Source: a virus. Taken from it: a DNA stretch of 64,000 nt. Positions within the stretch are counted from its first letter, which is position 1, and each line of letters starts with the position of its first letter. Shown piece by piece: positions 1-64,000 of this stretch. Below the pieces are notes generated by a model, which was given only the letters and a program-made list of their open reading frames with translations, was not told where the DNA came from and made no database searches. The stretch lies in IMG/VR virus record IMGVR_UViG_3300042319_002356, positions 1 to 64,000 of that record; one strand, 5' to 3'. The position numbers were made by a program, and so were the translations under genes.

Positions 1-2990
1 AATCGCTCTCACGTATATTCTGTTGCAAGTTCATATACAATCACAATCAGTGGTGATGTAACAGGGTTTAGATTTAATAATACAGGGTCAAGATTAGAAA
101 TACGGGAAATACTAAAATGGGGACCATTACGTGGACTTAACAACTCAAATGCCACAATGTTTTTTGGTTGTAGTAACTTAGTATTAACTGGAGTTACGGA
201 TACTCCTGATTTGGTAGGTATAACTGCAACCACAAGTATGTTCAGAAGTTGTGGTATCACAACTATAAGTGGTGTCAGTGGTTGGGATACTAGTAGTGTG
301 ACTAATATGTCTTTCATGTTTAATGGTGCGACGACATTTAATGACAATATTGGTTCTTGGAATGTTTCAGGTGTTACAGATATGGCATACATGTTTGGTA
401 GTACCTCCCAATTTAATAACGGAGGTAGCCCCTCCATTAGTGGATGGAATGTTAGTAACGTAACTAACATGGAGTCAATGTTCCAATATGGTAACTTTAA
501 CCAAGATATTGGAGCGTGGGATGTTGGTAATGTCACAAACATGCAACAGATGTTCCGACACCAAAGTAATATAGCTGGAACTGGATTTAACAATGGAGGT
601 AGTCCTTCTATTAGTGGATGGAATGTTAGTAATGTTACTAACATGATTGAGATGTTTAGGGGTTCTAAAATTTTCAATCAACCTATTGGAAATTGGAACG
701 TGTCAAACGTAACAAACATGTTTGGCATGTTCTCTACCCAAGGAACTGCTCAACAACCATTTAATCAAAATATTGGTGCTTGGAATGTTTCTGCTGTGAC
801 GGATATGAGACAAATGTTTAGTTCTGCATTATCTTTCAACAACGGAGGAAGTCCATCAATTAGTGGATGGAATGTTAGTAATGTTACACTTATATCCCTA
901 ATGTTCAATAGCGCTAGGGCGTTTAACCAACCGATTGGAAGTTGGGATATGAGAAACAAGTCGGATTTAACAAGAATGTTAGACGATGCTAGATTATTCA
1001 ATCAAGACGTTGGTTCTTGGAATGTTTCAGGTGTCACTAACATGAGTGGATTATTCCGAGACACACATGCTTTTAACAACGCTAGTAGCCCGTCCATAAG
1101 TGGGTGGAACGTTAGTAATGTTACCAATATGAGTAGTATGTTTGGAAATACTGATGGTATAGCCCAACCATTTAATCAACCAATTGGAAGCTGGAATGTA
1201 TCAAGTGTTCAAAACATGTCTGAAATGTTTAATAGATGTACCTCATTCAACCAAGATTTAAGTTCTTGGAATGTTTCGAGTGTCACAAACATGTTTGCCA
1301 TGTTTTATGTTGCGAGCTCATTTAACCAAAACATCTCAAGCTGGAATACGAGTGGTGTTACAAATATGTCTCTTATGTTTGGGTTTGCCAGTTCATTTAA
1401 CCAAAATATTGGTTCTTGGAATACTGGTAACGTAACCTTGATGAATAGTATGTTCCAATCCGCAACCGCATTTAATCAAGATATATCAAATTGGAATACT
1501 GCAAAGGTTACAAACATGGGTAACATGTTTAGTAATGCGGTTGCGTTTAATGGGTATGTCGGGACAAATGGTGATAAGTGGAATGTCTCAGGTGTTACGG
1601 ATATGAGAGGAATGTTCTCAGGAGCTTCAGCCTTCAACAATAGTGGTACTGCGGGTACAAGTACATTTCCTTTAACAGGTTGGAACGTATCAAACGTCAC
1701 AGGTTTAGGAATGGTTTCGATGTTCCAAAATGCGTCTTCATTTAACCAAGACGTATCGAATTGGGATACTAGAAAGATAACAAGTTTAGCTAACATGTTT
1801 AATGGTGCAACATTGTTTAATCAATCAGTTGCAACAAATGGTAATATTTGGAATGTCTCAGGCGTTACCGACATGATAGGTACATTTAGTGGTGCGACTG
1901 GGTATACCAACTTAGGACAACCATTAAGTGGTTGGAGTACAAGTAATGTTACCGACATGTCATTTATGTTCGGTAATTCTGCCTTTAACAAATATATTGG
2001 TAATTGGAATACGTCAAATGTAACAACAATGAGGTCAATGTTTTGGTCTGCAACAACATTTAATAATGAAAGTTTACCATTAAGCGGTTGGAACACGACA
2101 AAAGTGACCACCATGAGGTCAATGTTCAATACCGCACAACAATTTAATCAGTATGTTGGTACGAATGGAACAAATTGGGTAACATCGGCAGTTACTGATA
2201 TGCAATTTATGTTTGCAAGTGCGACTAACTTTAATAATGGTGAGGCCGCAGGTCTAAGTAATTTACCACTTACAGGTTGGAATACAAGTAATGTTACTTT
2301 GATGAACAATATGTTTATTGTTGCCCAATCATTTAACCAAAACATCTCAACTTGGGATACTGCTAAAGTGACTAACATGGCCTCCATGTTTAATAATGCA
2401 TTTTTGTTTAACCAAAACGTTGGTAATTGGAACGTATCGGGCGTAACAAATATGCAAGTGATGTTTAATTTTGCAAACTCATTTAATAACGCAGGTAGTC
2501 CTTCCATTAGTGGGTGGAACACTAGTAATGTTACAACCATGTTCCAAATGTTTGCGGCAACACCCTTCAATCAACCACTTACTAATTGGGACACATTAAA
2601 GTTAACTGGTGCAAGTGCGGTCAATCAGATGTTCTATTCTGCAACATCATTCAACCAAAATTTGACAACTACTGGGAATTTTTGGAATATGTCGGGAGCG
2701 ACAAGTCTTAATAGTATGTTTGGTTTGGCCACCTCGTTTAACGGGGATGTTTCTGGGTGGGACACTAGAAAAGTAACCGATTTTATTTCCACGTTTTTTA
2801 GTGCTACGTCATTTAACCAAAATTTAAGTTCATGGGTAATTACAGGAGGTACAAATGGTAGTTTAAATCAATTTTTAAGTTATTCAAATCTATCTCAGAC
2901 AAATTATGATAATACGTTAATTGGATGGTCTGGACAAAACCCTACTAGTAAAACTATAGGTGTTATTGGATTAGTATATTCACCATCACC
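1..2990 (+). repeat. BspA/DUF285-type protein repeat array
   Basis: About 30 degenerate coding repeats. Each contains WNVS(N/G)VTNM followed by MF, a small-residue run and FNQ.IG.W. The DNA copies differ by many synonymous changes, so the array is an old, protein-selected one rather than a recent DNA duplication. Confidence 0.85.
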
Positions 2991-5900
2991 TTGTCCTGGA
3001 GGTGATGCAAGAACTTATCTAGACGTACCTAGAGGTTGGACATTTGTCGGTGACATTGCTGGTTGTTGTGGAACATGTACTCCGACACCAACTCCTACAA
3101 TAACTATTACTCCGAGTATTACTCCAACAATTACAGTTACCCCGAGTATTACTCCTACAGTTACCCCAACAATTACAGTTACCCCAACAATTACAGTTAC
3201 CCCGAGTATTACACCTACCATTACACTGACAATTACCCCTTCGGTTACCGTATCACCATCTTCACCAGTCACTGAATGCCGATGTATAACATTTGTTAAT
3301 AATTCTGCGGGACCTGGTTTTACCCCATATACTTATTATGATTGTAGTGGTAATTTAATTGGTGCGGCAGCAACCCCTGGAGAAATATTTAGTGTGTGTG
3401 GTAGTAATCCTGTAGTTAGTTCAGTTGAATTATTATACTCAATAGGACAACCATGTTTTGGAGGAGAATGTGTTCCGGGTGATGGATGTCTTTGTACTAC
3501 AATCATAATATCTGAGGTTGATTTAAATAACTCAGATACTGATGCGGTTTATGTGTCGTATTTTAACTGTCACGATGGATTAGTTGAATCTTCAGCAATT
3601 ACTGTTGCTGGTGAATATTATATATGTAACAATGCAGTATCAACATTTAATTTATATGGTATTGGTTTACTACTTGATTACACTAATGAAGGAATACCTT
3701 ATAATAATAAAGAAAATCCTAATTTCTTCTATTCTGAATATAGTATTAGTGTTAGTTCTTGTTTACTTGATGAAGACTGTGACCCTTGTTTTAATGAGTT
3801 GTCAATTGATTTTGAATATGTTTGTCAAGAATTATTTCCCACACCAACTCCTTCACCTTCGGCTTCTCCAATAATTGAGGCAAATTGTACCGTATTTTTT
3901 AATGAGGGTACTGATGTTTACACCTATGATTTATTAACAAATACCTCAACATTGTTAACAGTACCTGGTGCTGGTCCATCATACATAGGGGATATTGCAA
4001 ATACCACTACAAAATTGTGGTTAATGAATAGTAATAGTGTTATGGAATGGGATATTACTTTATCTCCATTTAGTGCGACATATAATAGAACTATTACATT
4101 CCCTAATTTTTATGGACCAGGATTATTTGCTATTAACAATACTACTTTATTGGCCGTTGATTCAACCACAACCCCAAATACAGTTGTTACTTTAGATATT
4201 ACCACTACTACCGCAGTACAAACCGCACTATTTACTATGTTACCTGGCAGGAGTGTTGCTGGAGACATCTTAAAAACAAATAATAATAAGATATTAATTA
4301 CTAATTATGGTGTCGGCTCAAATGCTTACATCACCCAATATGATATATCAGGCAGTGTTGAATTTGATAAAAATATAACATCTAGCTCACAGTCCCCTTA
4401 TGGTATGTTTGTGAAGAATGGGCAGATTTATATAATGGATTTTTTTGGTGGTGTATTTCTTATTCAGACATCTTCCCCATATAATTTAACATTAGTTGCG
4501 TCATCAGGACATTACCCTTATGGTGCGTCACAAGACCCTGGATGTGCAAATATTAGTTTTCAGCCGAATGTAACCCCAACACCTACACCCACACCTTCCA
4601 TTACTCCAACTAATACATTACCACCTAATTTAGCGGTTAGTTCTTACTTCTATTGTGATTTAATTACACCTACTCCTACTGTTACTATTAGTCAAACACC
4701 ATTCCAAACCCAAACCCCAACTTTAACACCTGGGTTAAGTCCAAGTGTCACACCTACAAATACTTTAACTCCATTCTTTACTCAGACACCTTCCGTCACT
4801 CCTGACTGTATCAATATTAGTTTTGAATATGTTTGTGAGTTCTTAACACCAACACCTACCCCAACTGTTACCATTACTCCGTTCTTAACTCCTTCAGTTA
4901 CTCCGACAAATACTGTACCCCCAAACATTAATGGTAGTTTCTATTTTTATTGTGATTTAATTACACCTACCCCTACTGTTAGTGTGACTCAAACTCCACT
5001 CCAAACACAGACATCTACCCCCACACCAGGATTGAGTCCATCTGTTACACCAACTAATACTTTAACTCCTTTTTTTACACAGACCCCGAGTCAAACTCCA
5101 AATTGTATTACAATTAGTTTTGAATATGTTTGTGAAAATTTAACGCCTACACCTACCCCGACTGTAACATTAACTCCATTTATTACTCAATCAGTTACTC
5201 CTACGAATACCTTACCACCAAACTTGGGAGTGTCAAGTTATTTCTATTGTAATTTGGCAACCCCAACAGTGACTCCATCACTATCAATTTCAGTTACCCC
5301 AACAATAACACCATCTGTAACTGCGAATGCTTGTTTCTGTTATGATGTAATTGTTACACAACACGATATTGATAGCGCAAGTGGTAACACAAATCCTGTT
5401 GCAAATGGGAGAGTTACGGTTATCTATTATGATTGTGATGAAATTCCAAGACCATTTTCAGTAACTTCTGCTGGTATATACACAATTTGTAATAAAGCAT
5501 CAGAAACATTTGACAACTTAGGTATTGAAGTATTCATTACCTACACACAAAATAATGAGGGTTATAATAATTTAGATGACCCACAATTATTTACTAGCCA
5601 GTACATTACGGAGTATTCATCTTGTACTCAAGATGGTGATTGTGTCCCAATTACCCAAACTCCGACACCTACAGCAACTCTGACACCAGGTTTAAGTTTG
5701 ACCCCAACGGTAACCCCAACCCTAACCCCGTTTTTTACCCCAAGTCCATCACCTGATTGTTCCGGAGTTGCTATATCATTTGAGTATGTTTGTGAGTTCT
5801 TAACCCCGACTCCAACCCCCACTCAGACATTAACCCCGTTCTTAACTCCTTCGGTTACTCCGACACAAAGTATTCCTGTTAATTTAGGTGTTAGCTCTTA

Positions 5901-8900
5901 TTTCTATTGTGATTTAGTAAGTCCAACTCCTACGGTTAGTGTGACTGAAACTCCATTCCAAACACAAACTCCAACCCTAACACCTGGTTTAAGTCCAAGT
6001 GTCACACCTACGAACACATTAACACCATTCTTTACCCAAACACCAAGCCAGACCTCTGATTGTATTAATATTAGTTTTGAGTATGTTTGTGAGTTTTTAA
6101 CTCCAACCCCCACTCCAACTCAGACATTAACCCCGTTCTTAACTCCTTCGGTTACTCCGACACAAAGTTTACCTGTAAATTTAGGTGTTAGCTCTTATTT
6201 CTATTGTGATTTAGTTACATTGACCCCAACAGTCAGTGTGACTGAAACACCTTTTCAAACTCCAACACCAACTCTTACACCAGGATTAAGTCCGAGTGTT
6301 ACTCCGACAAATACTTTAACACCTTTCTTCACACAGACCCCAAGCCAGACCCCTGATTGTATTAACATTAGTTTTGAATATGTTTGTGAGTTCTTAACAC
6401 CAACACCTACGACAACTGTAACATTAACTCCATTCCTGACACCATCGGTAACTCCCACAAATACATTACCACCAAACTTGGCGGTTAGTGTTTATATGTA
6501 TTGTGAGTTAGTTACCCCAACTCAAACTCCGACTCAAACTGTTACACCATCTATTACCCCATCAATTACCCCAACCATTAGTGTTACACCAACAATTCCT
6601 GATGATTGTATTGTTATTGATTTTGAGTTTATTTGTGAGTTTTTAACTCCAACACCTACCCCTACACAGACACTAACTCCGTTCTTAACGCCATCTATTA
6701 CTCCGACAAATACATTACCGCCTAATTTGGCGGTTAGTTCTTACTTCTATTGTGATTTGGTAAGTCCTACACCTACTGTTAGTGTAACTGAAACGCCTTT
6801 CCAAACTCCGACACCAACTCTTACACCTGGTTTAAGTCCAAGTGTTACTCCGACAAATACTTTAACTCCATTCTTTACCCAAACACCAAGCCAGACCCCT
6901 GATTGTATTAATATTAGTTTTGAATATGTTTGTAGTGATTTGACCCCAACCCCAACTGCAACTGTAACGGTAACTCCGTTCTTGACCCCATCTCCAACCC
7001 CTACCGTTACAGTTGCTCCTTTCTTAGCGGTTAGTTCTTATTTTTATTGTGTTAACGTAACACTAACCCCAACAGTAACACCATTCTTAACACAGACACC
7101 GACATTAACACCATTTGCGACTCCTTCAGTTACTCCTAACTGTATTGTTATTAATTTTGAATACGTTTGTAGTAATTTAACTCCTACTCCGACTCCAACT
7201 CAGACCTTAACTCCGTTCTTAACACCATCTATTACTCCGACAAATACCTTACCACCAAACTTGGGAGTGTCAAGTTATTTCTATTGTATTAATGTTACAT
7301 TAACCCCAACATTGACACCATTCTTAACTCCAACTCCAACATTAACACCATTTGCAACACCATCAGTTACACCTGATTGTATTAACATTGTCTTTGAGTA
7401 TGTTTGTGATAATTTAACTCCAACTCCAACACCAACTCAAACTTTAACACCGTTCTTAACACAAACCCCCACACCTACAACGACATTGGCTCCTAATTTA
7501 GGTGTTAGTTCTTACTTCTATTGTGATTTGGTTACTCCTACGGTAACCCCTACACCAACTCAAACTTTACCTGACATTTATTGGTTTAGTGGATGTTGTG
7601 AAATTAATAACATTACGTTTGGTTTATATAACTTACCAGTATCTGTAATTGTTGGTGAAGTTTACTACGTTGAAATTGAGGGAGTATTCTCGGGATGCTC
7701 AACAGTAATTACAACAGGAACCGGAGGAATTTATGGAAATTCAATATTGGTAAATTATACTAATTGTGTTGAATGTATTACTAACAATCCTTGTATCCCT
7801 ATTCCAAGTGTAACACCAACCCCAACGGTGACTCAAACTCCAAATTGTATTACAATTAGTTTTGAATATGTTTGTGAAAATTTAACACCTACGCCTACCC
7901 CTACTCAGACATTAACTCCATTCTTAACTCAGACTCCTACACCTACAACAACATTGGCTCCTAATTTAGGAGTTAGTTCTTATTTCTATTGTGATTTAGT
8001 TACTCCGACTCCAACTTTAACACCATTCTTTACATTAACTCCAACACCAACTCCGACAGTTACACTGACTTCATTCTTAACTCCAACACCAACTCTGACA
8101 CAGTTCTTTACCCCTACACCAACAATAACACCATCAGTTACACCTGATTGTATTACAATAAACTTTGAGTATGTTTGTAGTAATTTAACACCAACTCCAA
8201 CACCAACTCAAACATTAACACCATTTTTAACACCATCAATAACACCAACGGAGACACTACCGCCATATTTGAACGTATCTGTTTATTTATATTGTGAGTT
8301 AGTTACCCCAACACCAACACCTAATATTATGACACCAACACCAACACAAACGGCTACGGTGACCCCAACGTTGACTCCTGGACTAACAGGATGTGGGGTT
8401 CACCAGTATTGTGTCCATTTAGGTAATCCTGATTACGACGGAACATATGTAAACTCGGGATACTATAACGGACATTCTTATTATCTAAACTCAGGAACAA
8501 ATAGTGTAATTTATTACAATAACACTACTTGGTGTGTATCGGATACACTTGGAGGAACTTGTATCCTCTATGGTTCAGTTCCGCCGACATCACCTTGTCC
8601 AAGTTTCTCAAACACTGTATTCAGTGTAGGAGCTTGTCCAACACCTACGCCGACCCCAACTCCATCGGTGACACCTACGTTAACCCCGACTGTGTCACCT
8701 ACTGCGACGTTGACCCCAACTCCGGCAGTTACGACATCTCCAACTACTACTCCGACAGTTACCCCAACAGGGACTAATGCTTGTATTGGTGTTCAAGCAT
8801 ATTCAATTGTTGAAGATGTTCCAAATCCGTCTCCGACTCCTACGGTTACTCCAACGTCAACGGTTGGTAAAGTCTCCTTTAATGGTGAAGGTGTTTTTGT

Positions 8901-8931
8901 GGTGTTAAACGATACTTTTGTATGTAATTAA
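1..8931 (+). CDS. giant BspA-repeat / Thr-Pro-repeat tail adhesin (5' partial)
   Basis: Probably a tail fibre or receptor-contact protein. The frame is open from base 1, so the gene begins upstream of the window and the ATG at 157 is internal; at least 2976 residues are visible. Bases 1-2990 encode tandem BspA/DUF285-type repeats of about 25-40 residues (pattern MF..A..FNQ.I..WN.S.VT.M). Next come a Thr-Pro stalk (3079-3268), two small Cys domains (3277-3790), a propeller-like segment (3880-4560), and then repeated units in which [10 protein letters not shown] and VSSYFYCDL modules alternate with TPTPT stalks (4570-8340). A C-terminal Cys/Tyr domain (8390-8630) and a further stalk end the protein. 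BspA repeats are known from surface proteins that bind host factors; the phage role is inferred from the virion context. The minus-strand ORFs opposite the repeats are shadows. Confidence 0.85.
4570..8340 (+). repeat. tandem 79-99 residue Cys-module plus Thr-Pro stalk repeats
   Basis: About ten units begin near a DC(I/V).I.FEYVC motif (near 4805, 5102, 5755, 6057, 6356, 6605, 6899, 7138, 7375, 7845 and 8146). Many are spaced about 297 nt apart and others about 237-250 nt. Each unit holds two Cys-bearing beta-strand-like motifs separated by Thr-Pro stalks. The unit could change copy number by recombination. Confidence 0.8.
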
Positions 8932-8975
8932 AATGGGATATACTTATATTAATAAATGACTATTTTTTTAAATAA

Positions 8976-9188
8976 ATGAAACAAATAACGGTTACAAATT
9001 TCATAGGTACATCTCCATTTGAGGTATATCTATGCGACCCAGGTTTTAATAGTTGTATTTGGATAACCCAAAGCACTTTTGTTCCTGTGGTATTTACCGT
9101 TCCACCTCCATATGATTTAAATACATCATTTGGAGTTAGAATTATAGATAGTAATAATTGCACAGTTGACCAAGTATTAACATTATGA
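8976..9188 (+). CDS. small virion-associated protein, unknown
   Basis: A 70-residue protein with beta-strand-like composition and three Cys, lying between the giant adhesin and the next Cys/Thr-Pro protein. Its stop overlaps the next start (ATGA). No family is recognised. Its position suggests a cofactor or small structural partner of the adjacent tail proteins. No signal peptide or membrane segment is visible. Confidence 0.65.
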   Translation: MKQITVTNFIGTSPFEVYLCDPGFNSCIWITQSTFVPVVFTVPPPYDLNTSFGVRIIDSNNCTVDQVLTL

Positions 9189-10648
9189 GTTGTATAACGA
9201 TACAGTTAGGATTTTCAAGTACACAGATAAACGCTTGTAAAGGATATTATCAGTCAGTATCCACATATTATGCTGATTTTTTAAATTTTTCGCAAGCGAC
9301 TAAAATATATTCAGATTCTTCATGTACAACATTTGCGACGCAAGGGTACTATTCTAATGGGGTGGTAGTTAGATTTTGGAACCCTACTTTAAAACAGTTA
9401 TTAAAGTCAAATTCATGTCAGTTACCAATGGTATTCACACCATGTTGTGACGGGATTCCAAATCAAACATTTTTGGTTAGTAATGCTAATTTTGTTGACC
9501 CAACATTAGGTGCACCATATTCGGTTAGTTTTAGTGGGAATTGTTACCAATATACAAATACTTTAAGTAGTGATAGTCCTATTGCAACATTTACAAATTT
9601 CCAATATAGAGATTGTCAAACTTGTTTAGAAACATATCCATGTAACATAACGCCAACACCGACCCCAAGTCCAACACCAACTCCATCGGCGGTGCCATCA
9701 TCAATCTATTTGAAATCATGTTGTGATGATACCTATTATTATTCGTTAGGTAATATTTCTAGACCTGTTGGTGATACTATTACGATTAAACCTTACAATT
9801 ATTGTTATACTGTTGTTTTTGATAGTGGAAATTTTCCGGCAAATCTCCCATCAATAAATGACTATCAATGGGAAAAAGTTACGGGGTGTTTAGATGTTAA
9901 ATGTCAATCTTGCATGCCTGTACCAACCGCAAGTGCGGCTTATGTTCCGCCTGGTAAAACAGACCCTTGTTTTTATTCAACAATCTTACCGTTAGGTGTT
10001 GTATGTAATGTTACACAACCTTTGGTAGGACAACCGTTTACAGGAATATTGGATTTGGAGATTACAGGGGGAACTCCCCCATATTACGTTGTGTGGGTAC
10101 CGGGAGGAGTCGGAAAAACCATATACTACCAAGGACCTGGAGTTTATACTGCGACTGTAACCGACGTATGGAAAGATTTTACTGCAACGACGACATGTGT
10201 ATTAGAAGAAGAATTAAATTGTGGATTTGTTCCAAATGCGACCGAATATTTTATCCCAACCCCAACACCGACTCCTACACCTACTATGACAACAACTCCT
10301 ACACCTACACCGTCAATAACTCCAACAATGACAATAACACCAAGTAATACTCCAGCGGTTTCACCTAGTCCAACGGCTAGTGTAACACCAAGTATTACAC
10401 CTTCAGTTACTCCGTCAATTACTCCAAGTAGTTCGTCAAGTAATTGTGGTTGTTATACGATAACAAATACCAATAGTTATAATACATTAGGAATTAAGTA
10501 TTACAACTGTAGTGGTGTGATAATAAATTTAGCCATCCCTCCAAACTCTTTCGGTAAGTTCTGTGGAAATGGAGTGACAACTGCGGGACAAGGAACATTT
10601 ATTGGACCTTGTGATGGAACTTGTACTGGAACATACCCAAATACTTAA
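9185..10648 (+). CDS. Cys- and Thr-Pro-rich tail/adhesin protein
   Basis: A 487-residue protein built like the C-terminal part of the giant upstream protein: Cys-paired beta domains (residues 1-155, 175-245 and 255-350), TPTPTPS stalks near residues 157-172 and 357-415, and a C-terminal CGCYTITN...YYNCSG domain that resembles the Cys domains at 3277-3480 and 5326-5645. It starts at an ATGA overlap with the upstream gene. It is likely a tail-fibre or virion-surface protein that shares modules with its neighbour. No enzymatic motif is seen. Confidence 0.7.
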   Translation: MSCITIQLGFSSTQINACKGYYQSVSTYYADFLNFSQATKIYSDSSCTTFATQGYYSNGVVVRFWNPTLKQLLKSNSCQLPMVFTPCCDGIPNQTFLVSNANFVDPTLGAPYSVSFSGNCYQYTNTLSSDSPIATFTNFQYRDCQTCLETYPCNITPTPTPSPTPTPSAVPSSIYLKSCCDDTYYYSLGNISRPVGDTITIKPYNYCYTVVFDSGNFPANLPSINDYQWEKVTGCLDVKCQSCMPVPTASAAYVPPGKTDPCFYSTILPLGVVCNVTQPLVGQPFTGILDLEITGGTPPYYVVWVPGGVGKTIYYQGPGVYTATVTDVWKDFTATTTCVLEEELNCGFVPNATEYFIPTPTPTPTPTMTTTPTPTPSITPTMTITPSNTPAVSPSPTASVTPSITPSVTPSITPSSSSSNCGCYTITNTNSYNTLGIKYYNCSGVIINLAIPPNSFGKFCGNGVTTAGQGTFIGPCDGTCTGTYPNT

Positions 10649-10652
10649 AAAA

Positions 10653-12032
10653 ATGAGATATTTTATAGTTACATTAGATAGTTTTAATTCTGAAGGTCCG
10701 TATACCGTTTATTACAATACAATTAATGGTGGGACAATAGCAGGAATTTTGGATTCAAGTAATTTGGCGGAAAATTTGAATCCATTTGATTTGGTTGCTG
10801 GTATAACTGTTTCGGTTCCTGATGACGTTACGAAATTAATAGTTTACGACACTAGTATCTGCCAAGAATATAAAGAAATACAAATAACCGCAATTGAACC
10901 CACCTATGAAGATTTTTGTGTTACAATTATTGGAACACCATTTACTCAAGGGATGCTACCTGAAATAACCCAGATACTATTTTCGTACGATGGGACGATT
11001 GAAAATGAAAAACCAGTATATGCTGATTCGGGAGATACGTATACAGTTTATTGGTCAGGTAATAGTTGGCATTTGTTAGGATTTGAAGTTGGTGGTGGTT
11101 CTATAACATCAACCAATTCAACAGATACTCCTATAAATGGATGGACAATCAATGGGCCTTTAAGTGGGTTCTATACTATTTCCGCTAATTTGGGAGAATG
11201 TTTATTATCTAATAGAGCTACTTTGAGAGTTACATCCTTTCCCCCAACTTGTTCTTCATTAAGTGACGGACAAATAACTTTATCATTATTGGGAGGGACT
11301 CCACCATATTCATATTCGTTAGACAATATCATATATGTTACAGATGGACCTACCCACACGTTTTTCAACTTAGCTCAGAGTGATTATAATGTGTATGCTC
11401 AAGATACTAATGGGACATATGTTGACTTTACAAGTTTAATTGCCCAATCCCAACAAACTACTTATACTGCAATATTTCAAAACATGAATCCACAACAAGG
11501 ATTGAATTTTGTTTCTTGTAATGGGGATTTAGCATTGTATAACACAAATGGAACAATATCCTTTAGTCCAAATATTCCAAGTAGTATCTTATCGTTAAAC
11601 TCAACATTAAAAGTTGATATTGATTTTTCCTATGAACAACCAAATAACGCCACGTTAGGACCATTTAGTATAACTGCGTCAAATGGTAATAATACTTATA
11701 CATTATCTCAATATGTTACCACACCAATGAGTGCTGGAGGGATAGTTTGTGGTAATCCGTTATACCGTAGCTATAGTGGAATGACGGGATTCTCAACGAC
11801 AATTCCATTTATCCAAAGTAATGGACAAATAACTTTCGGTGTTAATTTTTATTTAGACATGTCAAATTGTCAGGTTGATAGTAAATTTAATTGTCAGACA
11901 ATTGCTAAAATAAGAGTTAGGGCTTATTTGGATAATATTGGTAATTCAAATTCAAGAGCTTGTACTCAATATACGAGTAGGACATATGATAGTGGTGTGA
12001 TAACAATTAATTGCTCAAATAAAAGATGTTAA
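10653..12032 (+). CDS. virion/tail protein with Ig-like beta domains, unknown
   Basis: A 459-residue protein. I chose the ATG at 10653, four bases after the previous stop, rather than the in-frame alternative at 10602 that would overlap the neighbour by 47 bases. The sequence is rich in Ser, Thr, Asn and Gly. A segment near residues 190-260 (ATLRVTSFPPTC, GGTPPYSYSLDN) looks like the SprB/PKD-type beta repeats of Bacteroidota surface proteins. It lies in the structural block and probably belongs to the tail fibre assembly. No catalytic motif is seen. Confidence 0.65.
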   Translation: MRYFIVTLDSFNSEGPYTVYYNTINGGTIAGILDSSNLAENLNPFDLVAGITVSVPDDVTKLIVYDTSICQEYKEIQITAIEPTYEDFCVTIIGTPFTQGMLPEITQILFSYDGTIENEKPVYADSGDTYTVYWSGNSWHLLGFEVGGGSITSTNSTDTPINGWTINGPLSGFYTISANLGECLLSNRATLRVTSFPPTCSSLSDGQITLSLLGGTPPYSYSLDNIIYVTDGPTHTFFNLAQSDYNVYAQDTNGTYVDFTSLIAQSQQTTYTAIFQNMNPQQGLNFVSCNGDLALYNTNGTISFSPNIPSSILSLNSTLKVDIDFSYEQPNNATLGPFSITASNGNNTYTLSQYVTTPMSAGGIVCGNPLYRSYSGMTGFSTTIPFIQSNGQITFGVNFYLDMSNCQVDSKFNCQTIAKIRVRAYLDNIGNSNSRACTQYTSRTYDSGVITINCSNKRC

Positions 12033-12034
12033 AA

Positions 12035-12044
12035 TATATTTATA
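12035..12044 (+). promoter_or_regulatory. class B promoter candidate (TATATTTATA)
   Basis: TATATTTATA lies 3 nt before the ATG of the virion protein at 12048, with no TTTG box at the usual -33 distance. The same motif precedes a dozen other genes in the window. Confidence 0.6.
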
Positions 12045-12047
12045 GTT

Positions 12048-14444
12048 ATGGCTTACATAAATAAAACTAGTTCGGGACTTTTAAATACAAAATTAACTGA
12101 TGTTGGTAGAAGAAAACTGGCTCAGGGAAGATTCAATATACAATATTTTCAGATAGGTGATTCAGAGGTTACTTATAGTGCGATTACTAATTGGGATAGT
12201 ACTAATAATAATGTTTTAGAACCATCATTTAATGCTCAGAATGACACAGGGTCTCCACAATCAAACAAACAACATGTTAAATATCCTTTTTATGTTTTAG
12301 GTAATAAAGGTAATACATTTGGATTACCAATATTGGAGCCAGCCATTTACCCTGTATACAACCTAACAGACCCGAGAGGTTTTTTCAATGGGACTGACGG
12401 TAATTGGTTTGCTAAGACTGATTCTCCTTGTGATTATACACAACCAGAACCACCAAAATGTCCAGATTATTATGTTAAAACAAGTGACTATGTTGTGGAT
12501 ACTTGTTTATTATGTGGTAATAATTACATTGATTTGATTTACTCTCCTTGTAATCCTGTAACAACGACTACGACTTCTCCAATTATAACTACAACGACAA
12601 CTACTACAAACATTGGATGTACGACTATATGTCAAAATAGTGGTTTAACTTGTGATATTCAAGTTGGAGATATTTTGATGATATATTTTGACCAAGAGGA
12701 CACGTGCGGTGGAATTTCAAGACAGTTCCCAATTTTAACATACAAAGTCCAAGGGATTGACGGATTAAAAATACAATTAGATAGACCAACACCTTATTAT
12801 GCTGGTTCGTCATGTGCTCCTATAACAACTACAACGACGATGTTAATGGGGGAGACAATGACAACAACAACTACAACTCAATATGGTAATTGTTGTACAT
12901 ATGCTAGAGTGTTGGTATATCCATCGGGAATGACCCCTTACTATGATTCAATTACGCCTTTACAGTATCTCACACCACAAAATGTTGGGTTTGGTAATTA
13001 TAACGTTCCTGGTGTTATCACACCCCCAATATGGAATATGAATATTCCTTGGTCTGAAAATCCTGCAGGGTTAATATCAGTTATTAGTGAGTCTTATGAA
13101 TATTTTGGTTCACAGAGTTATATTGGTTCTAAAGAATATTTTGGATATCAGACAAATTCAGGTCAAACATTTAATGTTGATTCTGATAATATGAATCAAA
13201 TTAGTGATACATATTTTTATAACTCTTTAGGTGATAAAGTTTACGTAGAACCAAGTTCACAAAAATGTATATCAATTGTGCATTATACAAATAATGCGTT
13301 GGATAACATCTACGGTGAAAAATTTGCGATGGAACCATTCAACAGTAATTTTTTAGACAACACTGGAGCTGCCAAAAATTTCAAAGTAACCATTCCTTGG
13401 TTGATGTGGCATAAAAACCCAAATCCTGTTATGGGGGAATCTTTTTATGTTGACCCTGACGGATATGAGTTATTATCGGTAAAATATATGCAGTCTTCGG
13501 TGAGTTCAGAAATGAATAACCCTGGGTTAAGATATTTCCATTTGTATGACACCCACCAAACCCAAAGTGGGTTACCAAGTAGAGTTGGTAAGGTATTTCC
13601 TGATTTAAAACAAATCATATTTGATGATGAAGAAATAGTTGCAGCAATGTCTTACAAATCAAATCGTAACTGGACATTACCTGCACCAAGATTAAATCTA
13701 TTAACACCAAATACTTGTAGCAATGATGGTAATAGTAATGGTATATTAAGTGCATCTACCGAATATATGTATATTACATATAGATTTGATAATATAACAA
13801 TGACAAACGCTCTTCATTGTAATTATTATACAAAAATACAAGGACCAACAATTTGTACACCATCTAGTTCTCAAAATGTGATTGTCCAATTTGGCAATGA
13901 GTTTGCCTTTTTACAATCTTGTTGTTTGAACGGAGCCCAATTAAAAGAGTTTAAGATTTTAGCTCAAAAAGTTACAGGTGATACAAGACCTGACCCTACA
14001 AAATGGAAAGTTATTAATTTTACCGACCAATTAATTGCGTCAATGGATTTTAACGGCAATATAACTGCGAGTGGAATGACGGCTCAAACATTCATAGTTA
14101 ATTATGATTTATACCAATCTGCACCTTTTTATAATTTAGCTGATTATATTGATTTACCAACTATCACCGAACCTGACGAATTAAACTTTGGTGATGAGTT
14201 TTTCTTTTATGGTAATGTTGAAACGGATATAATGGCGACAATATATGAATTTAAGGCAATTTGTAATTTACCTAAGAATTCTTTCAGTAATACCAAAAAT
14301 CCTACATGGAATGATTCGTTTACACCATATATTAGTGAAATTGGGCTTTACGATGAAGATAAAGACCTTATTATTATATCTAAACTACAATCACCACAAG
14401 TAAGACAAGGGGTGCAACAATACGTAGTTCAATTAGATTTTTAA
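12048..14444 (+). CDS. large virion protein with poly-Thr linkers
   Basis: A 798-residue protein. The N-terminus (AYINKTSSGLLNTKLTDVGR) is an ordered domain of about 170 residues. Two poly-Thr linkers follow (near residues 168-188 and 260-280), then a long beta-rich region with mixed polar composition. Poly-Thr linkers of this type are common in structural proteins of large phages. It follows the tail-fibre genes and has its own class B promoter, so it is probably a baseplate or tail-associated structural protein. The exact role is not identifiable from sequence alone. Confidence 0.65.
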   Translation: MAYINKTSSGLLNTKLTDVGRRKLAQGRFNIQYFQIGDSEVTYSAITNWDSTNNNVLEPSFNAQNDTGSPQSNKQHVKYPFYVLGNKGNTFGLPILEPAIYPVYNLTDPRGFFNGTDGNWFAKTDSPCDYTQPEPPKCPDYYVKTSDYVVDTCLLCGNNYIDLIYSPCNPVTTTTTSPIITTTTTTTNIGCTTICQNSGLTCDIQVGDILMIYFDQEDTCGGISRQFPILTYKVQGIDGLKIQLDRPTPYYAGSSCAPITTTTTMLMGETMTTTTTTQYGNCCTYARVLVYPSGMTPYYDSITPLQYLTPQNVGFGNYNVPGVITPPIWNMNIPWSENPAGLISVISESYEYFGSQSYIGSKEYFGYQTNSGQTFNVDSDNMNQISDTYFYNSLGDKVYVEPSSQKCISIVHYTNNALDNIYGEKFAMEPFNSNFLDNTGAAKNFKVTIPWLMWHKNPNPVMGESFYVDPDGYELLSVKYMQSSVSSEMNNPGLRYFHLYDTHQTQSGLPSRVGKVFPDLKQIIFDDEEIVAAMSYKSNRNWTLPAPRLNLLTPNTCSNDGNSNGILSASTEYMYITYRFDNITMTNALHCNYYTKIQGPTICTPSSSQNVIVQFGNEFAFLQSCCLNGAQLKEFKILAQKVTGDTRPDPTKWKVINFTDQLIASMDFNGNITASGMTAQTFIVNYDLYQSAPFYNLADYIDLPTITEPDELNFGDEFFFYGNVETDIMATIYEFKAICNLPKNSFSNTKNPTWNDSFTPYISEIGLYDEDKDLIIISKLQSPQVRQGVQQYVVQLDF

Positions 14445-14445
14445 T

Positions 14446-15048
14446 ATGGCAAGAAGAAAACTTGAAAACCGACCTAAAGTATTAGGATTGGACGTTAGTA
14501 CTAAAACCATCGGATGGGCATTGTTTGATATGCAAACAAAAGAATTGTTGGAGCTAACCCACGTATCACCTGTTCCCAAACCTAAAAAGGAAAATAAAAT
14601 TGAAGAGTTAATTGAAAAGGCTTTAATCTTCAGGGCTAAATTGGAAAGGTATAAAGATTTAGGTATAACCAAAGTAGTCATTGAAGAACCTCTGCTTAAT
14701 TCAAACAACATCAATACTGTTGGGACTTTGATGAGGTATAACACACTTATAACAAAAGAAATTTATGATTGCTTTGGAATTGTTCCTGATTTTATTTCTA
14801 CTTATAATTCACGAAAATATGCATTTCCTGAATTGGTTAAACCAAACGATAAAGGTAAGCATGTCTTATTTGGTGGGTATCCTAAAGATTGTGACAAGAA
14901 AGAAATCATCTGGAAATTAGTTGCTAAAAAAGAGCCTCAAATTAATTGGCAATATACTCGTAACAATACTCTGAAAAAAGAAAATTTTGACCAAACAGAT
15001 GCTTATACTTGTGTCCTGGGAAAAATGAAACAAGATAATATTTGGTAA
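14446..15048 (+). CDS. RuvC-like Holliday junction resolvase
   Basis: A 200-residue RNase H-fold nuclease. The N-terminal strand GLDVSTKTIGWALFD carries the first acidic residue (D16). KVVIEEPLL supplies E80/E81, and FDQTDAYTCVLG near the C-terminus supplies D182/D185, the usual D-E-D(D) order of RuvC and phage resolvases. It probably resolves branched DNA before packaging, alongside the gp46/gp47-like recombination proteins downstream. It starts one base after the previous stop. Its length is close to the family norm (about 170-200). Confidence 0.85.
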   Translation: MARRKLENRPKVLGLDVSTKTIGWALFDMQTKELLELTHVSPVPKPKKENKIEELIEKALIFRAKLERYKDLGITKVVIEEPLLNSNNINTVGTLMRYNTLITKEIYDCFGIVPDFISTYNSRKYAFPELVKPNDKGKHVLFGGYPKDCDKKEIIWKLVAKKEPQINWQYTRNNTLKKENFDQTDAYTCVLGKMKQDNIW

Positions 15049-15076
15049 TTTAAGATTTTATTCTTATTATTGCTGA

Positions 15077-15982
15077 GTGAATGAGAATATTGAATCAGAA
15101 GTAATAGTTGATATTATCAGGGATATCTTTGGTAAAGAAAAACATTATTATCAATCTAAAGGACAAATATCTGTTAATTGTCCTTATTGTGACGATGGTA
15201 AAAACAAAGGTAACCTTGAAATAAACATTTATGACCACGTATATAAGTGTTGGTCTTGTTCTGAAACGAGTGGAACACACGGAGTATTAGGTAAACTAAT
15301 TGATAACTTCGGAACTAAAGACCAAAAGAAAACTTATGAAATGTTCCGACCCGAAGAACACAAACAAAGGGAAAGAGAATATAATAAGATACGACTACCA
15401 AAAGAATTCACATTATTCAAAGACATTAACCCAAATTATCCCCCTCATAAACAGGCATTAAACTATGTTCGTTCAAGGGGGATTACTGATGACATTATTG
15501 AAAAATATAATATTGGATTCGCGTCAGATGGTGAATATGCGGGAAGGATAATTGTCCCATCCTATAATCTTGAAGATGAATTAAACTATTTTGTGTCAAG
15601 AGCATGGTTTAATACAAAGACAAAGTATAAAAACCCCGAAGCCGAGAAACAAAAAATTATATTCAACGAGAGGTTGATTGATTGGACACAACCCATTTAT
15701 ATTTGTGAAGGGGTTTTTGATGGAATGTTCACTCCAAATCCTGTTATACTTTTGGGTAAGATAATGTACGACTTGTTATTTGAGTCTATTTATACCAAGG
15801 CAGAATCTGACATTATCATTTGTTTGGATGAGGATGCTTGGGAAAATACAAAAAAACTATATAACACTCTTAATGGTGGTAAGTTAAGAGGGAGAGTTAA
15901 GGTAATTAAACCACCAAAAGGAAAAGATGTTGCCGACCTAAGAGGTAACATCAATGATTATTTTTATCAAATGAATTATTAA
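15077..15982 (+). CDS. DNA primase (CHC2 zinc finger plus TOPRIM)
   Basis: A 301-residue DnaG-type primase that makes RNA primers for lagging-strand synthesis. An N-terminal zinc-binding motif has CPYC (C35, C38) and CWSC (C58, C61). The TOPRIM core shows YICEGVFDG near residue 210 and ICLDEDAW near residue 250. The start is GTG at 15077: an in-frame TGA lies directly upstream and no in-frame ATG exists before the zinc motif. It is compact compared with bacterial DnaG because the C-terminal helicase-binding domain is missing, as in many phage primases. It sits in the replication block. Confidence 0.88.
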   Translation: MNENIESEVIVDIIRDIFGKEKHYYQSKGQISVNCPYCDDGKNKGNLEINIYDHVYKCWSCSETSGTHGVLGKLIDNFGTKDQKKTYEMFRPEEHKQREREYNKIRLPKEFTLFKDINPNYPPHKQALNYVRSRGITDDIIEKYNIGFASDGEYAGRIIVPSYNLEDELNYFVSRAWFNTKTKYKNPEAEKQKIIFNERLIDWTQPIYICEGVFDGMFTPNPVILLGKIMYDLLFESIYTKAESDIIICLDEDAWENTKKLYNTLNGGKLRGRVKVIKPPKGKDVADLRGNINDYFYQMNY

Positions 15983-15983
15983 A

Positions 15984-16838
15984 ATGGATTTAAATGAAGT
16001 TGCGTTAGAGATACGGGATATCATCAAGCAAAAACAAGAAGAGTTAAACTTAACCTTTATTGAAGATACTCACACGTATTTTATGAAGGATGTGGATGGT
16101 GAAGTCAAGAACAATTTTCCATCGGTATCAAAGGTTATTAAAAAGTTTTATGAGGAGTTTCCAGTTGAGGAAGCGTCGTATAAGAAAAGTGGTGGTGACC
16201 CTGATTTACAAGAACAATTAAAGAAAGAATGGGCGGCTGCCGGTGATTACTCCACAAATATGGGTAGTCGTGTTCACTATATGCTTGAAAAGAAAGTTAT
16301 TGAACAAAATGGTGGATATAAAGAAGTCCGACAACCAATCTTTGAATGTGATATTGAACAGATATTAAAAGGTGATAGTATGATTACCGCAGGCTCTAAA
16401 TTCTTAAAGTTAATGAAGGATAGAGGGGCTGTATTGCTTGATACTGAAATGGTTTTGGGACATCCTGTTTTAGGTTATACAGGACAACCTGATAAAGTAT
16501 GGTTGATTGTTAATAGAACAAAAGATAGCTTTGGATTGGTTATTACCGACTGGAAAACAAACAAACCAAAAAACTTTTTGACTAACAAGTTTACCAAATC
16601 AATGTATAAACCATTTGAAAGCCAACCAAACAATGCGCTTGGTCACTACTATGTTCAGTTACCTTTATATGGTAAATTATTGTTGAAAATGTTGGAAGGG
16701 TCAAAATATGAACATTTGAAATTATATGGATGTGTTGTCGTATTATTGCAAGATAATTCAGAATTTACTGAATACAAAGTTCCACAAGAAGTGTTGAACA
16801 CAATTATGGAAATGGATATTAAAAAATATTTGATTTGA
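15984..16838 (+). CDS. PD-(D/E)XK family nuclease (RecB/Cas4-like)
   Basis: A 284-residue protein with the RecB/Cas4/lambda-exonuclease motif set: GSRVHYML (H98), E155 in LLDTEMVLG, GQPDKVWL (D170) and ITDWKTNKPK (D189, K191). Such enzymes cut or resect DNA ends with metal ions. It follows the primase by one base and precedes the gp47/gp46 pair, fitting a recombination-replication role. No Fe-S cysteine cluster is visible, so it is nearer to phage exonucleases than to typical Cas4. Confidence 0.82.
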   Translation: MDLNEVALEIRDIIKQKQEELNLTFIEDTHTYFMKDVDGEVKNNFPSVSKVIKKFYEEFPVEEASYKKSGGDPDLQEQLKKEWAAAGDYSTNMGSRVHYMLEKKVIEQNGGYKEVRQPIFECDIEQILKGDSMITAGSKFLKLMKDRGAVLLDTEMVLGHPVLGYTGQPDKVWLIVNRTKDSFGLVITDWKTNKPKNFLTNKFTKSMYKPFESQPNNALGHYYVQLPLYGKLLLKMLEGSKYEHLKLYGCVVVLLQDNSEFTEYKVPQEVLNTIMEMDIKKYLI

Positions 16839-16857
16839 CCATTATATAATTTATTAG

Positions 16858-16866
16858 TATATTTAA
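16858..16866 (+). promoter_or_regulatory. class B promoter candidate
   Basis: TATATTTAA lies 4 nt before the ATG of the small lipoprotein at 16871. It is a slightly weaker match to the ATATTTAT motif. Confidence 0.45.
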
Positions 16867-16870
16867 ACAT

Positions 16871-17020
16871 ATGAAAAATAACCAAGAAAAATTATTATTG
16901 TCCTTATTAGGAGGAATTATTTTGGGGGTAACCCTTGTAGTATTAACAGGATGTGTGTCAAAACATCCAAAATGTGCGGCTTATGATAAATGTCAAATCC
17001 CACAAGAATGCGTAAAGTAA
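16871..17020 (+). CDS. small lipoprotein
   Basis: A 49-residue protein. A charged N-terminus and a hydrophobic stretch (residues 8-26) end in LTGC, a good lipobox (C28), followed by a 21-residue mature tail with three more Cys. It is likely exported and lipid-anchored in the host envelope, perhaps as a superinfection-exclusion or lysis accessory protein. It has its own class B motif and overlaps the start of the next secreted protein by 13 nt. Confidence 0.65.
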   Translation: MKNNQEKLLLSLLGGIILGVTLVVLTGCVSKHPKCAAYDKCQIPQECVK

Positions 17021-17361
17021 TATTAATATTAACTTTGTTACTTTCATTACAAAGTTATGGTCAAATGTCTTTAGACATTAAAGAACCTAAATTATATGTG
17101 GAACCTCAGACAATCCAATCTGTGAAAAATGTTTGGAAGTCTGACGCTTATGAGAATAGGAAAACAGGTATAACAATGGTTATTGGTGGATTGACAATGA
17201 TTGGATTGGACATATATGAAGGTAAAGAGGCTTGGAAAAGACCTACAAGTAATGGTTGGGTATATAGACCCTTCATAAGTCAATCAACGAGACCATTCAT
17301 GATGATAACAGGGGTGGGGTTAACTGGAACAGGGATAGGAATAATTTTATTAAATAAGTAA
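17008..17361 (+). CDS. secreted/membrane protein, unknown
   Basis: A 117-residue protein. I chose the ATG at 17008 because it begins directly with a signal peptide (MRKVILILTLLLSLQSYGQ), a Bacteroidota-like cleavage context ending in Gln; the longer form from 16990 would bury it. Two later glycine-rich hydrophobic segments (near residues 50-68 and 96-115) look like membrane spans. No family is recognised. It is paired with the lipoprotein just upstream, so an envelope function is likely. Confidence 0.65.
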   Translation: MRKVILILTLLLSLQSYGQMSLDIKEPKLYVEPQTIQSVKNVWKSDAYENRKTGITMVIGGLTMIGLDIYEGKEAWKRPTSNGWVYRPFISQSTRPFMMITGVGLTGTGIGIILLNK

Positions 17362-17362
17362 T

Positions 17363-17596
17363 ATGGAACTAGAAAAACCAAGAATTAATTTACGAGAAAT
17401 GGACTTTATTGTGTGCGAGTCCTGTGGGTTTGACCAATTTAAAGAGGTTACCTACTTAAAAAAAGTACCAAAACTTCTAACAGGTTCATCAGAAGATACC
17501 GTCGTGCCATTCCCAACTTATTCTTGTATTAAGTGTGGTCACATCAATGACGAGTTAAATCCATTCTTTGAAGAACCTAAAAAGTTAGACCTATGA
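17363..17596 (+). CDS. zinc-ribbon small protein
   Basis: A 77-residue protein with two CxxC knuckles (CESC near residue 18 and CIKC near residue 52), forming a likely zinc ribbon. It overlaps the start of the gp47-like nuclease by four bases (ATGA), so the two are translationally coupled. Its role is unknown; binding of nucleic acid or a replisome partner is plausible from the fold and location. Confidence 0.7.
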   Translation: MELEKPRINLREMDFIVCESCGFDQFKEVTYLKKVPKLLTGSSEDTVVPFPTYSCIKCGHINDELNPFFEEPKKLDL

Positions 17597-18372
17597 TTAA
17601 AAAATTAGTACATTTTTCAGATTTACACATCAGATTGTTTAAAGACCACGATTTGTATCGTCAGATACTAATACAGGCTTTTGAAGAATGGAAACAAATT
17701 GCTCCTGACCGAATTGTATTTACAGGTGATTTGGTTCATTCAAAAAATCAAATGACTCCTGAACTTGTTGAGTTTATTGCTTGGGTATTGACGGAATGTT
17801 CCAAGATTGCTAAAACAATCTTAATACCTGGTAACCACGACTTCCTTGAAAACAATATGGAACGATTGGATGCTTTGACTCCTGTTGTGGATTCACTTAA
17901 AAACGAGATGGTTGTCTATTATAAGAATAGAGGTGTGTATACTGACCAAAACATTGATTGGTGTGTGTATTCACTTATGGACCATAATATTCCACCTGAT
18001 ATTGAAAAATCTGACAGAGTTAAGATTGGTTTATTTCACGGACCAGTTCAAGGATTAACTACAAATCTTGGATTCAAGTTTGAGGATGGATTTGAGGCTT
18101 CAAAATTTGATGGATGTGATTTGGTTCTTTGTGGCGACATTCATAAAAGACAAATCTTTGATATTCCTGGTGGGAAGAAAGCCTATATGATAGGGTCAAC
18201 AATATGTCAAAACTATGGTGAAACAATTACAAAACACGGATATGGTATATATGATGTTGAGAAAGATGAATATTTTACCGTAGATTTGCATAACCCAAAA
18301 CCATTTGTAGCATTTAGGATAAACTCATACGAAGATATTGAAAATGGAACAGAAAGACTCGTTAATTATTAA
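17593..18372 (+). CDS. Mre11/SbcD-like recombination nuclease (T4 gp47-like)
   Basis: A 259-residue calcineurin-fold nuclease. Metal-binding motifs appear in order: FSDLHIR (D10, H12), FTGDLVHS, PGNHDFLE, LFHGP and CGDIHKRQ. This is the Mre11/SbcD/gp47 pattern. It should pair with the Rad50/SbcC/gp46-like ATPase at 19494 to process DNA ends for recombination-dependent replication. The two subunit genes are separated by three small genes instead of being adjacent. Confidence 0.9.
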   Translation: MIKKLVHFSDLHIRLFKDHDLYRQILIQAFEEWKQIAPDRIVFTGDLVHSKNQMTPELVEFIAWVLTECSKIAKTILIPGNHDFLENNMERLDALTPVVDSLKNEMVVYYKNRGVYTDQNIDWCVYSLMDHNIPPDIEKSDRVKIGLFHGPVQGLTTNLGFKFEDGFEASKFDGCDLVLCGDIHKRQIFDIPGGKKAYMIGSTICQNYGETITKHGYGIYDVEKDEYFTVDLHNPKPFVAFRINSYEDIENGTERLVNY

Positions 18373-18838
18373 TCTATCAAAACAAGATATTGAGGATTTC
18401 AAATCTTTCTGTAAGTTAAATGAGATTACTGACGAAGATGGATTTGTTAAACTGTGTTTTCGTAAAGGATATTATATTGAAAAATATGGTTTACTTAACC
18501 AAGGGACTTTACCTGATGTGATTGAAAGAGAATTTGAAAAGGAAGTTGTTAAAGAGGTTATAGTTGAGAAAGAAGTTATTGTTGAAAAGGCAATTGAAAA
18601 TACTGAAAAGATTGAAGAACTTCAAAATGAAATTTATATTCTCAAAGGTAAATTAGACGACAGAAAAGAAGCTGAATGTAGTAAATTACAGCAAACGCTT
18701 ATGGCTTTAAATGGTCAAATAGGTGATAAAAATGAAACAATAGAAAAATTAAACAAAAGGATTGCGGAACTTGAAAATCTAACAAAAAGTTCTTATGCTT
18801 TCTATATGAAAAATTCAAACTTAAAAGATTTATTATGA
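18344..18838 (+). CDS. coiled-coil protein, unknown
   Basis: A 164-residue protein from the ATG at 18344, overlapping the gp47-like gene by 29 bases. Residues 1-60 look like a small folded domain (INLSKQDIEDFKSFCK). A Glu/Val/Lys repeat (EVVKEVIVEKEVIVEK) follows, then a coiled coil from about residue 85 to 145. It lies between the gp47- and gp46-like genes, which suggests a DNA-metabolism partner. No catalytic motif is visible. Confidence 0.7.
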   Translation: MEQKDSLIINLSKQDIEDFKSFCKLNEITDEDGFVKLCFRKGYYIEKYGLLNQGTLPDVIEREFEKEVVKEVIVEKEVIVEKAIENTEKIEELQNEIYILKGKLDDRKEAECSKLQQTLMALNGQIGDKNETIEKLNKRIAELENLTKSSYAFYMKNSNLKDLL

Positions 18839-19191
18839 CAGTATTATTAGCATGGTTTATAATGACGTACGGATTTACGAACATTATGGTTTACGGAAGT
18901 ATTTTTGCAAATTTAAGAAACACTATTATTAAATGGGGAGAAAGTAAAATACCTGTGTTCTCACATTTATTTGATTTCATCTCAGGGATTATAACCTGTA
19001 TGATGTGTTGCTCAACTTGGGTAGGGTTCTTTACAGGGGTATTTGTATACTCACCAACACATGAATTATTTAATCTAACACCATACATTTCTTGGTTCTT
19101 TGATGGACTATTAGCCTCAGGTTTCGTGTGGGCATTTAATGGAATGGTAGAATGGTTTGAAGAAAACCGACCAACAAATACAAATCTTTAA
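18835..19191 (+). CDS. membrane protein, DUF1360-like
   Basis: A 118-residue protein with three hydrophobic segments (about residues 1-25, 43-68 and 80-103). The middle one contains ITCMMCCSTWVGFF, which resembles the C..C..W core of DUF1360-type phage and bacterial membrane proteins. It overlaps the previous gene by four bases (ATGA). Function is unknown. It is oddly placed between recombination subunits, so it may simply be carried in the operon. Confidence 0.65.
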   Translation: MTVLLAWFIMTYGFTNIMVYGSIFANLRNTIIKWGESKIPVFSHLFDFISGIITCMMCCSTWVGFFTGVFVYSPTHELFNLTPYISWFFDGLLASGFVWAFNGMVEWFEENRPTNTNL

Positions 19192-19203
19192 AAACAAATA
19201 AAT

Positions 19204-19494
19204 ATGCCAAAGTCAAAACAAAGAAAAAATCACAAGCAAAAGTCACAGGCTCGTACAAAAAGAGTTAAAGCTCAAGAAGTAAAATTCCAAAAGGAATATC
19301 AGGCCAAGATGATGGAACAAATTAACAAATTGAAAGAAGAGTATGAGAAGGCCAAAGAACAAGAGGTCTTGGATAGAACTTCAGAAGTTGTTGAATCAGA
19401 ACAAGTAAATGATGAAGTAGGTTCATTTGAAGGTACAAATGATACTGATAGCATTACAATTGATTACAAACCAAGTAGTAATTCTCCATTTTAA
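19204..19494 (+). CDS. small basic/coiled-coil protein
   Basis: A 96-residue protein. The first 30 residues are strongly basic (KSKQRKNHKQKSQARTKR), followed by a Lys/Glu coiled coil and an acidic tail ending in SSNSPF. The basic head could bind nucleic acid. Its stop overlaps the gp46-like start (TAATG). No family is recognised. Confidence 0.65.
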   Translation: MPKSKQRKNHKQKSQARTKRVKAQEVKFQKEYQAKMMEQINKLKEEYEKAKEQEVLDRTSEVVESEQVNDEVGSFEGTNDTDSITIDYKPSSNSPF

Positions 19495-21863
19495 TGGACC
19501 TATTTGACAAACCGCTAAATTTAGAAAGAGTAAAAATGATTAAAGATTTGGATTTTAATAAGTTGGAGAACCCATACGTTCAAGTCGTATGGGAAGACGC
19601 TCCTGAAAACTTCACACAAGAAAAGTTAAAGAACGTAAAACATTACTTCCAAAAGAAGTACAACACAACTAGTGTTAATGTTATTACCAAACTTAAAAAG
19701 AGTGAAGAAGTTCAGGATAATGTTGACGTGTCATTCAATATTATGGATGAGAACTTTCAACACGAACTTATGAAATCCATTCTTGAATCTAAAGGACAAG
19801 TAAATCTTTACGAAGACATTCTAAAAATTGATTCGGCAGTTAATAATAAAATGATTGCAGAACAAGAAGAGGTGGGGACGTTCAAAAAGTGGTTTATTAA
19901 AAAGATTGAGTTCTCAAATTTCTTATCTTACGGTGATAATCAAACCCTTAACTTTGAAAAGTTAGGGGGTATCACTGTGATTGAATCCGACCCACCCAAC
20001 TTCGGAGGTAAGACCGTATTATCAGTTGACTTGTTGTTATTCTTATTCTTCAATACGACTACGAAGACAAACAAGGCTGAAGAGGTATTCAACCGATATT
20101 CAGGAAAGGACAAAGTATCTGTTCGTGGTGAGATTGTTATTGATGGTGAGGATTACATCATTGTTCGTGAACTTGAACGTAAGAAATCAAAGGCTGGTGA
20201 ATGGAATGTTAAAACTGAATTAGATTTCTTTAAGAAATACCCTGATGGTTCATTGGTTAAATTTACAGGTGAACAAAGACGTGAAACTGAGAACTTTATC
20301 AAAACATCTATTGGAAGTTATGATGATTTCTTGATGACTATTTTAACCACAGGGACTAATCTTGAAGATTTGTTGGAAGCGAAACCAACTGCTCGTGGTC
20401 AAGTTCTATCAAGATTCTTGGGACTTGATTTTCTTAAAAGAAAGGAAGAAACTGGTAAAGAAATCTATTCGGTATTTTCTAAATCAATGATTTCCAACAT
20501 CTACAATACAGAGTCATTGAAGACTCAAAATGAAGAGTTGGTTATGTTAAATGAATCAATCAAAACTACAATTAAAGAAGACCAAACAAAGATTGTAGAT
20601 GTTAATGGAAGGATTGAAAAGGGACAGGAATATCGTGATAACTTGTTAAAATCAAAAGTTGCTGTTGAGAAAGAACTTACATTAATGAACCCTGAGCAAA
20701 CACAAAGGGAGATTGATGATTTTAAACGACAAATTGATAATAACATTGGGTTACGTGACGCAATCAAAATAGTTGAACCATCAGAGTTTTACAACGAAGA
20801 GAATCACGATAAGATTAAAGAAGAATACCAAAAGGCATATAAAAGTAAGGTTGAGGTTGATACAAACATATTCTCAATTGAGAAGTTAAAGAGTTCGGTG
20901 AGTGGTGGGATTAAATGTGAACATTGCGGTATTGAATTAATGAATGCTGCAATTACACAATCAAAAATCGCTGAACTTGATGGACTTATCCTCCAAAGAA
21001 CCTCAATACAGGGGTTAATGCAGGAATTATCCGACAAAGAACAGGCATTTGTAAAACTTAAAAAAGACTTTGATGAATACGAAAAGAACAAATTAGTATT
21101 TGAAAAGTTTCAAGCCACAATTGAAACTCTCCAAACTAAACGAGAGTCTCTTGAAGCAAAACTCAACCGATACGGAGAGATGCAAGATGTTATTAAATCT
21201 AATGAGCAAATTGAGAGTCAGATAATTAAAGCTAATTTACGATTGGAAGAATTAAAAAGAGAGTTGGAACAAGTTCAAAGAGCAATTACAAATTCGGAGT
21301 TTCAAATTAAACAAAATGAAGAAAAGATTGAGTCTAACTTGAAAACTATTGAAAAGATTGCTGAGGAACAAGAGAAAGAAGTTAAGTATAAATTATACTT
21401 GGAATTGTTTGGTAAGAATGGAATTGCTAAAAGAATTATGAAGAGTATGATGCCACTTATCAATTCCGAATTACAACGACTATTACAGGACTCTTGTTAT
21501 TTCAGATTGGAAATCCGTATCAGTGAAAAGAATGAAGTTGAGTTTTGGATGATTGATAATAATACTCAAGTTGAAAAACTTATGACCACTGGTTCAGGAT
21601 ATGAGAAGACAATTGCGTCACTTGCTTTGAGAGCGGTCCTTGCCAAAGTATGTTCATTACCTAAACCAAACATCACAGTATTTGACGAGGTATTTGGTAA
21701 GATATCAAACGATAACCTTGAAATGGTATATGAGTTCTTTATTAAGATTAAAGAATACTTTGAAAACATTCTTGTTATTACCCACAACCCGATGATTTCA
21801 AATTGGGCGGACAATGTAATCAAAATCACAAAAACAGATAATATCTCCAAAGTTTCACAATAA
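19494..21863 (+). CDS. Rad50/SbcC-like ATPase (T4 gp46-like)
   Basis: A 789-residue SMC-type ATPase, partner of the gp47-like nuclease. Residues 1-130 form an extra N-terminal domain not found in T4 gp46. The ATPase head begins with KKIEFSNFLSYGDNQTLNFE. Its P-loop is unusual: DPPNFGGKT (K173) lacks the usual first glycine. A long coiled coil carries a zinc-hook CEHC (C475, C478). The ABC signature-like TTGSGYEKT (near 698-706) and Walker B TVFDEVF (near 727-733) complete the C-terminal head. The alpha-helical arms are shorter than in bacterial SbcC. Role: DNA end processing and recombination. Confidence 0.88.
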   Translation: MDLFDKPLNLERVKMIKDLDFNKLENPYVQVVWEDAPENFTQEKLKNVKHYFQKKYNTTSVNVITKLKKSEEVQDNVDVSFNIMDENFQHELMKSILESKGQVNLYEDILKIDSAVNNKMIAEQEEVGTFKKWFIKKIEFSNFLSYGDNQTLNFEKLGGITVIESDPPNFGGKTVLSVDLLLFLFFNTTTKTNKAEEVFNRYSGKDKVSVRGEIVIDGEDYIIVRELERKKSKAGEWNVKTELDFFKKYPDGSLVKFTGEQRRETENFIKTSIGSYDDFLMTILTTGTNLEDLLEAKPTARGQVLSRFLGLDFLKRKEETGKEIYSVFSKSMISNIYNTESLKTQNEELVMLNESIKTTIKEDQTKIVDVNGRIEKGQEYRDNLLKSKVAVEKELTLMNPEQTQREIDDFKRQIDNNIGLRDAIKIVEPSEFYNEENHDKIKEEYQKAYKSKVEVDTNIFSIEKLKSSVSGGIKCEHCGIELMNAAITQSKIAELDGLILQRTSIQGLMQELSDKEQAFVKLKKDFDEYEKNKLVFEKFQATIETLQTKRESLEAKLNRYGEMQDVIKSNEQIESQIIKANLRLEELKRELEQVQRAITNSEFQIKQNEEKIESNLKTIEKIAEEQEKEVKYKLYLELFGKNGIAKRIMKSMMPLINSELQRLLQDSCYFRLEIRISEKNEVEFWMIDNNTQVEKLMTTGSGYEKTIASLALRAVLAKVCSLPKPNITVFDEVFGKISNDNLEMVYEFFIKIKEYFENILVITHNPMISNWADNVIKITKTDNISKVSQ

Positions 21864-21866
21864 TTC

Positions 21867-21897
21867 TTTGGAGATACTATTTATTGCTATATCTTTG
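21867..21897 (+). promoter_or_regulatory. class A promoter (TTTG-N19-TATCTTTG)
   Basis: TTTG at 21867-21870 and TATCTTTG at 21890-21897 are separated by 19 nt, matching the Bacteroidota primary-sigma promoter. It drives the phage sigma factor with a leader of about 30 nt. Confidence 0.75.
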
Positions 21898-21929
21898 TAT
21901 CACTAAATTCTACAACACACTGACAATTT

Positions 21930-22730
21930 ATGAAAGAAAAAAACCAGTCCATTCCGTTCAACCAAGAAGAAATCTACAACTATCTACGCGATTTGAGAAA
22001 GATAGATGTAATGACCCCCGATAGAGAAAGGGAATTATCTAAACAAATGCTTAATCCTGAAACTACGGATTTTGAAAAAAGAAAAATTGAACGAGAACTC
22101 GTTGAAGGTAATTTACGATTTGTAATTACTGTAGCAAAACAATACCAAAATCAAGGGTTAGATTTACCTGATTTGATTGCTGAAGGTAACATTGGATTAC
22201 TTAAAGCAATAAAGAATTTTGATTGGTCTAAAAACTTACGTTTCATATCATACGCTGTATGGTGGGTTAGACAATCAATTCTACAATCTTTGAATGAGAA
22301 CGCAAGAACTATCCGACTTCCAGTAAACGTAGTCCAAGAATTACAAAAGGAAAAAAGACGTGCGGATGAAGGATTGACAGAGATGAGTAGTAGATTCGTT
22401 AATCTTCCCTCAACAATCAGATTAGATAATACGATTAACGAGGAGGGAGATACTTTGGTGGACATTATCATTAATCATGATTCATTGATGCCTGACCATT
22501 CATTTAACAACAACGATGCAATGAAACAAAAGTTAGGTGATATCTTAGGTATTTTAGATGAAAGAGAAAAATGTATTATTGAAGATTATTTCGGACTTTC
22601 AGGTACACCAAGAACTTTAGAAGATATTGGTGAGGATTTTAATCTAACAAAAGAAAGAGTTAGACAAATTAAAGAGAAAGCTTTAAGAAAGTTAAGAAAT
22701 GAATCTGGAATCTTGTTTGATTATCTTTAA
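21930..22730 (+). CDS. phage-encoded sigma-70 family RNA polymerase sigma factor
   Basis: A 266-residue RpoD/RpoH-like sigma factor. Region 2 is clear (GNLRFVITVAKQYQNQGLDL, then YAVWWVRQSI), region 3 begins near RTIRLPVNVVQEL, and region 4 ends in a helix-turn-helix (LEDIGEDFNLTKERVRQIKE). Region 1.1 is absent, as in Bacteroidota sigma factors. It is preceded by a host-type class A promoter and is likely made early to redirect host RNA polymerase to later phage genes. The class B ATATTTAT motif found before structural-type genes is the obvious candidate target; this link is inference. Confidence 0.9.
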   Translation: MKEKNQSIPFNQEEIYNYLRDLRKIDVMTPDRERELSKQMLNPETTDFEKRKIERELVEGNLRFVITVAKQYQNQGLDLPDLIAEGNIGLLKAIKNFDWSKNLRFISYAVWWVRQSILQSLNENARTIRLPVNVVQELQKEKRRADEGLTEMSSRFVNLPSTIRLDNTINEEGDTLVDIIINHDSLMPDHSFNNNDAMKQKLGDILGILDEREKCIIEDYFGLSGTPRTLEDIGEDFNLTKERVRQIKEKALRKLRNESGILFDYL

Positions 22731-22732
22731 TT

Positions 22733-22741
22733 AATATTTAT
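22733..22741 (+). promoter_or_regulatory. class B promoter candidate
   Basis: AATATTTAT lies between the sigma factor and the probable lysis genes, 27 nt before the ATG at 22769. Confidence 0.5.
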
Positions 22742-22768
22742 TAATATTATATTATAAAAAAATATATT

Positions 22769-23044
22769 ATGGAAAAAATTCAGAAATACCTACCAATTGC
22801 AACATTTGTTTTAGTCCTTTTCATTTTTTTGAAAGGTTGTGGAACAGGAACTCAAGTCAAATCAACTGAAAAAAAGGTTGAGTCATTAACGACAAAAGTT
22901 GATTCATTAACTAAAATTGTTGTAACACAAGATGAGATGATTGATGTTCTTCAAAACACAACATTTTGGCAAACTTTAGTGATTGAAGAACTTTCAGACA
23001 AAGAGCATATGCCGATAAATCATTACAGAAGTGAATCAAAATAA
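22769..23044 (+). CDS. small membrane/lipoprotein with coiled coil (spanin-like?)
   Basis: A 91-residue protein. A single hydrophobic segment (residues 8-23) ends in LKGC, a weak lipobox (C24). A short coiled coil (residues 30-65) and a polar tail follow. This layout, next to a membrane protein and an amidase, is compatible with a spanin or other lysis accessory. The stop is one base from the next start region (TAATG). The assignment is inferred from context. Confidence 0.6.
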   Translation: MEKIQKYLPIATFVLVLFIFLKGCGTGTQVKSTEKKVESLTTKVDSLTKIVVTQDEMIDVLQNTTFWQTLVIEELSDKEHMPINHYRSESK

Positions 23045-23841
23045 TGAAAAATTGGTTTAATAATAATCTTAAAAACATAATAGTAACCGCCTTTGTAATT
23101 CCAATATTACTAGTCGCATTCGTATCTATCTCACACGTAACAACTTTTTATGAATTATCAAACCCAATTACATGGGCGGTTTATTTGTCAGTAGGAATTG
23201 AAATCGCGGCATTGTCAGCACTTGCCGCGGTTTCAGTTAAAATGGGTAGATTTGTATATCTCCCATTTTTTGTGGTTACATTAATACAGATGGTTGGGAA
23301 TATATTCTTTTCATTTAGTTATATTGATGAAACAGGACAAACATTTCAAGATTGGGTTGCAATGGTTGGGGGATTGTTTGAAAATATGGGAGTTGAGAGA
23401 ACAGACCTTAACACTCATAAAACAATAGTATCCTTTTTATCTGGAGGATTACTACCTATAATATCACTAACATTCGCTCACATGTTAGTTAAGTTCACAG
23501 AATCCTCAAAAGAGGAATCAACCACAGTTATTAGTGAAGAAGATATTATTGAGTTAAGTAAGAAAATTGGTAAAGAAGAGTATGATAACTTAAAAAGTGA
23601 AAAATACACACCAACGGAAGAAGAAATTGAAAAAATTAAAGACGCTTTAGATACATATACAGGTCCTTCTGAGGTTATTAATCCTGCAGAACCAATAAAA
23701 CCGACTGAAGAAGAATTAGTAAAAATTCAGGAAGTTTTAAATAACACAAAACCTTTAGATATTGTTGTTGAAGATGTTAATAATAATGAAGAGGAAAGTG
23801 GTATAAAAAGATTAAGATATACCAAACAAACCAATGTTTGA
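23044..23841 (+). CDS. multi-pass membrane protein (holin candidate or envelope protein)
   Basis: A 265-residue protein. Four hydrophobic segments (about residues 12-32, 40-62, 70-93 and 128-152) precede a charged cytoplasmic tail rich in Glu and Lys. It overlaps the amidase gene by eight bases. In this context it could supply the membrane step of lysis, but its long acidic tail is atypical for a holin. Family unknown. Confidence 0.6.
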   Translation: MKNWFNNNLKNIIVTAFVIPILLVAFVSISHVTTFYELSNPITWAVYLSVGIEIAALSALAAVSVKMGRFVYLPFFVVTLIQMVGNIFFSFSYIDETGQTFQDWVAMVGGLFENMGVERTDLNTHKTIVSFLSGGLLPIISLTFAHMLVKFTESSKEESTTVISEEDIIELSKKIGKEEYDNLKSEKYTPTEEEIEKIKDALDTYTGPSEVINPAEPIKPTEEELVKIQEVLNNTKPLDIVVEDVNNNEEESGIKRLRYTKQTNV

Positions 23842-24439
23842 TAAATTATCAATCAATAAGTTTACAACAAAATCTGTTTCTAAAAATAAGAAACAAATAA
23901 TTCTTTGTAATTCTTTCAGAAATTATTCTGATTATATTAATGGTCTAAAATTTAGATTTAATGGTAAGTACTCTAAATTACCACATTACATCGTAACAAA
24001 AGATGGTAAGGTTCTAAATTTTATGGATGACAAAAAATATTCAGATTTTTTTGAAAGTTTATCTATAAATCGCAATTCAATAATAGTAGTATTGGAAAAC
24101 TTAGGGTGGTTAGAAAAAATACCTTTAACTAATCATTATCTTAACTGGATTGGAGATATTTATAAAGAAGAAGTTTACGAAAGAAAGTGGAGGGATTATT
24201 TTTTTTGGGAACCATATCCTGAAGAACAAATAAAAAAAACCGCAGAATTATGTAAATTTCTTTTAGATAAACATAAAATTACAAACAGGTGTATTGGACA
24301 CAATACAAAAATTAACGGTATTGAAAATTTTAGTGGGATACTCTCTAAGAGTAATATTCATGAAGATTATACCGATTTGAGTCCAGCATTTGATTTTGAA
24401 CTATTTGAAAAATTTTTAGAAAATGAGTCAATACGATGA
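23834..24439 (+). CDS. N-acetylmuramoyl-L-alanine amidase (Amidase_2 endolysin)
   Basis: A 201-residue zinc amidase that should cut the muramic acid-L-Ala bond of peptidoglycan. The fold is recognisable from HYIVTKDGKVLNFMDD (first ligand H51), SIIVVLENLGWL (central strand), CIGHNTKI (second ligand H156) and DLSPAFDF (third ligand D181, matching the usual DPGxxFD). No signal peptide is present, so it would need a holin-type release. It forms a probable lysis cassette with the two upstream membrane genes. Confidence 0.8.
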   Translation: MFDKLSINKFTTKSVSKNKKQIILCNSFRNYSDYINGLKFRFNGKYSKLPHYIVTKDGKVLNFMDDKKYSDFFESLSINRNSIIVVLENLGWLEKIPLTNHYLNWIGDIYKEEVYERKWRDYFFWEPYPEEQIKKTAELCKFLLDKHKITNRCIGHNTKINGIENFSGILSKSNIHEDYTDLSPAFDFELFEKFLENESIR

Positions 24440-25013
24440 GATTAAAAATCTATTAAAAAAGTCATCAGCTCTTTTTGGTGACCAAAAATTCCTAAAAGAA
24501 GAAAAACAATCTATTAAATCTAAACATGGTTTAATACTTGAGGCCGACGAGGAAAACGTAATTACTAAGACAAACGTTGCTCAAAGTGTTGAAACTGAAA
24601 TAGAGAATACTGAAAACCCTAAGGAGGATAAACAACAATCTTATAGAATATCAGGTGGAATTATAACCTTACACGGTAAAGATAAAACTGACTTAGATTT
24701 AACCACGGATGAAAAAGTTGCATTTCAGGAAACTATGGATGAGTTTGTGGAAGAGGTCTCTGATTTAGTGGATTTTGATAGATTGAATGTTTACGAGTCC
24801 AATGTTGATTGGTCAGGAAAAATAATTGATTTTGATTTAAATTTTTATTTTACAATAGGTGAAAATAATGGAGTTTATCTAAATGGGGAAATGATAAAAG
24901 TTGATGAAAACTTTACCCAACTTGTATCCAAAGTTCAAGTGTATTATGAAAAGTTCAAATCAAGATGGGCTAAAATTTTAGCTTCAAGAAAGAAAACTAA
25001 TCCTAACGACTAA
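24423..25013 (+). CDS. unknown protein, possible head-assembly component
   Basis: A 196-residue acidic protein, overlapping the amidase end by 17 bases. The N-terminal 60 residues are charged and probably flexible; the C-terminal 125 residues look folded (YRISGGIITLHGKD, VDFDLNFYFTIGE). It is followed by two genes with head-interior features, so it may belong to head assembly. No recognised domain. Confidence 0.6.
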   Translation: MSQYDEIKNLLKKSSALFGDQKFLKEEKQSIKSKHGLILEADEENVITKTNVAQSVETEIENTENPKEDKQQSYRISGGIITLHGKDKTDLDLTTDEKVAFQETMDEFVEEVSDLVDFDRLNVYESNVDWSGKIIDFDLNFYFTIGENNGVYLNGEMIKVDENFTQLVSKVQVYYEKFKSRWAKILASRKKTNPND

Positions 25014-25023
25014 TTCTAAAAAA

Positions 25024-26103
25024 ATGGCAAATTCATTCAAAGAAAATTTAAGAAACTCAATGTTTAAAAACATTTCATTATACAGTGCAAAAGACCCAGA
25101 TGCGTCAAGTTATCAGGGAAGTTCATTTAGTGATGCGTTGAAGATATCAAGTGAAATTGGGGAGAATAAAAAATTAAATGCTAAAAGACAATTTTCAAAA
25201 GACTTACAAGACGACCCTGATTTTGCAGATTTCAAAGAGAGAGCGAAATACGGACCAACATCAAGTGAAACTTACGGTACCCCAAATGCAACATCTGACG
25301 ACCCATTCATTCAGAAAAGAAAATATAAGAGAGTTGGTAAGGAAGAGGAGTTAGATGAAAAATGGTCTAAAAAATACAAAGATAGTATTGATTGTAGTAA
25401 TCCAAAAGGATTTAGTCAAAGGGCTCATTGTCAGGGGAAAAAGAAAAAACAGATGTCTGAGGAAGTTTTGAAAGGAGGTAAGGCTGATAATAAAACTTTT
25501 GACGAATTAGTTAACAAATATAAAACCAAGGGTAAAGACATTAAAATAGTTGAGAAAGAACTTAAAAATCAACTTAACAAAGGTATTAATGTTGAAATGG
25601 AACATACCGATAACCGTAAAAAGGCTAAAGAAATTGCTATGGACCATTTATTTGAAGACCCAAAATATTATGATAAGTTAGAGAAAATAGAATCAAATGA
25701 GGCGTCTTCCACAGGGGGTTCTACAGGGGCATTTTCAGGACCAATAGCATTTGCTGATAGTCAGTTTGTAAGAAACTCTCTAAAAGAAAAACCTAAAAAG
25801 GTTGAAACAAAAGAGGCTACAGGTTCCGCATCTGTTGGAGCATATTCTCAACCATCAATTTGGGCGAAGTCTATGTCTAAAAAAGATTTTAGAGGTTATG
25901 ACAAACCAATACTTCCAGGAGGTAAATTTGTTACAGTTAAGAAAAAGTGTAAAACTTTTCCGTATTGTAACCAGGGTGATATTAAAGCGTTAAAGATTTT
26001 TGAAAATGATACTGTAAAGAATGTTATAAGTAATTTGGCTAAAAAACATAATTTGAGTGAAGAGTATGTTAAGTTCTTAATTCAAAATCAAATAGTAAAA
26101 TAA
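25024..26103 (+). CDS. DUF5661-like virion/head-associated protein
   Basis: A 359-residue protein. Residues 120-140 carry SIDCSNPKGFSQRAHCQGKK, and residues 150-220 match the DUF5661 pattern (LKGGKADNKTFDELVNKY through VEMEHTDNRKKAKEIAMDHL to EDPKYYDKL). Two short repeats of a Gly/Ser/Ala motif (STGGSTGAFSGP near 235 and GSASVGAYSQP near 270) follow, then a C-terminal small domain with two Cys. Such modules recur in large-phage virion proteins, so a head-interior or assembly role is likely. Confidence 0.65.
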   Translation: MANSFKENLRNSMFKNISLYSAKDPDASSYQGSSFSDALKISSEIGENKKLNAKRQFSKDLQDDPDFADFKERAKYGPTSSETYGTPNATSDDPFIQKRKYKRVGKEEELDEKWSKKYKDSIDCSNPKGFSQRAHCQGKKKKQMSEEVLKGGKADNKTFDELVNKYKTKGKDIKIVEKELKNQLNKGINVEMEHTDNRKKAKEIAMDHLFEDPKYYDKLEKIESNEASSTGGSTGAFSGPIAFADSQFVRNSLKEKPKKVETKEATGSASVGAYSQPSIWAKSMSKKDFRGYDKPILPGGKFVTVKKKCKTFPYCNQGDIKALKIFENDTVKNVISNLAKKHNLSEEYVKFLIQNQIVK

Positions 26104-26114
26104 GTAAAATTCAT

Positions 26115-26124
26115 TATATTTATA
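26115..26124 (+). promoter_or_regulatory. class B promoter candidate
   Basis: TATATTTATA lies 14 nt before the ATG at 26139, with no -33 TTTG box. Confidence 0.6.
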
Positions 26125-26138
26125 TAAAAAACTGAGAA

Positions 26139-27644
26139 ATGAAAAAACCCAATTCAAATAGATTAAATCAAATTGAAAACGAATTGATTAATCGTATTAT
26201 TAAAGAATCTAAAAAAACAAAAACTAATGAATGGGACCAACAGGTCACATTAAGCCCAATGCCTGATGATATTTCTGAAGAAGACGTTGATGAGGGAAAT
26301 GAATTTTCAGGGGAACTTGAGAAAGCAAGAAAGGCTGGAAAAGATTCATTTACAGTTAACGGTAAGAAATATCCAGTTAAAGGTAAGAAGAAAATGGATG
26401 AAGGTTTATACGATGTTGAAGATATCAATCCTAATAATAGATTTGACTATACTGAGGAAGATGAGGGGTTTGTTGATGTTGATGAACTTTTAAATAGTTT
26501 AGACAGAGAGTTGGGAGAGGCCGAACTTTCTATGAAACAGAAGTTTATTGCTAAACAGGCTAAACCAAAAAACAAAATCGGGGCAAATGACTTTAAAGCT
26601 CTAAGAGATATGAAAAGAAAGGAGAACATGAATGAAGGCAATGCATTCGGAATGGCTCTTAAAAACGCTAGAGAAAATGGACAAACTTCTTTTGAACTTA
26701 ATGGTAAGACATATGAAGTTAGAGAAGGTAAATCTGACAAAAAGAAAAAAGATAACAAATGGATTCAAGATGCGATTAACAAACCAGGTGATTTAAGAAA
26801 GAAAATGGACGTTGAAAAGGATGAAACAATTCCAGCAAGTGAATTGAAGGCGAAATCTAAAGAATTGAAGAAAAAGGCTGAAGGAGATAAAAAATTATCT
26901 AAATCAGATTTAAAAACTTCAAAACAAGTTAATTTGGCACTTAATCTTAAAAAGATGAATGAATCTAAAATTTATTTAAGTGAAGATGAAGTAGTTAACT
27001 TAATTGAAAAATTAGTTGCTGAAGAAAGAGTTAAAGGTTTGGACGTAACAAATAAGAATTTAAAAGCGTCTAAGAAAGAAAACGACGATTATTTAAAGAG
27101 TGTCACTAAAAAAATGAAAGATTACCTTAAAGACGGTTCAAAAGGAGAGTATGAAGAGAATCCTAAAAACTTCCCAATGGGTAATGGTCAAATAGAAAAA
27201 ATGAAGAAGAAGGCGTATACTCCAAGTGAAGAGGTTGAAGAGTATATTGAAGACTTTGCATATCCTGGTCAAACTAATTTAGTTTTTGATGAGATTAAAC
27301 CTGACGATGAAAGAATTGAAAAACATTTGAAGGGTAATAAGACAACAGGAAACGCTGAGGTTGATGAAGAAGGGAAAGCTTATGGTAATGTGGTCCCAAG
27401 TAAGACAGGAGATAAGTTTATGAAGAACTATCAGAAAAATGCTTATGGTCAAGAACAAATGAATGCGTCATACAAGAGATATCCCCAAGAAACTATTGAA
27501 GTTTCAGGAGAAAATACAAAATCAAAAAGAAAACAAAGTGCATTATCTAAATTAAGTGAATCTGAAATTGAAACAAATAATTTAATTAAGGAAGAGTTTA
27601 ACAAAATTCAACATTTAATGGGTTATAATAAAAAAACTCAATAA
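26139..27644 (+). CDS. Lys/Glu-rich protein with internal repeats, probable head-interior protein
   Basis: A 501-residue, very charged and probably extended protein. Two related copies of a short module lie at residues 52-80 (EGNEFSGELEKARKAGKDS...) and 166-194 (EGNAFGMALKNARENGQTS...). A segment near 285-305 (KIYLSEDEVVNLIEKLVAEE) and the C-terminus (SKLSESEIETNNLIKEE) resemble the N-terminus of the gene at 49631. The N-terminal amphipathic helix ends in IKE. These features suggest a scaffold or core protein processed in the head; this is inference. It has its own class B promoter and is followed by a strong terminator. Confidence 0.6.
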   Translation: MKKPNSNRLNQIENELINRIIKESKKTKTNEWDQQVTLSPMPDDISEEDVDEGNEFSGELEKARKAGKDSFTVNGKKYPVKGKKKMDEGLYDVEDINPNNRFDYTEEDEGFVDVDELLNSLDRELGEAELSMKQKFIAKQAKPKNKIGANDFKALRDMKRKENMNEGNAFGMALKNARENGQTSFELNGKTYEVREGKSDKKKKDNKWIQDAINKPGDLRKKMDVEKDETIPASELKAKSKELKKKAEGDKKLSKSDLKTSKQVNLALNLKKMNESKIYLSEDEVVNLIEKLVAEERVKGLDVTNKNLKASKKENDDYLKSVTKKMKDYLKDGSKGEYEENPKNFPMGNGQIEKMKKKAYTPSEEVEEYIEDFAYPGQTNLVFDEIKPDDERIEKHLKGNKTTGNAEVDEEGKAYGNVVPSKTGDKFMKNYQKNAYGQEQMNASYKRYPQETIEVSGENTKSKRKQSALSKLSESEIETNNLIKEEFNKIQHLMGYNKKTQ

Positions 27645-27671
27645 TATATATTTTTTTAAATTTCAAATTAT

Positions 27672-27701
27672 AATTCCCTAAGAGATTAGGGAATTTTTTT
27701 T
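27672..27701 (+). terminator. intrinsic terminator
   Basis: A perfect 10-bp stem (AATTCCCTAA/TTAGGGAATT) with a GAGA loop, followed by a T run. The next gene's ATG (27702) follows the T run directly. Confidence 0.85.
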
Positions 27702-28166
27702 ATGGATTTTATAAATTGGATATCAAAACCTGTGGACGACGAAGAACTAAAGATATGGTTCGGAGTTAATAATATTAATTATGAACGCTCTGAATTATAT
27801 AAAGATTTTTGTGTATCTCTTGTTACATTAATTGATGAAACGTATTTTGGAGATGTTGAAGAAAAGTTTGAAAGTAACATCAGTATGACTGACGATGATA
27901 ATCTAAAACATTTTGATTGGTGTTGGGAAAAAATCATATCTAATTTCAAAAGAGAGAATATTACATTTTCGCAGGAAGGAAGTCATAAAGTATACTTTAA
28001 ATCTTTTTTAGGGGACGTTTATTACAATCAAACAAATCAAACTGTGAGAAAGTCAGTTTCTAATTTTTTGAACGATATATTCTCAAGAAACAATGGTTTT
28101 ACAAAATCTGATTTGGATTTATTCACTGAGATATATAAGTTATTAGATAGTAATCTTGAAAAGTAA
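27702..28166 (+). CDS. unknown protein
   Basis: A 154-residue, acidic, aromatic-rich protein with no recognised domain. Its start codon abuts the U-tract of the upstream terminator, so its mRNA must come from read-through or from a promoter inside the preceding gene. A downstream in-frame start is not obvious (the next Met is about 65 residues in). Helical content appears high. Confidence 0.6.
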   Translation: MDFINWISKPVDDEELKIWFGVNNINYERSELYKDFCVSLVTLIDETYFGDVEEKFESNISMTDDDNLKHFDWCWEKIISNFKRENITFSQEGSHKVYFKSFLGDVYYNQTNQTVRKSVSNFLNDIFSRNNGFTKSDLDLFTEIYKLLDSNLEK

Positions 28167-28215
28167 CATTTACATTGGGTGTTAACTTATTATTTTTATT
28201 TAAAATAAATTATAT

Positions 28216-28404
28216 ATGGAACCACAAAGTACAATTGATTTAATCAAAACGTTGACAGAAGAAATGTCTGTTGAAGTTGCTAAGTTTCACAAGGGCAACA
28301 AAAGTGCTGGAACAAGAGCAAGAAAACACGCTCAGGATTTAAAGGCACTACTACAAACTTTAAGAAATGAAATTTTAGAAGGTAGAAAAAAAGAAAATGA
28401 ATAA
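28216..28404 (+). CDS. histone H1-like (Hc1 family) DNA-binding protein
   Basis: A 62-residue protein matching the N-terminal module of Bacteroidota Hc1-type H1 histones: VAKFHKGNKSAGTRARKHAQ followed by DLKALLQTLRNEILEGRKK. The family binds and compacts DNA. This copy is only the conserved helical core without the long Lys/Ala/Pro tail. It could condense phage or host DNA. It overlaps the next small gene by eight bases. Confidence 0.75.
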   Translation: MEPQSTIDLIKTLTEEMSVEVAKFHKGNKSAGTRARKHAQDLKALLQTLRNEILEGRKKENE

Positions 28405-28576
28405 TCTGTTCTTTTACTTTTTTATTTTTTCAATCTTAATTAATCTTAGGTATGTGTGGAGATTTATTATATCAGTAATCTCCACACCTCCTAAACCATT
28501 ACAAATTAATGAATTTGATTTTTACAAAATTGTGATTACATTTTCATACATAATAACATATATTTTTAAACTTTAA
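28397..28576 (+). CDS. small membrane protein
   Basis: A 59-residue protein with an N-terminal hydrophobic span (NNLFFYFFIFSILINL) and a second hydrophobic segment at the C-terminus (FYKIVITFSYIITYIF). It fills the gap between the histone-like gene (8-nt overlap) and the next ATG at 28578. No family is recognised. Confidence 0.55.
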   Translation: MNNLFFYFFIFSILINLRYVWRFIISVISTPPKPLQINEFDFYKIVITFSYIITYIFKL

Positions 28577-28577
28577 A

Positions 28578-29012
28578 ATGTATAAAGAACTATCAGACAT
28601 ATTCCCATATCTAATCTCAATTAGAAAACTTGAGAATTATTTATCATTAGATATTGAGTTTCCATCTACTTGGAAATTACCTAAAAAATACGTAAATCCT
28701 GAAACTACAGTAGAACAACCAGTAACTAAAAATGATGTCAGATGTTTTTCATTTGCAGTACAGTTTGACGAAACTCAAATTGTTCAGATTTTCCAAAATG
28801 TGAAAAATATTATTTCTTGGAATAGAGAAAGAGAATTAAAAGATAAACTTTTACAAGATAAAGTTAATGAATTGAAGACATTTTTTGAAAAAAATTCATT
28901 AGATTCATTACAACATCTACAATTTAACATCCAAAATAATGTTTCAAAATTAGAACTTGAAGATGAAGGAAAAGATATTGAACTGGTATCAGACGGAGAT
29001 ACAGAAGGATAA
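28578..29012 (+). CDS. unknown protein with C-terminal coiled segment
   Basis: A 144-residue protein. Residues 1-80 look like a small alpha/beta domain (YLISIRKLENYLSLDIEFP; FSFAVQFDETQ). A charged helix (residues 85-125) and an acidic tail follow. Start one base after the previous stop. No recognised family. Confidence 0.6.
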   Translation: MYKELSDIFPYLISIRKLENYLSLDIEFPSTWKLPKKYVNPETTVEQPVTKNDVRCFSFAVQFDETQIVQIFQNVKNIISWNRERELKDKLLQDKVNELKTFFEKNSLDSLQHLQFNIQNNVSKLELEDEGKDIELVSDGDTEG

Positions 29013-29145
29013 CCAAGATTTGAAAAGAGAAAAAGATGAGTTTATCAAAAAAATTAAAAAGATTAAAAAGGATGAACTCATTAACCAAACACCAAAGAAG
29101 TTAACATTATGGGAGAGAATCAAAAAAGTTTTAACCAACACTTAG
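28963..29145 (+). CDS. small Lys-rich protein
   Basis: A 60-residue highly basic helix (KKIKKIKKDELINQ) ending in KLTLWERIKKVLTNT. It overlaps the previous gene by 50 nt and the next by 37 nt in different frames, so confidence is moderate. Without it a 96-nt gap would remain. Function unknown. Confidence 0.45.
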   Translation: MKEKILNWYQTEIQKDNQDLKREKDEFIKKIKKIKKDELINQTPKKLTLWERIKKVLTNT

Positions 29146-29354
29146 GAGAATTAGCTGAAGTTGCGGACAAAGTACAGAATTTATATAAAGGTAAATCAAC
29201 GATAGTATTTGAGTTGAGCCCTTTTGAATTTGCGACTTTCAAGGGTTTGTTAGACCCTAATAATCTTAATAAGGAACAATTTAAAATTGATATTTCAGGA
29301 ACTGAATTTATTTATCTTTTGGATGAGTCGTTGACCGACGATATAACATCTTAA
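29109..29354 (+). CDS. small unknown protein
   Basis: An 81-residue protein (SFNQHLGELAEVADKVQNLY...). Its 3' end overlaps the 3' end of the convergent minus-strand gene by 47 nt. The sequence is acidic with no known domain. Confidence 0.6.
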   Translation: MGENQKSFNQHLGELAEVADKVQNLYKGKSTIVFELSPFEFATFKGLLDPNNLNKEQFKIDISGTEFIYLLDESLTDDITS

Positions 29355-29949
29355 TATCAAAACCTTTATTTGTTAAAATACGATATAGTTCTTTTTTATG
29401 GGCAATATCTTCAGAATAACTGATTAAATAATCAGTTTTTTTGTTTTCTAAACAATATCTTTGTAGTTCATTTAAAAACCTCTTACTCTCAAAGTCGGTT
29501 TTACATGAGTAAACTTTGATTATTTCATCAGATTGGAATACGACTTTATTATTTATTTTAAAGACAGATTTCAAATCTTTATTTTTTGAAAATTCATTAA
29601 TTACCTCTAAGAAAGTTAGTTTCTTTTTATTTTTAATATCGTAAACTCTTTCTTCATATTTGAAATTTTGAAGTTTGATTATCATATAGTCAGTACCCTC
29701 AACCTTATGGTCAATGTTCCTACCGAACTCATCACGATATATTGTTGACGATAATTTACCACCTAATTCTAAAACTGCTATCTCAAATTTACACTCTTTA
29801 CCATTCTCAAATTCAACAGGAAAATATATGTTTTGATTTGAAATAAAATTGTTGTAGAATTTAAAGCAGTTGTCTTTACCAATAAATTTCTTTATTATTT
29901 TTTGTCTTAATTTATTTTTAAATAAAACTACTAAAAAATTTGTAAGCAT
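29308..29949 (-). CDS. unknown protein on the minus strand
   Basis: A 213-residue protein (FPVEFENGKECKFEIAVLELGG; YLISYSEDIAHKKELYRIL). It is one of only a few minus-strand genes in the window. Its ATG (29949-29947) shares two bases with the ATG of dnaJ on the other strand, so the two genes diverge from one CATG palindrome. The first internal Met is near residue 90, so a shorter ATG start is unlikely. No family is recognised. Confidence 0.65.
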   Translation of the reverse strand: MLTNFLVVLFKNKLRQKIIKKFIGKDNCFKFYNNFISNQNIYFPVEFENGKECKFEIAVLELGGKLSSTIYRDEFGRNIDHKVEGTDYMIIKLQNFKYEERVYDIKNKKKLTFLEVINEFSKNKDLKSVFKINNKVVFQSDEIIKVYSCKTDFESKRFLNELQRYCLENKKTDYLISYSEDIAHKKELYRILTNKGFDIKMLYRRSTTHPKDK

Positions 29950-30892
29950 GAAAGATTATTATTCAATATTAGGCTTAAATGATAAGGCAACTGAAGAAGA
30001 AATAAAGAAAACATATCGTCAGTTGGCGAAAGAATATCATCCAGATAAAAATCCTGACGGTGCTGAAAGATTTAAAGAAATTTCTGAAGCTTATGAAACT
30101 CTTTCAGACCCTCAGAAAAAATCGGATTATGATAACCGTAAGAACAATCCATTTGATAATATGGGGGGTGGTGGTAATCCATTTGACATATTTAGCCAAA
30201 TGTTTGGTGGAAGAGGTCAAAAATCTAAAAGACGAGGAACCGATAAGGTAGTTAATATTGCAATCACAATTGCTGAGTCATACTTGGCAGTAGAGAAAGT
30301 TATTGATTATGTTAGAAACGTTAAATGTGACCCTTGTAATGGGTCTGGTGGGGAGAAACAACAGTGTAGTAGATGTGGGGGTAGGGGACAAATAATATTC
30401 AAAACAGGAACAGGATTTTTTGGTCAAGTTATGGCTCAAACATGTGACCAATGTCAAGGTAGAGGAGTGGTATTTAAAAATGTGTGTCAAACTTGCAAAG
30501 GAGGTGCCGCAGTTCCAAAATCTGAAAAAATACAAATTAATGTCCCACATGGTATTGATAACGGTGAATTATTAAGAGTGCAAAATATGGGAGATTTTCA
30601 GGATGGAGGATATGGAGATTTGATTGTTAGAGTTTCACTTGCTCAAGGAGAATCAATGTACAAAGAAGGTGATAACCTATTCTTTGATATAATATTAACA
30701 TTAGATGAATTAAAGAAAGGTGAGTTTGACGTGGCTCATCCAGAAGGTAAATTAACCATCAAATTGCCAAATACCCTAACAACCCAAACTCCGTTAAGAG
30801 TTAAGGGTAAAGGGTTTAAACGTAATAGTCTTGGAGATTTTTACTTGAATATAGATTTAAGTATTGATAGAACTCAATTAAACAATAATTGA
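29948..30892 (+). CDS. dnaJ: DnaJ (Hsp40) co-chaperone
   Basis: A 314-residue type I DnaJ. The J domain begins at MKDYYSILGL with HPD at residues 31-33; a Gly/Phe region follows (GGGGNPFDIF). Four zinc-finger motifs are complete (CDPCNGSG, CSRCGGRG, CDQCQGRG, CQTCKGG), then the C-terminal substrate-binding domains. I chose 29948 because the longer frame from 29870 adds a hydrophobic stretch not found in DnaJ. It should stimulate the phage DnaK at 57623 or host DnaK, probably for virion protein folding or replisome remodelling. Confidence 0.93.
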   Translation: MKDYYSILGLNDKATEEEIKKTYRQLAKEYHPDKNPDGAERFKEISEAYETLSDPQKKSDYDNRKNNPFDNMGGGGNPFDIFSQMFGGRGQKSKRRGTDKVVNIAITIAESYLAVEKVIDYVRNVKCDPCNGSGGEKQQCSRCGGRGQIIFKTGTGFFGQVMAQTCDQCQGRGVVFKNVCQTCKGGAAVPKSEKIQINVPHGIDNGELLRVQNMGDFQDGGYGDLIVRVSLAQGESMYKEGDNLFFDIILTLDELKKGEFDVAHPEGKLTIKLPNTLTTQTPLRVKGKGFKRNSLGDFYLNIDLSIDRTQLNNN

Positions 30893-31023
30893 ATTAGTTT
30901 GATTGTTCCGTAAATACTCGTACCTAAAAAGTAAATTGAAAAAATAATTGGCCAAAACAGACTGTTCTTTAATTTTTCACAAGCCTTACATTTTTCTTCT
31001 TTCAAATTGATTTTGTTTTCCAT
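30874..31023 (-). CDS. small membrane protein on the minus strand
   Basis: A 49-residue protein. A CKAC motif (C12, C15) precedes one hydrophobic span (residues 21-38). It converges on dnaJ with a 19-nt overlap. The coding frame ends in TGA and starts with ATG at 31023. No family is recognised. Confidence 0.55.
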   Translation of the reverse strand: MENKINLKEEKCKACEKLKNSLFWPIIFSIYFLGTSIYGTIKLIQLLFN

Positions 31024-31050
31024 ATTTGAAGTTTATTTATAAATAACCCA

Positions 31051-31079
31051 TTTGTCAATTGATATTTTCATTATCTTTG
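31051..31079 (+). promoter_or_regulatory. class A promoter (TTTG-N17-TATCTTTG)
   Basis: TTTG at 31051-31054 and TATCTTTG at 31072-31079. The ATG at 31084 is 4 nt past the -7 box, so the mRNA would be leaderless. Confidence 0.65.
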
Positions 31080-31083
31080 TAAA

Positions 31084-31215
31084 ATGGAAAATGAAAAGTT
31101 ACAATTGAATGTACGGCACGTGGCACAGATTGTTAGACGTAATATGATAACCCGTGTAAAACCATCGGGTAAAGTGTATAAGCGTAATAAAAAGGTTGAT
31201 ATGATTAACGATTAA
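31084..31215 (+). CDS. small basic protein
   Basis: A 43-residue Arg/Lys-rich protein (VRHVAQIVRRNMITRVKPSG). It lies directly behind a class A promoter and before the Dam-type methylase. Its charge suggests nucleic-acid or polymerase binding, but this is only inference. Confidence 0.55.
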   Translation: MENEKLQLNVRHVAQIVRRNMITRVKPSGKVYKRNKKVDMIND

Positions 31216-31238
31216 CCTTATATTTTATAAAAAAAATT

Positions 31239-32078
31239 ATGCTGTCATACATCGGTGGAAAAAGTAAAATTGGTAAATGGATTGTTCCATTCTACCCAAA
31301 AGATATGGAGACATATGTTGAAACATTTGGTGGAATGTTTTGGTGTTTCTATAATATGAATTTAAAAGATTACCCAAATCTAAAAAGAGTTGTTTATAAC
31401 GACTTCAATCCATTAAACTACAACTTGTTTATGTGTTTACAAAACCCTAGTGTTTTGTTGTCCGCAATCAATTCAATTCCCTGCCAACAGATGGGTGAGG
31501 AAGTTACTCCATCAATTTATAAAGAACAATTTCAATCATTCCAGAAGGAGATATTTGGGGAGGGATTTACAATTAACTATCCTGATTATGATGTTGCTGC
31601 AAAATATGCGTATGTCCTAACTCAAGTATTCAGTGGTTCCAAACCTGAGACATCTTCATTTATTGATTTAAAAGGGAAGTACAAATCAAAATATCTTACA
31701 TTCAGAGATAAGTTGTCTAAACCAGAATGGGTTGAACACTTTAATAAGATTAGTCATTTCAGATTGGGTGACTTTGAAGATGTTATTAAAGAGTTTGATA
31801 GTCCAACAACTTATTTTTATGTTGACCCACCCTATTGGAAGACTGAGAATTACTACTCAAATCACGACTTTGATAGAGAGGACCATGAAAGATTAGCTAA
31901 TTGTTTAAAAAATATTCAAGGTAAGTTTTCATTATCATATTACGATTTCGTACTTTTGCACGAATGGTTTCCCGAAGACCAATATAAGTGGGAGAAGAAA
32001 CAATTTGCAAAGGCGGCCGCCGCAAAGAAAGGAACTACTCAAAATATGGGGGAAGAACTGTTAATTATGAACTATTGA
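31239..32078 (+). CDS. Dam-type (D12 class) DNA adenine methyltransferase
   Basis: A 279-residue N6-adenine methyltransferase. The AdoMet-binding motifs are LSYIGGKSKIG and YVETFGGMFWCFYN at the N-terminus, and catalytic motif IV is VDPPYWKTENYY near residue 195. The C-terminus is short, with an Ala/Lys-rich loop (KAAAAKKG). No restriction-enzyme gene is adjacent, so an orphan methylase protecting phage DNA or marking it is likely. Confidence 0.85.
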   Translation: MLSYIGGKSKIGKWIVPFYPKDMETYVETFGGMFWCFYNMNLKDYPNLKRVVYNDFNPLNYNLFMCLQNPSVLLSAINSIPCQQMGEEVTPSIYKEQFQSFQKEIFGEGFTINYPDYDVAAKYAYVLTQVFSGSKPETSSFIDLKGKYKSKYLTFRDKLSKPEWVEHFNKISHFRLGDFEDVIKEFDSPTTYFYVDPPYWKTENYYSNHDFDREDHERLANCLKNIQGKFSLSYYDFVLLHEWFPEDQYKWEKKQFAKAAAAKKGTTQNMGEELLIMNY

Positions 32079-32088
32079 TATATTTATA
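32079..32088 (+). promoter_or_regulatory. class B promoter candidate
   Basis: TATATTTATA directly follows the methylase stop, 13 nt before the ATG at 32102. Confidence 0.6.
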
Positions 32089-32101
32089 TAAAAAAAATAA
32101 T

Positions 32102-33946
32102 ATGAAATTACTTGATACTCTCAAAAAAAACATTATTCTAGAAGTTTCTGAAAAAGTTAAGAAACAACTTATTGATAGATACAAGAATGTTGAGAATGTA
32201 ACTGATGATGAAGATACAATCGTGTCATATTTAAATGACTTTGAAAAATATAAAAACGGATTACCATCTGATAAAAGAGATTTGACAAGGAGAGATTTCA
32301 CTTATGCCGAATTAAAATCTTTAATTGATGGTAAGAGACAAACAAAAACGACTGGTGACTTATTTACCGACTTTAAAGAGAAGGCGAAAGAAAGAGGAGA
32401 GAAAGTAAGTGACTCGGAACTTAGAATGTTGTTGAAGAAATTCAATGAGGTTAAGTCAAAATTACCTGAGAAGTATCAAAACCCTTTGAAATTCAAATAT
32501 TTGGATTTAGTAAAGTTGATTGGTGAAACTTATCAAAAATTAATTACACCTATCTTGTTGGAAAAATTCAAGAAAGAGAATAGTAATTTGACTGATGACC
32601 AAATATTATTTTATATTACCCAATATTTAGAAATTTATCCTGAAATTCCATTTAAAACCAAACCGGCAAATCAAATGTCATTTACCGAGTTTGAGCATTT
32701 GATTGATGGAATTATGGCTAAAAAATCTCCAAAAGAAAGAGAATCTAATTCTGATATTGAAGCTATCCCAACTGTGTATAAGGATAATAACCTAACGATT
32801 TTTGCACCGAAGAAGAAAAACGAATGTATTACACTACAACACGGAAGAAGTTGGTGTACAAGTAGAATGGGTGGAGGTAATTTGTATTACAACTATCGTT
32901 TAGGTAATGAGAGAACATTGTATTATGTTGTTGATGAAGATTTACCATATGATGATTTGAATTTTGCGTCAGTAATTCTTGTTGACCCTTATGGTGGTAT
33001 GGCACTCGCTGATGGCTCAAACTCTGGAAAATATAGTGGACACCAAAATGTTCCGTGGAGTGATATCATTTCAAAAATACCTAAGTTAAAAGGATTACAG
33101 GATTTGTTAAAACCTGAACCATTAACTGCCGAAGAAAAAGAGTTAATTAGAAAATACCAAAGTGTTAGAGTTCCTGATGATAGAGAATTAAGTACTCTTG
33201 GAGACGACAAAGATATTGAATTGTGGATGGAGGTTAATAGCCCAAGAATTTCAAGTTTTCAATATTCAAATCTTTCTTCGGAATTACAGAAAAAATATAT
33301 CGCACTTGGATTTGATTTAAATTCTGAACAAATCCAATCATCAAAACCTGAAGTTTTAAAATACTACATTAGTAAAAAAGTTGAAAGTATTAAAACTAAA
33401 GGATTAGGTTCATTAACTGAACAAGATATTGCATTATTGAATACTCCGGTATTAGCAAAATTAAAAGAGGAATTAAAACCAAAATTGGGTCAATCATTAA
33501 CTGCTGGTAAAGGTGAATTATTGGAAGTTGAATTCCCAAGAAGTGATAACTCTAAATTTGTTGCACTATATGGGTTTAATGAACTATTTGAAATGGCTGA
33601 CCCAAATGTTGATTCAATCATGATTACTAATAAGAGTGATGTGAAAATGGCATTTGACATTCCACCATCAATTGGAAGATTTACAAAGGCTGACTCTATC
33701 TTCTTTAGTAATATTATTAAAAGTTTACCTGAAGAAATTGCCCAATGTACACAGTTGAATTTCTTATCGTTACCTGATAACAAATCTTTGGAGACGTTAC
33801 CTTGGAATGCGATTAATTCAATTGAATCATTAGGTTTCTTGAATTTAGATGGTAATTCTAATTTGGAACTTCCTGAAGAATTCCATAGAAATTGGAAGAG
33901 TGGTGACTTTTCAAACGAAGGATTCTATATTAGAAACGAAGATTAA
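32102..33946 (+). CDS. large unknown protein with a SWCTSR-type domain and leucine-rich repeats
   Basis: A 614-residue protein. I chose 32102 because it follows a class B motif; the frame extends further upstream only by overlapping the methylase. Residues 1-200 are charged helices. A compact domain near 225-330 contains HGRSWCTSRMGGGN, NYRLGNERTLYYVVDED and VILVDPYGGMALADG. The C-terminal 100 residues carry leucine-rich repeats (LPEEIAQCTQLNFLSLPDN..., LETLPWNAINSIESLGFLNL). The middle domain recurs in large-phage proteins in my recollection but has no assigned function. A virion or injected protein is possible. Confidence 0.6.
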   Translation: MKLLDTLKKNIILEVSEKVKKQLIDRYKNVENVTDDEDTIVSYLNDFEKYKNGLPSDKRDLTRRDFTYAELKSLIDGKRQTKTTGDLFTDFKEKAKERGEKVSDSELRMLLKKFNEVKSKLPEKYQNPLKFKYLDLVKLIGETYQKLITPILLEKFKKENSNLTDDQILFYITQYLEIYPEIPFKTKPANQMSFTEFEHLIDGIMAKKSPKERESNSDIEAIPTVYKDNNLTIFAPKKKNECITLQHGRSWCTSRMGGGNLYYNYRLGNERTLYYVVDEDLPYDDLNFASVILVDPYGGMALADGSNSGKYSGHQNVPWSDIISKIPKLKGLQDLLKPEPLTAEEKELIRKYQSVRVPDDRELSTLGDDKDIELWMEVNSPRISSFQYSNLSSELQKKYIALGFDLNSEQIQSSKPEVLKYYISKKVESIKTKGLGSLTEQDIALLNTPVLAKLKEELKPKLGQSLTAGKGELLEVEFPRSDNSKFVALYGFNELFEMADPNVDSIMITNKSDVKMAFDIPPSIGRFTKADSIFFSNIIKSLPEEIAQCTQLNFLSLPDNKSLETLPWNAINSIESLGFLNLDGNSNLELPEEFHRNWKSGDFSNEGFYIRNED

Positions 33947-33952
33947 TAATTA

Positions 33953-33984
33953 TTTGGTTAATTGACTAAACTTTTTTATTTTTG
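33953..33984 (+). promoter_or_regulatory. class A promoter (TTTG-N20-TATTTTTG)
   Basis: TTTG at 33953-33956 and TATTTTTG at 33977-33984. The ATG at 33992 follows 7 nt later. Confidence 0.6.
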
Positions 33985-33991
33985 TAAAAAA

Positions 33992-34279
33992 ATGGCAAGA
34001 ATGAAAAACATAGATGTTGAAATTTACTTTAGTCAGTTGCATAGTTTCTTTGAAAATAATCCTAACGATTTAATATCCCTTATCGGAAAATCCGATAGGG
34101 ATATTTTTTATGAAAAACTTAAAGACCTTGCATATACCAATTACGAGAATGGTGATGATATTACTTTAACTAACCAACAGTTAATGGGTGTTGTATTGGA
34201 AGTGTTAGATATTAATAGGGAGAAACCTGTTGACAAAACTTTTTTTGAAACAAAATTAGGAAAAGTTTGTATGAATTGA
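33992..34279 (+). CDS. small unknown protein
   Basis: A 95-residue protein. I took the ATG at 33992 because the longer non-ATG start (33962) lies within the promoter. A start at 34001 is also possible. The gene contains a strong terminator-like hairpin at 34072-34109 in its middle. Mostly helical and acidic; no family recognised. Confidence 0.6.
   Translation: MARMKNIDVEIYFSQLHSFFENNPNDLISLIGKSDRDIFYEKLKDLAYTNYENGDDITLTNQQLMGVVLEVLDINREKPVDKTFFETKLGKVCMN
34072..34109 (+). terminator. terminator-like hairpin inside a coding region
   Basis: A stem of 15 pairs with one bulged T (AATATCCCTTATCGGA/TCCGATAGGGATATT), an AAA loop and a following T run, all within the coding frame of the 33992 gene. 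It may act as an attenuator. Confidence 0.6.
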
Positions 34280-34296
34280 TTTTTTGCTTATCTTTG
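34266..34296 (+). promoter_or_regulatory. class A promoter (TTTG-N19-TATCTTTG)
   Basis: TTTG at 34266-34269 and TATCTTTG at 34289-34296, with exact 19-nt spacing. It drives the DUF932-like gene with a leader of about 35 nt. Confidence 0.75.
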
Positions 34297-34333
34297 TACT
34301 CACAAAACAAGTAAATAATCTAAAATAAACAAT

Positions 34334-35092
34334 ATGAACACACCAATTTCTTTTGACAACTTAAAGACAATCTGTCCAGCAGCATTCGCAACAAAACCTT
34401 CTGACAAGGTTTCAGACAAGTATTCATTCGTTCCAACAGTTGAAGTAATTGAGAACTTCCAAAAAGAAGGGTGGAATGTGTTTTCAGCACAACAAAGAGG
34501 TAGTGGTTCATATGGAAGACATATGATTCGTCTTCGTAACGGTGACCTCCCACAAGTTGGAGACTCTTTGATTGAAGCAATCATTACGAACTCACACGAC
34601 GGAACTGCTAAGTTGAATATTAGTTCAGGTTTGTATCGTTTGGTTTGTTCTAACGGTTTGGTAATCCCACAAGGTGTATTTGAATCAATTCAAGTTTTAC
34701 ACAAGAACATTGAGTTCCAAGACGTTAAAGAAATCAGTAATCAAATCTCTGAAACTTTACCACTCATTCAAGGTTCAATGAAGACAATGCAAGAGCGTAT
34801 CTTGACTTTTGATGAGAAGCGTGATTTCGCAAAAGAAGCGATTGAGTTACGTTGGGAAAACAACAAGAATGTTAAAAACATTTCTTTGAACGATATGATT
34901 ATCCCAAAACGTCAAGATGACATGGGTGATGATATGTGGAGAGTATTTAACGTGGTTCAAGAGAAATTGGTTCGTGGAGGTTTGATTTACAAAACCGACT
35001 CAGGTAGAAATGTCCGCACTCGTCAGTTGACAGATGTGGTAGGTAACACCAAGTTTAACCGTGAATTGTGGGAGTTGGCATCATCTTATTGA
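34334..35092 (+). CDS. DUF932-like phage protein
   Basis: A 252-residue protein matching the DUF932/DUF945-type phage and plasmid proteins: KYSFVPTVEVIENFQKEGW, then HMIRLRN and the central SGLYRLVCSNGLVIP. The family is common next to early genes of large phages and plasmids and has no settled function. The strong class A promoter and better codon choice than its neighbours suggest high early expression. Confidence 0.75.
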   Translation: MNTPISFDNLKTICPAAFATKPSDKVSDKYSFVPTVEVIENFQKEGWNVFSAQQRGSGSYGRHMIRLRNGDLPQVGDSLIEAIITNSHDGTAKLNISSGLYRLVCSNGLVIPQGVFESIQVLHKNIEFQDVKEISNQISETLPLIQGSMKTMQERILTFDEKRDFAKEAIELRWENNKNVKNISLNDMIIPKRQDDMGDDMWRVFNVVQEKLVRGGLIYKTDSGRNVRTRQLTDVVGNTKFNRELWELASSY

Positions 35093-35121
35093 TGCCACCC
35101 CTTCACTAAAAAATTAAAATT

Positions 35122-35361
35122 ATGAAAGCAAAGTTAGAATTTGATTTGGATGATGTTGATGATAGAATGGCACACTTACGTTGTGTCAAATCAACAGATA
35201 TGGCGTTGGTTTTGTGGGAAATGTCATTGAATATGCGTAAAAGAGTTACATCGGGTTATGATGAAAAGGATGACTTTTACAGAGGTGTGGATGCGGTATT
35301 TGAAAGATACAATGAGTTAATGCAAGAACATAATTTAGACCCTGAAGAATTAATAAGATGA
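35122..35361 (+). CDS. small conserved-type phage protein
   Basis: A 79-residue acidic protein (FDLDDVDDRMAHLRCVKSTD...). The pattern recalls small early proteins of T4-like phages. It overlaps the next start by four bases (ATGA). No function is known. Confidence 0.65.
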   Translation: MKAKLEFDLDDVDDRMAHLRCVKSTDMALVLWEMSLNMRKRVTSGYDEKDDFYRGVDAVFERYNELMQEHNLDPEELIR

Positions 35362-35966
35362 ACATAAAATTCAAGGATACTTTTTTTGAAAGTTTCAAAA
35401 GAATGATTAATCGGGAAAGATGGTATTGGAAAACTTGGGACTTGTTCAGATATGACATCCCAAGATTTTTCCGTAACCTGTGGTTATTCCGTAAAAACTT
35501 ATGGAATCACACCTGGTATAATGGTGACAGTTCGGTTTTGCCTTGGGTTAAAACTGCTGTTGATGATATGGCTTGGAGAATTGAAAAATATGGGCACGAG
35601 GTTGATGAAAGTCGTTTGAAGAAAGTTGCGAAGATGAGACGATTATCTTATTTGATTGATGTTTGTGTCAATGACACTTTCATTGAGGAGGCGGAAAAAG
35701 AGTTGGGATTTGAGTATGTTTATTACCCATTTGAGTTTGAAGAAATTTCAGGTAGTGAAGATTTATACCAATTAAAACAAAATGAAAACCCAACGGACAA
35801 AGAGAATAATTCAAAAATTCTTAAACGGTCTCATCAGATTCAAAAAGAATATTGGGAGGAACTATGTGCAATTATCAAAGGACCTGACTACGATGAATTA
35901 AGAAACTCTGAGGAAGGTTGGGATGAAAAATACGATGGAAGTGACCTAAGAGCTTGGTGGGACTAA
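35358..35966 (+). CDS. unknown phage protein rich in Trp/Arg
   Basis: A 202-residue protein with a basic Trp-rich N-terminus (RERWYWKTWDLFRYDIPRFF) and an acidic C-terminal half ending in GSDLRAWWD. It is translationally coupled to the previous gene. No catalytic motif is visible. The aromatic/basic head could contact membranes or nucleic acid. Confidence 0.6.
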   Translation: MNIKFKDTFFESFKRMINRERWYWKTWDLFRYDIPRFFRNLWLFRKNLWNHTWYNGDSSVLPWVKTAVDDMAWRIEKYGHEVDESRLKKVAKMRRLSYLIDVCVNDTFIEEAEKELGFEYVYYPFEFEEISGSEDLYQLKQNENPTDKENNSKILKRSHQIQKEYWEELCAIIKGPDYDELRNSEEGWDEKYDGSDLRAWWD

Positions 35967-35981
35967 TCAAAACTAAATAAT

Positions 35982-36167
35982 ATGAGTGGACACAGTATGA
36001 GAATGTTGGAGGATTTTCTTCAACAGAAGAAAAAAACCGCAGAAGGATTAATGAGTAAAACTAGCCAAAAGGACTATTTTAGAGGTCAAGTTGAAATGAT
36101 TGATGAAATTTTATCGGATATTAAGAAAAAACCCACACCTTTTAATCCATGGCTGATGCCGTTCTAA
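35982..36167 (+). CDS. small unknown protein
   Basis: A 61-residue mainly helical protein (MRMLEDFLQQKKKTAEGL) ending in PFNPWLMPF. It sits in the early cluster and has no known domain. Confidence 0.55.
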   Translation: MSGHSMRMLEDFLQQKKKTAEGLMSKTSQKDYFRGQVEMIDEILSDIKKKPTPFNPWLMPF

Positions 36168-36177
36168 AATTTTGCCT

Positions 36178-36185
36178 TATCTTTG
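36178..36185 (+). promoter_or_regulatory. class A -7 box (TATCTTTG)
   Basis: TATCTTTG ends 4 nt before the ATG at 36190. No good TTTG box is visible at -33. A leaderless transcript is expected. Confidence 0.55.
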
Positions 36186-36189
36186 TGGT

Positions 36190-36672
36190 ATGGATAACGA
36201 ACTAAAATACATACCAACAAAGGAAGCGATTATTGGATACGGTGATTCATTAATTGCGAAAGGGGAAAGTAATGATTGTGTTGTTAGAGCTATATCATCA
36301 GCATTTCAAATGCATTATGACAGAGCTCACGAATTTGTTAAAGAAAAGTTTGGTCGTGAAAACCGAAAAGGAACAAGATTCTTTGTTGGTGGGATGCGAC
36401 GTATGGAAGATGATGGACAGGATATTAATTTAAAGTCATTTGAAAGTATGGGTGACCAACGAGGACATATGGGTTATGATGTTATTGTAAAAGGTCAAAC
36501 CGTTAAACGTAAAATGACAACTGGTACATTCATTAAGAAATATTCTGTTGGGAAGTATCTTGTAGTTGTTCGTGGTCACGCTTTCTCCATTATTGACGGT
36601 AATGTTGTTGGTAACCAAGAGGACGCTAAAATGAAAAAAAGAGTTATTAATCACGCATTTAAGGTATTATAA
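36190..36672 (+). CDS. papain-like/C39-like cysteine-protease fold protein
   Basis: A 160-residue protein. SNDCVVRAISSAF gives a Cys at a helix start (C30), and KYLVVVRGHAFSIIDGNVVG gives a His followed by a strand and Asp. This C...H...D arrangement is typical of papain-like cysteine peptidases and related phage proteins. I chose 36190 because the longer non-ATG form (36172) starts inside the promoter. Its substrate is unknown; host protein cleavage or deamidation is possible. Confidence 0.65.
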   Translation: MDNELKYIPTKEAIIGYGDSLIAKGESNDCVVRAISSAFQMHYDRAHEFVKEKFGRENRKGTRFFVGGMRRMEDDGQDINLKSFESMGDQRGHMGYDVIVKGQTVKRKMTTGTFIKKYSVGKYLVVVRGHAFSIIDGNVVGNQEDAKMKKRVINHAFKVL

Positions 36673-36673
36673 T

Positions 36674-37276
36674 ATGATTGACAATTTAGAACAAATAAAA
36701 CAATTGTTGAATTTTGAAAACGATGGGGACTTTTATATGCTCTATGTCCTCAAAAGGAAGAAAGACCAACCTGAAGGTGAGAGAGATAATCATCAGTCAG
36801 TAAGAACTATCAAAACTTATTGTGTTGATAGTATTGAGTATTTGGAAAAACGATATGATGAGATTAAACAACTTTGTGAGATGTTTAAAGCTCGGGCGTA
36901 TATCCATGTTCAAAAACAAAACCATAAGGATGTTTCATTAGAAATGATGATGTCCTTAGCTGAAAGAATTAAAAACGGACAACACATTCAGAAAGGATTG
37001 TTTGATTCGGTTGTTGGACAAATTAAGACTCACGAAAAAAGGTGGATTGTTGATATTGATACTAAAGACAATAAAGAAATTTTAAATATTAAGTTAAAGA
37101 TTGATAGTTGCCAACCTTTTGGAAAGGATAAAATAATTTCTGAAATCCCAACCAAAAACGGATATCATCTAATTACTGATAGATTTGACATCGTGGAATT
37201 TATGAAAGTATTTCCTGATGTTGATGTCCAAAAGAAAAACCCAACTTTGTTATTTTTACCTGAAAGTTTGAGTTAA
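36674..37276 (+). CDS. unknown protein with AEP-primase-like active-site pattern
   Basis: A 200-residue protein. RWIVDIDTKDNKE near residue 118 gives two acidic residues on one strand (D-x-D), and SEIPTKNGYHLITD near residue 156 resembles the sG.H.. motif of archaeo-eukaryotic primase-like nucleotidyltransferases. The match is by pattern only. It directly precedes the RNA ligase gene, which supports a nucleic-acid function. Confidence 0.5.
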   Translation: MIDNLEQIKQLLNFENDGDFYMLYVLKRKKDQPEGERDNHQSVRTIKTYCVDSIEYLEKRYDEIKQLCEMFKARAYIHVQKQNHKDVSLEMMMSLAERIKNGQHIQKGLFDSVVGQIKTHEKRWIVDIDTKDNKEILNIKLKIDSCQPFGKDKIISEIPTKNGYHLITDRFDIVEFMKVFPDVDVQKKNPTLLFLPESLS

Positions 37277-37282
37277 ATTTAT

Positions 37283-37290
37283 TATCTTTG
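37283..37290 (+). promoter_or_regulatory. class A -7 box (TATCTTTG)
   Basis: TATCTTTG ends 4 nt before the ATG of the RNA ligase. The nearest TTTG (37267-37270) is at a short 12-nt spacing. Confidence 0.55.
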
Positions 37291-37294
37291 TCAA

Positions 37295-38356
37295 ATGAAT
37301 GAAGTATTGAACAAATATTTTGAGGAAGGGTTGGTGTATAAACAAATACATCCGACTCTTCCTTTGACTATATGGAATTATTCTGAAAAAGTTCAGTATG
37401 ACGGACTTTTTGATGATGTAACCCTACAAACTCGTGGATTAGTTACTGATGCAAATGGGTCAGTCGTTGCCCGACCATTTCGTAAGTTCTTCAATATGGA
37501 AGAAGGGAAACATACCGCAACTCCTGACTTTGATGTTTATGATAAGATGGATGGGTCTTTGGGTATATTATTCAATTACGAAGGTGAATGGATAATGGCG
37601 ACTCGTGGGTCTTTCACTTCTGACCAAGCGGTTAGGGGATTTGAAATGTTGAAGAACTATGACTACGAGAAACTTCACAAAGGTTACACTTACTTATTTG
37701 AGATAATATATAATGAGAACCGTATAGTGGTAAAATATCCATTTGAAGATTTGGTATTACTTGGAATGATAGAGACCAAAACCGGATACGAAGTTGATTT
37801 GTATGGTGAAGGAAATGATGTTAGATTGAAGAACTTAATATCTAATCTTGGTTTCAAAGTCGTCAAAAAATATGATGGAATACTGGATTATACCGAATTG
37901 AAAGGTATGATAGGTAATGACGAAGAAGGATTTGTTGTTCGTTTCTCTAATGGAGACAGAATGAAGATAAAGGGTGAGGAGTATCTTCGTCTTCATAAGA
38001 TAATGACCAATGTATCTACCACTGCGATATGGGAAATGTTGAGTGAGGGTAAGGATGTATTGGAATTATTGAAAGATGTTCCTGATGAATTTTATCAAAA
38101 GATAAAGATGTATGTTTCTGATTTAAGATATAATCACTATCGTTATTGGGACTATGCTGGGAAGATACATCAGTATTTCAGATATGGTAAGTATAATGAT
38201 AGAGACCCTGAGCCAACCAAGAAAGAATTTGCCTTACATTTGCAAGAATGTGGAACTCACCCAAAGATAAAAGCATTATGTTTTTTGATGTGGGATGGTA
38301 AAAATGTTGATAAAGTAATATGGAATTATTTAAAACCTGAATATAAAAAATTATGA
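37295..38356 (+). CDS. RNA ligase (T4 Rnl1-like)
   Basis: A 353-residue nucleotidyltransferase-type RNA ligase. Motif I is KMDGS with the adenylated lysine K84. Motif III is YLFEII (E136), motif IV is EEGFVV (near 210-215) and motif V is MKIKG (K224, K226). A C-terminal helical domain follows, as in Rnl1. It should seal 5'-phosphate/3'-OH RNA ends and may repair tRNAs cut by host anticodon nucleases, together with the kinase at 40337 and the HAD phosphatase at 60897. Confidence 0.87.
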   Translation: MNEVLNKYFEEGLVYKQIHPTLPLTIWNYSEKVQYDGLFDDVTLQTRGLVTDANGSVVARPFRKFFNMEEGKHTATPDFDVYDKMDGSLGILFNYEGEWIMATRGSFTSDQAVRGFEMLKNYDYEKLHKGYTYLFEIIYNENRIVVKYPFEDLVLLGMIETKTGYEVDLYGEGNDVRLKNLISNLGFKVVKKYDGILDYTELKGMIGNDEEGFVVRFSNGDRMKIKGEEYLRLHKIMTNVSTTAIWEMLSEGKDVLELLKDVPDEFYQKIKMYVSDLRYNHYRYWDYAGKIHQYFRYGKYNDRDPEPTKKEFALHLQECGTHPKIKALCFLMWDGKNVDKVIWNYLKPEYKKL

Positions 38357-38643
38357 AAAAAGATGTGAATTTTGGAACACCTATAGTTGTGTTTATGTTA
38401 ATATTGTTTTTGTTTGTTTTTGTCGGTTTATTCTTAAAAGAAAATAGTCGGACAAAGGTAACACACGTCACCAGGGAAAAACATTTGGTAACAAATGTTA
38501 AAAGGCATATTCCTCGTAGTGTTCAGGATGAAATGAATCTGTATTATGATGTAACAATTGACGATACCAACACTTTCAAAACATTGCATCACTATCAGGT
38601 TGGTGATACAATTTATTTTGAAATTTATAAGATTAATAAGTAA
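38353..38643 (+). CDS. single-pass membrane protein
   Basis: A 96-residue protein with one N-terminal transmembrane segment (residues 10-28) and a basic soluble domain (residues 30-96). It overlaps the RNA ligase end by four bases. No recognised family. Confidence 0.6.
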   Translation: MKKDVNFGTPIVVFMLILFLFVFVGLFLKENSRTKVTHVTREKHLVTNVKRHIPRSVQDEMNLYYDVTIDDTNTFKTLHHYQVGDTIYFEIYKINK

Positions 38644-38646
38644 GAT

Positions 38647-38907
38647 ATGAAAGTAAGTATGAACGGACTGAGAAATCAGTTATTGAGAAATTACAACTCT
38701 TTGGTTTATAAGTTAAACAAAAGAATTGATGGTGAGGATATCAATGACTTAGAAGTTTATGACATCCAACGAGAGTTAGAAGGACTCAGAAGTTGTATTG
38801 TTACACTTGCTTTTACATCTATGGAAGGTGATGACGGATGGGATTCTATGGATGAAAATACATATTTTGAACAATTTAATCCTGAAGAAGATTTGGTTGA
38901 AGAATAA
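38647..38907 (+). CDS. small unknown protein
   Basis: An 86-residue protein with a basic helical N-terminus and acidic C-terminus (MDENTYFEQFNPEEDLVEE). The class A promoter of the next gene lies within its 3' end. No family recognised. Confidence 0.6.
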   Translation: MKVSMNGLRNQLLRNYNSLVYKLNKRIDGEDINDLEVYDIQRELEGLRSCIVTLAFTSMEGDDGWDSMDENTYFEQFNPEEDLVEE

Positions 38908-38923
38908 TTTTGTTGTATCTTTG
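38892..38923 (+). promoter_or_regulatory. class A promoter (TTTG-N20-TATCTTTG)
   Basis: TTTG at 38892-38895 and TATCTTTG at 38916-38923. The ATG at 38928 follows after 4 nt, giving a leaderless mRNA. Confidence 0.7.
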
Positions 38924-38927
38924 CACT

Positions 38928-39626
38928 ATGATATTAAAAATTGAAAAAGATAGTAACGGAATATTCCCAAACATTTGGATATGTTCTGACCCGCATTATA
39001 ATCACAAGAACATTTGTCGTGGAACTACTAACTGGAGGACACTTGATAACGAGGTTCCTGTTGAACAAACTCGTGACTTTGATACACTTGAAAGAATGAA
39101 CCAATCAATCCTTGATGGAATAAATTGGAATGTTGGACAGGATGATGTGTTGATTTGTCTTGGTGACTGGTCATTTGGTGGATTTGAGTTTATCAAACAA
39201 TTCCGTGATAGAATTGTGTGTAAGAATGTTCACTTGGTTTTAGGTAATCACGACCAGCATATTGAGAGAAACAAGGAGAATAGTCGGTCATTGTTTAGTT
39301 CCGTATCTGAGTATCTACGAATTGTTGTGATGGAACCAATCAAAAAAGGTCAAACCAAACGACAAGAGTTCGTATGTATGCACTACCCAATCCAAAGTTG
39401 GGATGGGATGAATAAAGGTATTCCTCACTTACACGGACACGTTCACTTACCAAATGAAAGAAAGTTCGGTAATGGAAAAAAAATGGATGTTGGTTTTGAT
39501 GGACATCCTGAATTTCGTCCTTATAATTTGTTGAGGGAAATTGTCCCGTTAATGAAAAATCGTGAGCAGTTGTCAGATATGCCAAATGACCACCACCTTG
39601 AAAGATTGTTAAACTCTGATAAATAA
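38928..39626 (+). CDS. calcineurin-like metallophosphoesterase
   Basis: A 232-residue phosphoesterase. Metal-binding motifs occur in order: CSDPHYNHKN (D21, H23), LGDWSFGG, LGNHDQH, CMHYP and LHGHVHLP. This compact form is common in phages and may act on nucleotides, cyclic dinucleotides or nucleic-acid ends; the substrate cannot be read from the sequence. I rejected the upstream non-ATG start (38910) because it lies inside the promoter. Confidence 0.83.
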   Translation: MILKIEKDSNGIFPNIWICSDPHYNHKNICRGTTNWRTLDNEVPVEQTRDFDTLERMNQSILDGINWNVGQDDVLICLGDWSFGGFEFIKQFRDRIVCKNVHLVLGNHDQHIERNKENSRSLFSSVSEYLRIVVMEPIKKGQTKRQEFVCMHYPIQSWDGMNKGIPHLHGHVHLPNERKFGNGKKMDVGFDGHPEFRPYNLLREIVPLMKNREQLSDMPNDHHLERLLNSDK

Positions 39627-39629
39627 GTT

Positions 39630-39782
39630 ATGACTGAACAAGAAATGGTAAGTGAAATCATTAGGATTGAAACGATATGTACTAGAGCCGTCCTTCAAGG
39701 GCATAAAGCATCTAACGATGACGTATATCAACCATTAAGAGAAAAAGCTAAACATTATAGAGAAAAATTAGGAATAAAATGA
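39630..39782 (+). CDS. small unknown protein
   Basis: A 50-residue helical protein (TEQEMVSEIIRIETICTRAV...). It overlaps the next small gene by four bases (ATGA), which supports it being translated. Confidence 0.55.
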   Translation: MTEQEMVSEIIRIETICTRAVLQGHKASNDDVYQPLREKAKHYREKLGIK

Positions 39783-39940
39783 AAATAATACCATTCTTTG
39801 AAACAACCTGGGACGAGGACTTTAAACAAGTTGTTCTTATACCAACAATATTCCTAACCAAAAGTTACGGAACTAGATATAACATTGGAATTAATTTTTT
39901 ATGTTTTGACTTTGGACTATGGATACTCATAAGAAAATAA
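39779..39940 (+). CDS. small unknown protein
   Basis: A 53-residue protein rich in aromatic and hydrophobic residues (FFETTWDEDFKQVVLIPTIF). It ends in LWILIRK and overlaps the next gene by 22 nt. The C-terminal half may associate with membrane. No family known. Confidence 0.5.
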   Translation: MKIIPFFETTWDEDFKQVVLIPTIFLTKSYGTRYNIGINFLCFDFGLWILIRK

Positions 39941-40320
39941 ATGAGATTAAGGACTTAAAGGGTAATTATGAATATTACCTTACCATTGGTAAACTTAGGA
40001 AGTTTTTACAGGAACATCCTGAATTACCCGACGATGCTCTTGTCCTTTCCCAAAGAGTTGAAGATGTTTATTATGAACAACACGGATGGGGCGTGGTGTT
40101 GAAAGAAGGTGACCATTATGATATGGTTAAAACCCACAACATTAGAATGGAAGAGGAAATCCGTAGGAGAAAGAACGGAGAACACCCAAAGTATGATATG
40201 GAAGACCCTTCACAATACATTCAGGAATTGACCGATGATTTAAAAGACCAATACCATCCTGTATTTTCTTGTACGAAATATAAAGATGATGATAATCTTT
40301 ATTTGTATTTACACTATTAA
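39919..40320 (+). CDS. unknown phage protein
   Basis: A 133-residue charged protein (YYLTIGKLRKFLQEHPELPD...). The pattern LRKFLxExPELPDDALV resembles a small domain seen in other phage early proteins, but I cannot assign a function. The class A promoter of the next gene is within its 3' end. Confidence 0.6.
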   Translation: MDTHKKINEIKDLKGNYEYYLTIGKLRKFLQEHPELPDDALVLSQRVEDVYYEQHGWGVVLKEGDHYDMVKTHNIRMEEEIRRRKNGEHPKYDMEDPSQYIQELTDDLKDQYHPVFSCTKYKDDDNLYLYLHY

Positions 40321-40332
40321 TTTATATATTTG
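40302..40332 (+). promoter_or_regulatory. class A promoter (TTTG-N19-TATATTTG)
   Basis: TTTG at 40302-40305 and TATATTTG at 40325-40332, with exact 19-nt spacing. The ATG at 40337 follows after 4 nt. Confidence 0.72.
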
Positions 40333-40336
40333 CAAT

Positions 40337-40723
40337 ATGAAAACACTTTATTTAGTTAGAGGATTACCAGGAAGTGGTAAAAGTACATTTGCACAATCAT
40401 TAGATTGTCCTGTATTTGAAGCGGATATGTTTTTTGTAAACTCACAAGGGGTCTATAACTTTGACTTCACTAAGATTAAAGATGCTCACGCTTGGTGTCA
40501 GGAAATGGTTGAGGACCATATGTTTAACCAACACGAGAAGATTGCGGTATCAAACACTTTCACACAAGAATGGGAAATGAAAGCGTATTATGATATGGCA
40601 AAAACTTATGGTTATACCGTATTTTCAATCATTGTTGAAAACAGACACGGAGGTGAGAATGTTCACGGAGTTCCTGCAGATAAGTTAGAAGTAATGAAAA
40701 ACAGATTTGAAGTTCAGTTATAA
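40337..40723 (+). CDS. P-loop kinase, polynucleotide-kinase-like
   Basis: A 128-residue P-loop protein. Walker A is GLPGSGKST (residues 9-17), followed by EADMFF (D30) and AVSNTFTQEWEM, the pattern of the T4 Pnk kinase/N4BP2 group. It lacks the phosphatase domain of T4 Pnk, which could be supplied by the HAD protein at 60897. It probably phosphorylates 5'-OH RNA or DNA ends for ligation by the RNA ligase. The start at 40337 is set by the promoter. Confidence 0.78.
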   Translation: MKTLYLVRGLPGSGKSTFAQSLDCPVFEADMFFVNSQGVYNFDFTKIKDAHAWCQEMVEDHMFNQHEKIAVSNTFTQEWEMKAYYDMAKTYGYTVFSIIVENRHGGENVHGVPADKLEVMKNRFEVQL

Positions 40724-41049
40724 TGAAAAAGGAATACATTACCTGTTCTGCGATATGGTATAAAGATTTACCAACACAGACATTTCTACCAAAGAATATT
40801 GATAAAGGTGTTGTTGTTTGTGGTCATCGTCACGGACATTGTATTGACATAATGAAAACACTTGGACAATTACGAAGTGTGGTTAATGGTCCTGATTCGG
40901 TTGGTGAATATGAGCAAGGTTTCTTATCAAACCTTAATAAATTCTACGACAGGTTTGAAGCGATGAGGATTGCAATTGATGCTGGTCAGGTGGAATACGA
41001 TAAACTATATAACCCATTAATAGGATTATTCTCTGAAGATTTATATTAA
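40723..41049 (+). CDS. unknown phage protein with CGHRHGHC motif
   Basis: A 108-residue protein. VVCGHRHGHCIDIM places two Cys and three His close together, which could bind a metal. The frame overlaps the kinase stop (TAATG) and is followed by a strong terminator. This motif type occurs in hypothetical proteins of many phages; function unknown. Confidence 0.6.
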   Translation: MKKEYITCSAIWYKDLPTQTFLPKNIDKGVVVCGHRHGHCIDIMKTLGQLRSVVNGPDSVGEYEQGFLSNLNKFYDRFEAMRIAIDAGQVEYDKLYNPLIGLFSEDLY

Positions 41050-41052
41050 GTT

Positions 41053-41079
41053 AAACCCCTCACTTTTGAGGGGTTTTTT
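41053..41079 (+). terminator. intrinsic terminator
   Basis: A 10-bp stem (AAACCCCTCA/TGAGGGGTTT) with a CTTT loop and a T tract. It isolates the following kinase operon from upstream transcription. Confidence 0.88.
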
Positions 41080-41091
41080 GTTTATTTCAAG

Positions 41092-41098
41092 TATTTAT
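41092..41098 (+). promoter_or_regulatory. class B promoter candidate for the signalling operon
   Basis: TATTTAT is located between the terminator and the histidine-kinase ATG (41104), leaving 5 nt to the start codon. Confidence 0.58.
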
Positions 41099-41103
41099 CA
41101 AAT

Positions 41104-42201
41104 ATGAAAATAAACACCAAAATCTCTTTACTTTTCAAAACCATATCAAATTTAGTTTTTGGTGAAACAAAAAAAGAAATGTCTGAAACTGATAAGTTTA
41201 TTGACAGAGCGACAATTGTTTCTATGACTGATGAGAAAGGTAGAATTACCTATGTTAATGAAAAGTTTGAAAAGATATCAGGTTATAAATTAGATGAGGT
41301 TAAAGGTAAAGACCACTCAATAGTTAATTCGGGATTACAACCCGATGGGTATTGGAGAAATATGTATAAGACGGTATTGAAGGGTGAGATATGGAATGAT
41401 ATTGTTTGTAATAAAGCAAAAGATGGTAGTCATTACTGGGTTGATACATACATTAGAGCTCGTTTTGATGAGGACGGGAAGTTAGAAGGGTTCTCATCAA
41501 TTAGACAAGATGTTACCAAAATTATGGAACAATCTGTTGAACTAGATAGGAAGAACACCTATTTAGAACACGCTGCCAAGATATTAAGACACGATATGCA
41601 CTCTGGTATTAACACTTATATGCCAAGAGGTCTTAGTTCGTTGGAGAGAAGAATAACTAACGAAGACATTACCAATCTTAAAATTGAAGCCCCACTTAAA
41701 ATGATTAAAGAGGGACTCAAACATTCTCAGAAAGTTTATAGAGGAGTTTATGAGTTTACCAATCTAGTGAAAAAGGATGTGGTTCTTAATAAAGAACAAT
41801 GTAACATCAAGGACATTCTCAAGGACTATTTGTCTTCGACGGCCTACGTCAGTCAGGTAATATTAGATGATAATTTACCATCTGTGGAAGTAAACGAACC
41901 ATTATTTTGTACTGCGGTTGATAACCTTATCCGTAATGGATTAAAGTATAATGACTCAGACACCAAGTTTGTTAAAATATATTCTGATGAAAACTCAATT
42001 TACATTCAGGATAATGGTAGAGGTATCACTCAGGAAGATTTTGAACACCTATCTAAACCATATGTAAGAAAAGAGGGACAGAAAGAAAGTGGAAGTGGAT
42101 TAGGATTGAACATTTGTGTTGCAATTCTTAAAGAACACGGGTTTGAAATTACCTGTGAGAAAAATGAAACTGGAACTAAAATGAAAATTAAATACAAATG
42201 A
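41104..42201 (+). CDS. PAS-domain sensor histidine kinase, cytoplasmic
   Basis: A 365-residue histidine kinase without a membrane span. The PAS domain covers about residues 35-142 (ATIVSMTDEKGRITYVNEKF; HSIVNSGLQPDGYWRNMY). The dimerisation helix holds the H-box LEHAAKILRHDMHSG (H163). The ATP-binding domain has the N box AVDNLIRNG (N274), G1 QDNGRG (D303) and G2 SGLGLNI. All catalytic elements are present. It shares an almost identical H-box with the kinase at 42806, so both should talk to the same receiver (44145). First gene of a six-gene unit. Confidence 0.9.
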   Translation: MKINTKISLLFKTISNLVFGETKKEMSETDKFIDRATIVSMTDEKGRITYVNEKFEKISGYKLDEVKGKDHSIVNSGLQPDGYWRNMYKTVLKGEIWNDIVCNKAKDGSHYWVDTYIRARFDEDGKLEGFSSIRQDVTKIMEQSVELDRKNTYLEHAAKILRHDMHSGINTYMPRGLSSLERRITNEDITNLKIEAPLKMIKEGLKHSQKVYRGVYEFTNLVKKDVVLNKEQCNIKDILKDYLSSTAYVSQVILDDNLPSVEVNEPLFCTAVDNLIRNGLKYNDSDTKFVKIYSDENSIYIQDNGRGITQEDFEHLSKPYVRKEGQKESGSGLGLNICVAILKEHGFEITCEKNETGTKMKIKYK

Positions 42202-42809
42202 AAAAGTTATTATTAATCTGTTTTATGTTAATGTCTTTTGTTGGATATACACAATACCCAATAAAGACAATCTTTAAGGGTGATTCAGTTATTATCTTAA
42301 CCATTGAGCAATCTGAAAAGATTAATGAAATGTTAGATAAAACATCAAAATCTATTAAAGATAGCAATAAAAAAACTAAAGAATATGAATCGGAAATTCA
42401 AAAGTTAAATACCGTATTGAATAACCAAAATGCGTATATTGATAGTTTATCTAATCTTTTATTACAAAGATGGACTTGTAATGAAGACATTTACGATAGC
42501 ATATGGACATGGGCTCTAGGACCTTCAATCATCTACACCATGTATCCTGATGATAGTACGGTTTATGTAATGGACTTATCACATTATTATATGACAACTA
42601 ATGATTTTGGTATAGTAATGGCAAGAATGACAGACAAAGAATATCTTAAATACAAAGCATTTATTTCAAAGTATGGACTTAGTGAGGAAGCGTTTTGGAG
42701 ATTTAGAAATGAGATGAAAGTAAAAAGACTTAATGATGATAAGATGAAAGATAAGAAAGAATGGAAAAGTAAAATGGTTCTTGAAAAGAAAGAGGAGGAA
42801 GAGAAATGA
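42198..42809 (+). CDS. secreted coiled-coil protein of the signalling operon
   Basis: A 203-residue protein. A signal peptide (KKLLLICFMLMSFVGYTQ) is followed by a beta-like strand and coiled coil (residues 35-90), a small aromatic domain (near 95-165) and a very charged C-terminal tail. It would sit in the periplasm or be surface-exposed. Four-base overlaps with both kinase genes suggest it is a partner or ligand-binding subunit. No family recognised. Confidence 0.68.
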   Translation: MKKLLLICFMLMSFVGYTQYPIKTIFKGDSVIILTIEQSEKINEMLDKTSKSIKDSNKKTKEYESEIQKLNTVLNNQNAYIDSLSNLLLQRWTCNEDIYDSIWTWALGPSIIYTMYPDDSTVYVMDLSHYYMTTNDFGIVMARMTDKEYLKYKAFISKYGLSEEAFWRFRNEMKVKRLNDDKMKDKKEWKSKMVLEKKEEEEK

Positions 42810-44152
42810 GAAATTATTTAATATCTACACTATTTTTAGTTAGTCTTCAATCTTACTCACAAGATACCACAGACTTCTCAATTAAACCTAATTGGGTTAG
42901 TCCAGAAAAAAATCTAGAAGTAATTCAAAAGGATAGTGTATTAAAATCTAATATCATTACTGATGTGATTGATAGAATAATACCTAATTGGGCACCACCC
43001 GAAAAAGTATTTGAACAACCAAAAGAAGAACTTTCACCTGAGGATGTGAAACAATTAGAAGAAGACGTGAAATTCATGTCAGATTTACCACAATCATACA
43101 AACAAGTGTCCAAAGAGGATTTAAAAAATGTTTTGGTTTTGATTGATAATAAAATAGTTCAATTAAAGGCCGAATTGGATGCGTTGTTAAAAGCAAGAAA
43201 TGCTAACCAGGAAGTTATCAAATCAAAACAAAGTACTTTAACGGTATTAGAAAAAGAAAAGAGTATTATCAATTTAACTTTAACTGAAGGTGAATTAAAA
43301 GATGAAAACGGAAATTTAATTGGTCAAAACGATGAGTTAAAGATAGAACAAGATAAACTTAAAAAGTATCTTTATTTTGCTCTCGGTGGAATCGCCTTAC
43401 TTGGATTAATTGTTGCGGTAGTATTACAAAGAAAGAAGATACAAGTTCAGGATGTTGAGATTCAAAATCAACTTGATGAAATTAATAAGAAGAATAGTTA
43501 CTTGGAACACGCTGCGAGAATTATCCGACATGATATGCACTCAGGTATTAACACATATATGCCAAGAGGTATTAGTTCATTAGAGAAAAGATTGACCACT
43601 GAGGACATTCAAAAGTTAAAAATTGAAGGAGCTTTGAAGATGGTTAAAGAAGGTCTTAACCACACCCAACGAGTATATAAAAGTGTATACGAATTTACCA
43701 ATCTTGTTAAACAAAATGTAGTATTAAATAAAACTATGGTTGATGTTAAGGACTTGGTATGGAAATACATTTCACCCAATTCATATAGTTCTCAGGTTGA
43801 GATATCTGATTTAGGTCAATTAGAAGTTAATGAGATTTTATTTTGTAATGCGGTTGAGAACTTAATTAAAAACGGACTAACATATAATGATAGTCAGGAT
43901 AAGAAAGTTAAAATTTATTTGGACGAGGATTATATAATCGTAGAGGATAATGGTAAAGGTTTTTCTCAGAAACAATTTGAGAAACATCTTAAAAAATATG
44001 CGACAAAGAAAGAGTTTAGTGAAGATGAGAAAGGGTTGGGGTTAAACATTTGTGTTGCAATATTAGAAGAACATGGTTATAAACTCTCCTGTGAAAAAAT
44101 TGAGACAGGAACTAAAATGAAAATAAAAATAAAAAAAGAAAAAAATGATTGA
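42806..44152 (+). CDS. membrane sensor histidine kinase
   Basis: A 448-residue kinase. Signal peptide (residues 1-19, ending SYSQ), a periplasmic region of about 165 residues with a coiled coil (110-185), one transmembrane segment (about 188-207), a coiled linker and an H-box LEHAARIIRHDMHSG (H242). The ATP domain has N352, G1 EDNGKGF (D381) and G2 GLGLNI. From the H-box onward it is a close paralogue of the kinase at 41104, but it has a transmembrane sensor instead of PAS. It likely responds to an envelope signal. It overlaps the receiver gene by eight bases. Confidence 0.9.
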   Translation: MRNYLISTLFLVSLQSYSQDTTDFSIKPNWVSPEKNLEVIQKDSVLKSNIITDVIDRIIPNWAPPEKVFEQPKEELSPEDVKQLEEDVKFMSDLPQSYKQVSKEDLKNVLVLIDNKIVQLKAELDALLKARNANQEVIKSKQSTLTVLEKEKSIINLTLTEGELKDENGNLIGQNDELKIEQDKLKKYLYFALGGIALLGLIVAVVLQRKKIQVQDVEIQNQLDEINKKNSYLEHAARIIRHDMHSGINTYMPRGISSLEKRLTTEDIQKLKIEGALKMVKEGLNHTQRVYKSVYEFTNLVKQNVVLNKTMVDVKDLVWKYISPNSYSSQVEISDLGQLEVNEILFCNAVENLIKNGLTYNDSQDKKVKIYLDEDYIIVEDNGKGFSQKQFEKHLKKYATKKEFSEDEKGLGLNICVAILEEHGYKLSCEKIETGTKMKIKIKKEKND

Positions 44153-44576
44153 TTCAATTTTGTTGGTGGATGATGAAGATTTGTTTCACCTGGTATTTGA
44201 AGATAGTTGTTCGTTGTTGGACATCACTCTATCTTTAAAATCACTGAACTCTGCGGATGAGGCAGCTAAACTATTTGCGGAATGGCAGAAAAATCCAAAC
44301 GGAAGACCTGAATGTGTGTTTGTGGATTTAAATATCATCGGGTCATCTTTTGATGGTATTGAACTTATTAGAAAGATTAACTTTGAGTATGGTAATCACG
44401 TTGTTATTGGTATCATATCCTCAAGTAACGAACCTGAAGAACAGGCAAAGGCAGTTCAAGCAGGTGCTCAATTTTGGATTATTAAGTCAGATGAGATTGA
44501 ACCAAGATTGGAAGAGTTCAAAAAAGATTATGACGGATTTAAAAACAGAACACAATCGTTTAAAGTATATAAGTAA
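44145..44576 (+). CDS. single-domain response regulator (receiver)
   Basis: A 143-residue CheY-like receiver. The acidic pocket is D9/D10, the phosphoacceptor is D61 in FVDLNI, the switch residue is S92 in IISSSN, and the conserved lysine is K114 in IIKSD. There is no output domain, so it must act by binding a partner, perhaps the coiled-coil membrane proteins next to it or the host RNA polymerase. It is translationally coupled to both neighbours. Confidence 0.88.
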   Translation: MIDSILLVDDEDLFHLVFEDSCSLLDITLSLKSLNSADEAAKLFAEWQKNPNGRPECVFVDLNIIGSSFDGIELIRKINFEYGNHVVIGIISSSNEPEEQAKAVQAGAQFWIIKSDEIEPRLEEFKKDYDGFKNRTQSFKVYK

Positions 44577-45259
44577 TGGTAATTGATAAGAATACAAAGA
44601 AAGAATTGATTGAAATCTTCCAAACTAAAAACATTGGTTTGGAAGGTAATATCATTAAGCTCATTGACCCTGAAGGTGATGAGGAGTTTTCTGAGTATTT
44701 AAAACAATGTGTTGATAAGGACGGAGCAACAAGACGCAAACGACTTGAAATGACTAAGAAAGTCCAAGTTCAAAATGCTGAACTTACCAAATTGAATGAT
44801 GAGAATCAAAGAATGATGGAAGAACTTCAAAATACTTTAACAAGTATTGAAGAACAAAAAAGTCAAATTGAAGCTCAAAATCATGAGTTAATTGAGTGGA
44901 AAAAAGAAAACGAAAAAATAGGCGCCGAACTTGTTGAAGCAATGAAGCAATCGGAACAAGCGAGAGTTATTGCTGAAAACGCAAAGAACGAAGCCGAGAA
45001 CAACTTGGATTTAATTCAAAAGAAAACTCAATTTGAGTTGATAAATAATATTGTTAAGGTTGCCTTATATGTCATCATTGGTGTTGGAGGGATAACTACT
45101 GGAATTTATGTTTATTCTATGTCAATAGGAATGGATACGGACATTATCGGCTCCACTTGGAGTAATATGTTTGGTATTCTATTAACAAATAGTTTCAGTA
45201 TTGTCGGAACAATACTTGGTGTAAAATATGGGACAAGTCCTAACAAAGATGATAAATAA
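44576..45259 (+). CDS. coiled-coil membrane protein of the signalling operon
   Basis: A 227-residue protein. A short N-terminal domain (residues 1-50) is followed by a long coiled coil (about 58-150) and two transmembrane segments (about 158-177 and 192-212). The stop of the receiver overlaps its start by one base (TAATG). The coil would lie in the cytoplasm, where it could bind the receiver. No family is recognised. Confidence 0.68.
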   Translation: MVIDKNTKKELIEIFQTKNIGLEGNIIKLIDPEGDEEFSEYLKQCVDKDGATRRKRLEMTKKVQVQNAELTKLNDENQRMMEELQNTLTSIEEQKSQIEAQNHELIEWKKENEKIGAELVEAMKQSEQARVIAENAKNEAENNLDLIQKKTQFELINNIVKVALYVIIGVGGITTGIYVYSMSIGMDTDIIGSTWSNMFGILLTNSFSIVGTILGVKYGTSPNKDDK

Positions 45260-45277
45260 ACCTAAAAAATAAAAAAA

Positions 45278-45787
45278 ATGAGTAGATTAAAAAAAATGTT
45301 ATTTGGAGAAACACCTTATGTGAAGGTGGAAGATAAAAATCGTTTCTATTATATGTTGCAACAAATGCAAGCTAATAGATGGAAGATTACAGGGATTGTA
45401 TTGTTCTTGTTCTTCTTCATAATTTTTGGTATCAATATGGCAGTAATGTTCAACATTGAAATTGCTGAAAACTGGAAGGAGATGTTATTAATCCTTTTGG
45501 GTGCTTTTGTTGGTAACCTTAATAAAGTTGTGGATTATTGGTTTAACTCTGAAGATAGAGATAAAATGTTAATCCAAAAGGTTGACGAGGAAGACGGAAG
45601 TAGTTTATCCAACGTAAGTGAATTCCCAACAGCTCCAAGACCTCCACAAGAACCAATTATTATTGTTAAAAAAGAAGAAGTTGTTTCTGAACCTGAACCA
45701 ATGGTTTATGAAGAACCACTTCCATATGAGGAACCTTTGGCCGATGATGGATATGAAACTCCACCTTCAGATGAAGAAAATATCTAA
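45278..45787 (+). CDS. two-pass membrane protein, holin-like region
   Basis: A 169-residue protein. Two hydrophobic spans lie at about residues 36-58 and 66-85, with NLNKVVDYWFNSEDRDKM directly after the second, which is reminiscent of small phage holin or membrane proteins. The C-terminal half is a Pro/Glu-rich cytoplasmic tail (EPEPMVYEEPLPYEEP). Last gene of the kinase operon, bounded by a terminator. A membrane effector of the signalling system is one possibility; this is inference. Confidence 0.62.
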   Translation: MSRLKKMLFGETPYVKVEDKNRFYYMLQQMQANRWKITGIVLFLFFFIIFGINMAVMFNIEIAENWKEMLLILLGAFVGNLNKVVDYWFNSEDRDKMLIQKVDEEDGSSLSNVSEFPTAPRPPQEPIIIVKKEEVVSEPEPMVYEEPLPYEEPLADDGYETPPSDEENI

Positions 45788-45795
45788 AAAAAAAG

Positions 45796-45823
45796 AAACC
45801 CGGTTTGATAAATCGGGTTTTTT
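45796..45823 (+). terminator. intrinsic terminator overlapping a promoter
   Basis: An 11-bp stem (AAACCCGGTTT/AAATCGGGTTT with one G-U pair), a GAT loop and a T run. The -33 TTTG of the next promoter lies in the stem. Confidence 0.8.
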
Positions 45824-45835
45824 GTTTTACATTTG
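45804..45835 (+). promoter_or_regulatory. class A promoter (TTTG-N20-TACATTTG)
   Basis: TTTG at 45804-45807 within the terminator stem and TACATTTG at 45828-45835. The ATG at 45840 follows after 4 nt. Confidence 0.65.
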
Positions 45836-45839
45836 TGGT

Positions 45840-46229
45840 ATGAAAAACTTTGACCTCAATAAATTTATGTTTGGATTCTTTATAACGGCATTAATTGTAT
45901 TTGGAATCCTTTTAACTTATATCTCCTTTAATCTGTATGAGAGACCAACTCCTCCAAAGAATGAATTGAAGATTCAAAAGAACGTTGATGAACCAGTTGT
46001 TAATGACACAACAATTGTTGAACAAAAAGGGGATAACCTTTGGCCAATTAAAGTTGTGAGTGTTGAAAAATCGTATGAAAAAGATACTCCTAAATGGCAA
46101 GTAGTTACTGAGAATGGTGTGATGTTCTACACCAATAAGAAACCAAAGGTTGGTGATATTGCGTTTTACATAAACGATAATGATGATATAACTAATAAGA
46201 ATGGTAGAGTGGAAATTACAAGACAATGA
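45840..46229 (+). CDS. single-pass membrane protein
   Basis: A 129-residue protein. I chose 45840, directly after the promoter, over the long overlapping frame from 45618. One transmembrane segment (residues 8-30) is followed by a Pro-rich linker and a beta-like soluble domain (residues 60-128, VVSVEKSYEKDTPKWQVVTE). Function unknown. Confidence 0.65.
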   Translation: MKNFDLNKFMFGFFITALIVFGILLTYISFNLYERPTPPKNELKIQKNVDEPVVNDTTIVEQKGDNLWPIKVVSVEKSYEKDTPKWQVVTENGVMFYTNKKPKVGDIAFYINDNDDITNKNGRVEITRQ

Positions 46230-46413
46230 TAACTACATTGGTCTATACAAGAATTACATTCTTCGTGTAGAACAGATGGGTCCGCAGAAATGGTGGTGGG
46301 CTGTGTATAAGGACAACGAAGATTTATGTTACGATAACCCTTTTACAAGAAACTCTGAATATGGAAAAAAACTTGCAGAACAATGTGTCAGAGATGACGA
46401 AAGTGAAAGTTAG
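46201..46413 (+). CDS. small unknown protein
   Basis: A 70-residue protein with a Trp-rich core (GPQKWWWAVYKDNED). It overlaps both neighbours by about 20-30 nt. No known family. Confidence 0.55.
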   Translation: MVEWKLQDNDNYIGLYKNYILRVEQMGPQKWWWAVYKDNEDLCYDNPFTRNSEYGKKLAEQCVRDDESES

Positions 46414-46555
46414 ATTCCCAAATGAATCTTTTTTTCAGGAAATACCAATTGATTTAAGTATATTTGTACCACATAAAGAATTTGATGATGAAACATTCGG
46501 ATATTACAAAGGAAACTACATCTCAGTCAGAAAAAACAACGGAAGTTATTTTTAA
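46394..46555 (+). CDS. small unknown protein
   Basis: A 53-residue protein (TKVKVRFPNESFFQEIPIDL...). I used the ATG at 46394, which overlaps the previous stop by 20 nt, rather than 46361. Its 3' part overlaps the PcfJ-like gene. Moderate confidence only. Confidence 0.45.
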   Translation: MTKVKVRFPNESFFQEIPIDLSIFVPHKEFDDETFGYYKGNYISVRKNNGSYF

Positions 46556-48212
46556 AGTTGTTTTACCTCAATACTTTACTCAATTTTTTGATAAAGTTGA
46601 TGATAAAGATTTACCTGATGAGAATGATATTTTTGGTGCGAAATCATATATGGTTCGTTACGAAAAAGATGGAGAATATTATACATTAGGTAAATCAGAT
46701 AGAACCGAAGAAACCCTAATCAAAAACTATGGTAACACTAGTTGTGAAAGTTACATTCGTAGGGTAACTATTGTGGTTGAAAAATATGACGATAAGGTAT
46801 CAATTAAATTATTTGACTTTACTAAACGAAGAGGATTTGGTAAGAAATACTTTAAGAAATCACCTAATTGTATTTATCTTACATACAATAAAAAAACAAA
46901 TGACTTATTCTACGGGACAACTACCAAAGTAAGACACAAAAGGTCGTCAACCATAAAGAGAAACAGGTTTGAGGCGGCCAAAAGGTTTTACGCTGCATTA
47001 CACACTACTTGTGAAAATCTTAAAGCTAATTACTATGCCCAAGTTGACCCAATATGTTCTGATGAAATAATCGTTAGTGCTATATCGGCAAAAACATTAT
47101 CGTGGAATAAGTTTATTTCTGAGATTGACCCAGAGTTCTTCAACGAAAATTGTTATTTGGGTGAGGGGGAGAAGTTTTTCAAATATTATCTAACTAAACG
47201 TAATATCAAGTATCCTGATAATTTTGAACATTATATGTCTCTTAACAGAGTTGATTCGCGATTACTTAAAAAATCAGGTAGAAATCTAGTCGACGGAATT
47301 ATGTTAAAATATGGTCTAACTGGTAAAAAAATAAAACGTGTATTACATAGTATTGATTCTCAAATACACACCCATGCAATAAAAGCATTTAGTGAAACTT
47401 TCGGTGAAGATATTCTTAAAAAAATTACTGATAACCAATTAAAAAAGTTATTAGAAATGTCTTATTATGGTCTTACATTAGATTCTTACGGACTTAAATA
47501 CTTTATAAATAATTGTTCTAAAAAAGAATATAACAATTTTTTTAAAATAGTTTTAATAGAACATATTGAAAACTCATCTGTTGATATTGCAACTTTGTTA
47601 GACCATTTAAGATTTTATAAATTTTTGAAAGAAGAAATGGAAACGGATGTTGAGTGGAAATCATATGACCTTAAATCATTCAGAGAAGAACACGTTGACT
47701 ACTCAACAGAGTACTCCAAGTTGAAAAATGTTCTATCTGTTAACAGGAAATACGGTGAAAAATTCAAAGAGAGTGTTAATGAGGTTTTTGAATATAACGG
47801 ACAACAATATTACCCAGTGTTACTTGAAGAAAATAAGGATTACATACTAGAATCAGTTGTTCAATCAAATTGTGTGAGAACTTATGTTGAAAGTCCAAGT
47901 ATGATTATTTCATTTAGAATCGGAGAACCTGATTCAGATGATAGAGCTAGTTTGGAATATAAGTTGACAAAAAGAAATAATAGATTAAGATTAAATAGAG
48001 TTCAGAGTAGAATAAGATTTAACCAATCACTACCTGATGAGTTAGAAAACGTTTGTCAAATGTTTGATTCATATTTGAATAGTTTGATGGATGATTTTGA
48101 AACTCCAAAATTAATAAAAGAAAGATTTTATGGTAACGAAGAGTTATCATTAGTGGAAGAAAAAGGTATTTTTAAATGGAACGACAAGACAACAAACAAT
48201 TTACTCTTTTAG
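46485..48212 (+). CDS. PcfJ-like protein
   Basis: A 575-residue protein. I use the ATG at 46485; a non-ATG start at 46464 is less likely. Residues 1-200 are a basic, mixed domain (NCIYLTYNKKTNDLFYGTTT). The C-terminal 150 residues (GQQYYPVLLEENKDY; LESVVQSNCVRTYVESPSMI; RLNRVQSRIRFNQSLPDELE) resemble the PcfJ family found on conjugative plasmids and in phages, whose function is unsettled. A TATATTTG box at 46459-46466 might serve as its promoter. Confidence 0.6.
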   Translation: MMKHSDITKETTSQSEKTTEVIFKVVLPQYFTQFFDKVDDKDLPDENDIFGAKSYMVRYEKDGEYYTLGKSDRTEETLIKNYGNTSCESYIRRVTIVVEKYDDKVSIKLFDFTKRRGFGKKYFKKSPNCIYLTYNKKTNDLFYGTTTKVRHKRSSTIKRNRFEAAKRFYAALHTTCENLKANYYAQVDPICSDEIIVSAISAKTLSWNKFISEIDPEFFNENCYLGEGEKFFKYYLTKRNIKYPDNFEHYMSLNRVDSRLLKKSGRNLVDGIMLKYGLTGKKIKRVLHSIDSQIHTHAIKAFSETFGEDILKKITDNQLKKLLEMSYYGLTLDSYGLKYFINNCSKKEYNNFFKIVLIEHIENSSVDIATLLDHLRFYKFLKEEMETDVEWKSYDLKSFREEHVDYSTEYSKLKNVLSVNRKYGEKFKESVNEVFEYNGQQYYPVLLEENKDYILESVVQSNCVRTYVESPSMIISFRIGEPDSDDRASLEYKLTKRNNRLRLNRVQSRIRFNQSLPDELENVCQMFDSYLNSLMDDFETPKLIKERFYGNEELSLVEEKGIFKWNDKTTNNLLF

Positions 48213-48493
48213 ATAAAATAGACACAAGTATTTTATCTGAAATGACTTATGTTGATTTAGTGAGTCCTGAAATAATCCAAAAATTGAAGGAAAAGTATCC
48301 TATTTTTATTGCTAATACAAAATATCAAGATGGTCAAGTTTATTACTATGATATGGTTTTTCAAGTGAAAACATACTATTTATATTTTACACGAAATGAA
48401 AATGAGGTATACTCAAGTCTTAAAATATATTATCCTGAGTCAAAACTTGAAGAGCTCAAGATTTTCATAAATTCTATATTTAAACAAAAATGA
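48176..48493 (+). CDS. small unknown protein
   Basis: A 105-residue protein with alternating strands (VYYYDMVFQVKTYYLYFTRN). It overlaps the PcfJ-like gene by 37 nt and the thioredoxin start by four bases. No family recognised. Confidence 0.6.
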   Translation: MERQDNKQFTLLDKIDTSILSEMTYVDLVSPEIIQKLKEKYPIFIANTKYQDGQVYYYDMVFQVKTYYLYFTRNENEVYSSLKIYYPESKLEELKIFINSIFKQK

Positions 48494-48807
48494 AAAAAGT
48501 AATCAAAGAAGAAGTGGTTAGAAATTTAGAAAGTAATGGAACTTTCGTAGTTAAATTTGAAGCTGATTGGTGCGGACCATGTAGAATGTTAACCGAAGTA
48601 TTCAACGGAGTTGACAAAGAATTAAACGAACAATACCCATCTATTCAGACCTTTAGATTTGACATTGATTCTGATGTGGAGTATGCTAAAAGTTTCAATA
48701 TCAGAGGGGTACCAGTATTAATTGCATTCAAAGAAGGTAAAGAAGTTGGAAGAAAAGTAGGACTTATTAGCGATAAACAAATCCTTGATTTTTATTCTAC
48801 ACTATGA
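48490..48807 (+). CDS. thioredoxin
   Basis: A 105-residue thioredoxin. The active site is ADWCGPCR (C28, C31), with the cis-proline loop in RGVPVLIAFKEG. Length and motifs are normal for Trx. It could feed reducing power to a ribonucleotide reductase or act on virion disulfides; the many paired Cys in the tail proteins are notable. It overlaps the glutaredoxin gene by four bases. Confidence 0.9.
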   Translation: MKKVIKEEVVRNLESNGTFVVKFEADWCGPCRMLTEVFNGVDKELNEQYPSIQTFRFDIDSDVEYAKSFNIRGVPVLIAFKEGKEVGRKVGLISDKQILDFYSTL

Positions 48808-49082
48808 AAGAGTTAGTTGTTTTTTCAATGAAGAGTTGTCCATTCTGTCAGATTATGAAGGACAAATTAAATGAGGAAAACATTCCTTTCATAAACATGG
48901 ACATTGAAGAACATGAAGAAGAGTATAAAATGTTTATGGAATTAGTTGAAGGTAATGAATTTGTCCCGGCATTAATGGTTATTGATGAGGATAATCCCGA
49001 ACAAAGGATTACACCAATGGCTCCTGATAGGGATTATAAAACAATTGAAGAGGGTATTGAAAAAGTCAAAAATTTGCTGTAA
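48804..49082 (+). CDS. glutaredoxin
   Basis: A 92-residue glutaredoxin/NrdH-type protein. The active site is KSCPFCQIM (C12, C15), and FVPALMV contains the cis-proline. It forms a redox pair with the thioredoxin gene directly upstream. Likely role: electron donor for nucleotide reduction or thiol repair during infection. Confidence 0.85.
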   Translation: MKELVVFSMKSCPFCQIMKDKLNEENIPFINMDIEEHEEEYKMFMELVEGNEFVPALMVIDEDNPEQRITPMAPDRDYKTIEEGIEKVKNLL

Positions 49083-49091
49083 ATTAGCAAA

Positions 49092-49619
49092 ATGAAAGAA
49101 TTGACATTTAAAAAGAAAGGGGTGGTTTACACCCCTTTGACATACTGGCAAGTTGATAAAAAAAATACAATTGCTATCTATCAGGGAGGTAGAGGTGCTC
49201 GTCCCGATTTAGATTTTATTGTGAAACATAAGGAAGAAGGTAAACGGTTACGAACTCCGTCACATACTCATTGGATTGTTGATTTGATTACCAAAGCTCA
49301 ATACGATAAAGGTAGAGTAAAATTATATGTTGAAGATATGATTAAACTTTATGATGAATGCGAACCCTTCAAAACCGAAGAGGAAAGAAACTCATATAAG
49401 TTACAGTGTCCCACAAAAATGTGGTTTGACCATATTATGTTAGAGGATAGAGGATATTATCCATTACAGGTTTTAACCACATTTATTGAGTTATTCTCCA
49501 AATGTGAAAAACAAACACCAGATGCGTTTATGTTCAGAAACCTATTGGTATTGGTTAAAGAATACTGTGAGGGTAAGAAAGATTTTTACCAAATTGTAGG
49601 ATATTCTAAAAGGGTATAA
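49092..49619 (+). CDS. unknown phage protein
   Basis: A 175-residue protein (TYWQVDKKNTIAIYQGGRGA; RTPSHTHWIVDLITKAQYD; CPTKMWFDHIML). The pattern suggests a folded globular protein, but I cannot name a family. It sits between the redox genes and a structural-type gene. Confidence 0.6.
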   Translation: MKELTFKKKGVVYTPLTYWQVDKKNTIAIYQGGRGARPDLDFIVKHKEEGKRLRTPSHTHWIVDLITKAQYDKGRVKLYVEDMIKLYDECEPFKTEEERNSYKLQCPTKMWFDHIMLEDRGYYPLQVLTTFIELFSKCEKQTPDAFMFRNLLVLVKEYCEGKKDFYQIVGYSKRV

Positions 49620-49626
49620 TATTTAT
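49619..49626 (+). promoter_or_regulatory. class B promoter candidate
   Basis: ATATTTAT, overlapping the stop of the previous gene, 4 nt before the ATG at 49631. Confidence 0.6.
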
Positions 49627-49630
49627 TTGT

Positions 49631-50206
49631 ATGAAAAGAATTATTTTATCAGAATCTGAAAAACAAAACATTTTATCTAATTATAATTTATTAATTGAGG
49701 GTATTTCTGAAGACCAGCAATCAATGATGAAATTTAAAAATGATTTTATGTCTAAGAGTTATGGCGAAATTGCTGATGGTTTAGAAAAAATGAAATCGGC
49801 ACCTGGATTAACATCTGATGACATTTCACAAATTGACCAAGCGGTTCTTTATTTAAGAAAAAATAATGCATTATCTGGAACTGCAAAACAAATGGTTAAT
49901 AAAAAATTTGATGAATACATAAACGATAGACCTGAGGTTGCTAAGAATATGTTATGTTATTTAATTAACAAAAATCCTGAATATTCTAATCCTGAAATGA
50001 AATCTTTTTGTGACGGAGGTTCAAAATCTAAAGAGATTACCAAGAATATTGAAGATACTATTAAAAAATCTATAGATAATAATAAAATTGAAGAACCAAA
50101 AAAAGTAGAGATAAAAAAATCAAATAATTCAGGTTCATTTATGAATCCTTATTCTAGTGGTTCAAATACATCACCTGGCTCGTTTATGAACCCTTACGGA
50201 AGTTAA
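49631..50206 (+). CDS. structural-type protein with processed-looking N-terminus
   Basis: A 191-residue protein. The N-terminus (MKRIILSESEKQNILSNYNL) is an amphipathic peptide ending in LIEG, similar to segments of the 26139 protein. A helical region follows, and the C-terminus has two copies of GSFMNPY. The (L/I)xE pattern is like the site used by T4-type head proteases, so it may be a head-interior protein; this is inference. It converges on a minus-strand gene. Confidence 0.58.
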   Translation: MKRIILSESEKQNILSNYNLLIEGISEDQQSMMKFKNDFMSKSYGEIADGLEKMKSAPGLTSDDISQIDQAVLYLRKNNALSGTAKQMVNKKFDEYINDRPEVAKNMLCYLINKNPEYSNPEMKSFCDGGSKSKEITKNIEDTIKKSIDNNKIEEPKKVEIKKSNNSGSFMNPYSSGSNTSPGSFMNPYGS

Positions 50207-50964
50207 AACATTACAATTTCCGATTTTACATCTCTAACCAACCAAGATTTTGGACCCAATGGGTCCATTATTTCTTTTATGTAGCTGTTATATTCAAATC
50301 TTGAGAAATCAAAATCAAAGTAATCCTTAATCATTGATTTGAATATTTCGGATTTAACGTAACTATTCCCTGAAAATATGAAGTCAATTTCAAGACCTGT
50401 TAAATCATACTCAATACCAACCACATCTAAGTTTTTAATCCCACCAATGTTATACATAATGTACTCACTATAACATAGTAAATTTCTACCCATAGAATAA
50501 GAATATCCGTATGGGAATGAAGAACTGATTGATAAAGTATTATCTATTGAATCTTTCTTTGATACATATAAATCAAAGTTTTGTTCACAGTATAAGAAGT
50601 CAGTATTGTTCCTGTAGTGGTTAATTTGTTCTTGTGAATATGAAGGTCTTTCAGAATAATATAACTTATCAATATACAGATGGGACGGTTTATTTAATTC
50701 AACATCGTATTCAATTAGGTCAATGAAATTAATGTTTTTTGACCAATCTGATATATCCTTAAAGTTATTAATTAGTGTTTGTCTAATTACATCTAAATCA
50801 AGAATATCTTTTGATTCAGTTTTACCATTGATAACATAAAAATTACCACAGTCAGTTACTTGAACTACTGTATTATAATTTTTTGTTTTATTAAGTTCTG
50901 TGAGTATTAAATCGGAAATCAGATTAACGATACCGTATCTTGAATTCAAGTGGAATAATTTCAT
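50203..50964 (-). CDS. unknown protein on the minus strand
   Basis: A 253-residue acidic, aromatic-rich protein (VVQVTDCGNFYVINGKTESK; GRNLLCYSEYIMYN; DPLGPKSWLVRD). It overlaps the convergent 49631 gene by four bases. The segment around the first motif weakly recalls S-adenosylmethionine synthetase N-termini, but catalytic motifs are not convincing, so I leave it unassigned. Confidence 0.6.
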   Translation of the reverse strand: MKLFHLNSRYGIVNLISDLILTELNKTKNYNTVVQVTDCGNFYVINGKTESKDILDLDVIRQTLINNFKDISDWSKNINFIDLIEYDVELNKPSHLYIDKLYYSERPSYSQEQINHYRNNTDFLYCEQNFDLYVSKKDSIDNTLSISSSFPYGYSYSMGRNLLCYSEYIMYNIGGIKNLDVVGIEYDLTGLEIDFIFSGNSYVKSEIFKSMIKDYFDFDFSRFEYNSYIKEIMDPLGPKSWLVRDVKSEIVMF

Positions 50965-51005
50965 ATTAAAAAATATGAAATATAAAATTATGGTTAAATA
51001 GTTAA

Positions 51006-52328
51006 TTAGAAATAGTCACCAATATTTTCATTAACACACTTTGACACTTTGCTAGAATCGGGCCAGTCATCCAAACGAGGAGTACTTACATGACTTCTAT
51101 CACCATCATTAATCAATGCTTTAAGAATACCCATATAATTTCCCCACCAAGTAAATGTATTGTCGGAGTATGTTTTTTCTTTATTTACGGTTAAAAACTC
51201 AACAGCTACGTCACGAAGACAATTAGTAACTTTATATTTACGAACATCATAGGTTTTTGTAACCCTTTTACCTTCCTTATCCCAAGTTTCTCTTTGATAA
51301 GTTCCCCAAGTTGGAGTTTTATCGTCAATTGCATACCCAACAAGTTCATTCCATAAATCATTATACCATTCATCAACTAAAGTATCCCTATAACAACCTT
51401 CGTAAATCATATACAAATCACTTTTAATATCGTCTACTTTGTTACTTATTATATACTCAATACTTTCTTCATCTTCTAATAAATCAGTTATTACTTCATC
51501 CGTTATTATTATCTCACTTTCAGTTCCTTGTTTTTCAGCAATTTCATCAAATAATGATGGAGTATGGTGAGTAACCTCAAATGTTTCATCTTTTATTTCT
51601 TCACGAATTCTATTATTTACTAATTCTTTTTTTTCAGGTGTTAATTCCTGATAGACATCCCTAAATTCATCATCGGTCACATTGCTCCAGTAGTTCATTT
51701 CATATTCTCCTGACAAAATTTCGGCAATTGCTCCCTGACTAATTTCTCCCCTATGGTAGTTAAATAACTCTGATAAATCCTCAAAATCTGTAACATCTAA
51801 ATAATAATCATTATCTATTTTTGTTACATCAGATAAGTAGTTATCAATAATTTTCCATATAAATGAATTATCTTGTTCATAAAATGCGTAAAAAATTTCA
51901 TTTTGATATTCATCAAGATTATTTGAAAATGGGTCAAAGTATTCTAATAAACCCATTTTAGACATTGTAGATATGAAGTTACCTAAATTTTTGAAGTGGA
52001 GTATAATTTTTGAAATTATTTTTTCATCACCATCATTAATACTCTCAATAGTTGAAATCCATTTTTCTTTTACTGTCATACTACTGTCTGACTCATTAAT
52101 TTTTTTGACGGATTTGGGTATAGTTTTGTATTTGACACATGATTCATATAAAGGAACCAAATCTAATTTTGGGTGGGAAATATAAAAGTCACCATCAGAT
52201 TCCATTACTACTTTTGATTTAGTATTTAAAATATCTTTATACCAAGTGTTACACCAAAAATTATTAGATTGTTCTCTTTGGTTTGTAATCTCATTAATAA
52301 TAATATTATTTCCTACTTTATGTTTCAT
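51006..52328 (-). CDS. large acidic unknown protein on the minus strand
   Basis: A 440-residue acidic protein rich in Asp, Glu, Tyr and Trp. The N-terminus starts KHKVGNNIIINEITNQREQS. Long acidic helices follow (residues 190-330), then a Trp-rich C-terminal domain (TWWGNYMGILKALINDGDRS). A class B motif lies just before its start. Composition resembles the 52641 protein encoded on the other strand. Possible virion or injected protein; no known domain. Confidence 0.6.
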   Translation of the reverse strand: MKHKVGNNIIINEITNQREQSNNFWCNTWYKDILNTKSKVVMESDGDFYISHPKLDLVPLYESCVKYKTIPKSVKKINESDSSMTVKEKWISTIESINDGDEKIISKIILHFKNLGNFISTMSKMGLLEYFDPFSNNLDEYQNEIFYAFYEQDNSFIWKIIDNYLSDVTKIDNDYYLDVTDFEDLSELFNYHRGEISQGAIAEILSGEYEMNYWSNVTDDEFRDVYQELTPEKKELVNNRIREEIKDETFEVTHHTPSLFDEIAEKQGTESEIIITDEVITDLLEDEESIEYIISNKVDDIKSDLYMIYEGCYRDTLVDEWYNDLWNELVGYAIDDKTPTWGTYQRETWDKEGKRVTKTYDVRKYKVTNCLRDVAVEFLTVNKEKTYSDNTFTWWGNYMGILKALINDGDRSHVSTPRLDDWPDSSKVSKCVNENIGDYF

Positions 52329-52332
52329 AAAT

Positions 52333-52340
52333 ATAAATAC
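52333..52340 (-). promoter_or_regulatory. class B promoter candidate, minus strand
   Basis: GTATTTAT on the minus strand, 4 nt before the ATG at 52328 and directly after a minus-strand terminator. Confidence 0.55.
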
Positions 52341-52341
52341 T

Positions 52342-52366
52342 AAAAAAGGGGAAAAACTCCCCCTTT
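52342..52366 (-). terminator. intrinsic terminator, minus strand
   Basis: The AAAGGGG/CCCCTTT stem with an 8-nt loop is followed, on the minus strand, by a T run. It ends the 52391-52543 gene before the next minus-strand promoter. Confidence 0.75.
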
Positions 52367-52390
52367 AAAAAATCCTTACCCCAACTAAGA

Positions 52391-52543
52391 TTATTTTTTT
52401 GAAACAGTGTAATACTTGTTCAAAGTGCTTTTAATAGCTTCTTGAACTGCATTTGCAGAATTAGGGTTATTTTTTTCTTGAACAGGTGCCGCTTGTGGTG
52501 CTTCCGCCTGTGGTACTTGTTTGTTTTTGCAACCGCATCCCAT
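52391..52543 (-). CDS. small MGCGC-type protein
   Basis: A 50-residue protein starting MGCGCKNKQV, followed by an Ala/Pro/Gln linker and a short helix (AVQEAIKSTLNKYY). Small MGCGC-start proteins are a recurrent phage type in my recollection; function unknown. The CGC motif could bind metal. It lies between a class B motif and a terminator, forming its own transcription unit. Confidence 0.65.
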   Translation of the reverse strand: MGCGCKNKQVPQAEAPQAAPVQEKNNPNSANAVQEAIKSTLNKYYTVSKK

Positions 52544-52570
52544 AATAGTAATTTTTTTTAAGTTTATACG

Positions 52571-52580
52571 TATAAATATC
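52571..52580 (-). promoter_or_regulatory. class B promoter candidate, minus strand
   Basis: GATATTTATA on the minus strand, 27 nt before the MGCGC gene start. Confidence 0.55.
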
Positions 52581-52610
52581 TAAATTTTTTTCTTTTTTGT
52601 AAATAAATAA

Positions 52611-52635
52611 TATCTTTGTTCTTTGAAGTATTTAT
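52611..52635 (+). promoter_or_regulatory. dual promoter: class A -7 box plus class B motif
   Basis: TATCTTTG at 52611-52618 is followed by TATTTAT at 52629-52635, 5 nt before the ATG at 52641. Both classes may drive this gene. Confidence 0.5.
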
Positions 52636-52640
52636 TAAAT

Positions 52641-53936
52641 ATGAACAAGACAATTATCATAACAGAACACCAAAGTCTGAGTTTAATTAACGAAGAAGAC
52701 AATGTTGAATATATTGAATTGACTCCTGATGAGTATAAAAGATACTTAAAGATGGTATCTTACGATGGTAGATTATTGTATAACATACCTAAATTTAGAG
52801 GAAAAAAAATAATTATTAATAAACAATTAGATTTATCAGGACTACCTGTGAAAGATTTGGGTCCGATTGTTATTAATGGAGGGTTAGATATATCAAGAAC
52901 CAAAATTTCTTCCTTAGATAATGTTGATATTAGAAGTCGTGGGTGGATTGCAGATTGGGACACTCCAATGAGAAAGATGAGAGAAAGACGAGAATTTTTG
53001 GCAAAAGTTGCTGAACAACAATCAAAGAGAGAAGATGGTGAATGGGATGAAAATTCTGAATTGGATATGGTTGGGTTATGTGCAAATGCTTTATTTAAGT
53101 ATTTGGTGCGGTATGAACAATTTGAACCTAAAGAACCTGGTGATGATGAAAAATTAGAACAATATAGAAATAGAATTGAGGAGATTGAAAGTATTGAGGG
53201 ATATGATGAAAATGATGAATTGGTTTCTGAAGTTGAAACTTTAACGGAAGAAATTGAAGAGATTGAAAAAAGAATTGATGTTTATAATCTAAATTATATT
53301 GGTAAACATTATAAATTATTAGAATTTTCTGTATTACACCAAGATAATGAGAGTCATGAGAGATATGCGGTTGGAGATTATGATGACACTAATGCGACCG
53401 CATTATCCAGAGCTGAAGATTACATTGATGAGGTTGGAATTGAGAATATGGACAAAAATTTTGTCGGTGATTATATTGATGAGGAAGAGTTTAGAGATTA
53501 CTTCAGAGAGGGTGAAGAGGAGTATGTTAGAGACAATATAGAATATATTTTTGATGAAGATGATTTTGAATATAGTGAAGAAGTGCAAGAGAGAATAGAT
53601 GTAATTGAAGCGAGATTAGAAGATTCTGAAATAGATTCAGATGAAGAAGATGAATTAAGAGAAGAACTTGATGAATTAAAAGATAGTGAAAAGACAGTTT
53701 CTGAAGATTTAATTGAAAGTAAAGTTGAAGAAATGTTAAATGATAAGGCTGATGATATGATGGCGACATTGATAGATTACGGGATTGAATTTGACCAATT
53801 TGTGAATAAAGCTGATTTGGCACAAGGTATGGTTGATGCTGACGGATTCGGTCATACAATATCATCTTACGATGGAAATGAACATGAGGTTGAATTCCAA
53901 GGAGAAACTTACTATATTTTCCAAACAGAAGGATAA
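52641..53936 (+). CDS. large acidic protein with leucine-rich-like N-terminal segment
   Basis: A 431-residue, strongly acidic protein. The N-terminus (MNKTIIITEHQSLSLINEED) has the same kind of peptide as the 49631 protein. Residues 60-100 form a short LRR-like stretch (LDLSGLPVKDLGPIVINGGL). Residues 150-400 are Glu/Asp-rich helices. It could be a DNA-mimic, scaffold or head-interior protein; no catalytic motif. I rejected the non-ATG start at 52623 because it overlaps the promoter. Confidence 0.6.
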   Translation: MNKTIIITEHQSLSLINEEDNVEYIELTPDEYKRYLKMVSYDGRLLYNIPKFRGKKIIINKQLDLSGLPVKDLGPIVINGGLDISRTKISSLDNVDIRSRGWIADWDTPMRKMRERREFLAKVAEQQSKREDGEWDENSELDMVGLCANALFKYLVRYEQFEPKEPGDDEKLEQYRNRIEEIESIEGYDENDELVSEVETLTEEIEEIEKRIDVYNLNYIGKHYKLLEFSVLHQDNESHERYAVGDYDDTNATALSRAEDYIDEVGIENMDKNFVGDYIDEEEFRDYFREGEEEYVRDNIEYIFDEDDFEYSEEVQERIDVIEARLEDSEIDSDEEDELREELDELKDSEKTVSEDLIESKVEEMLNDKADDMMATLIDYGIEFDQFVNKADLAQGMVDADGFGHTISSYDGNEHEVEFQGETYYIFQTEG

Positions 53937-53937
53937 T

Positions 53938-54687
53938 ATGGAGAATATAAATTTTATACTACCGACAGATTGGATGTTTAACCAACCGATAGATGCTGAA
54001 CACAAAAAGTATCTATTGATGTCGTATTTTCAAAAAATTGACGATTTAATTATTGAAAACAAACTATATCCTCATTTTATTGAGTTGTCATTACACATGG
54101 CGAATCTTCATACCTTAATCAAAGAGAGTACCATATTATATACAAACAAGATATTTAAATGTCCTGATGATGAATTATTGTTAAAAGAGTTAATGGCGAA
54201 ACCAGTGCCAAGTCTAACTGATGAAGAAACTGAAGAGATGAAAGAAATTTTGAAATTCTCATCTGTTAAATTTTTTGAGTATTTTCAAATTGTTAAATCA
54301 TACTGGTCAATGTTTTATGAAACAATATCAATATCAATCAAAAAGAATAAAAACAATTCAAACAGTACCAACGGGTATTTTTATTTTCTTAATAAGAATA
54401 ACCAAATATATGTTTGGGAATATGAAATTGATACAACAAACCCTGAACATATTACCAATACTAAATTAATATATGAGGGTAAGAAGGGTGACCTAACTTT
54501 ACCTAAAGTAGTTGAAAATTTTTCAGGTAGAAAATTTAGTGAGGCGAAAAAATTACCTGTATTTGAAATGTCCTGTGGAGAAGATTATCCGGTTGAGGAA
54601 ACATTACTTCCATTGTTTAAAAGAAAACTTCTTTCATATATTTTCCAAAAATATTCTATAGATAACTTGAAAAAAATTGAGATTTAA
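53938..54687 (+). CDS. unknown protein
   Basis: A 249-residue protein, two bases after the previous stop. It is rich in Phe, Tyr and Lys, with a folded C-terminal part (YFYFLNKNNQIYVWEYEIDT). No family recognised. It may share the class A/B promoter upstream of 52641. Confidence 0.6.
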   Translation: MENINFILPTDWMFNQPIDAEHKKYLLMSYFQKIDDLIIENKLYPHFIELSLHMANLHTLIKESTILYTNKIFKCPDDELLLKELMAKPVPSLTDEETEEMKEILKFSSVKFFEYFQIVKSYWSMFYETISISIKKNKNNSNSTNGYFYFLNKNNQIYVWEYEIDTTNPEHITNTKLIYEGKKGDLTLPKVVENFSGRKFSEAKKLPVFEMSCGEDYPVEETLLPLFKRKLLSYIFQKYSIDNLKKIEI

Positions 54688-54707
54688 TTTTTTTCATATT
54701 ATATTTG
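54676..54707 (+). promoter_or_regulatory. class A promoter (ATTG-N20-TATATTTG)
   Basis: ATTG at 54676-54679 and TATATTTG at 54700-54707. The ATG at 54711 follows after 3 nt. It probably drives the glutamine synthetase operon. Confidence 0.6.
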
Positions 54708-54710
54708 TGT

Positions 54711-54911
54711 ATGGGATTTAACAAACGATTTCTTTCTGAACAAAAAATTAAAGATTTTGCGAAAACACATAATTTCACTGAGTTTGAAAAGATGATGTCC
54801 AATTCTGATTTTTATACGTATTTAGATGATTATTCCGCTCAGGTTGGGACGGAATTTTTTATTTCAGACAAAGAAACAAGAACTAACATATATAACAACT
54901 TATTAGTATGA
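54711..54911 (+). CDS. small unknown protein upstream of glutamine synthetase
   Basis: A 66-residue protein (GFNKRFLSEQKIKDFAKTHN...). The start is set by the promoter. It overlaps the glutamine synthetase start by four bases (ATGA), so the two are coupled. Function unknown. Confidence 0.6.
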   Translation: MGFNKRFLSEQKIKDFAKTHNFTEFEKMMSNSDFYTYLDDYSAQVGTEFFISDKETRTNIYNNLLV

Positions 54912-56113
54912 TTTTTAAATTAGAGTATGTTTGGTTAGATGGGTACACACCGGAACCAAATCTTAGAAGTAAAGTTAAAGTAGTTAACCTTGACGAAGGT
55001 GAAAACTATAATTTCCCAATGTGGGGGTTTGACGGAAGTTCAACAAAACAGGCGGAAGGTTATCTATCCGATTGTTTTTTAAGACCTGTTAGATATTACC
55101 AACACTCAATTATTAAGGAGACTATCCCAACAATTTATGTATTTTGTGATGTCTTAGATAAAGATGGTAATCCGCACCCATCAAACGACAGAGATAAGTT
55201 ACAGAATACTGGTACTGATTTATGGGTAGGGTTTGAACAAGAATATTTTATTCGTTCAAAACACAAAGGGTCAATCATTGGAATGGAAAGAGGTGAAATT
55301 GAAGTCCAAGGTAGATATTATTGTGGCGTTGGAGGACAAATTCACGGAAGAGATATATCTGAGAAACATTTAGAATATTGTTTATCATTGGGAATCAATG
55401 TTGAGGGTACCAATGCGGAAGTTGCAATTGGACAATGGGAATATCAAATCTTTGCGAAAAATACCCTACAAGCTTCTGATGACTTATGGATTAGTAGATA
55501 TATTCTTCATAAAATTGCTGAAAAAGAAGGAATGTCAATTGAGTTACACCCAAAACCATTAATATTCGGTGAGTGGAACGGTTCAGGATTACATACTAAC
55601 TTTTCAAACAAAAGAATGAGAGAGATTGGAGGGGAACAATACTTTAACTGTATTTTCAACTCATTTGAATCATCAACTAAGAAACACATTGAAAATTATG
55701 GCTCAGATAATCATTTAAGATTAACTGGTAAATACGAGACTCAAAGTATTGATAAGTTTAGTTGGGGTATAAGTGATAGAGGAGCGTCAATAAGAATTCC
55801 AAAATCAACCGCAGAAGAATGGAAAGGATATTTGGAGGATAGAAGGCCATCATCAAATGCGAATCCATATAAAGTATTACAAGTTATTATGGAAAGTTTG
55901 AAGGCTGCGGAAGCTATTGATAAAATAAAAACAAAAATGTCAATTAATGTTGATGTTTATGCAACGGCTGAAAAGTTTAAAATGTTGACACCTGACGAAT
56001 TATTAAATGAATATAAATCTGAAGAAGATGGTTATGATAAAATGAAGTGGACGAAAGGTGATGGGAATAATATGGAAACTGAAGAAATTAAATTTGATAT
56101 AAATTCAAAATGA
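54908..56113 (+). CDS. glnII: type II (eukaryotic-type) glutamine synthetase
   Basis: A 401-residue enzyme joining ammonia and glutamate with ATP. Motifs follow GSII order: WGFDGSST (residues 39-46), metal-binding FEQEYF (E110, E112), YYCGVGGQIHGRDI, GTNAEVAIGQWEYQ (E171, E178), WNGSGLHTNFS (H229), RLTGKYET and DRGASIRIP. All catalytic positions that I can check are present, so it looks functional. It is about 30 residues longer than typical GSII because of a C-terminal tail. Glutamine supports nucleotide synthesis, so the role is probably metabolic support of phage DNA replication. Operon with small neighbours. Confidence 0.92.
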   Translation: MIFKLEYVWLDGYTPEPNLRSKVKVVNLDEGENYNFPMWGFDGSSTKQAEGYLSDCFLRPVRYYQHSIIKETIPTIYVFCDVLDKDGNPHPSNDRDKLQNTGTDLWVGFEQEYFIRSKHKGSIIGMERGEIEVQGRYYCGVGGQIHGRDISEKHLEYCLSLGINVEGTNAEVAIGQWEYQIFAKNTLQASDDLWISRYILHKIAEKEGMSIELHPKPLIFGEWNGSGLHTNFSNKRMREIGGEQYFNCIFNSFESSTKKHIENYGSDNHLRLTGKYETQSIDKFSWGISDRGASIRIPKSTAEEWKGYLEDRRPSSNANPYKVLQVIMESLKAAEAIDKIKTKMSINVDVYATAEKFKMLTPDELLNEYKSEEDGYDKMKWTKGDGNNMETEEIKFDINSK

Positions 56114-56367
56114 TGGAAAAAGAATTATTAGAACATTTGCGAAATAAAATAGAAATGGTTAATCACCCATCTCACTATGGTGGGGAGGACAATCTTTATG
56201 AAGCAATTAAAGTAATTGACGCTTGGGACTTAGGGTTTTGTTTGGGTAATACTGTAAAGTATATCTCAAGGGCTGGTAAGAAAGATAAAGAAAAAGAATT
56301 GGAAGATTTAAAGAAAGCTCTTTGGTATCTACAACATCACATAGAAACTTTAGAAAAAAATACATAA
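56110..56367 (+). CDS. DUF3310 family protein (SaV-like)
   Basis: An 85-residue protein with the DUF3310 signature: VNHPSHYGG, then FCLGNTVKYISRAGKKDKEK and ELEDLKKALWYLQHHIE. The family is widespread in phages and related to nucleotide-kinase-associated proteins; function is not settled. It overlaps the glutamine synthetase by four bases. Confidence 0.83.
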   Translation: MMEKELLEHLRNKIEMVNHPSHYGGEDNLYEAIKVIDAWDLGFCLGNTVKYISRAGKKDKEKELEDLKKALWYLQHHIETLEKNT

Positions 56368-56409
56368 TCGCATTTTACAAAACCAAACATTTTTATTATT
56401 TTTTAAATT

Positions 56410-56706
56410 ATGAAAATGTTTGGATTCAATTTGGGTAAAAAAATCAAGATTTCTTTTAATTTTGAGTGGGTTTGGGATACCGAAATCTCTAATTACGGTG
56501 ATAGATACTTAGGTCTATTTACGTCAAGAACAATAATCCATAATTGGGTAACTAAAAAAGACGCTTCAAAATTTTATGAGGTTCTTTATCGGTTTGGAAT
56601 CAATTTAGTTTGGTTCAAATTATGGTTATCCATATCAAATTCAAAAGAATATCAGTATTCAATCAAAACAAAAAAAACGAAAACAGAAATTTATTGGGAT
56701 ATATAA
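56410..56706 (+). CDS. small unknown protein
   Basis: A 98-residue basic, aromatic-rich protein (GKKIKISFNFEWVWDTEISN). It abuts the thioesterase start (TAATG). No family recognised. Confidence 0.55.
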   Translation: MKMFGFNLGKKIKISFNFEWVWDTEISNYGDRYLGLFTSRTIIHNWVTKKDASKFYEVLYRFGINLVWFKLWLSISNSKEYQYSIKTKKTKTEIYWDI

Positions 56707-57170
56707 TGGAATTAATAACAACATACATTTGTAAAAAAGGAGATATCGGAATCCATGATAATATGTTTGGAGGTACAATATTGGGGTTAATTGACGACGC
56801 GGCTGCTTCATACGTCTCTCAAATTTGTGATACCCAAAGAGTTGTAACATTAAAAATTGATGAGTTAGTATTCAAGAAACCGGTAAAGGTTGGTAGTATC
56901 CTGAAAATTTATGGAGGGGTTGTTGAATTTGGTAATACATCAGTAACAATTTCAATTGATGTTAGAAAACACAACGTATATACAGGTTCTCAGGAAACTG
57001 TGACTCACACTAAAATGGTATTCGTCAGAATTGATGACGATGGGAAACCTAGACCATTCCATTCTCATATTAAAACAAGATATTGGGACAGATTTGCCAA
57101 ATTTGGCAAAGGTCTTTTAGACCAAAAAGAAAGAATGTCAGAAGAAACTGACAAAATGTCAGACAATTAA
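56706..57170 (+). CDS. hotdog-fold acyl-CoA thioesterase-like protein
   Basis: A 154-residue hotdog protein similar to YciA-type thioesterases: HDNMFGGTILGLIDDAAASY, then VVTLKIDELVFKKPVKVG and TSVTISIDVRKHN. The aspartate in LIDDAA is at the usual catalytic place. It probably hydrolyses acyl-CoA, perhaps to alter host lipids. The start at 56706 is chosen over a long overlapping frame. Confidence 0.75.
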   Translation: MELITTYICKKGDIGIHDNMFGGTILGLIDDAAASYVSQICDTQRVVTLKIDELVFKKPVKVGSILKIYGGVVEFGNTSVTISIDVRKHNVYTGSQETVTHTKMVFVRIDDDGKPRPFHSHIKTRYWDRFAKFGKGLLDQKERMSEETDKMSDN

Positions 57171-57225
57171 TTTTGGCATATTTTTGGCATTATCATCTGA
57201 AAATAAACTTAAAAAATATATTATT

Positions 57226-57615
57226 ATGCCTAATTCATTTAGACGAATTGATGAGATTTTAAGAAGGATGTTTGAAAATCCTGATAATTTTGATTTTGAA
57301 CAATTAGAAAAAATGTTCACAAAAAGAATGTTGAGTAAACCATATGGTGATAACATTAAATTAAATTTTGTTTATGTTAGTGATAGTACATTGGATGATG
57401 TAACAGAAAATGACTTGGAACAAGAACTAAAACAAGCTGTTGAATCTGAAAATTTTGAAAGAGCAATTGAAATTAGAGACGAACTAAAAAAATTGGAATT
57501 GAATAAAGAGAAAATTCAGAATCTTGAAATTGAACTAAAAGAAGCAATTCAAAAACAAGATTTTGAAAAATGTATTATTATTCGTGACGAATTAAATAAA
57601 TTAAAAACAAAATAA
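57226..57615 (+). CDS. protein with two UVR (UvrB/UvrC) motifs
   Basis: A 129-residue protein. The C-terminal half has two UVR motifs ([40 protein letters not shown]), each ending in RDEL. UVR motifs mediate UvrB-UvrC contact and also occur in McsA-type adaptors for Clp proteases. It sits just before dnaK and the phage has a ClpP, so an adaptor role is possible. I chose the ATG at 57226 over a TTG at 57184. Confidence 0.68.
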
Positions 57616-57622
57616 AAAATAT

Positions 57623-59491
57623 ATGGGAAAAATAATTGGTATTGATTTGGGAACAACGAATTCGTGTGTTGCCGTAATGGAAGGTTCAGAACCTGTCGTA
57701 ATTACAAACAGTGAAGGTAAAAGAACGACTCCTTCAATCATTGGATTTGCCAGTGATGGTGATAGAAAGATTGGTGACCCTGCAAAACGTCAGGCGGTTA
57801 CTAATCCTGAAAAAACAATTCACTCAATTAAAAGATTTATGGGAACTAGTTACACTGAAAGTAAAGGTGAAGTAAAACGTGTTCCTTATAAAGTTGTTAA
57901 GGGTACTGGTGATACTCCTCGTGTTCAGATTGATGACCGTAAGTTTTCACCACAAGAAATTTCAGCAATGGTTCTTCAGAAGATGAAACAAACTGCTGAG
58001 GATTATTTGGGTACTGAAGTTACTGAAGCGGTCATCACAGTACCAGCATACTTCAACGACGCTCAACGTCAGGCTACAAAAGAAGCTGGTGAGATTGCAG
58101 GTCTTACAGTTAAACGTATTATTAACGAACCAACTGCGGCCGCATTAGCTTACGGACTTGATAAGAAAGGTTCGGATATGAAAGTTGTTGTATTTGACTG
58201 TGGTGGTGGAACTCACGACGTATCAATCTTGGAACTTGGAGATGGTGTGTTTGAAGTATTAGCGACTGATGGTGACACACATTTGGGTGGTGATGACTTT
58301 GATAATGCAATCATTGACTGGTTGGTTAAAGAATTCCAAGATGAGAATGGATTGGATTTGTCAAAAGACCCAATGGCGTTACAACGTCTTCGTGAAGGGG
58401 CTGAAAAGGCTAAGATTGAATTGTCCTCAACTTCTTCAACTGAAATCAACCTACCATACATTATGCCGGTTGATGGTGTTCCAAAACACTTGGTGAGAAC
58501 TTTATCTAAAGCAAAATTTGAACAACTTGTTGATAAATTGGTCCAAAGAACAATTGAACCATGTAAGAAGGCTATGGAGAACGCAAACCTTACAGTTGGT
58601 GAAATTGATGAAATTATTTTGGTTGGAGGTTCAACTCGTATTCCGGCAATCCAAGAAGCGGTTAAGAAATTCTTTGGTAAGGAACCATCAAAGGGTGTTA
58701 ATCCTGATGAAGTAGTTGCTCTTGGTGCGGCAATTCAAGGTGGAGTATTGGCCGGTGATGTGAAAGATGTATTGTTGTTGGACGTAACTCCACTTTCATT
58801 AGGTATTGAAACAATGGGAGGAGTATTTACAAAGTTGATTGAAGCTAACACGACAATCCCAACCAAGAAATCACAGATATTCTCAACCGCAGTTGATAAC
58901 CAACCATCAGTTGAAATCCACGTATTACAAGGTGAAAGAGCGATGGCTAAAGATAACAGAACCATTGGACGTTTCCACTTGGATGGATTACCACCGGCAA
59001 TGAGAGGAGTTCCACAAATTGAAGTTGTTTTTGACATTGATGCTAACGGTATTATTAATGTGTCAGCAATTGACAAAGGAACTGACAAACAACAAAATAT
59101 TCGTATTGAAGCGTCATCAGGACTTTCAAAAGAAGAAATTGAAAGAATGAAACAAGAAGCTGAAATGAATGCTGAGGCGGACAAGAAAGTTAAAGAAGAT
59201 GCTGAAACAATTAATCAAGCTGACTCAATGATTTTCCAAATTGAAAAATCTTTGAAGGATATTGAAGATAAATTGACGGACGAACAAAAATCAGAAATTA
59301 ATTCTTCATTACAAGAGTTGAAAGATGCTCATTCTACAAAGGATGTTGATAAGATTAAAACCTCAATGGATAAAGTTAACACAACGTTCCAAAGTATCTC
59401 CTCTGACCTATACTCCCAAGGTTCAGGAGAAACAAATGAACAAACAGACCGAGAGGTTAATGATGTTGACTTTGAAGAAGTTAAAGGTTAA
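57623..59491 (+). CDS. dnaK: DnaK (Hsp70) chaperone
   Basis: A 622-residue complete Hsp70. ATPase motifs: [16 protein letters not shown] (phosphate 1), [12 protein letters not shown] (phosphate 2) and [13 protein letters not shown] (adenosine). The linker ([15 protein letters not shown]) and substrate-binding domain are intact, and the C-terminus DVDFEEVKG resembles the host-type tail. Higher use of preferred codons than the neighbours suggests strong expression. With the phage DnaJ at 29948 it could fold virion proteins or protect them under heat stress. Few phages carry a full DnaK. Confidence 0.95.
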
Positions 59492-59526
59492 AAAAGAAAC
59501 CCCTCCAAGTGAGGGGTTTCTTTTTT
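59491..59526 (+). terminator. intrinsic terminator after dnaK
   Basis: A perfect 15-bp stem (AAAAAGAAACCCCTC/GAGGGGTTTCTTTTT) with a 5-nt loop. It works in both orientations by sequence. Confidence 0.88.
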
Positions 59527-59531
59527 AATTA

Positions 59532-59539
59532 ATATTTAT
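59532..59539 (+). promoter_or_regulatory. class B promoter candidate
   Basis: ATATTTAT 4 nt before the ATG at 59544, directly after the dnaK terminator. Confidence 0.6.
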
Positions 59540-59543
59540 TGGT

Positions 59544-59924
59544 ATGGAAAAAAAAATAAAAAAAATTAATGAAATTTTTAAAAATAAAACTCTTACAATT
59601 AAAAATACCGGGGTATCAATATTTGAAGATGCTAAATTTAAGTTTAGAGTGACTAAAATATCCCAATTAATAAGTATGGGTGAATGGAAAGATTATATAT
59701 TTGTTGATGTAGTAATTACTTCTCTTGATAGTAAAGAAAAAAATAAATCATTTGGTTCAATATTAAATGGAGTTAGTTTCGTTGATAGAACTACTGTATA
59801 TAATCATGCATATACAACTGCAAACGCTGCTGCTAACGCTATCCAAGTTTATTTAAAACATTTTAATATTGATAATGAGGTTGTGGTTGAAAAAATTAAA
59901 TATAATTTTGAAGATGACGAATAA
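59544..59924 (+). CDS. unknown protein
   Basis: A 126-residue basic protein with a beta-rich middle (KFKFRVTKISQLISMGEWKD) and an Ala-rich helix (AYTTANAAANAIQVYLKHF). Its own class B promoter suggests a virion or late function. No known family. Confidence 0.6.
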   Translation: MEKKIKKINEIFKNKTLTIKNTGVSIFEDAKFKFRVTKISQLISMGEWKDYIFVDVVITSLDSKEKNKSFGSILNGVSFVDRTTVYNHAYTTANAAANAIQVYLKHFNIDNEVVVEKIKYNFEDDE

Positions 59925-59937
59925 TTTCGTATCTTTG
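59907..59937 (+). promoter_or_regulatory. class A promoter (TTTG-N19-TATCTTTG)
   Basis: TTTG at 59907-59910 and TATCTTTG at 59930-59937. The ATG at 59946 is 8 nt past the -7 box. Confidence 0.72.
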
Positions 59938-59945
59938 TTCCCGTT

Positions 59946-60116
59946 ATGAGTAAAAAGGAACAATACCAACAAGTTTATGAAAACGATGAAGCGGTTACAA
60001 TCTGGACTTATGATTTAACCAAATTCAAAAACGGGCCAATCTCAGTTGAGATTAAATACAAACACCCACCCGAAAAGAAGCAAACAAACCGAGAGAAATT
60101 CTCAAAAAAGAAGTAA
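59946..60116 (+). CDS. small unknown protein
   Basis: A 56-residue protein (SKKEQYQQVYENDEAVTIWT...) with a basic C-terminus (REKFSKKK). The strong class A promoter supports it. Possibly a small early inhibitor or adaptor; unassigned. Confidence 0.58.
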   Translation: MSKKEQYQQVYENDEAVTIWTYDLTKFKNGPISVEIKYKHPPEKKQTNREKFSKKK

Positions 60117-60140
60117 AAGTAATTTTTTTTGACCTACACA

Positions 60141-60150
60141 TATATTTATA
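60141..60150 (+). promoter_or_regulatory. class B promoter candidate
   Basis: TATATTTATA 3 nt before the ATG of the HNH protein at 60154. Confidence 0.6.
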
Positions 60151-60153
60151 TAT

Positions 60154-60897
60154 ATGGAGACAAAAATATGTAAAACTAAACGAGTCAATTTTACAGCGTG
60201 TGGAATTGAAAAAACGGTTAATGAATTTTATAAGGGTAGTTCATTATGTAAGACGTGTTCAAAAAAACTTAATGATTTAAGAGGTAAAGATTACTTCAGG
60301 AAAAAATCAAAAGAAAATTGGGAAAAGAATAAAGAATATTACCGACAAAAATCAAAAGAGTATAGGGAAAAAAATAAAGAGTATTTTCAAAAATATAGAG
60401 ATGATAATAAAGAATACATTAGGGATAGATATAAAGAATATTACTCTGAAAATAATGAAAAAGTTGGTGAAAAAAATAAAAAATGGAGGGAAGAAAATAT
60501 TGAAAAACACAAAGAATATAATAGAAAATCTGCTCAGAAAAGTAGAAAGGAAAATCCTGAAAAACACCGATGGAGATATCTATTAAAGGAAACTTTGAAA
60601 AAAATAAAAAAAGATAAAGATGATAAAACAATAGTTTTATTAGGATATTCCCCCGAAGAACTTAAAAAATACTTAGAAACTTTATCTTCGGATTGGGTTA
60701 AGTATGAAATTGACCATAAAATACCAATAACGTGGTTTAAAGAAGATACACCAGCATCTGTGGTTAATGATTTTAGAAATTTACAGTTATTAACTAAAAG
60801 TGAAAATAATAAAAAAAGAAATTTTTGGATGAGTGATGTTGATGATGTATATTTGAATGAAATTAAAAACTATATTAAAGAAAAACATATAATATAA
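60154..60897 (+). CDS. HNH endonuclease, zinc-finger/homing type
   Basis: A 247-residue protein. A Cys knuckle (C16, C32, C35) is followed by many Lys/Glu/Tyr repeats (KNKEYFQKYRDDNKEYI...), then a C-terminal HNH nuclease (YEIDHKIPITWF with D187/H188; FRNLQLLTKSENNKKRN). This layout is typical of free-standing phage homing endonucleases, so it may be a mobile gene. It overlaps the next start by one base. Confidence 0.75.
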   Translation: METKICKTKRVNFTACGIEKTVNEFYKGSSLCKTCSKKLNDLRGKDYFRKKSKENWEKNKEYYRQKSKEYREKNKEYFQKYRDDNKEYIRDRYKEYYSENNEKVGEKNKKWREENIEKHKEYNRKSAQKSRKENPEKHRWRYLLKETLKKIKKDKDDKTIVLLGYSPEELKKYLETLSSDWVKYEIDHKIPITWFKEDTPASVVNDFRNLQLLTKSENNKKRNFWMSDVDDVYLNEIKNYIKEKHII

Positions 60898-61469
60898 TGC
60901 GCATTATACTACTTGACCACGATGGAGTTATCTGTTTATCAGGTAATTGGGGGTCACGATTTAAGAAACAACAAAAGGAGAGAAAGAAGTTGAGTCAGGA
61001 CGTTATGTCAATGCCAGTTGATGCTCGTTTTGATAACTTTGACAAGAAGGCAATCAAGGTACTGAACAAAATCTTGGAACAGACCGGAGCTGAAATTGTT
61101 GTTTCATCTGATTGGAAAAATTGGTGTACAGTTGAAGAAATGGGTGATTACTACGAAAGACAGGGTATCATCAAACGACCAATTGATTTCACAGGAAACA
61201 ACATTGATGGTGAGAAAGTTACCTGGCACCGAAATTGGGATTTGGAAGGAACAAGAAGTATTCAGATTCAAGATTGGTTAAAGGAACATCCTGAAGTTAC
61301 ACATTGGGTTGCTATTGATGACTTGAATATGGCAAAGACTGGACTTCACTACTCAATGGAATTTGAACACGAATGGGCGTTAGATAACTTTGTACATACG
61401 CCAATGAATAATGAGGGTATCAAGCAAGTTGGAGTTAAAGAAAAAGTGTTAAAATTTTTGGTAGGTTAA
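60897..61469 (+). CDS. HAD-family phosphatase, RNA-repair type
   Basis: A 190-residue HAD-like enzyme. The nucleophile motif is LLDHDGV (D7, D9), motif II is IVVSSDWKNW, and the acidic motif is VAIDDLN. The pattern resembles HAD domains found in Swiss Army Knife RNA-repair proteins and may remove 3'-phosphates. Together with the P-loop kinase and the RNA ligase it could complete a phage RNA-repair route. The last step of this link is inference. Confidence 0.75.
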   Translation: MRIILLDHDGVICLSGNWGSRFKKQQKERKKLSQDVMSMPVDARFDNFDKKAIKVLNKILEQTGAEIVVSSDWKNWCTVEEMGDYYERQGIIKRPIDFTGNNIDGEKVTWHRNWDLEGTRSIQIQDWLKEHPEVTHWVAIDDLNMAKTGLHYSMEFEHEWALDNFVHTPMNNEGIKQVGVKEKVLKFLVG

Positions 61470-61487
61470 AAAAAAGTATTACATTTG
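61457..61487 (+). promoter_or_regulatory. class A promoter (TTTG-N19-TACATTTG)
   Basis: TTTG at 61457-61460 and TACATTTG at 61480-61487. Start codon 61504 is 16 nt downstream. Confidence 0.7.
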
Positions 61488-61503
61488 TAAAAAAATAAAC
61501 GAT

Positions 61504-61701
61504 ATGATACCAGTTATTGAAAAAGGAATTATTTCTGAACCTGAATTGATGGATTTCATTATGGGATATAAGAAATTAGTTAAAGCTAACATTATGAGTG
61601 AAACAAATTTCCAAATTGTTATGGAAGGTTTGGGTATTCAGATTGGATATAAAGGTGAAATTATTTTGGATGAAAATAATGTCTACATATTGTCGGAATA
61701 A
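61504..61701 (+). CDS. small unknown protein
   Basis: A 65-residue protein (IPVIEKGIISEPELMDFIMG...). Acidic with a short strand-rich C-terminus. It has its own class A promoter and no known family. Confidence 0.58.
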   Translation: MIPVIEKGIISEPELMDFIMGYKKLVKANIMSETNFQIVMEGLGIQIGYKGEIILDENNVYILSE

Positions 61702-61720
61702 AAAATTCGTTGTATATTTG
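61689..61720 (+). promoter_or_regulatory. class A promoter (ATTG-N20-TATATTTG)
   Basis: ATTG at 61689-61692 and TATATTTG at 61713-61720. The ATG at 61729 follows after 8 nt. Confidence 0.62.
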
Positions 61721-61728
61721 TAAAAGAA

Positions 61729-62124
61729 ATGAAAACACAAAAAATGAGTATTATGAGTAAAAAAGGTAAAAACAAAAATCAAAACGCTGAGTTGATTGAG
61801 CGTCTTAATGAAATCCAATCACAATTGAATGAAGTAAAAGTTGACGCAGGAGTTGAAGAAACTGAATTCACATTCACAAAAGAACAACTTGAAAACTTCT
61901 TAGTTGAGTACACAAACAAAATTAATGATTATATCTTTGATGAAATGTTTCGGTCACTTGATTCTGATGAAATTGTGTCTATTGATGTTGATGGTCGTGA
62001 GATTAACACTTACGTTGATGAAGACAAATTGAGAGATGCGTTTGTCACGGCAACTGAATCTGTTGAAACTGATACTATAATGGAATATGCTGACGAAGCA
62101 ATGTCCGAAGTCGGAGTAGACTAA
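61729..62124 (+). CDS. acidic unknown protein upstream of the structured RNA
   Basis: A 131-residue protein. A basic start (SKKGKNKNQN) is followed by a coiled segment (LIERLNEIQSQLNEV) and an acidic folded part (DEIVSIDVDGREINTYVDED). Starts at 61744 or 61753 are also possible. It directly precedes the structured RNA at 62125 and may be co-transcribed with it. No known family. Confidence 0.6.
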   Translation: MKTQKMSIMSKKGKNKNQNAELIERLNEIQSQLNEVKVDAGVEETEFTFTKEQLENFLVEYTNKINDYIFDEMFRSLDSDEIVSIDVDGREINTYVDEDKLRDAFVTATESVETDTIMEYADEAMSEVGVD

Positions 62125-62680
62125 TTTGTAAAGAAGACCCCACAATACCGTTTATCTGCGGTTGGACAGTGTGAACCTGGCTTGAAGGCTCCAAGGCTAT
62201 GGGGGAGGCTACACAGAACGTGAAATACATATAGCACTACTTAATCGGTGTTAATTGGTTTGGGGAAGTTCAACCAAGTATGATAGGGAACAATGAATTA
62301 GATACCCTCGTTATGGATTAAAAGGGTTAGGGGCTTTAAGTAGTCGTGTCGTAATCCACAAGTCGTAAGAACACTAGACAATCTTACGATATACACTCTT
62401 CTTCCGAGTGAGGTTAACCAAGTAACTATGGTGACAGGGCGAAGATGTCTTGAGGGTAACACTGAGCGCCTTGACCGAGAAGCTTATGACTAATTTGATT
62501 AAGTGAGTAGGGACAGGACGGAGTGTGAGAGTATAGGTCCTCGGTGGACGGTTACTATGGTCCCACTCTCTTGGGGCATATCCGAGGAAATACTACTGAT
62601 GGTAAAATACTACTAACCAAAGGTCGTCTCGTGAATTACCCACGGACAGGGAAGACGACCTTTAACTTTTTAAAAAGAAT
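62125..62680 (+). ncRNA. large structured non-coding RNA, family not identified
   Basis: A gene-free stretch of about 560 nt with no credible reading frame on either strand. G+C is about 45% over 62161-62640, visibly above the flanking genes. Clear local helices include TTGGTT/AACCAA (62255-62277), TGGATTA/TAATCCA (62314-62358), TCGTAAGA/TCTTACGA (62363-62389), CACTC/GAGTG (62394-62410), GAGAG/CTCTC (62527-62570) and a terminal AAAGGTCGTCT/AGACGACCTTT hairpin. A possible pseudoknot pairs 62538-62544 with 62582-62588. I cannot match it to tmRNA, RNase P RNA or an intron. Large phage RNAs such as ROOL and GOLLD are similar in size, but I cannot test homology. Confidence 0.75.
62619..62670 (+). 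terminator. 3' terminal hairpin of the structured RNA
   Basis: An 11-bp stem AAAGGTCGTCT (62619-62629)/AGACGACCTTT (62653-62663), with an inner CGTG/CACG pair in the loop, followed by AACTTTTT. It likely defines the RNA 3' end. Confidence 0.7.
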
Positions 62681-62686
62681 AAAACA

Positions 62687-62911
62687 ATGGCGGCAAAATC
62701 AAAACATTATTTGGACGTATTGAGTTGGGTTAAATCGGTTATCAAATCAATTGACCATCCGTTACAAGACGCAACTGCAAAAAGACTCATCGGAAATTAT
62801 TTTGAAATGTATGGAGATAAGTTTACACTCAAGGAGAAAATTCAGATTGGGATGGATTTGAGGATGGAACTTGACGCTGTGGTATATAAAAAAACAAAAC
62901 AATCAATATGA
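62687..62911 (+). CDS. small unknown protein before clpP
   Basis: A 74-residue basic helical protein (KHYLDVLSWVKSVIKSIDHP...). It overlaps the clpP start by four bases (ATGA), so translation is coupled. It could be a ClpP partner; unassigned. Confidence 0.6.
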   Translation: MAAKSKHYLDVLSWVKSVIKSIDHPLQDATAKRLIGNYFEMYGDKFTLKEKIQIGMDLRMELDAVVYKKTKQSI

Positions 62912-63630
62912 ATTACGGAAAAGAATTTAGAAAATTCGCAATGAGTGAGGGAATTTCCTCATTAAGTCTTGACAGCTTTGAAAACTCCTTAACACCTTAT
63001 GTGTTGGAAGAAAGGGAGATGAGAGCAACACAGATTGACATCTTCTCAAGATTAATGAGAGAAAGAATTTTATGGGTATCAGGACCCGTTAACCAAAGAA
63101 TGTCAGACATTGTCCAAGCACAATTGTTATTCTTGGATTCAGTGGAGAAACGAGACATTACATTATATATTAACTCACCTGGTGGTTCAGTTCTATGTGG
63201 ACTCGGAATCGTGGATTTGATGAATTACATTAAGTCAGATGTTGCAACAACCAATATTGGAATGTGTGCATCAATGGGTTCAGTATTATTGTCATCAGGA
63301 ACAAAAGGAAAGCGTTCATCCCTTGTTTATTCAAAGGTGATGACCCACCAGGTGAGTCATGGAACACATGGAAATGTTCAAGACACACGTATTAACCAAT
63401 TGGAAGCTGAAAAATACAATTACATTTTGTTTAAGATGTTGGCTGAAAATTGTGGAAAGTCATTTGATGAAGTATTAGAATTCTCAAGACGAGACAGATG
63501 GTATACATCAGATGAAGCAAAAGAATTTGGATTGATTGATGAAGTAATCAAAACTGAAGGAACCAAATCAATCACGGAAATGTTGGAAGGGTTTGACGAC
63601 TACTACAACAAGGAAGTGATGTCTAAATAA
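62908..63630 (+). CDS. clpP: ClpP-like serine protease
   Basis: A 240-residue ClpP. The fold starts near residue 46 (FSRLMRERILWVSGPV); ITLYINSPGGSV is the strand-and-turn before the oxyanion hole. Catalytic Ser is S122 in CASMGS, His is H147 in MTHQ, and Asp is D196 in RRDRW. The N-terminal 45 residues are extra relative to bacterial ClpP and may be a propeptide. No ClpX gene is in the window, so it may use host ATPases. Possible roles are host-protein turnover or virion protein maturation. Confidence 0.9.
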   Translation: MNYGKEFRKFAMSEGISSLSLDSFENSLTPYVLEEREMRATQIDIFSRLMRERILWVSGPVNQRMSDIVQAQLLFLDSVEKRDITLYINSPGGSVLCGLGIVDLMNYIKSDVATTNIGMCASMGSVLLSSGTKGKRSSLVYSKVMTHQVSHGTHGNVQDTRINQLEAEKYNYILFKMLAENCGKSFDEVLEFSRRDRWYTSDEAKEFGLIDEVIKTEGTKSITEMLEGFDDYYNKEVMSK

Positions 63631-63635
63631 AAAAG

Positions 63636-63657
63636 AGGGTGGAAACACCCTTTTTTT
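63636..63657 (+). terminator. intrinsic terminator after clpP
   Basis: A 6-bp AGGGTG/CACCCT stem with a GAAA loop and a run of seven T. Confidence 0.82.
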
Positions 63658-63678
63658 ATTTTATAGTGTAACTTTTTG

Positions 63679-63686
63679 ATATTTAT
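63679..63686 (+). promoter_or_regulatory. class B promoter candidate
   Basis: ATATTTAT, 22 nt before the ATG at 63709. Confidence 0.5.
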
Positions 63687-63708
63687 GTAGTACACTGATG
63701 AACCTCAC

Positions 63709-64000
63709 ATGGAAAAGACTTTACTCTCATACGAAGGAAATATTACAACTGAATATATTGACAGTGTGGTTGAGTATGTTAATACATTGGATGAAAAACC
63801 GGCATTAATTAGAAAGATTTGTTTTTTAATTGTTGAAGTTTTACAAAATGTATTCCACCATTCAGATAAGAATGAACATGGAAATACTTTCGCATATTTC
63901 CAATTAATTAAGGATGATACTTATATAATAAAAACCGGAAATTTAATCTCAAAAGAAAAAACCGAAGGGTTAGAAAAAAGATTAGAATGTGTCGTGAGTT
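63709..64000 (+). CDS. SiaB-like/DUF6272 HATPase protein (3' partial)
   Basis: The first 97 residues are visible; the gene runs past the window end. LSYEGNITTEYIDSVVEYVN, followed by ICFLIVEVLQNVFHHSDKNE, resembles the N-terminal and N-box region of SiaB/DUF6272 proteins, which are GHKL-type kinases of bacterial partner-switch signalling. An in-frame TAG at 63688 excludes a longer start. It could form a second signalling unit beside the kinase operon at 41104. Confidence 0.62.
   Translation, partial: MEKTLLSYEGNITTEYIDSVVEYVNTLDEKPALIRKICFLIVEVLQNVFHHSDKNEHGNTFAYFQLIKDDTYIIKTGNLISKEKTEGLEKRLECVVS

Follow-up and report, generated by a model that had tools for sequence, protein, structure and literature searches.

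The window analysed here is a 64,000-nucleotide stretch of the IMG/VR virus record IMGVR_UViG_3300042319_002356, and it begins within ORF1 (1..8931, + strand), whose 2,976 open codons are cut short by the contig end. A second contig, IMGVR_UViG_3300042356_001388, matches the window with 100% identity across 18.9 kb and extends it upstream by 473 nt, which is where the first 44 codons of ORF1 are located; on this twin contig the full-length gene has a GTG start (L010:342) and encodes 3,020 amino acids, with (V/M)SEFISRWQTTGSSQ as its completed N-terminus. The giant adhesin of more than 2970 residues in the original prediction is thus confirmed in size. Inspection of the completed N-terminus by eye reveals no obvious signal peptide, lipoprotein or Sec-like, and ORF1 has no recognised virion-anchor or trimerisation domain. 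Three further genes follow on the same strand: ORF2 (9185..10648, +), a Cys/Thr-Pro adhesin-type protein that is fused to ORF3 in most relatives; ORF3 (10602..12032, +), which carries an SprB repeat and whose true start is probably further in; and ORF4 (12048..14444, +), a conserved lineage marker with at least 430 matching relatives in IMG/VR, for which we found no match in PDB or, with the low-complexity filter on, among the INPHARED phage isolates.

ORF1 has a non-chance architecture of PARCEL repeats, a propeller and two kinds of half-module. A PKD/WGDG-type cap (1..264, +), found also before the PARCEL repeats of relatives L020, L029, L034 and L049, is followed by 31 repeats of about 25 residues each (265..2814, +; residues 89–938), all scoring above the 95th percentile of shuffles, and then by a C-terminal cap (2815..3075, +), assigned from the sequence and from comparable caps in relatives. 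The tandem 25-residue repeats exceed the curated cut-offs of both Pfam DUF285 (E 9.6e-237; 771 bits against a cut-off of 25) and NCBIfam TIGR02167, 'PARCEL repeat-containing surface protein' (E 3.5e-78; 256 bits against a cut-off of 30), and ORF1 is therefore a member of the PARCEL family. About 30 BspA repeats had been predicted, which is right as to number but not as to type, as these are not Tannerella-type BspA leucine-rich repeats; LRR_5/BspA-type models have no match in ORF1 in either Pfam (E <= 1e-3, only DUF285 reported) or NCBIfam. The binding of host surface factors that was ascribed to BspA repeats is not supported here, and we know of no binding function shown for PARCEL repeats. 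Nor is the eukaryotic-surface style as striking for a phage as it had seemed, since PARCEL/DUF285 is found in 114 INPHARED phage records and has been reported in ORF 200 of phage vB_VhaM_pir03 (PMC7765460). The PARCEL DNA of ORF1 contains nine palindromes of arm 7 against 2.2 expected (0/100) and ten of arm 6 against 5.5 (12/100), relative to a control that ignores unit copying.

A Thr-Pro linker with tandem DNA periods of 18–60 nt (3076..3270, +) and two Cys domains of the B and C types (3271..3786, +), with homologous domains in L032/L033 and L056–L059, lead to the first A half-module (3790..3837, +), which is separated from its B partner by a beta-propeller domain (3868..4569, +; residues about 1290–1523). 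The propeller-like domain of the original prediction holds up well: AlphaFold2 yields a confident all-beta model (pLDDT 88, pTM 0.87), and the best Foldseek matches of this predicted propeller in PDB are the YWTD propellers of LRP6/LDLR (E 2.6e-8, TM about 0.5–0.6), although there is no Pfam match to the YWTD (LDL_recept_b) family and no PDB sequence match up to E 1. Propellers are also present in L015, L032/L033, L069 and L056–L059, those of relatives being 29–43% identical to that of ORF1.

The Thr-Pro/Cys array (4570..8379, +) starts with the B half-module that pairs with the first A, and contains 11 complete 54-residue A-B units with variable B-to-A connectors, into which an A-type Cys domain (5317..5664, +) and a D-type Cys domain (7567..7809, +) are inserted. 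The former has a confident AlphaFold2 model (pLDDT 85) and no match to its fold in PDB. The array is followed by an E-type Cys domain (..WCVSDTLGG..; 8380..8646, +), the most widespread domain among the adhesins of the lineage, and by a C-terminal Thr-Pro linker with terminal half-modules and the stop codon (8647..8931, +). What had been described as about ten Cys/Thr-Pro modules resolves into 12 A (CIxIsFEYVC) and 12 B half-modules in strict alternation (the last B scored by eye). The A-to-B spacing is 38 residues in all 11 undivided units, the twelfth pair being that divided by the propeller, whereas the B-to-A connectors vary from 41 to 63; residues 1524–2923 are 48% Thr, Pro and Ser. The 11 complete units align internally without gaps at 83% mean column identity, and silent sites between modules are diverged to near saturation; the combination argues for purifying selection on the array. 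No second A-B array was found elsewhere, only the window virus and its identical twin carrying this form, and region 4000–8931 has no INPHARED match by tblastn with the low-complexity filter on. The three further hits, L120–L122, proved to be other proteins with plain Thr-Pro linkers.

It had also been proposed that the length varies by recombination between repeats, and here the array's expandability is partly supported. There are six exact inter-module repeats of at least 30 nt in ORF1 against 0.1 expected, linker indels distinguish relatives L017 and L019, a fresh tandem duplication is seen in relatives, and the positional counterpart in L062 is only 756 residues long with about three half-modules. 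However, several pairs of relatives show no linker change, silent divergence between modules is nearly saturated, and PARCEL length is constant in 41 of 43 cyanophage records.

The loci of relatives share a common plan, with variable adhesin genes followed by ORF2/3, ORF4 and RuvC. Among 79 loci, ORF4 is present in 79, RuvC in 78 and an ORF2-like gene in 67, and in 78 of the 79 a conserved ORF4–RuvC block lies downstream of the variable adhesin cluster. Each locus has several adhesin genes, and domains have been reshuffled among them: of 46 lineage adhesins, 8 have SprB and 5 have DUF285, and the PARCEL repeats, N-terminal in ORF1, are C-terminal and behind a Thr-Pro stalk in L020, L029, L034 and L049. 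Occupants of the ORF1-equivalent position are Thr-Pro adhesins, a tail-spike homologue (L083; phrog_4636, E 6.6e-28) or collagen-like tail-fibre-type proteins (as in L077), and by these positional equivalents ORF1 lies in a tail-fibre locus. Downstream of ORF4 are replication and recombination genes, with no recognisable baseplate genes. A T4-type Gp23 is encoded by all six relatives larger than 240 kb and is absent from the five shorter records, one of them the fragmentary 90.8 kb record of the window. The scarcity of SD-like sites (1 of 45 genes), the SprB repeats and the only GTDB match to ORF4, in one Bacteroidota MAG, are indirect signs that the host is probably a member of the Bacteroidota. 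The recently described 'moraphages' (PMC12619734), jumbo phages of this phylum, were considered as a possible assignment.

It seems likely that ORF1 encodes a long, multi-domain and modular receptor-binding fibre attached to the virion of an uncultured jumbo phage, one that probably infects Bacteroidota. The modular phage fibre or adhesin originally envisaged is favoured by the fibre-type locus counterparts and by the positions of PARCEL genes in cultured phages, which in Aeromonas D6 and Pseudomonas OBP adjoin virion or baseplate genes and in cyanophage ACG-2014f lie near tail-collar genes. In such a fibre the PARCEL solenoid and the propeller would be interchangeable binding heads, and the Cys-rich domains and short strand-like half-modules on extended Thr-Pro connectors would make up a flexible stalk that keeps the heads off the particle; the A-B unit would then be the fixed structural element, and the B-to-A connector the site of length change and whole-domain insertion.

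The presence of several unrelated adhesive domains in one chain and of multiple adhesin genes per locus, together with the lack of a link to a baseplate gene within the window, would also suit a decorative fibre on the capsid, neck or tail whose target is particles, mucus or exopolysaccharide and not the infection receptor; we think this unlikely given the tail-spike homologue and collagen-like proteins at the equivalent locus and the company of baseplate and tail genes kept by PARCEL genes in cultured phages. Mollicute PARCEL proteins are surface lipoproteins (PMC2996958), and the ORF1 protein could by analogy be produced by the infected cell for display or secretion, serving superinfection exclusion or aggregation, without being part of the virion, but this is improbable in view of its N-terminus, in which no signal is seen by eye, and its conserved tail-fibre-type locus. 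We regard it as highly improbable that the arrays are mainly mobile, self-propagating coding repeats in a protein of little function; although PARCELs have been described as horizontally exchanged and associated with mobile elements (PMC2996958), and are punctate in this lineage, all 31 repeats are intact and in frame inside a 3,020-codon ORF, and the A-B units are under purifying selection. Repeat arrays are prone to misassembly and ORF1 reaches the contig end, but an artefact is scarcely credible when a second contig, possibly from the same sample, agrees base for base and the copies are distinguishable because they differ at most silent sites. Counting against the favoured reading, a virion-attached receptor-binding fibre, are the absence of a recognised anchor or trimerisation domain, the replication and recombination genes in place of baseplate genes after ORF4, and the position of the PARCEL head, which is N-terminal in ORF1 and C-terminal in relatives, so that either end might be the attached one.

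For the receptor-binding fibre, a more speculative and rather unlikely reading is that the A-B array constitutes a kind of fibre-stalk module not described before. Rigid 54-residue elements, each with the same 38-residue distance from strand to strand, would alternate with Thr-Pro connectors able to change length in frame and to accept whole domains, and the lineage would tune reach and swap heads by intragenic recombination; the Thr-Pro segments might further be glycosylated by the adjacent phage-encoded DxD-motif protein (phrog_4417). Proteins of phrog_4417 have an invariant H-D-x-D motif, may resemble plant hydroxyproline/serine glycosyltransferases, and in Enterococcus phiFL phages are encoded by genes that immediately follow that of the major tail protein. 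Mucin-like glycosylation by this gene was rejected, as searches of Pfam, NCBIfam and PDB gave no match that would name the family, and among relatives the gene goes with fewer, not more, Thr-Pro repeats (the median of the locus maximum is 6 where it is present and 26 where it is absent). Within this lineage modular fibres are common, and the sole feature that looks new is the expanded array with its fixed spacing; we found no description of Thr-Pro phage fibres in the literature searched. A widespread uncultured jumbo-phage lineage may build host-binding fibres by shuffling PARCEL, propeller, SprB, delta-60 and Cys domains into a conserved locus on Thr-Pro stalks, and the spacings in ORF1 give a concrete and testable rule for which part of the stalk is structural and which is free in length. 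The findings also correct the taking of 'BspA' in phages as a sign of eukaryotic-host binding.

Among the closest known counterparts are the Thr-Pro/Cys adhesins of ORF4-bearing uncultured jumbo phages (IMG/VR loci L013–L091), which share with ORF1 the locus, the Cys-domain types, Thr-Pro linkers and, following the E-type Cys domain, half-modules of strand-like type, although those inspected (L017, L019, L029 and L062) have about three to four half-modules compared with 24 in ORF1. SprB-containing Bacteroidota adhesins have repeats in common with ORF3 and eight of the lineage adhesins but not with ORF1, and the LDLR-LRP6 YWTD propellers resemble that of ORF1 in fold only (9–15% identity). The Tannerella BspA (LRR_5-type) adhesins, with which the name is shared in public annotation, are likewise repeat surface proteins but of a different repeat type. 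The PARCEL proteins of vB_VhaM_pir03, Aeromonas D3, D6 and LAh10, Pseudomonas OBP and Synechococcus ACG-2014f resemble ORF1 in having 25-residue tandem repeats and in lying near structural genes; in ORF1, unlike in these phages, the repeats form the N-terminal third, and the propeller and Thr-Pro/Cys array continue the chain.

ORF1 (1–8931, + strand) is truncated on its 5′ side by the contig end, the source virus record being linear and 90,767 bases long, with bases 1–64000 in the window. A twin contig, IMGVR_UViG_3300042356_001388 (L010), is identical to the window along 18.9 kb and has a further 473 nt ahead of the window's start; there ORF1 begins with a GTG at L010:342, giving a complete protein of 3,020 residues with the N-terminus (V/M)SEFISRWQTTGSSQTITLPYESTGTYSGTIDWGDG, in which no signal peptide was seen by eye. 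This start region is supported by a WGDG-type cap, which precedes the PARCEL repeats in ORF1 and also in four relatives. Seven bases ahead of this GTG, in a different frame, an ATG opens an 8-codon ORF (MAGVGIYK; L010:335–361) that stops just within ORF1; it could be either a leader or a sign of a frame change where ORF1 begins. The gene adjoining ORF1 (L010:3–287, upstream of the window; full-length at L062:3607–4581 in a related locus) encodes a phrog_4417 protein with an invariant H-D-x-D motif. Members of this family are found in 74 INPHARED records, and in the Enterococcus phiFL phages the gene immediately follows that for the major tail protein. Neither Pfam nor NCBIfam names the family, which is a possible tail glycosyltransferase.

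Thr, Pro and Ser make up 48% of residues 1524–2923 of ORF1, and charged residues 5%. Two short, strand-like half-modules, A and B, follow each other in strict alternation. There are 12 of each; the last B was scored by eye, the regular expression having missed it and counted another twice. The A-to-B distance is exactly 38 residues in 11 pairs (ten by regular expression, the last by unit alignment), and in the first pair the propeller lies between A and B. Alignment of the 11 complete units needs no internal gaps and gives a mean column identity of 83%, bearing out the 'about ten' Cys/Thr-Pro modules first reported. From B to the following A, five distances are 61 residues and the next four are 45, 41, 41 and 63; each of the two remaining connectors carries one inserted Cys domain. 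We infer from these spacings that A-B is a structural unit, whereas the length of the B-to-A connector is unconstrained. Searching IMG/VR with the unit alignment recovered the same form of array only in L010, and we found neither a description nor a second example of such fixed spacing with variable connectors; three weaker matches are ordinary Thr-Pro linkers of another protein.

The original prediction that the array is expandable holds in part. Six exact inter-module DNA repeats of 30–54 nt are present in ORF1 against 0.10 expected (synonymous codons shuffled 200 times, with no more than one repeat in any shuffle), which means that sequence has been exchanged or copied between modules. Between the related loci L017 and L019, linkers show indels of 11, 6, 20, 2, 2 and 16 residues, and one linker of L017 that is shorter in L019 contains an exact repeat of 63 nt, offset by 66 nt. 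In L044 an imperfect duplication of 654 nt covers one entire domain together with a linker; the Thr-Pro adhesin that contains it (L044:4670–7423) also has an apparently cupredoxin-like domain by eye. In L062, where the upstream gene (56%) and ORF2–ORF4 all have homologues, the protein encoded at the ORF1 position is 756 aa long with about three half-modules. However, most ORF1 module pairs differ at 0.42–0.71 of fourfold-degenerate sites (lowest 0.33), near the approximately 0.56–0.67 of unrelated codons; the majority of copies are therefore old, their similarity being maintained by protein-level selection. No linker indels are seen in several relative pairs at 75–85% identity (L038/L043, and the ORF2/3-type proteins of L041, L044, L049 and L051), and lengths are identical across L021–L027 save for a shorter reading frame in L026. 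The PARCEL stretch is likewise equal in length in 41 of 43 records of cyanophage ACG-2014f, the two exceptions (+7 nt and +73 nt) both having the gene split in two. Expansion has therefore taken place over evolutionary time, mainly in the linkers; rapid, phase-like length variation is not supported by these comparisons among relatives, ORF1 itself being comparable only with its identical twin.

ORF4 (12048–14444) has at least 430 relatives in IMG/VR, on contigs of up to 322 kb among 80 fetched, and all six tested relatives longer than 240 kb encode the T4-type capsid protein Gp23. Gene order in 79 loci runs from variable adhesin genes through an ORF2/ORF3-type protein and ORF4 to a RuvC-like resolvase (78 of the 79), usually followed by a primase and exonuclease. 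ORF2 and ORF3 (9185–12032) are separate in the window, as in L062 and L054, and form one protein of about 700–950 aa in most relatives. Among 46 lineage adhesins, SprB repeats occur in eight, DUF285 in five and DUF5122 propeller repeats in two, together with laminin-G-like and other domains; the Cys domain types of ORF1 recur, and PARCEL repeats are C-terminal behind a Thr-Pro stalk in relatives but N-terminal in ORF1, so domains change order. The adhesin position is occupied by a tail-spike homologue in L083 (phrog_4636, E 6.6e-28) and by collagen-like tail-fibre-type proteins in L077 (a repetitive match). ORF1 is most simply explained as a tail-fibre-type adhesin, and the proposed modular fibre is likely. 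One relative's adhesin cluster includes a sulfotransferase (L046:2599–3465; PF13469, E 1.2e-14) that possibly decorates fibres or glycans, and the ORF at 57623–59491, matching phrog_22485 (unknown function) over its full length (E 1.5e-254), encodes a well-conserved phage protein without a known role. SprB repeats are typical of Bacteroidota; this, the scarcity of SD-like sites (one of 45 genes) and the one ORF4 relative matched in GTDB, at 30% identity in a Bacteroidota MAG (L115, JAKQEK010000152.1), point indirectly to a Bacteroidota host. That MAG contig may contain a sister-lineage phage and a clue to the host.

Domains that align to residues ~1290–1523 are present in four kinds of relative, at 29–43% identity. 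The AlphaFold2 model (mean pLDDT 88, pTM 0.87) supports the propeller fold originally suspected, its best PDB matches by Foldseek being the YWTD beta-propellers of LRP6/LDLR (E 2.6e-8; TM about 0.5–0.6, identity 9–15%). The profile had no match among PDB sequences; the resemblance is one of fold, and membership of the YWTD family is unsupported. The propeller also occurs in a relative's adhesin (L033:5432–9964), with Thr-Pro linkers and six stretches of delta-60 repeats (TIGR02608).

The earlier observation of repeats, propeller and modules is thus confirmed in nearly every detail, but its BspA/eukaryotic reading is wrong. Residues 89–938 contain 31 of them (about 30 had been reported) at a spacing of 24–34 residues, each scoring above the 95th percentile of shuffles. 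They are not BspA repeats proper: they match DUF285 in Pfam (E 9.6e-237, ten domain stretches) and TIGR02167, 'PARCEL repeat-containing surface protein', in NCBIfam (E 3.5e-78, above cut-off), and no LRR_5/BspA-type family is among those reported for ORF1. Our analyses gave no indication that PARCEL repeats bind eukaryotic-type receptors, nor is their eukaryotic-surface style striking for a phage, as the PARCEL region is matched in 114 INPHARED records (tblastn). PARCELs were defined in 2010 as 25-residue repeats exchanged horizontally (PMC2996958), and vB_VhaM_pir03 has a PARCEL gene of 19 kb (PMC7765460). The PARCEL gene of Aeromonas D6 and of Pseudomonas OBP is flanked by genes for a virion structural protein and for baseplate assembly, and in ACG-2014f tail-collar genes are nearby. 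PARCEL repeats in phages are therefore not unusual and already known; what looks new in ORF1 is the A-B array of fixed spacing with variable connectors.
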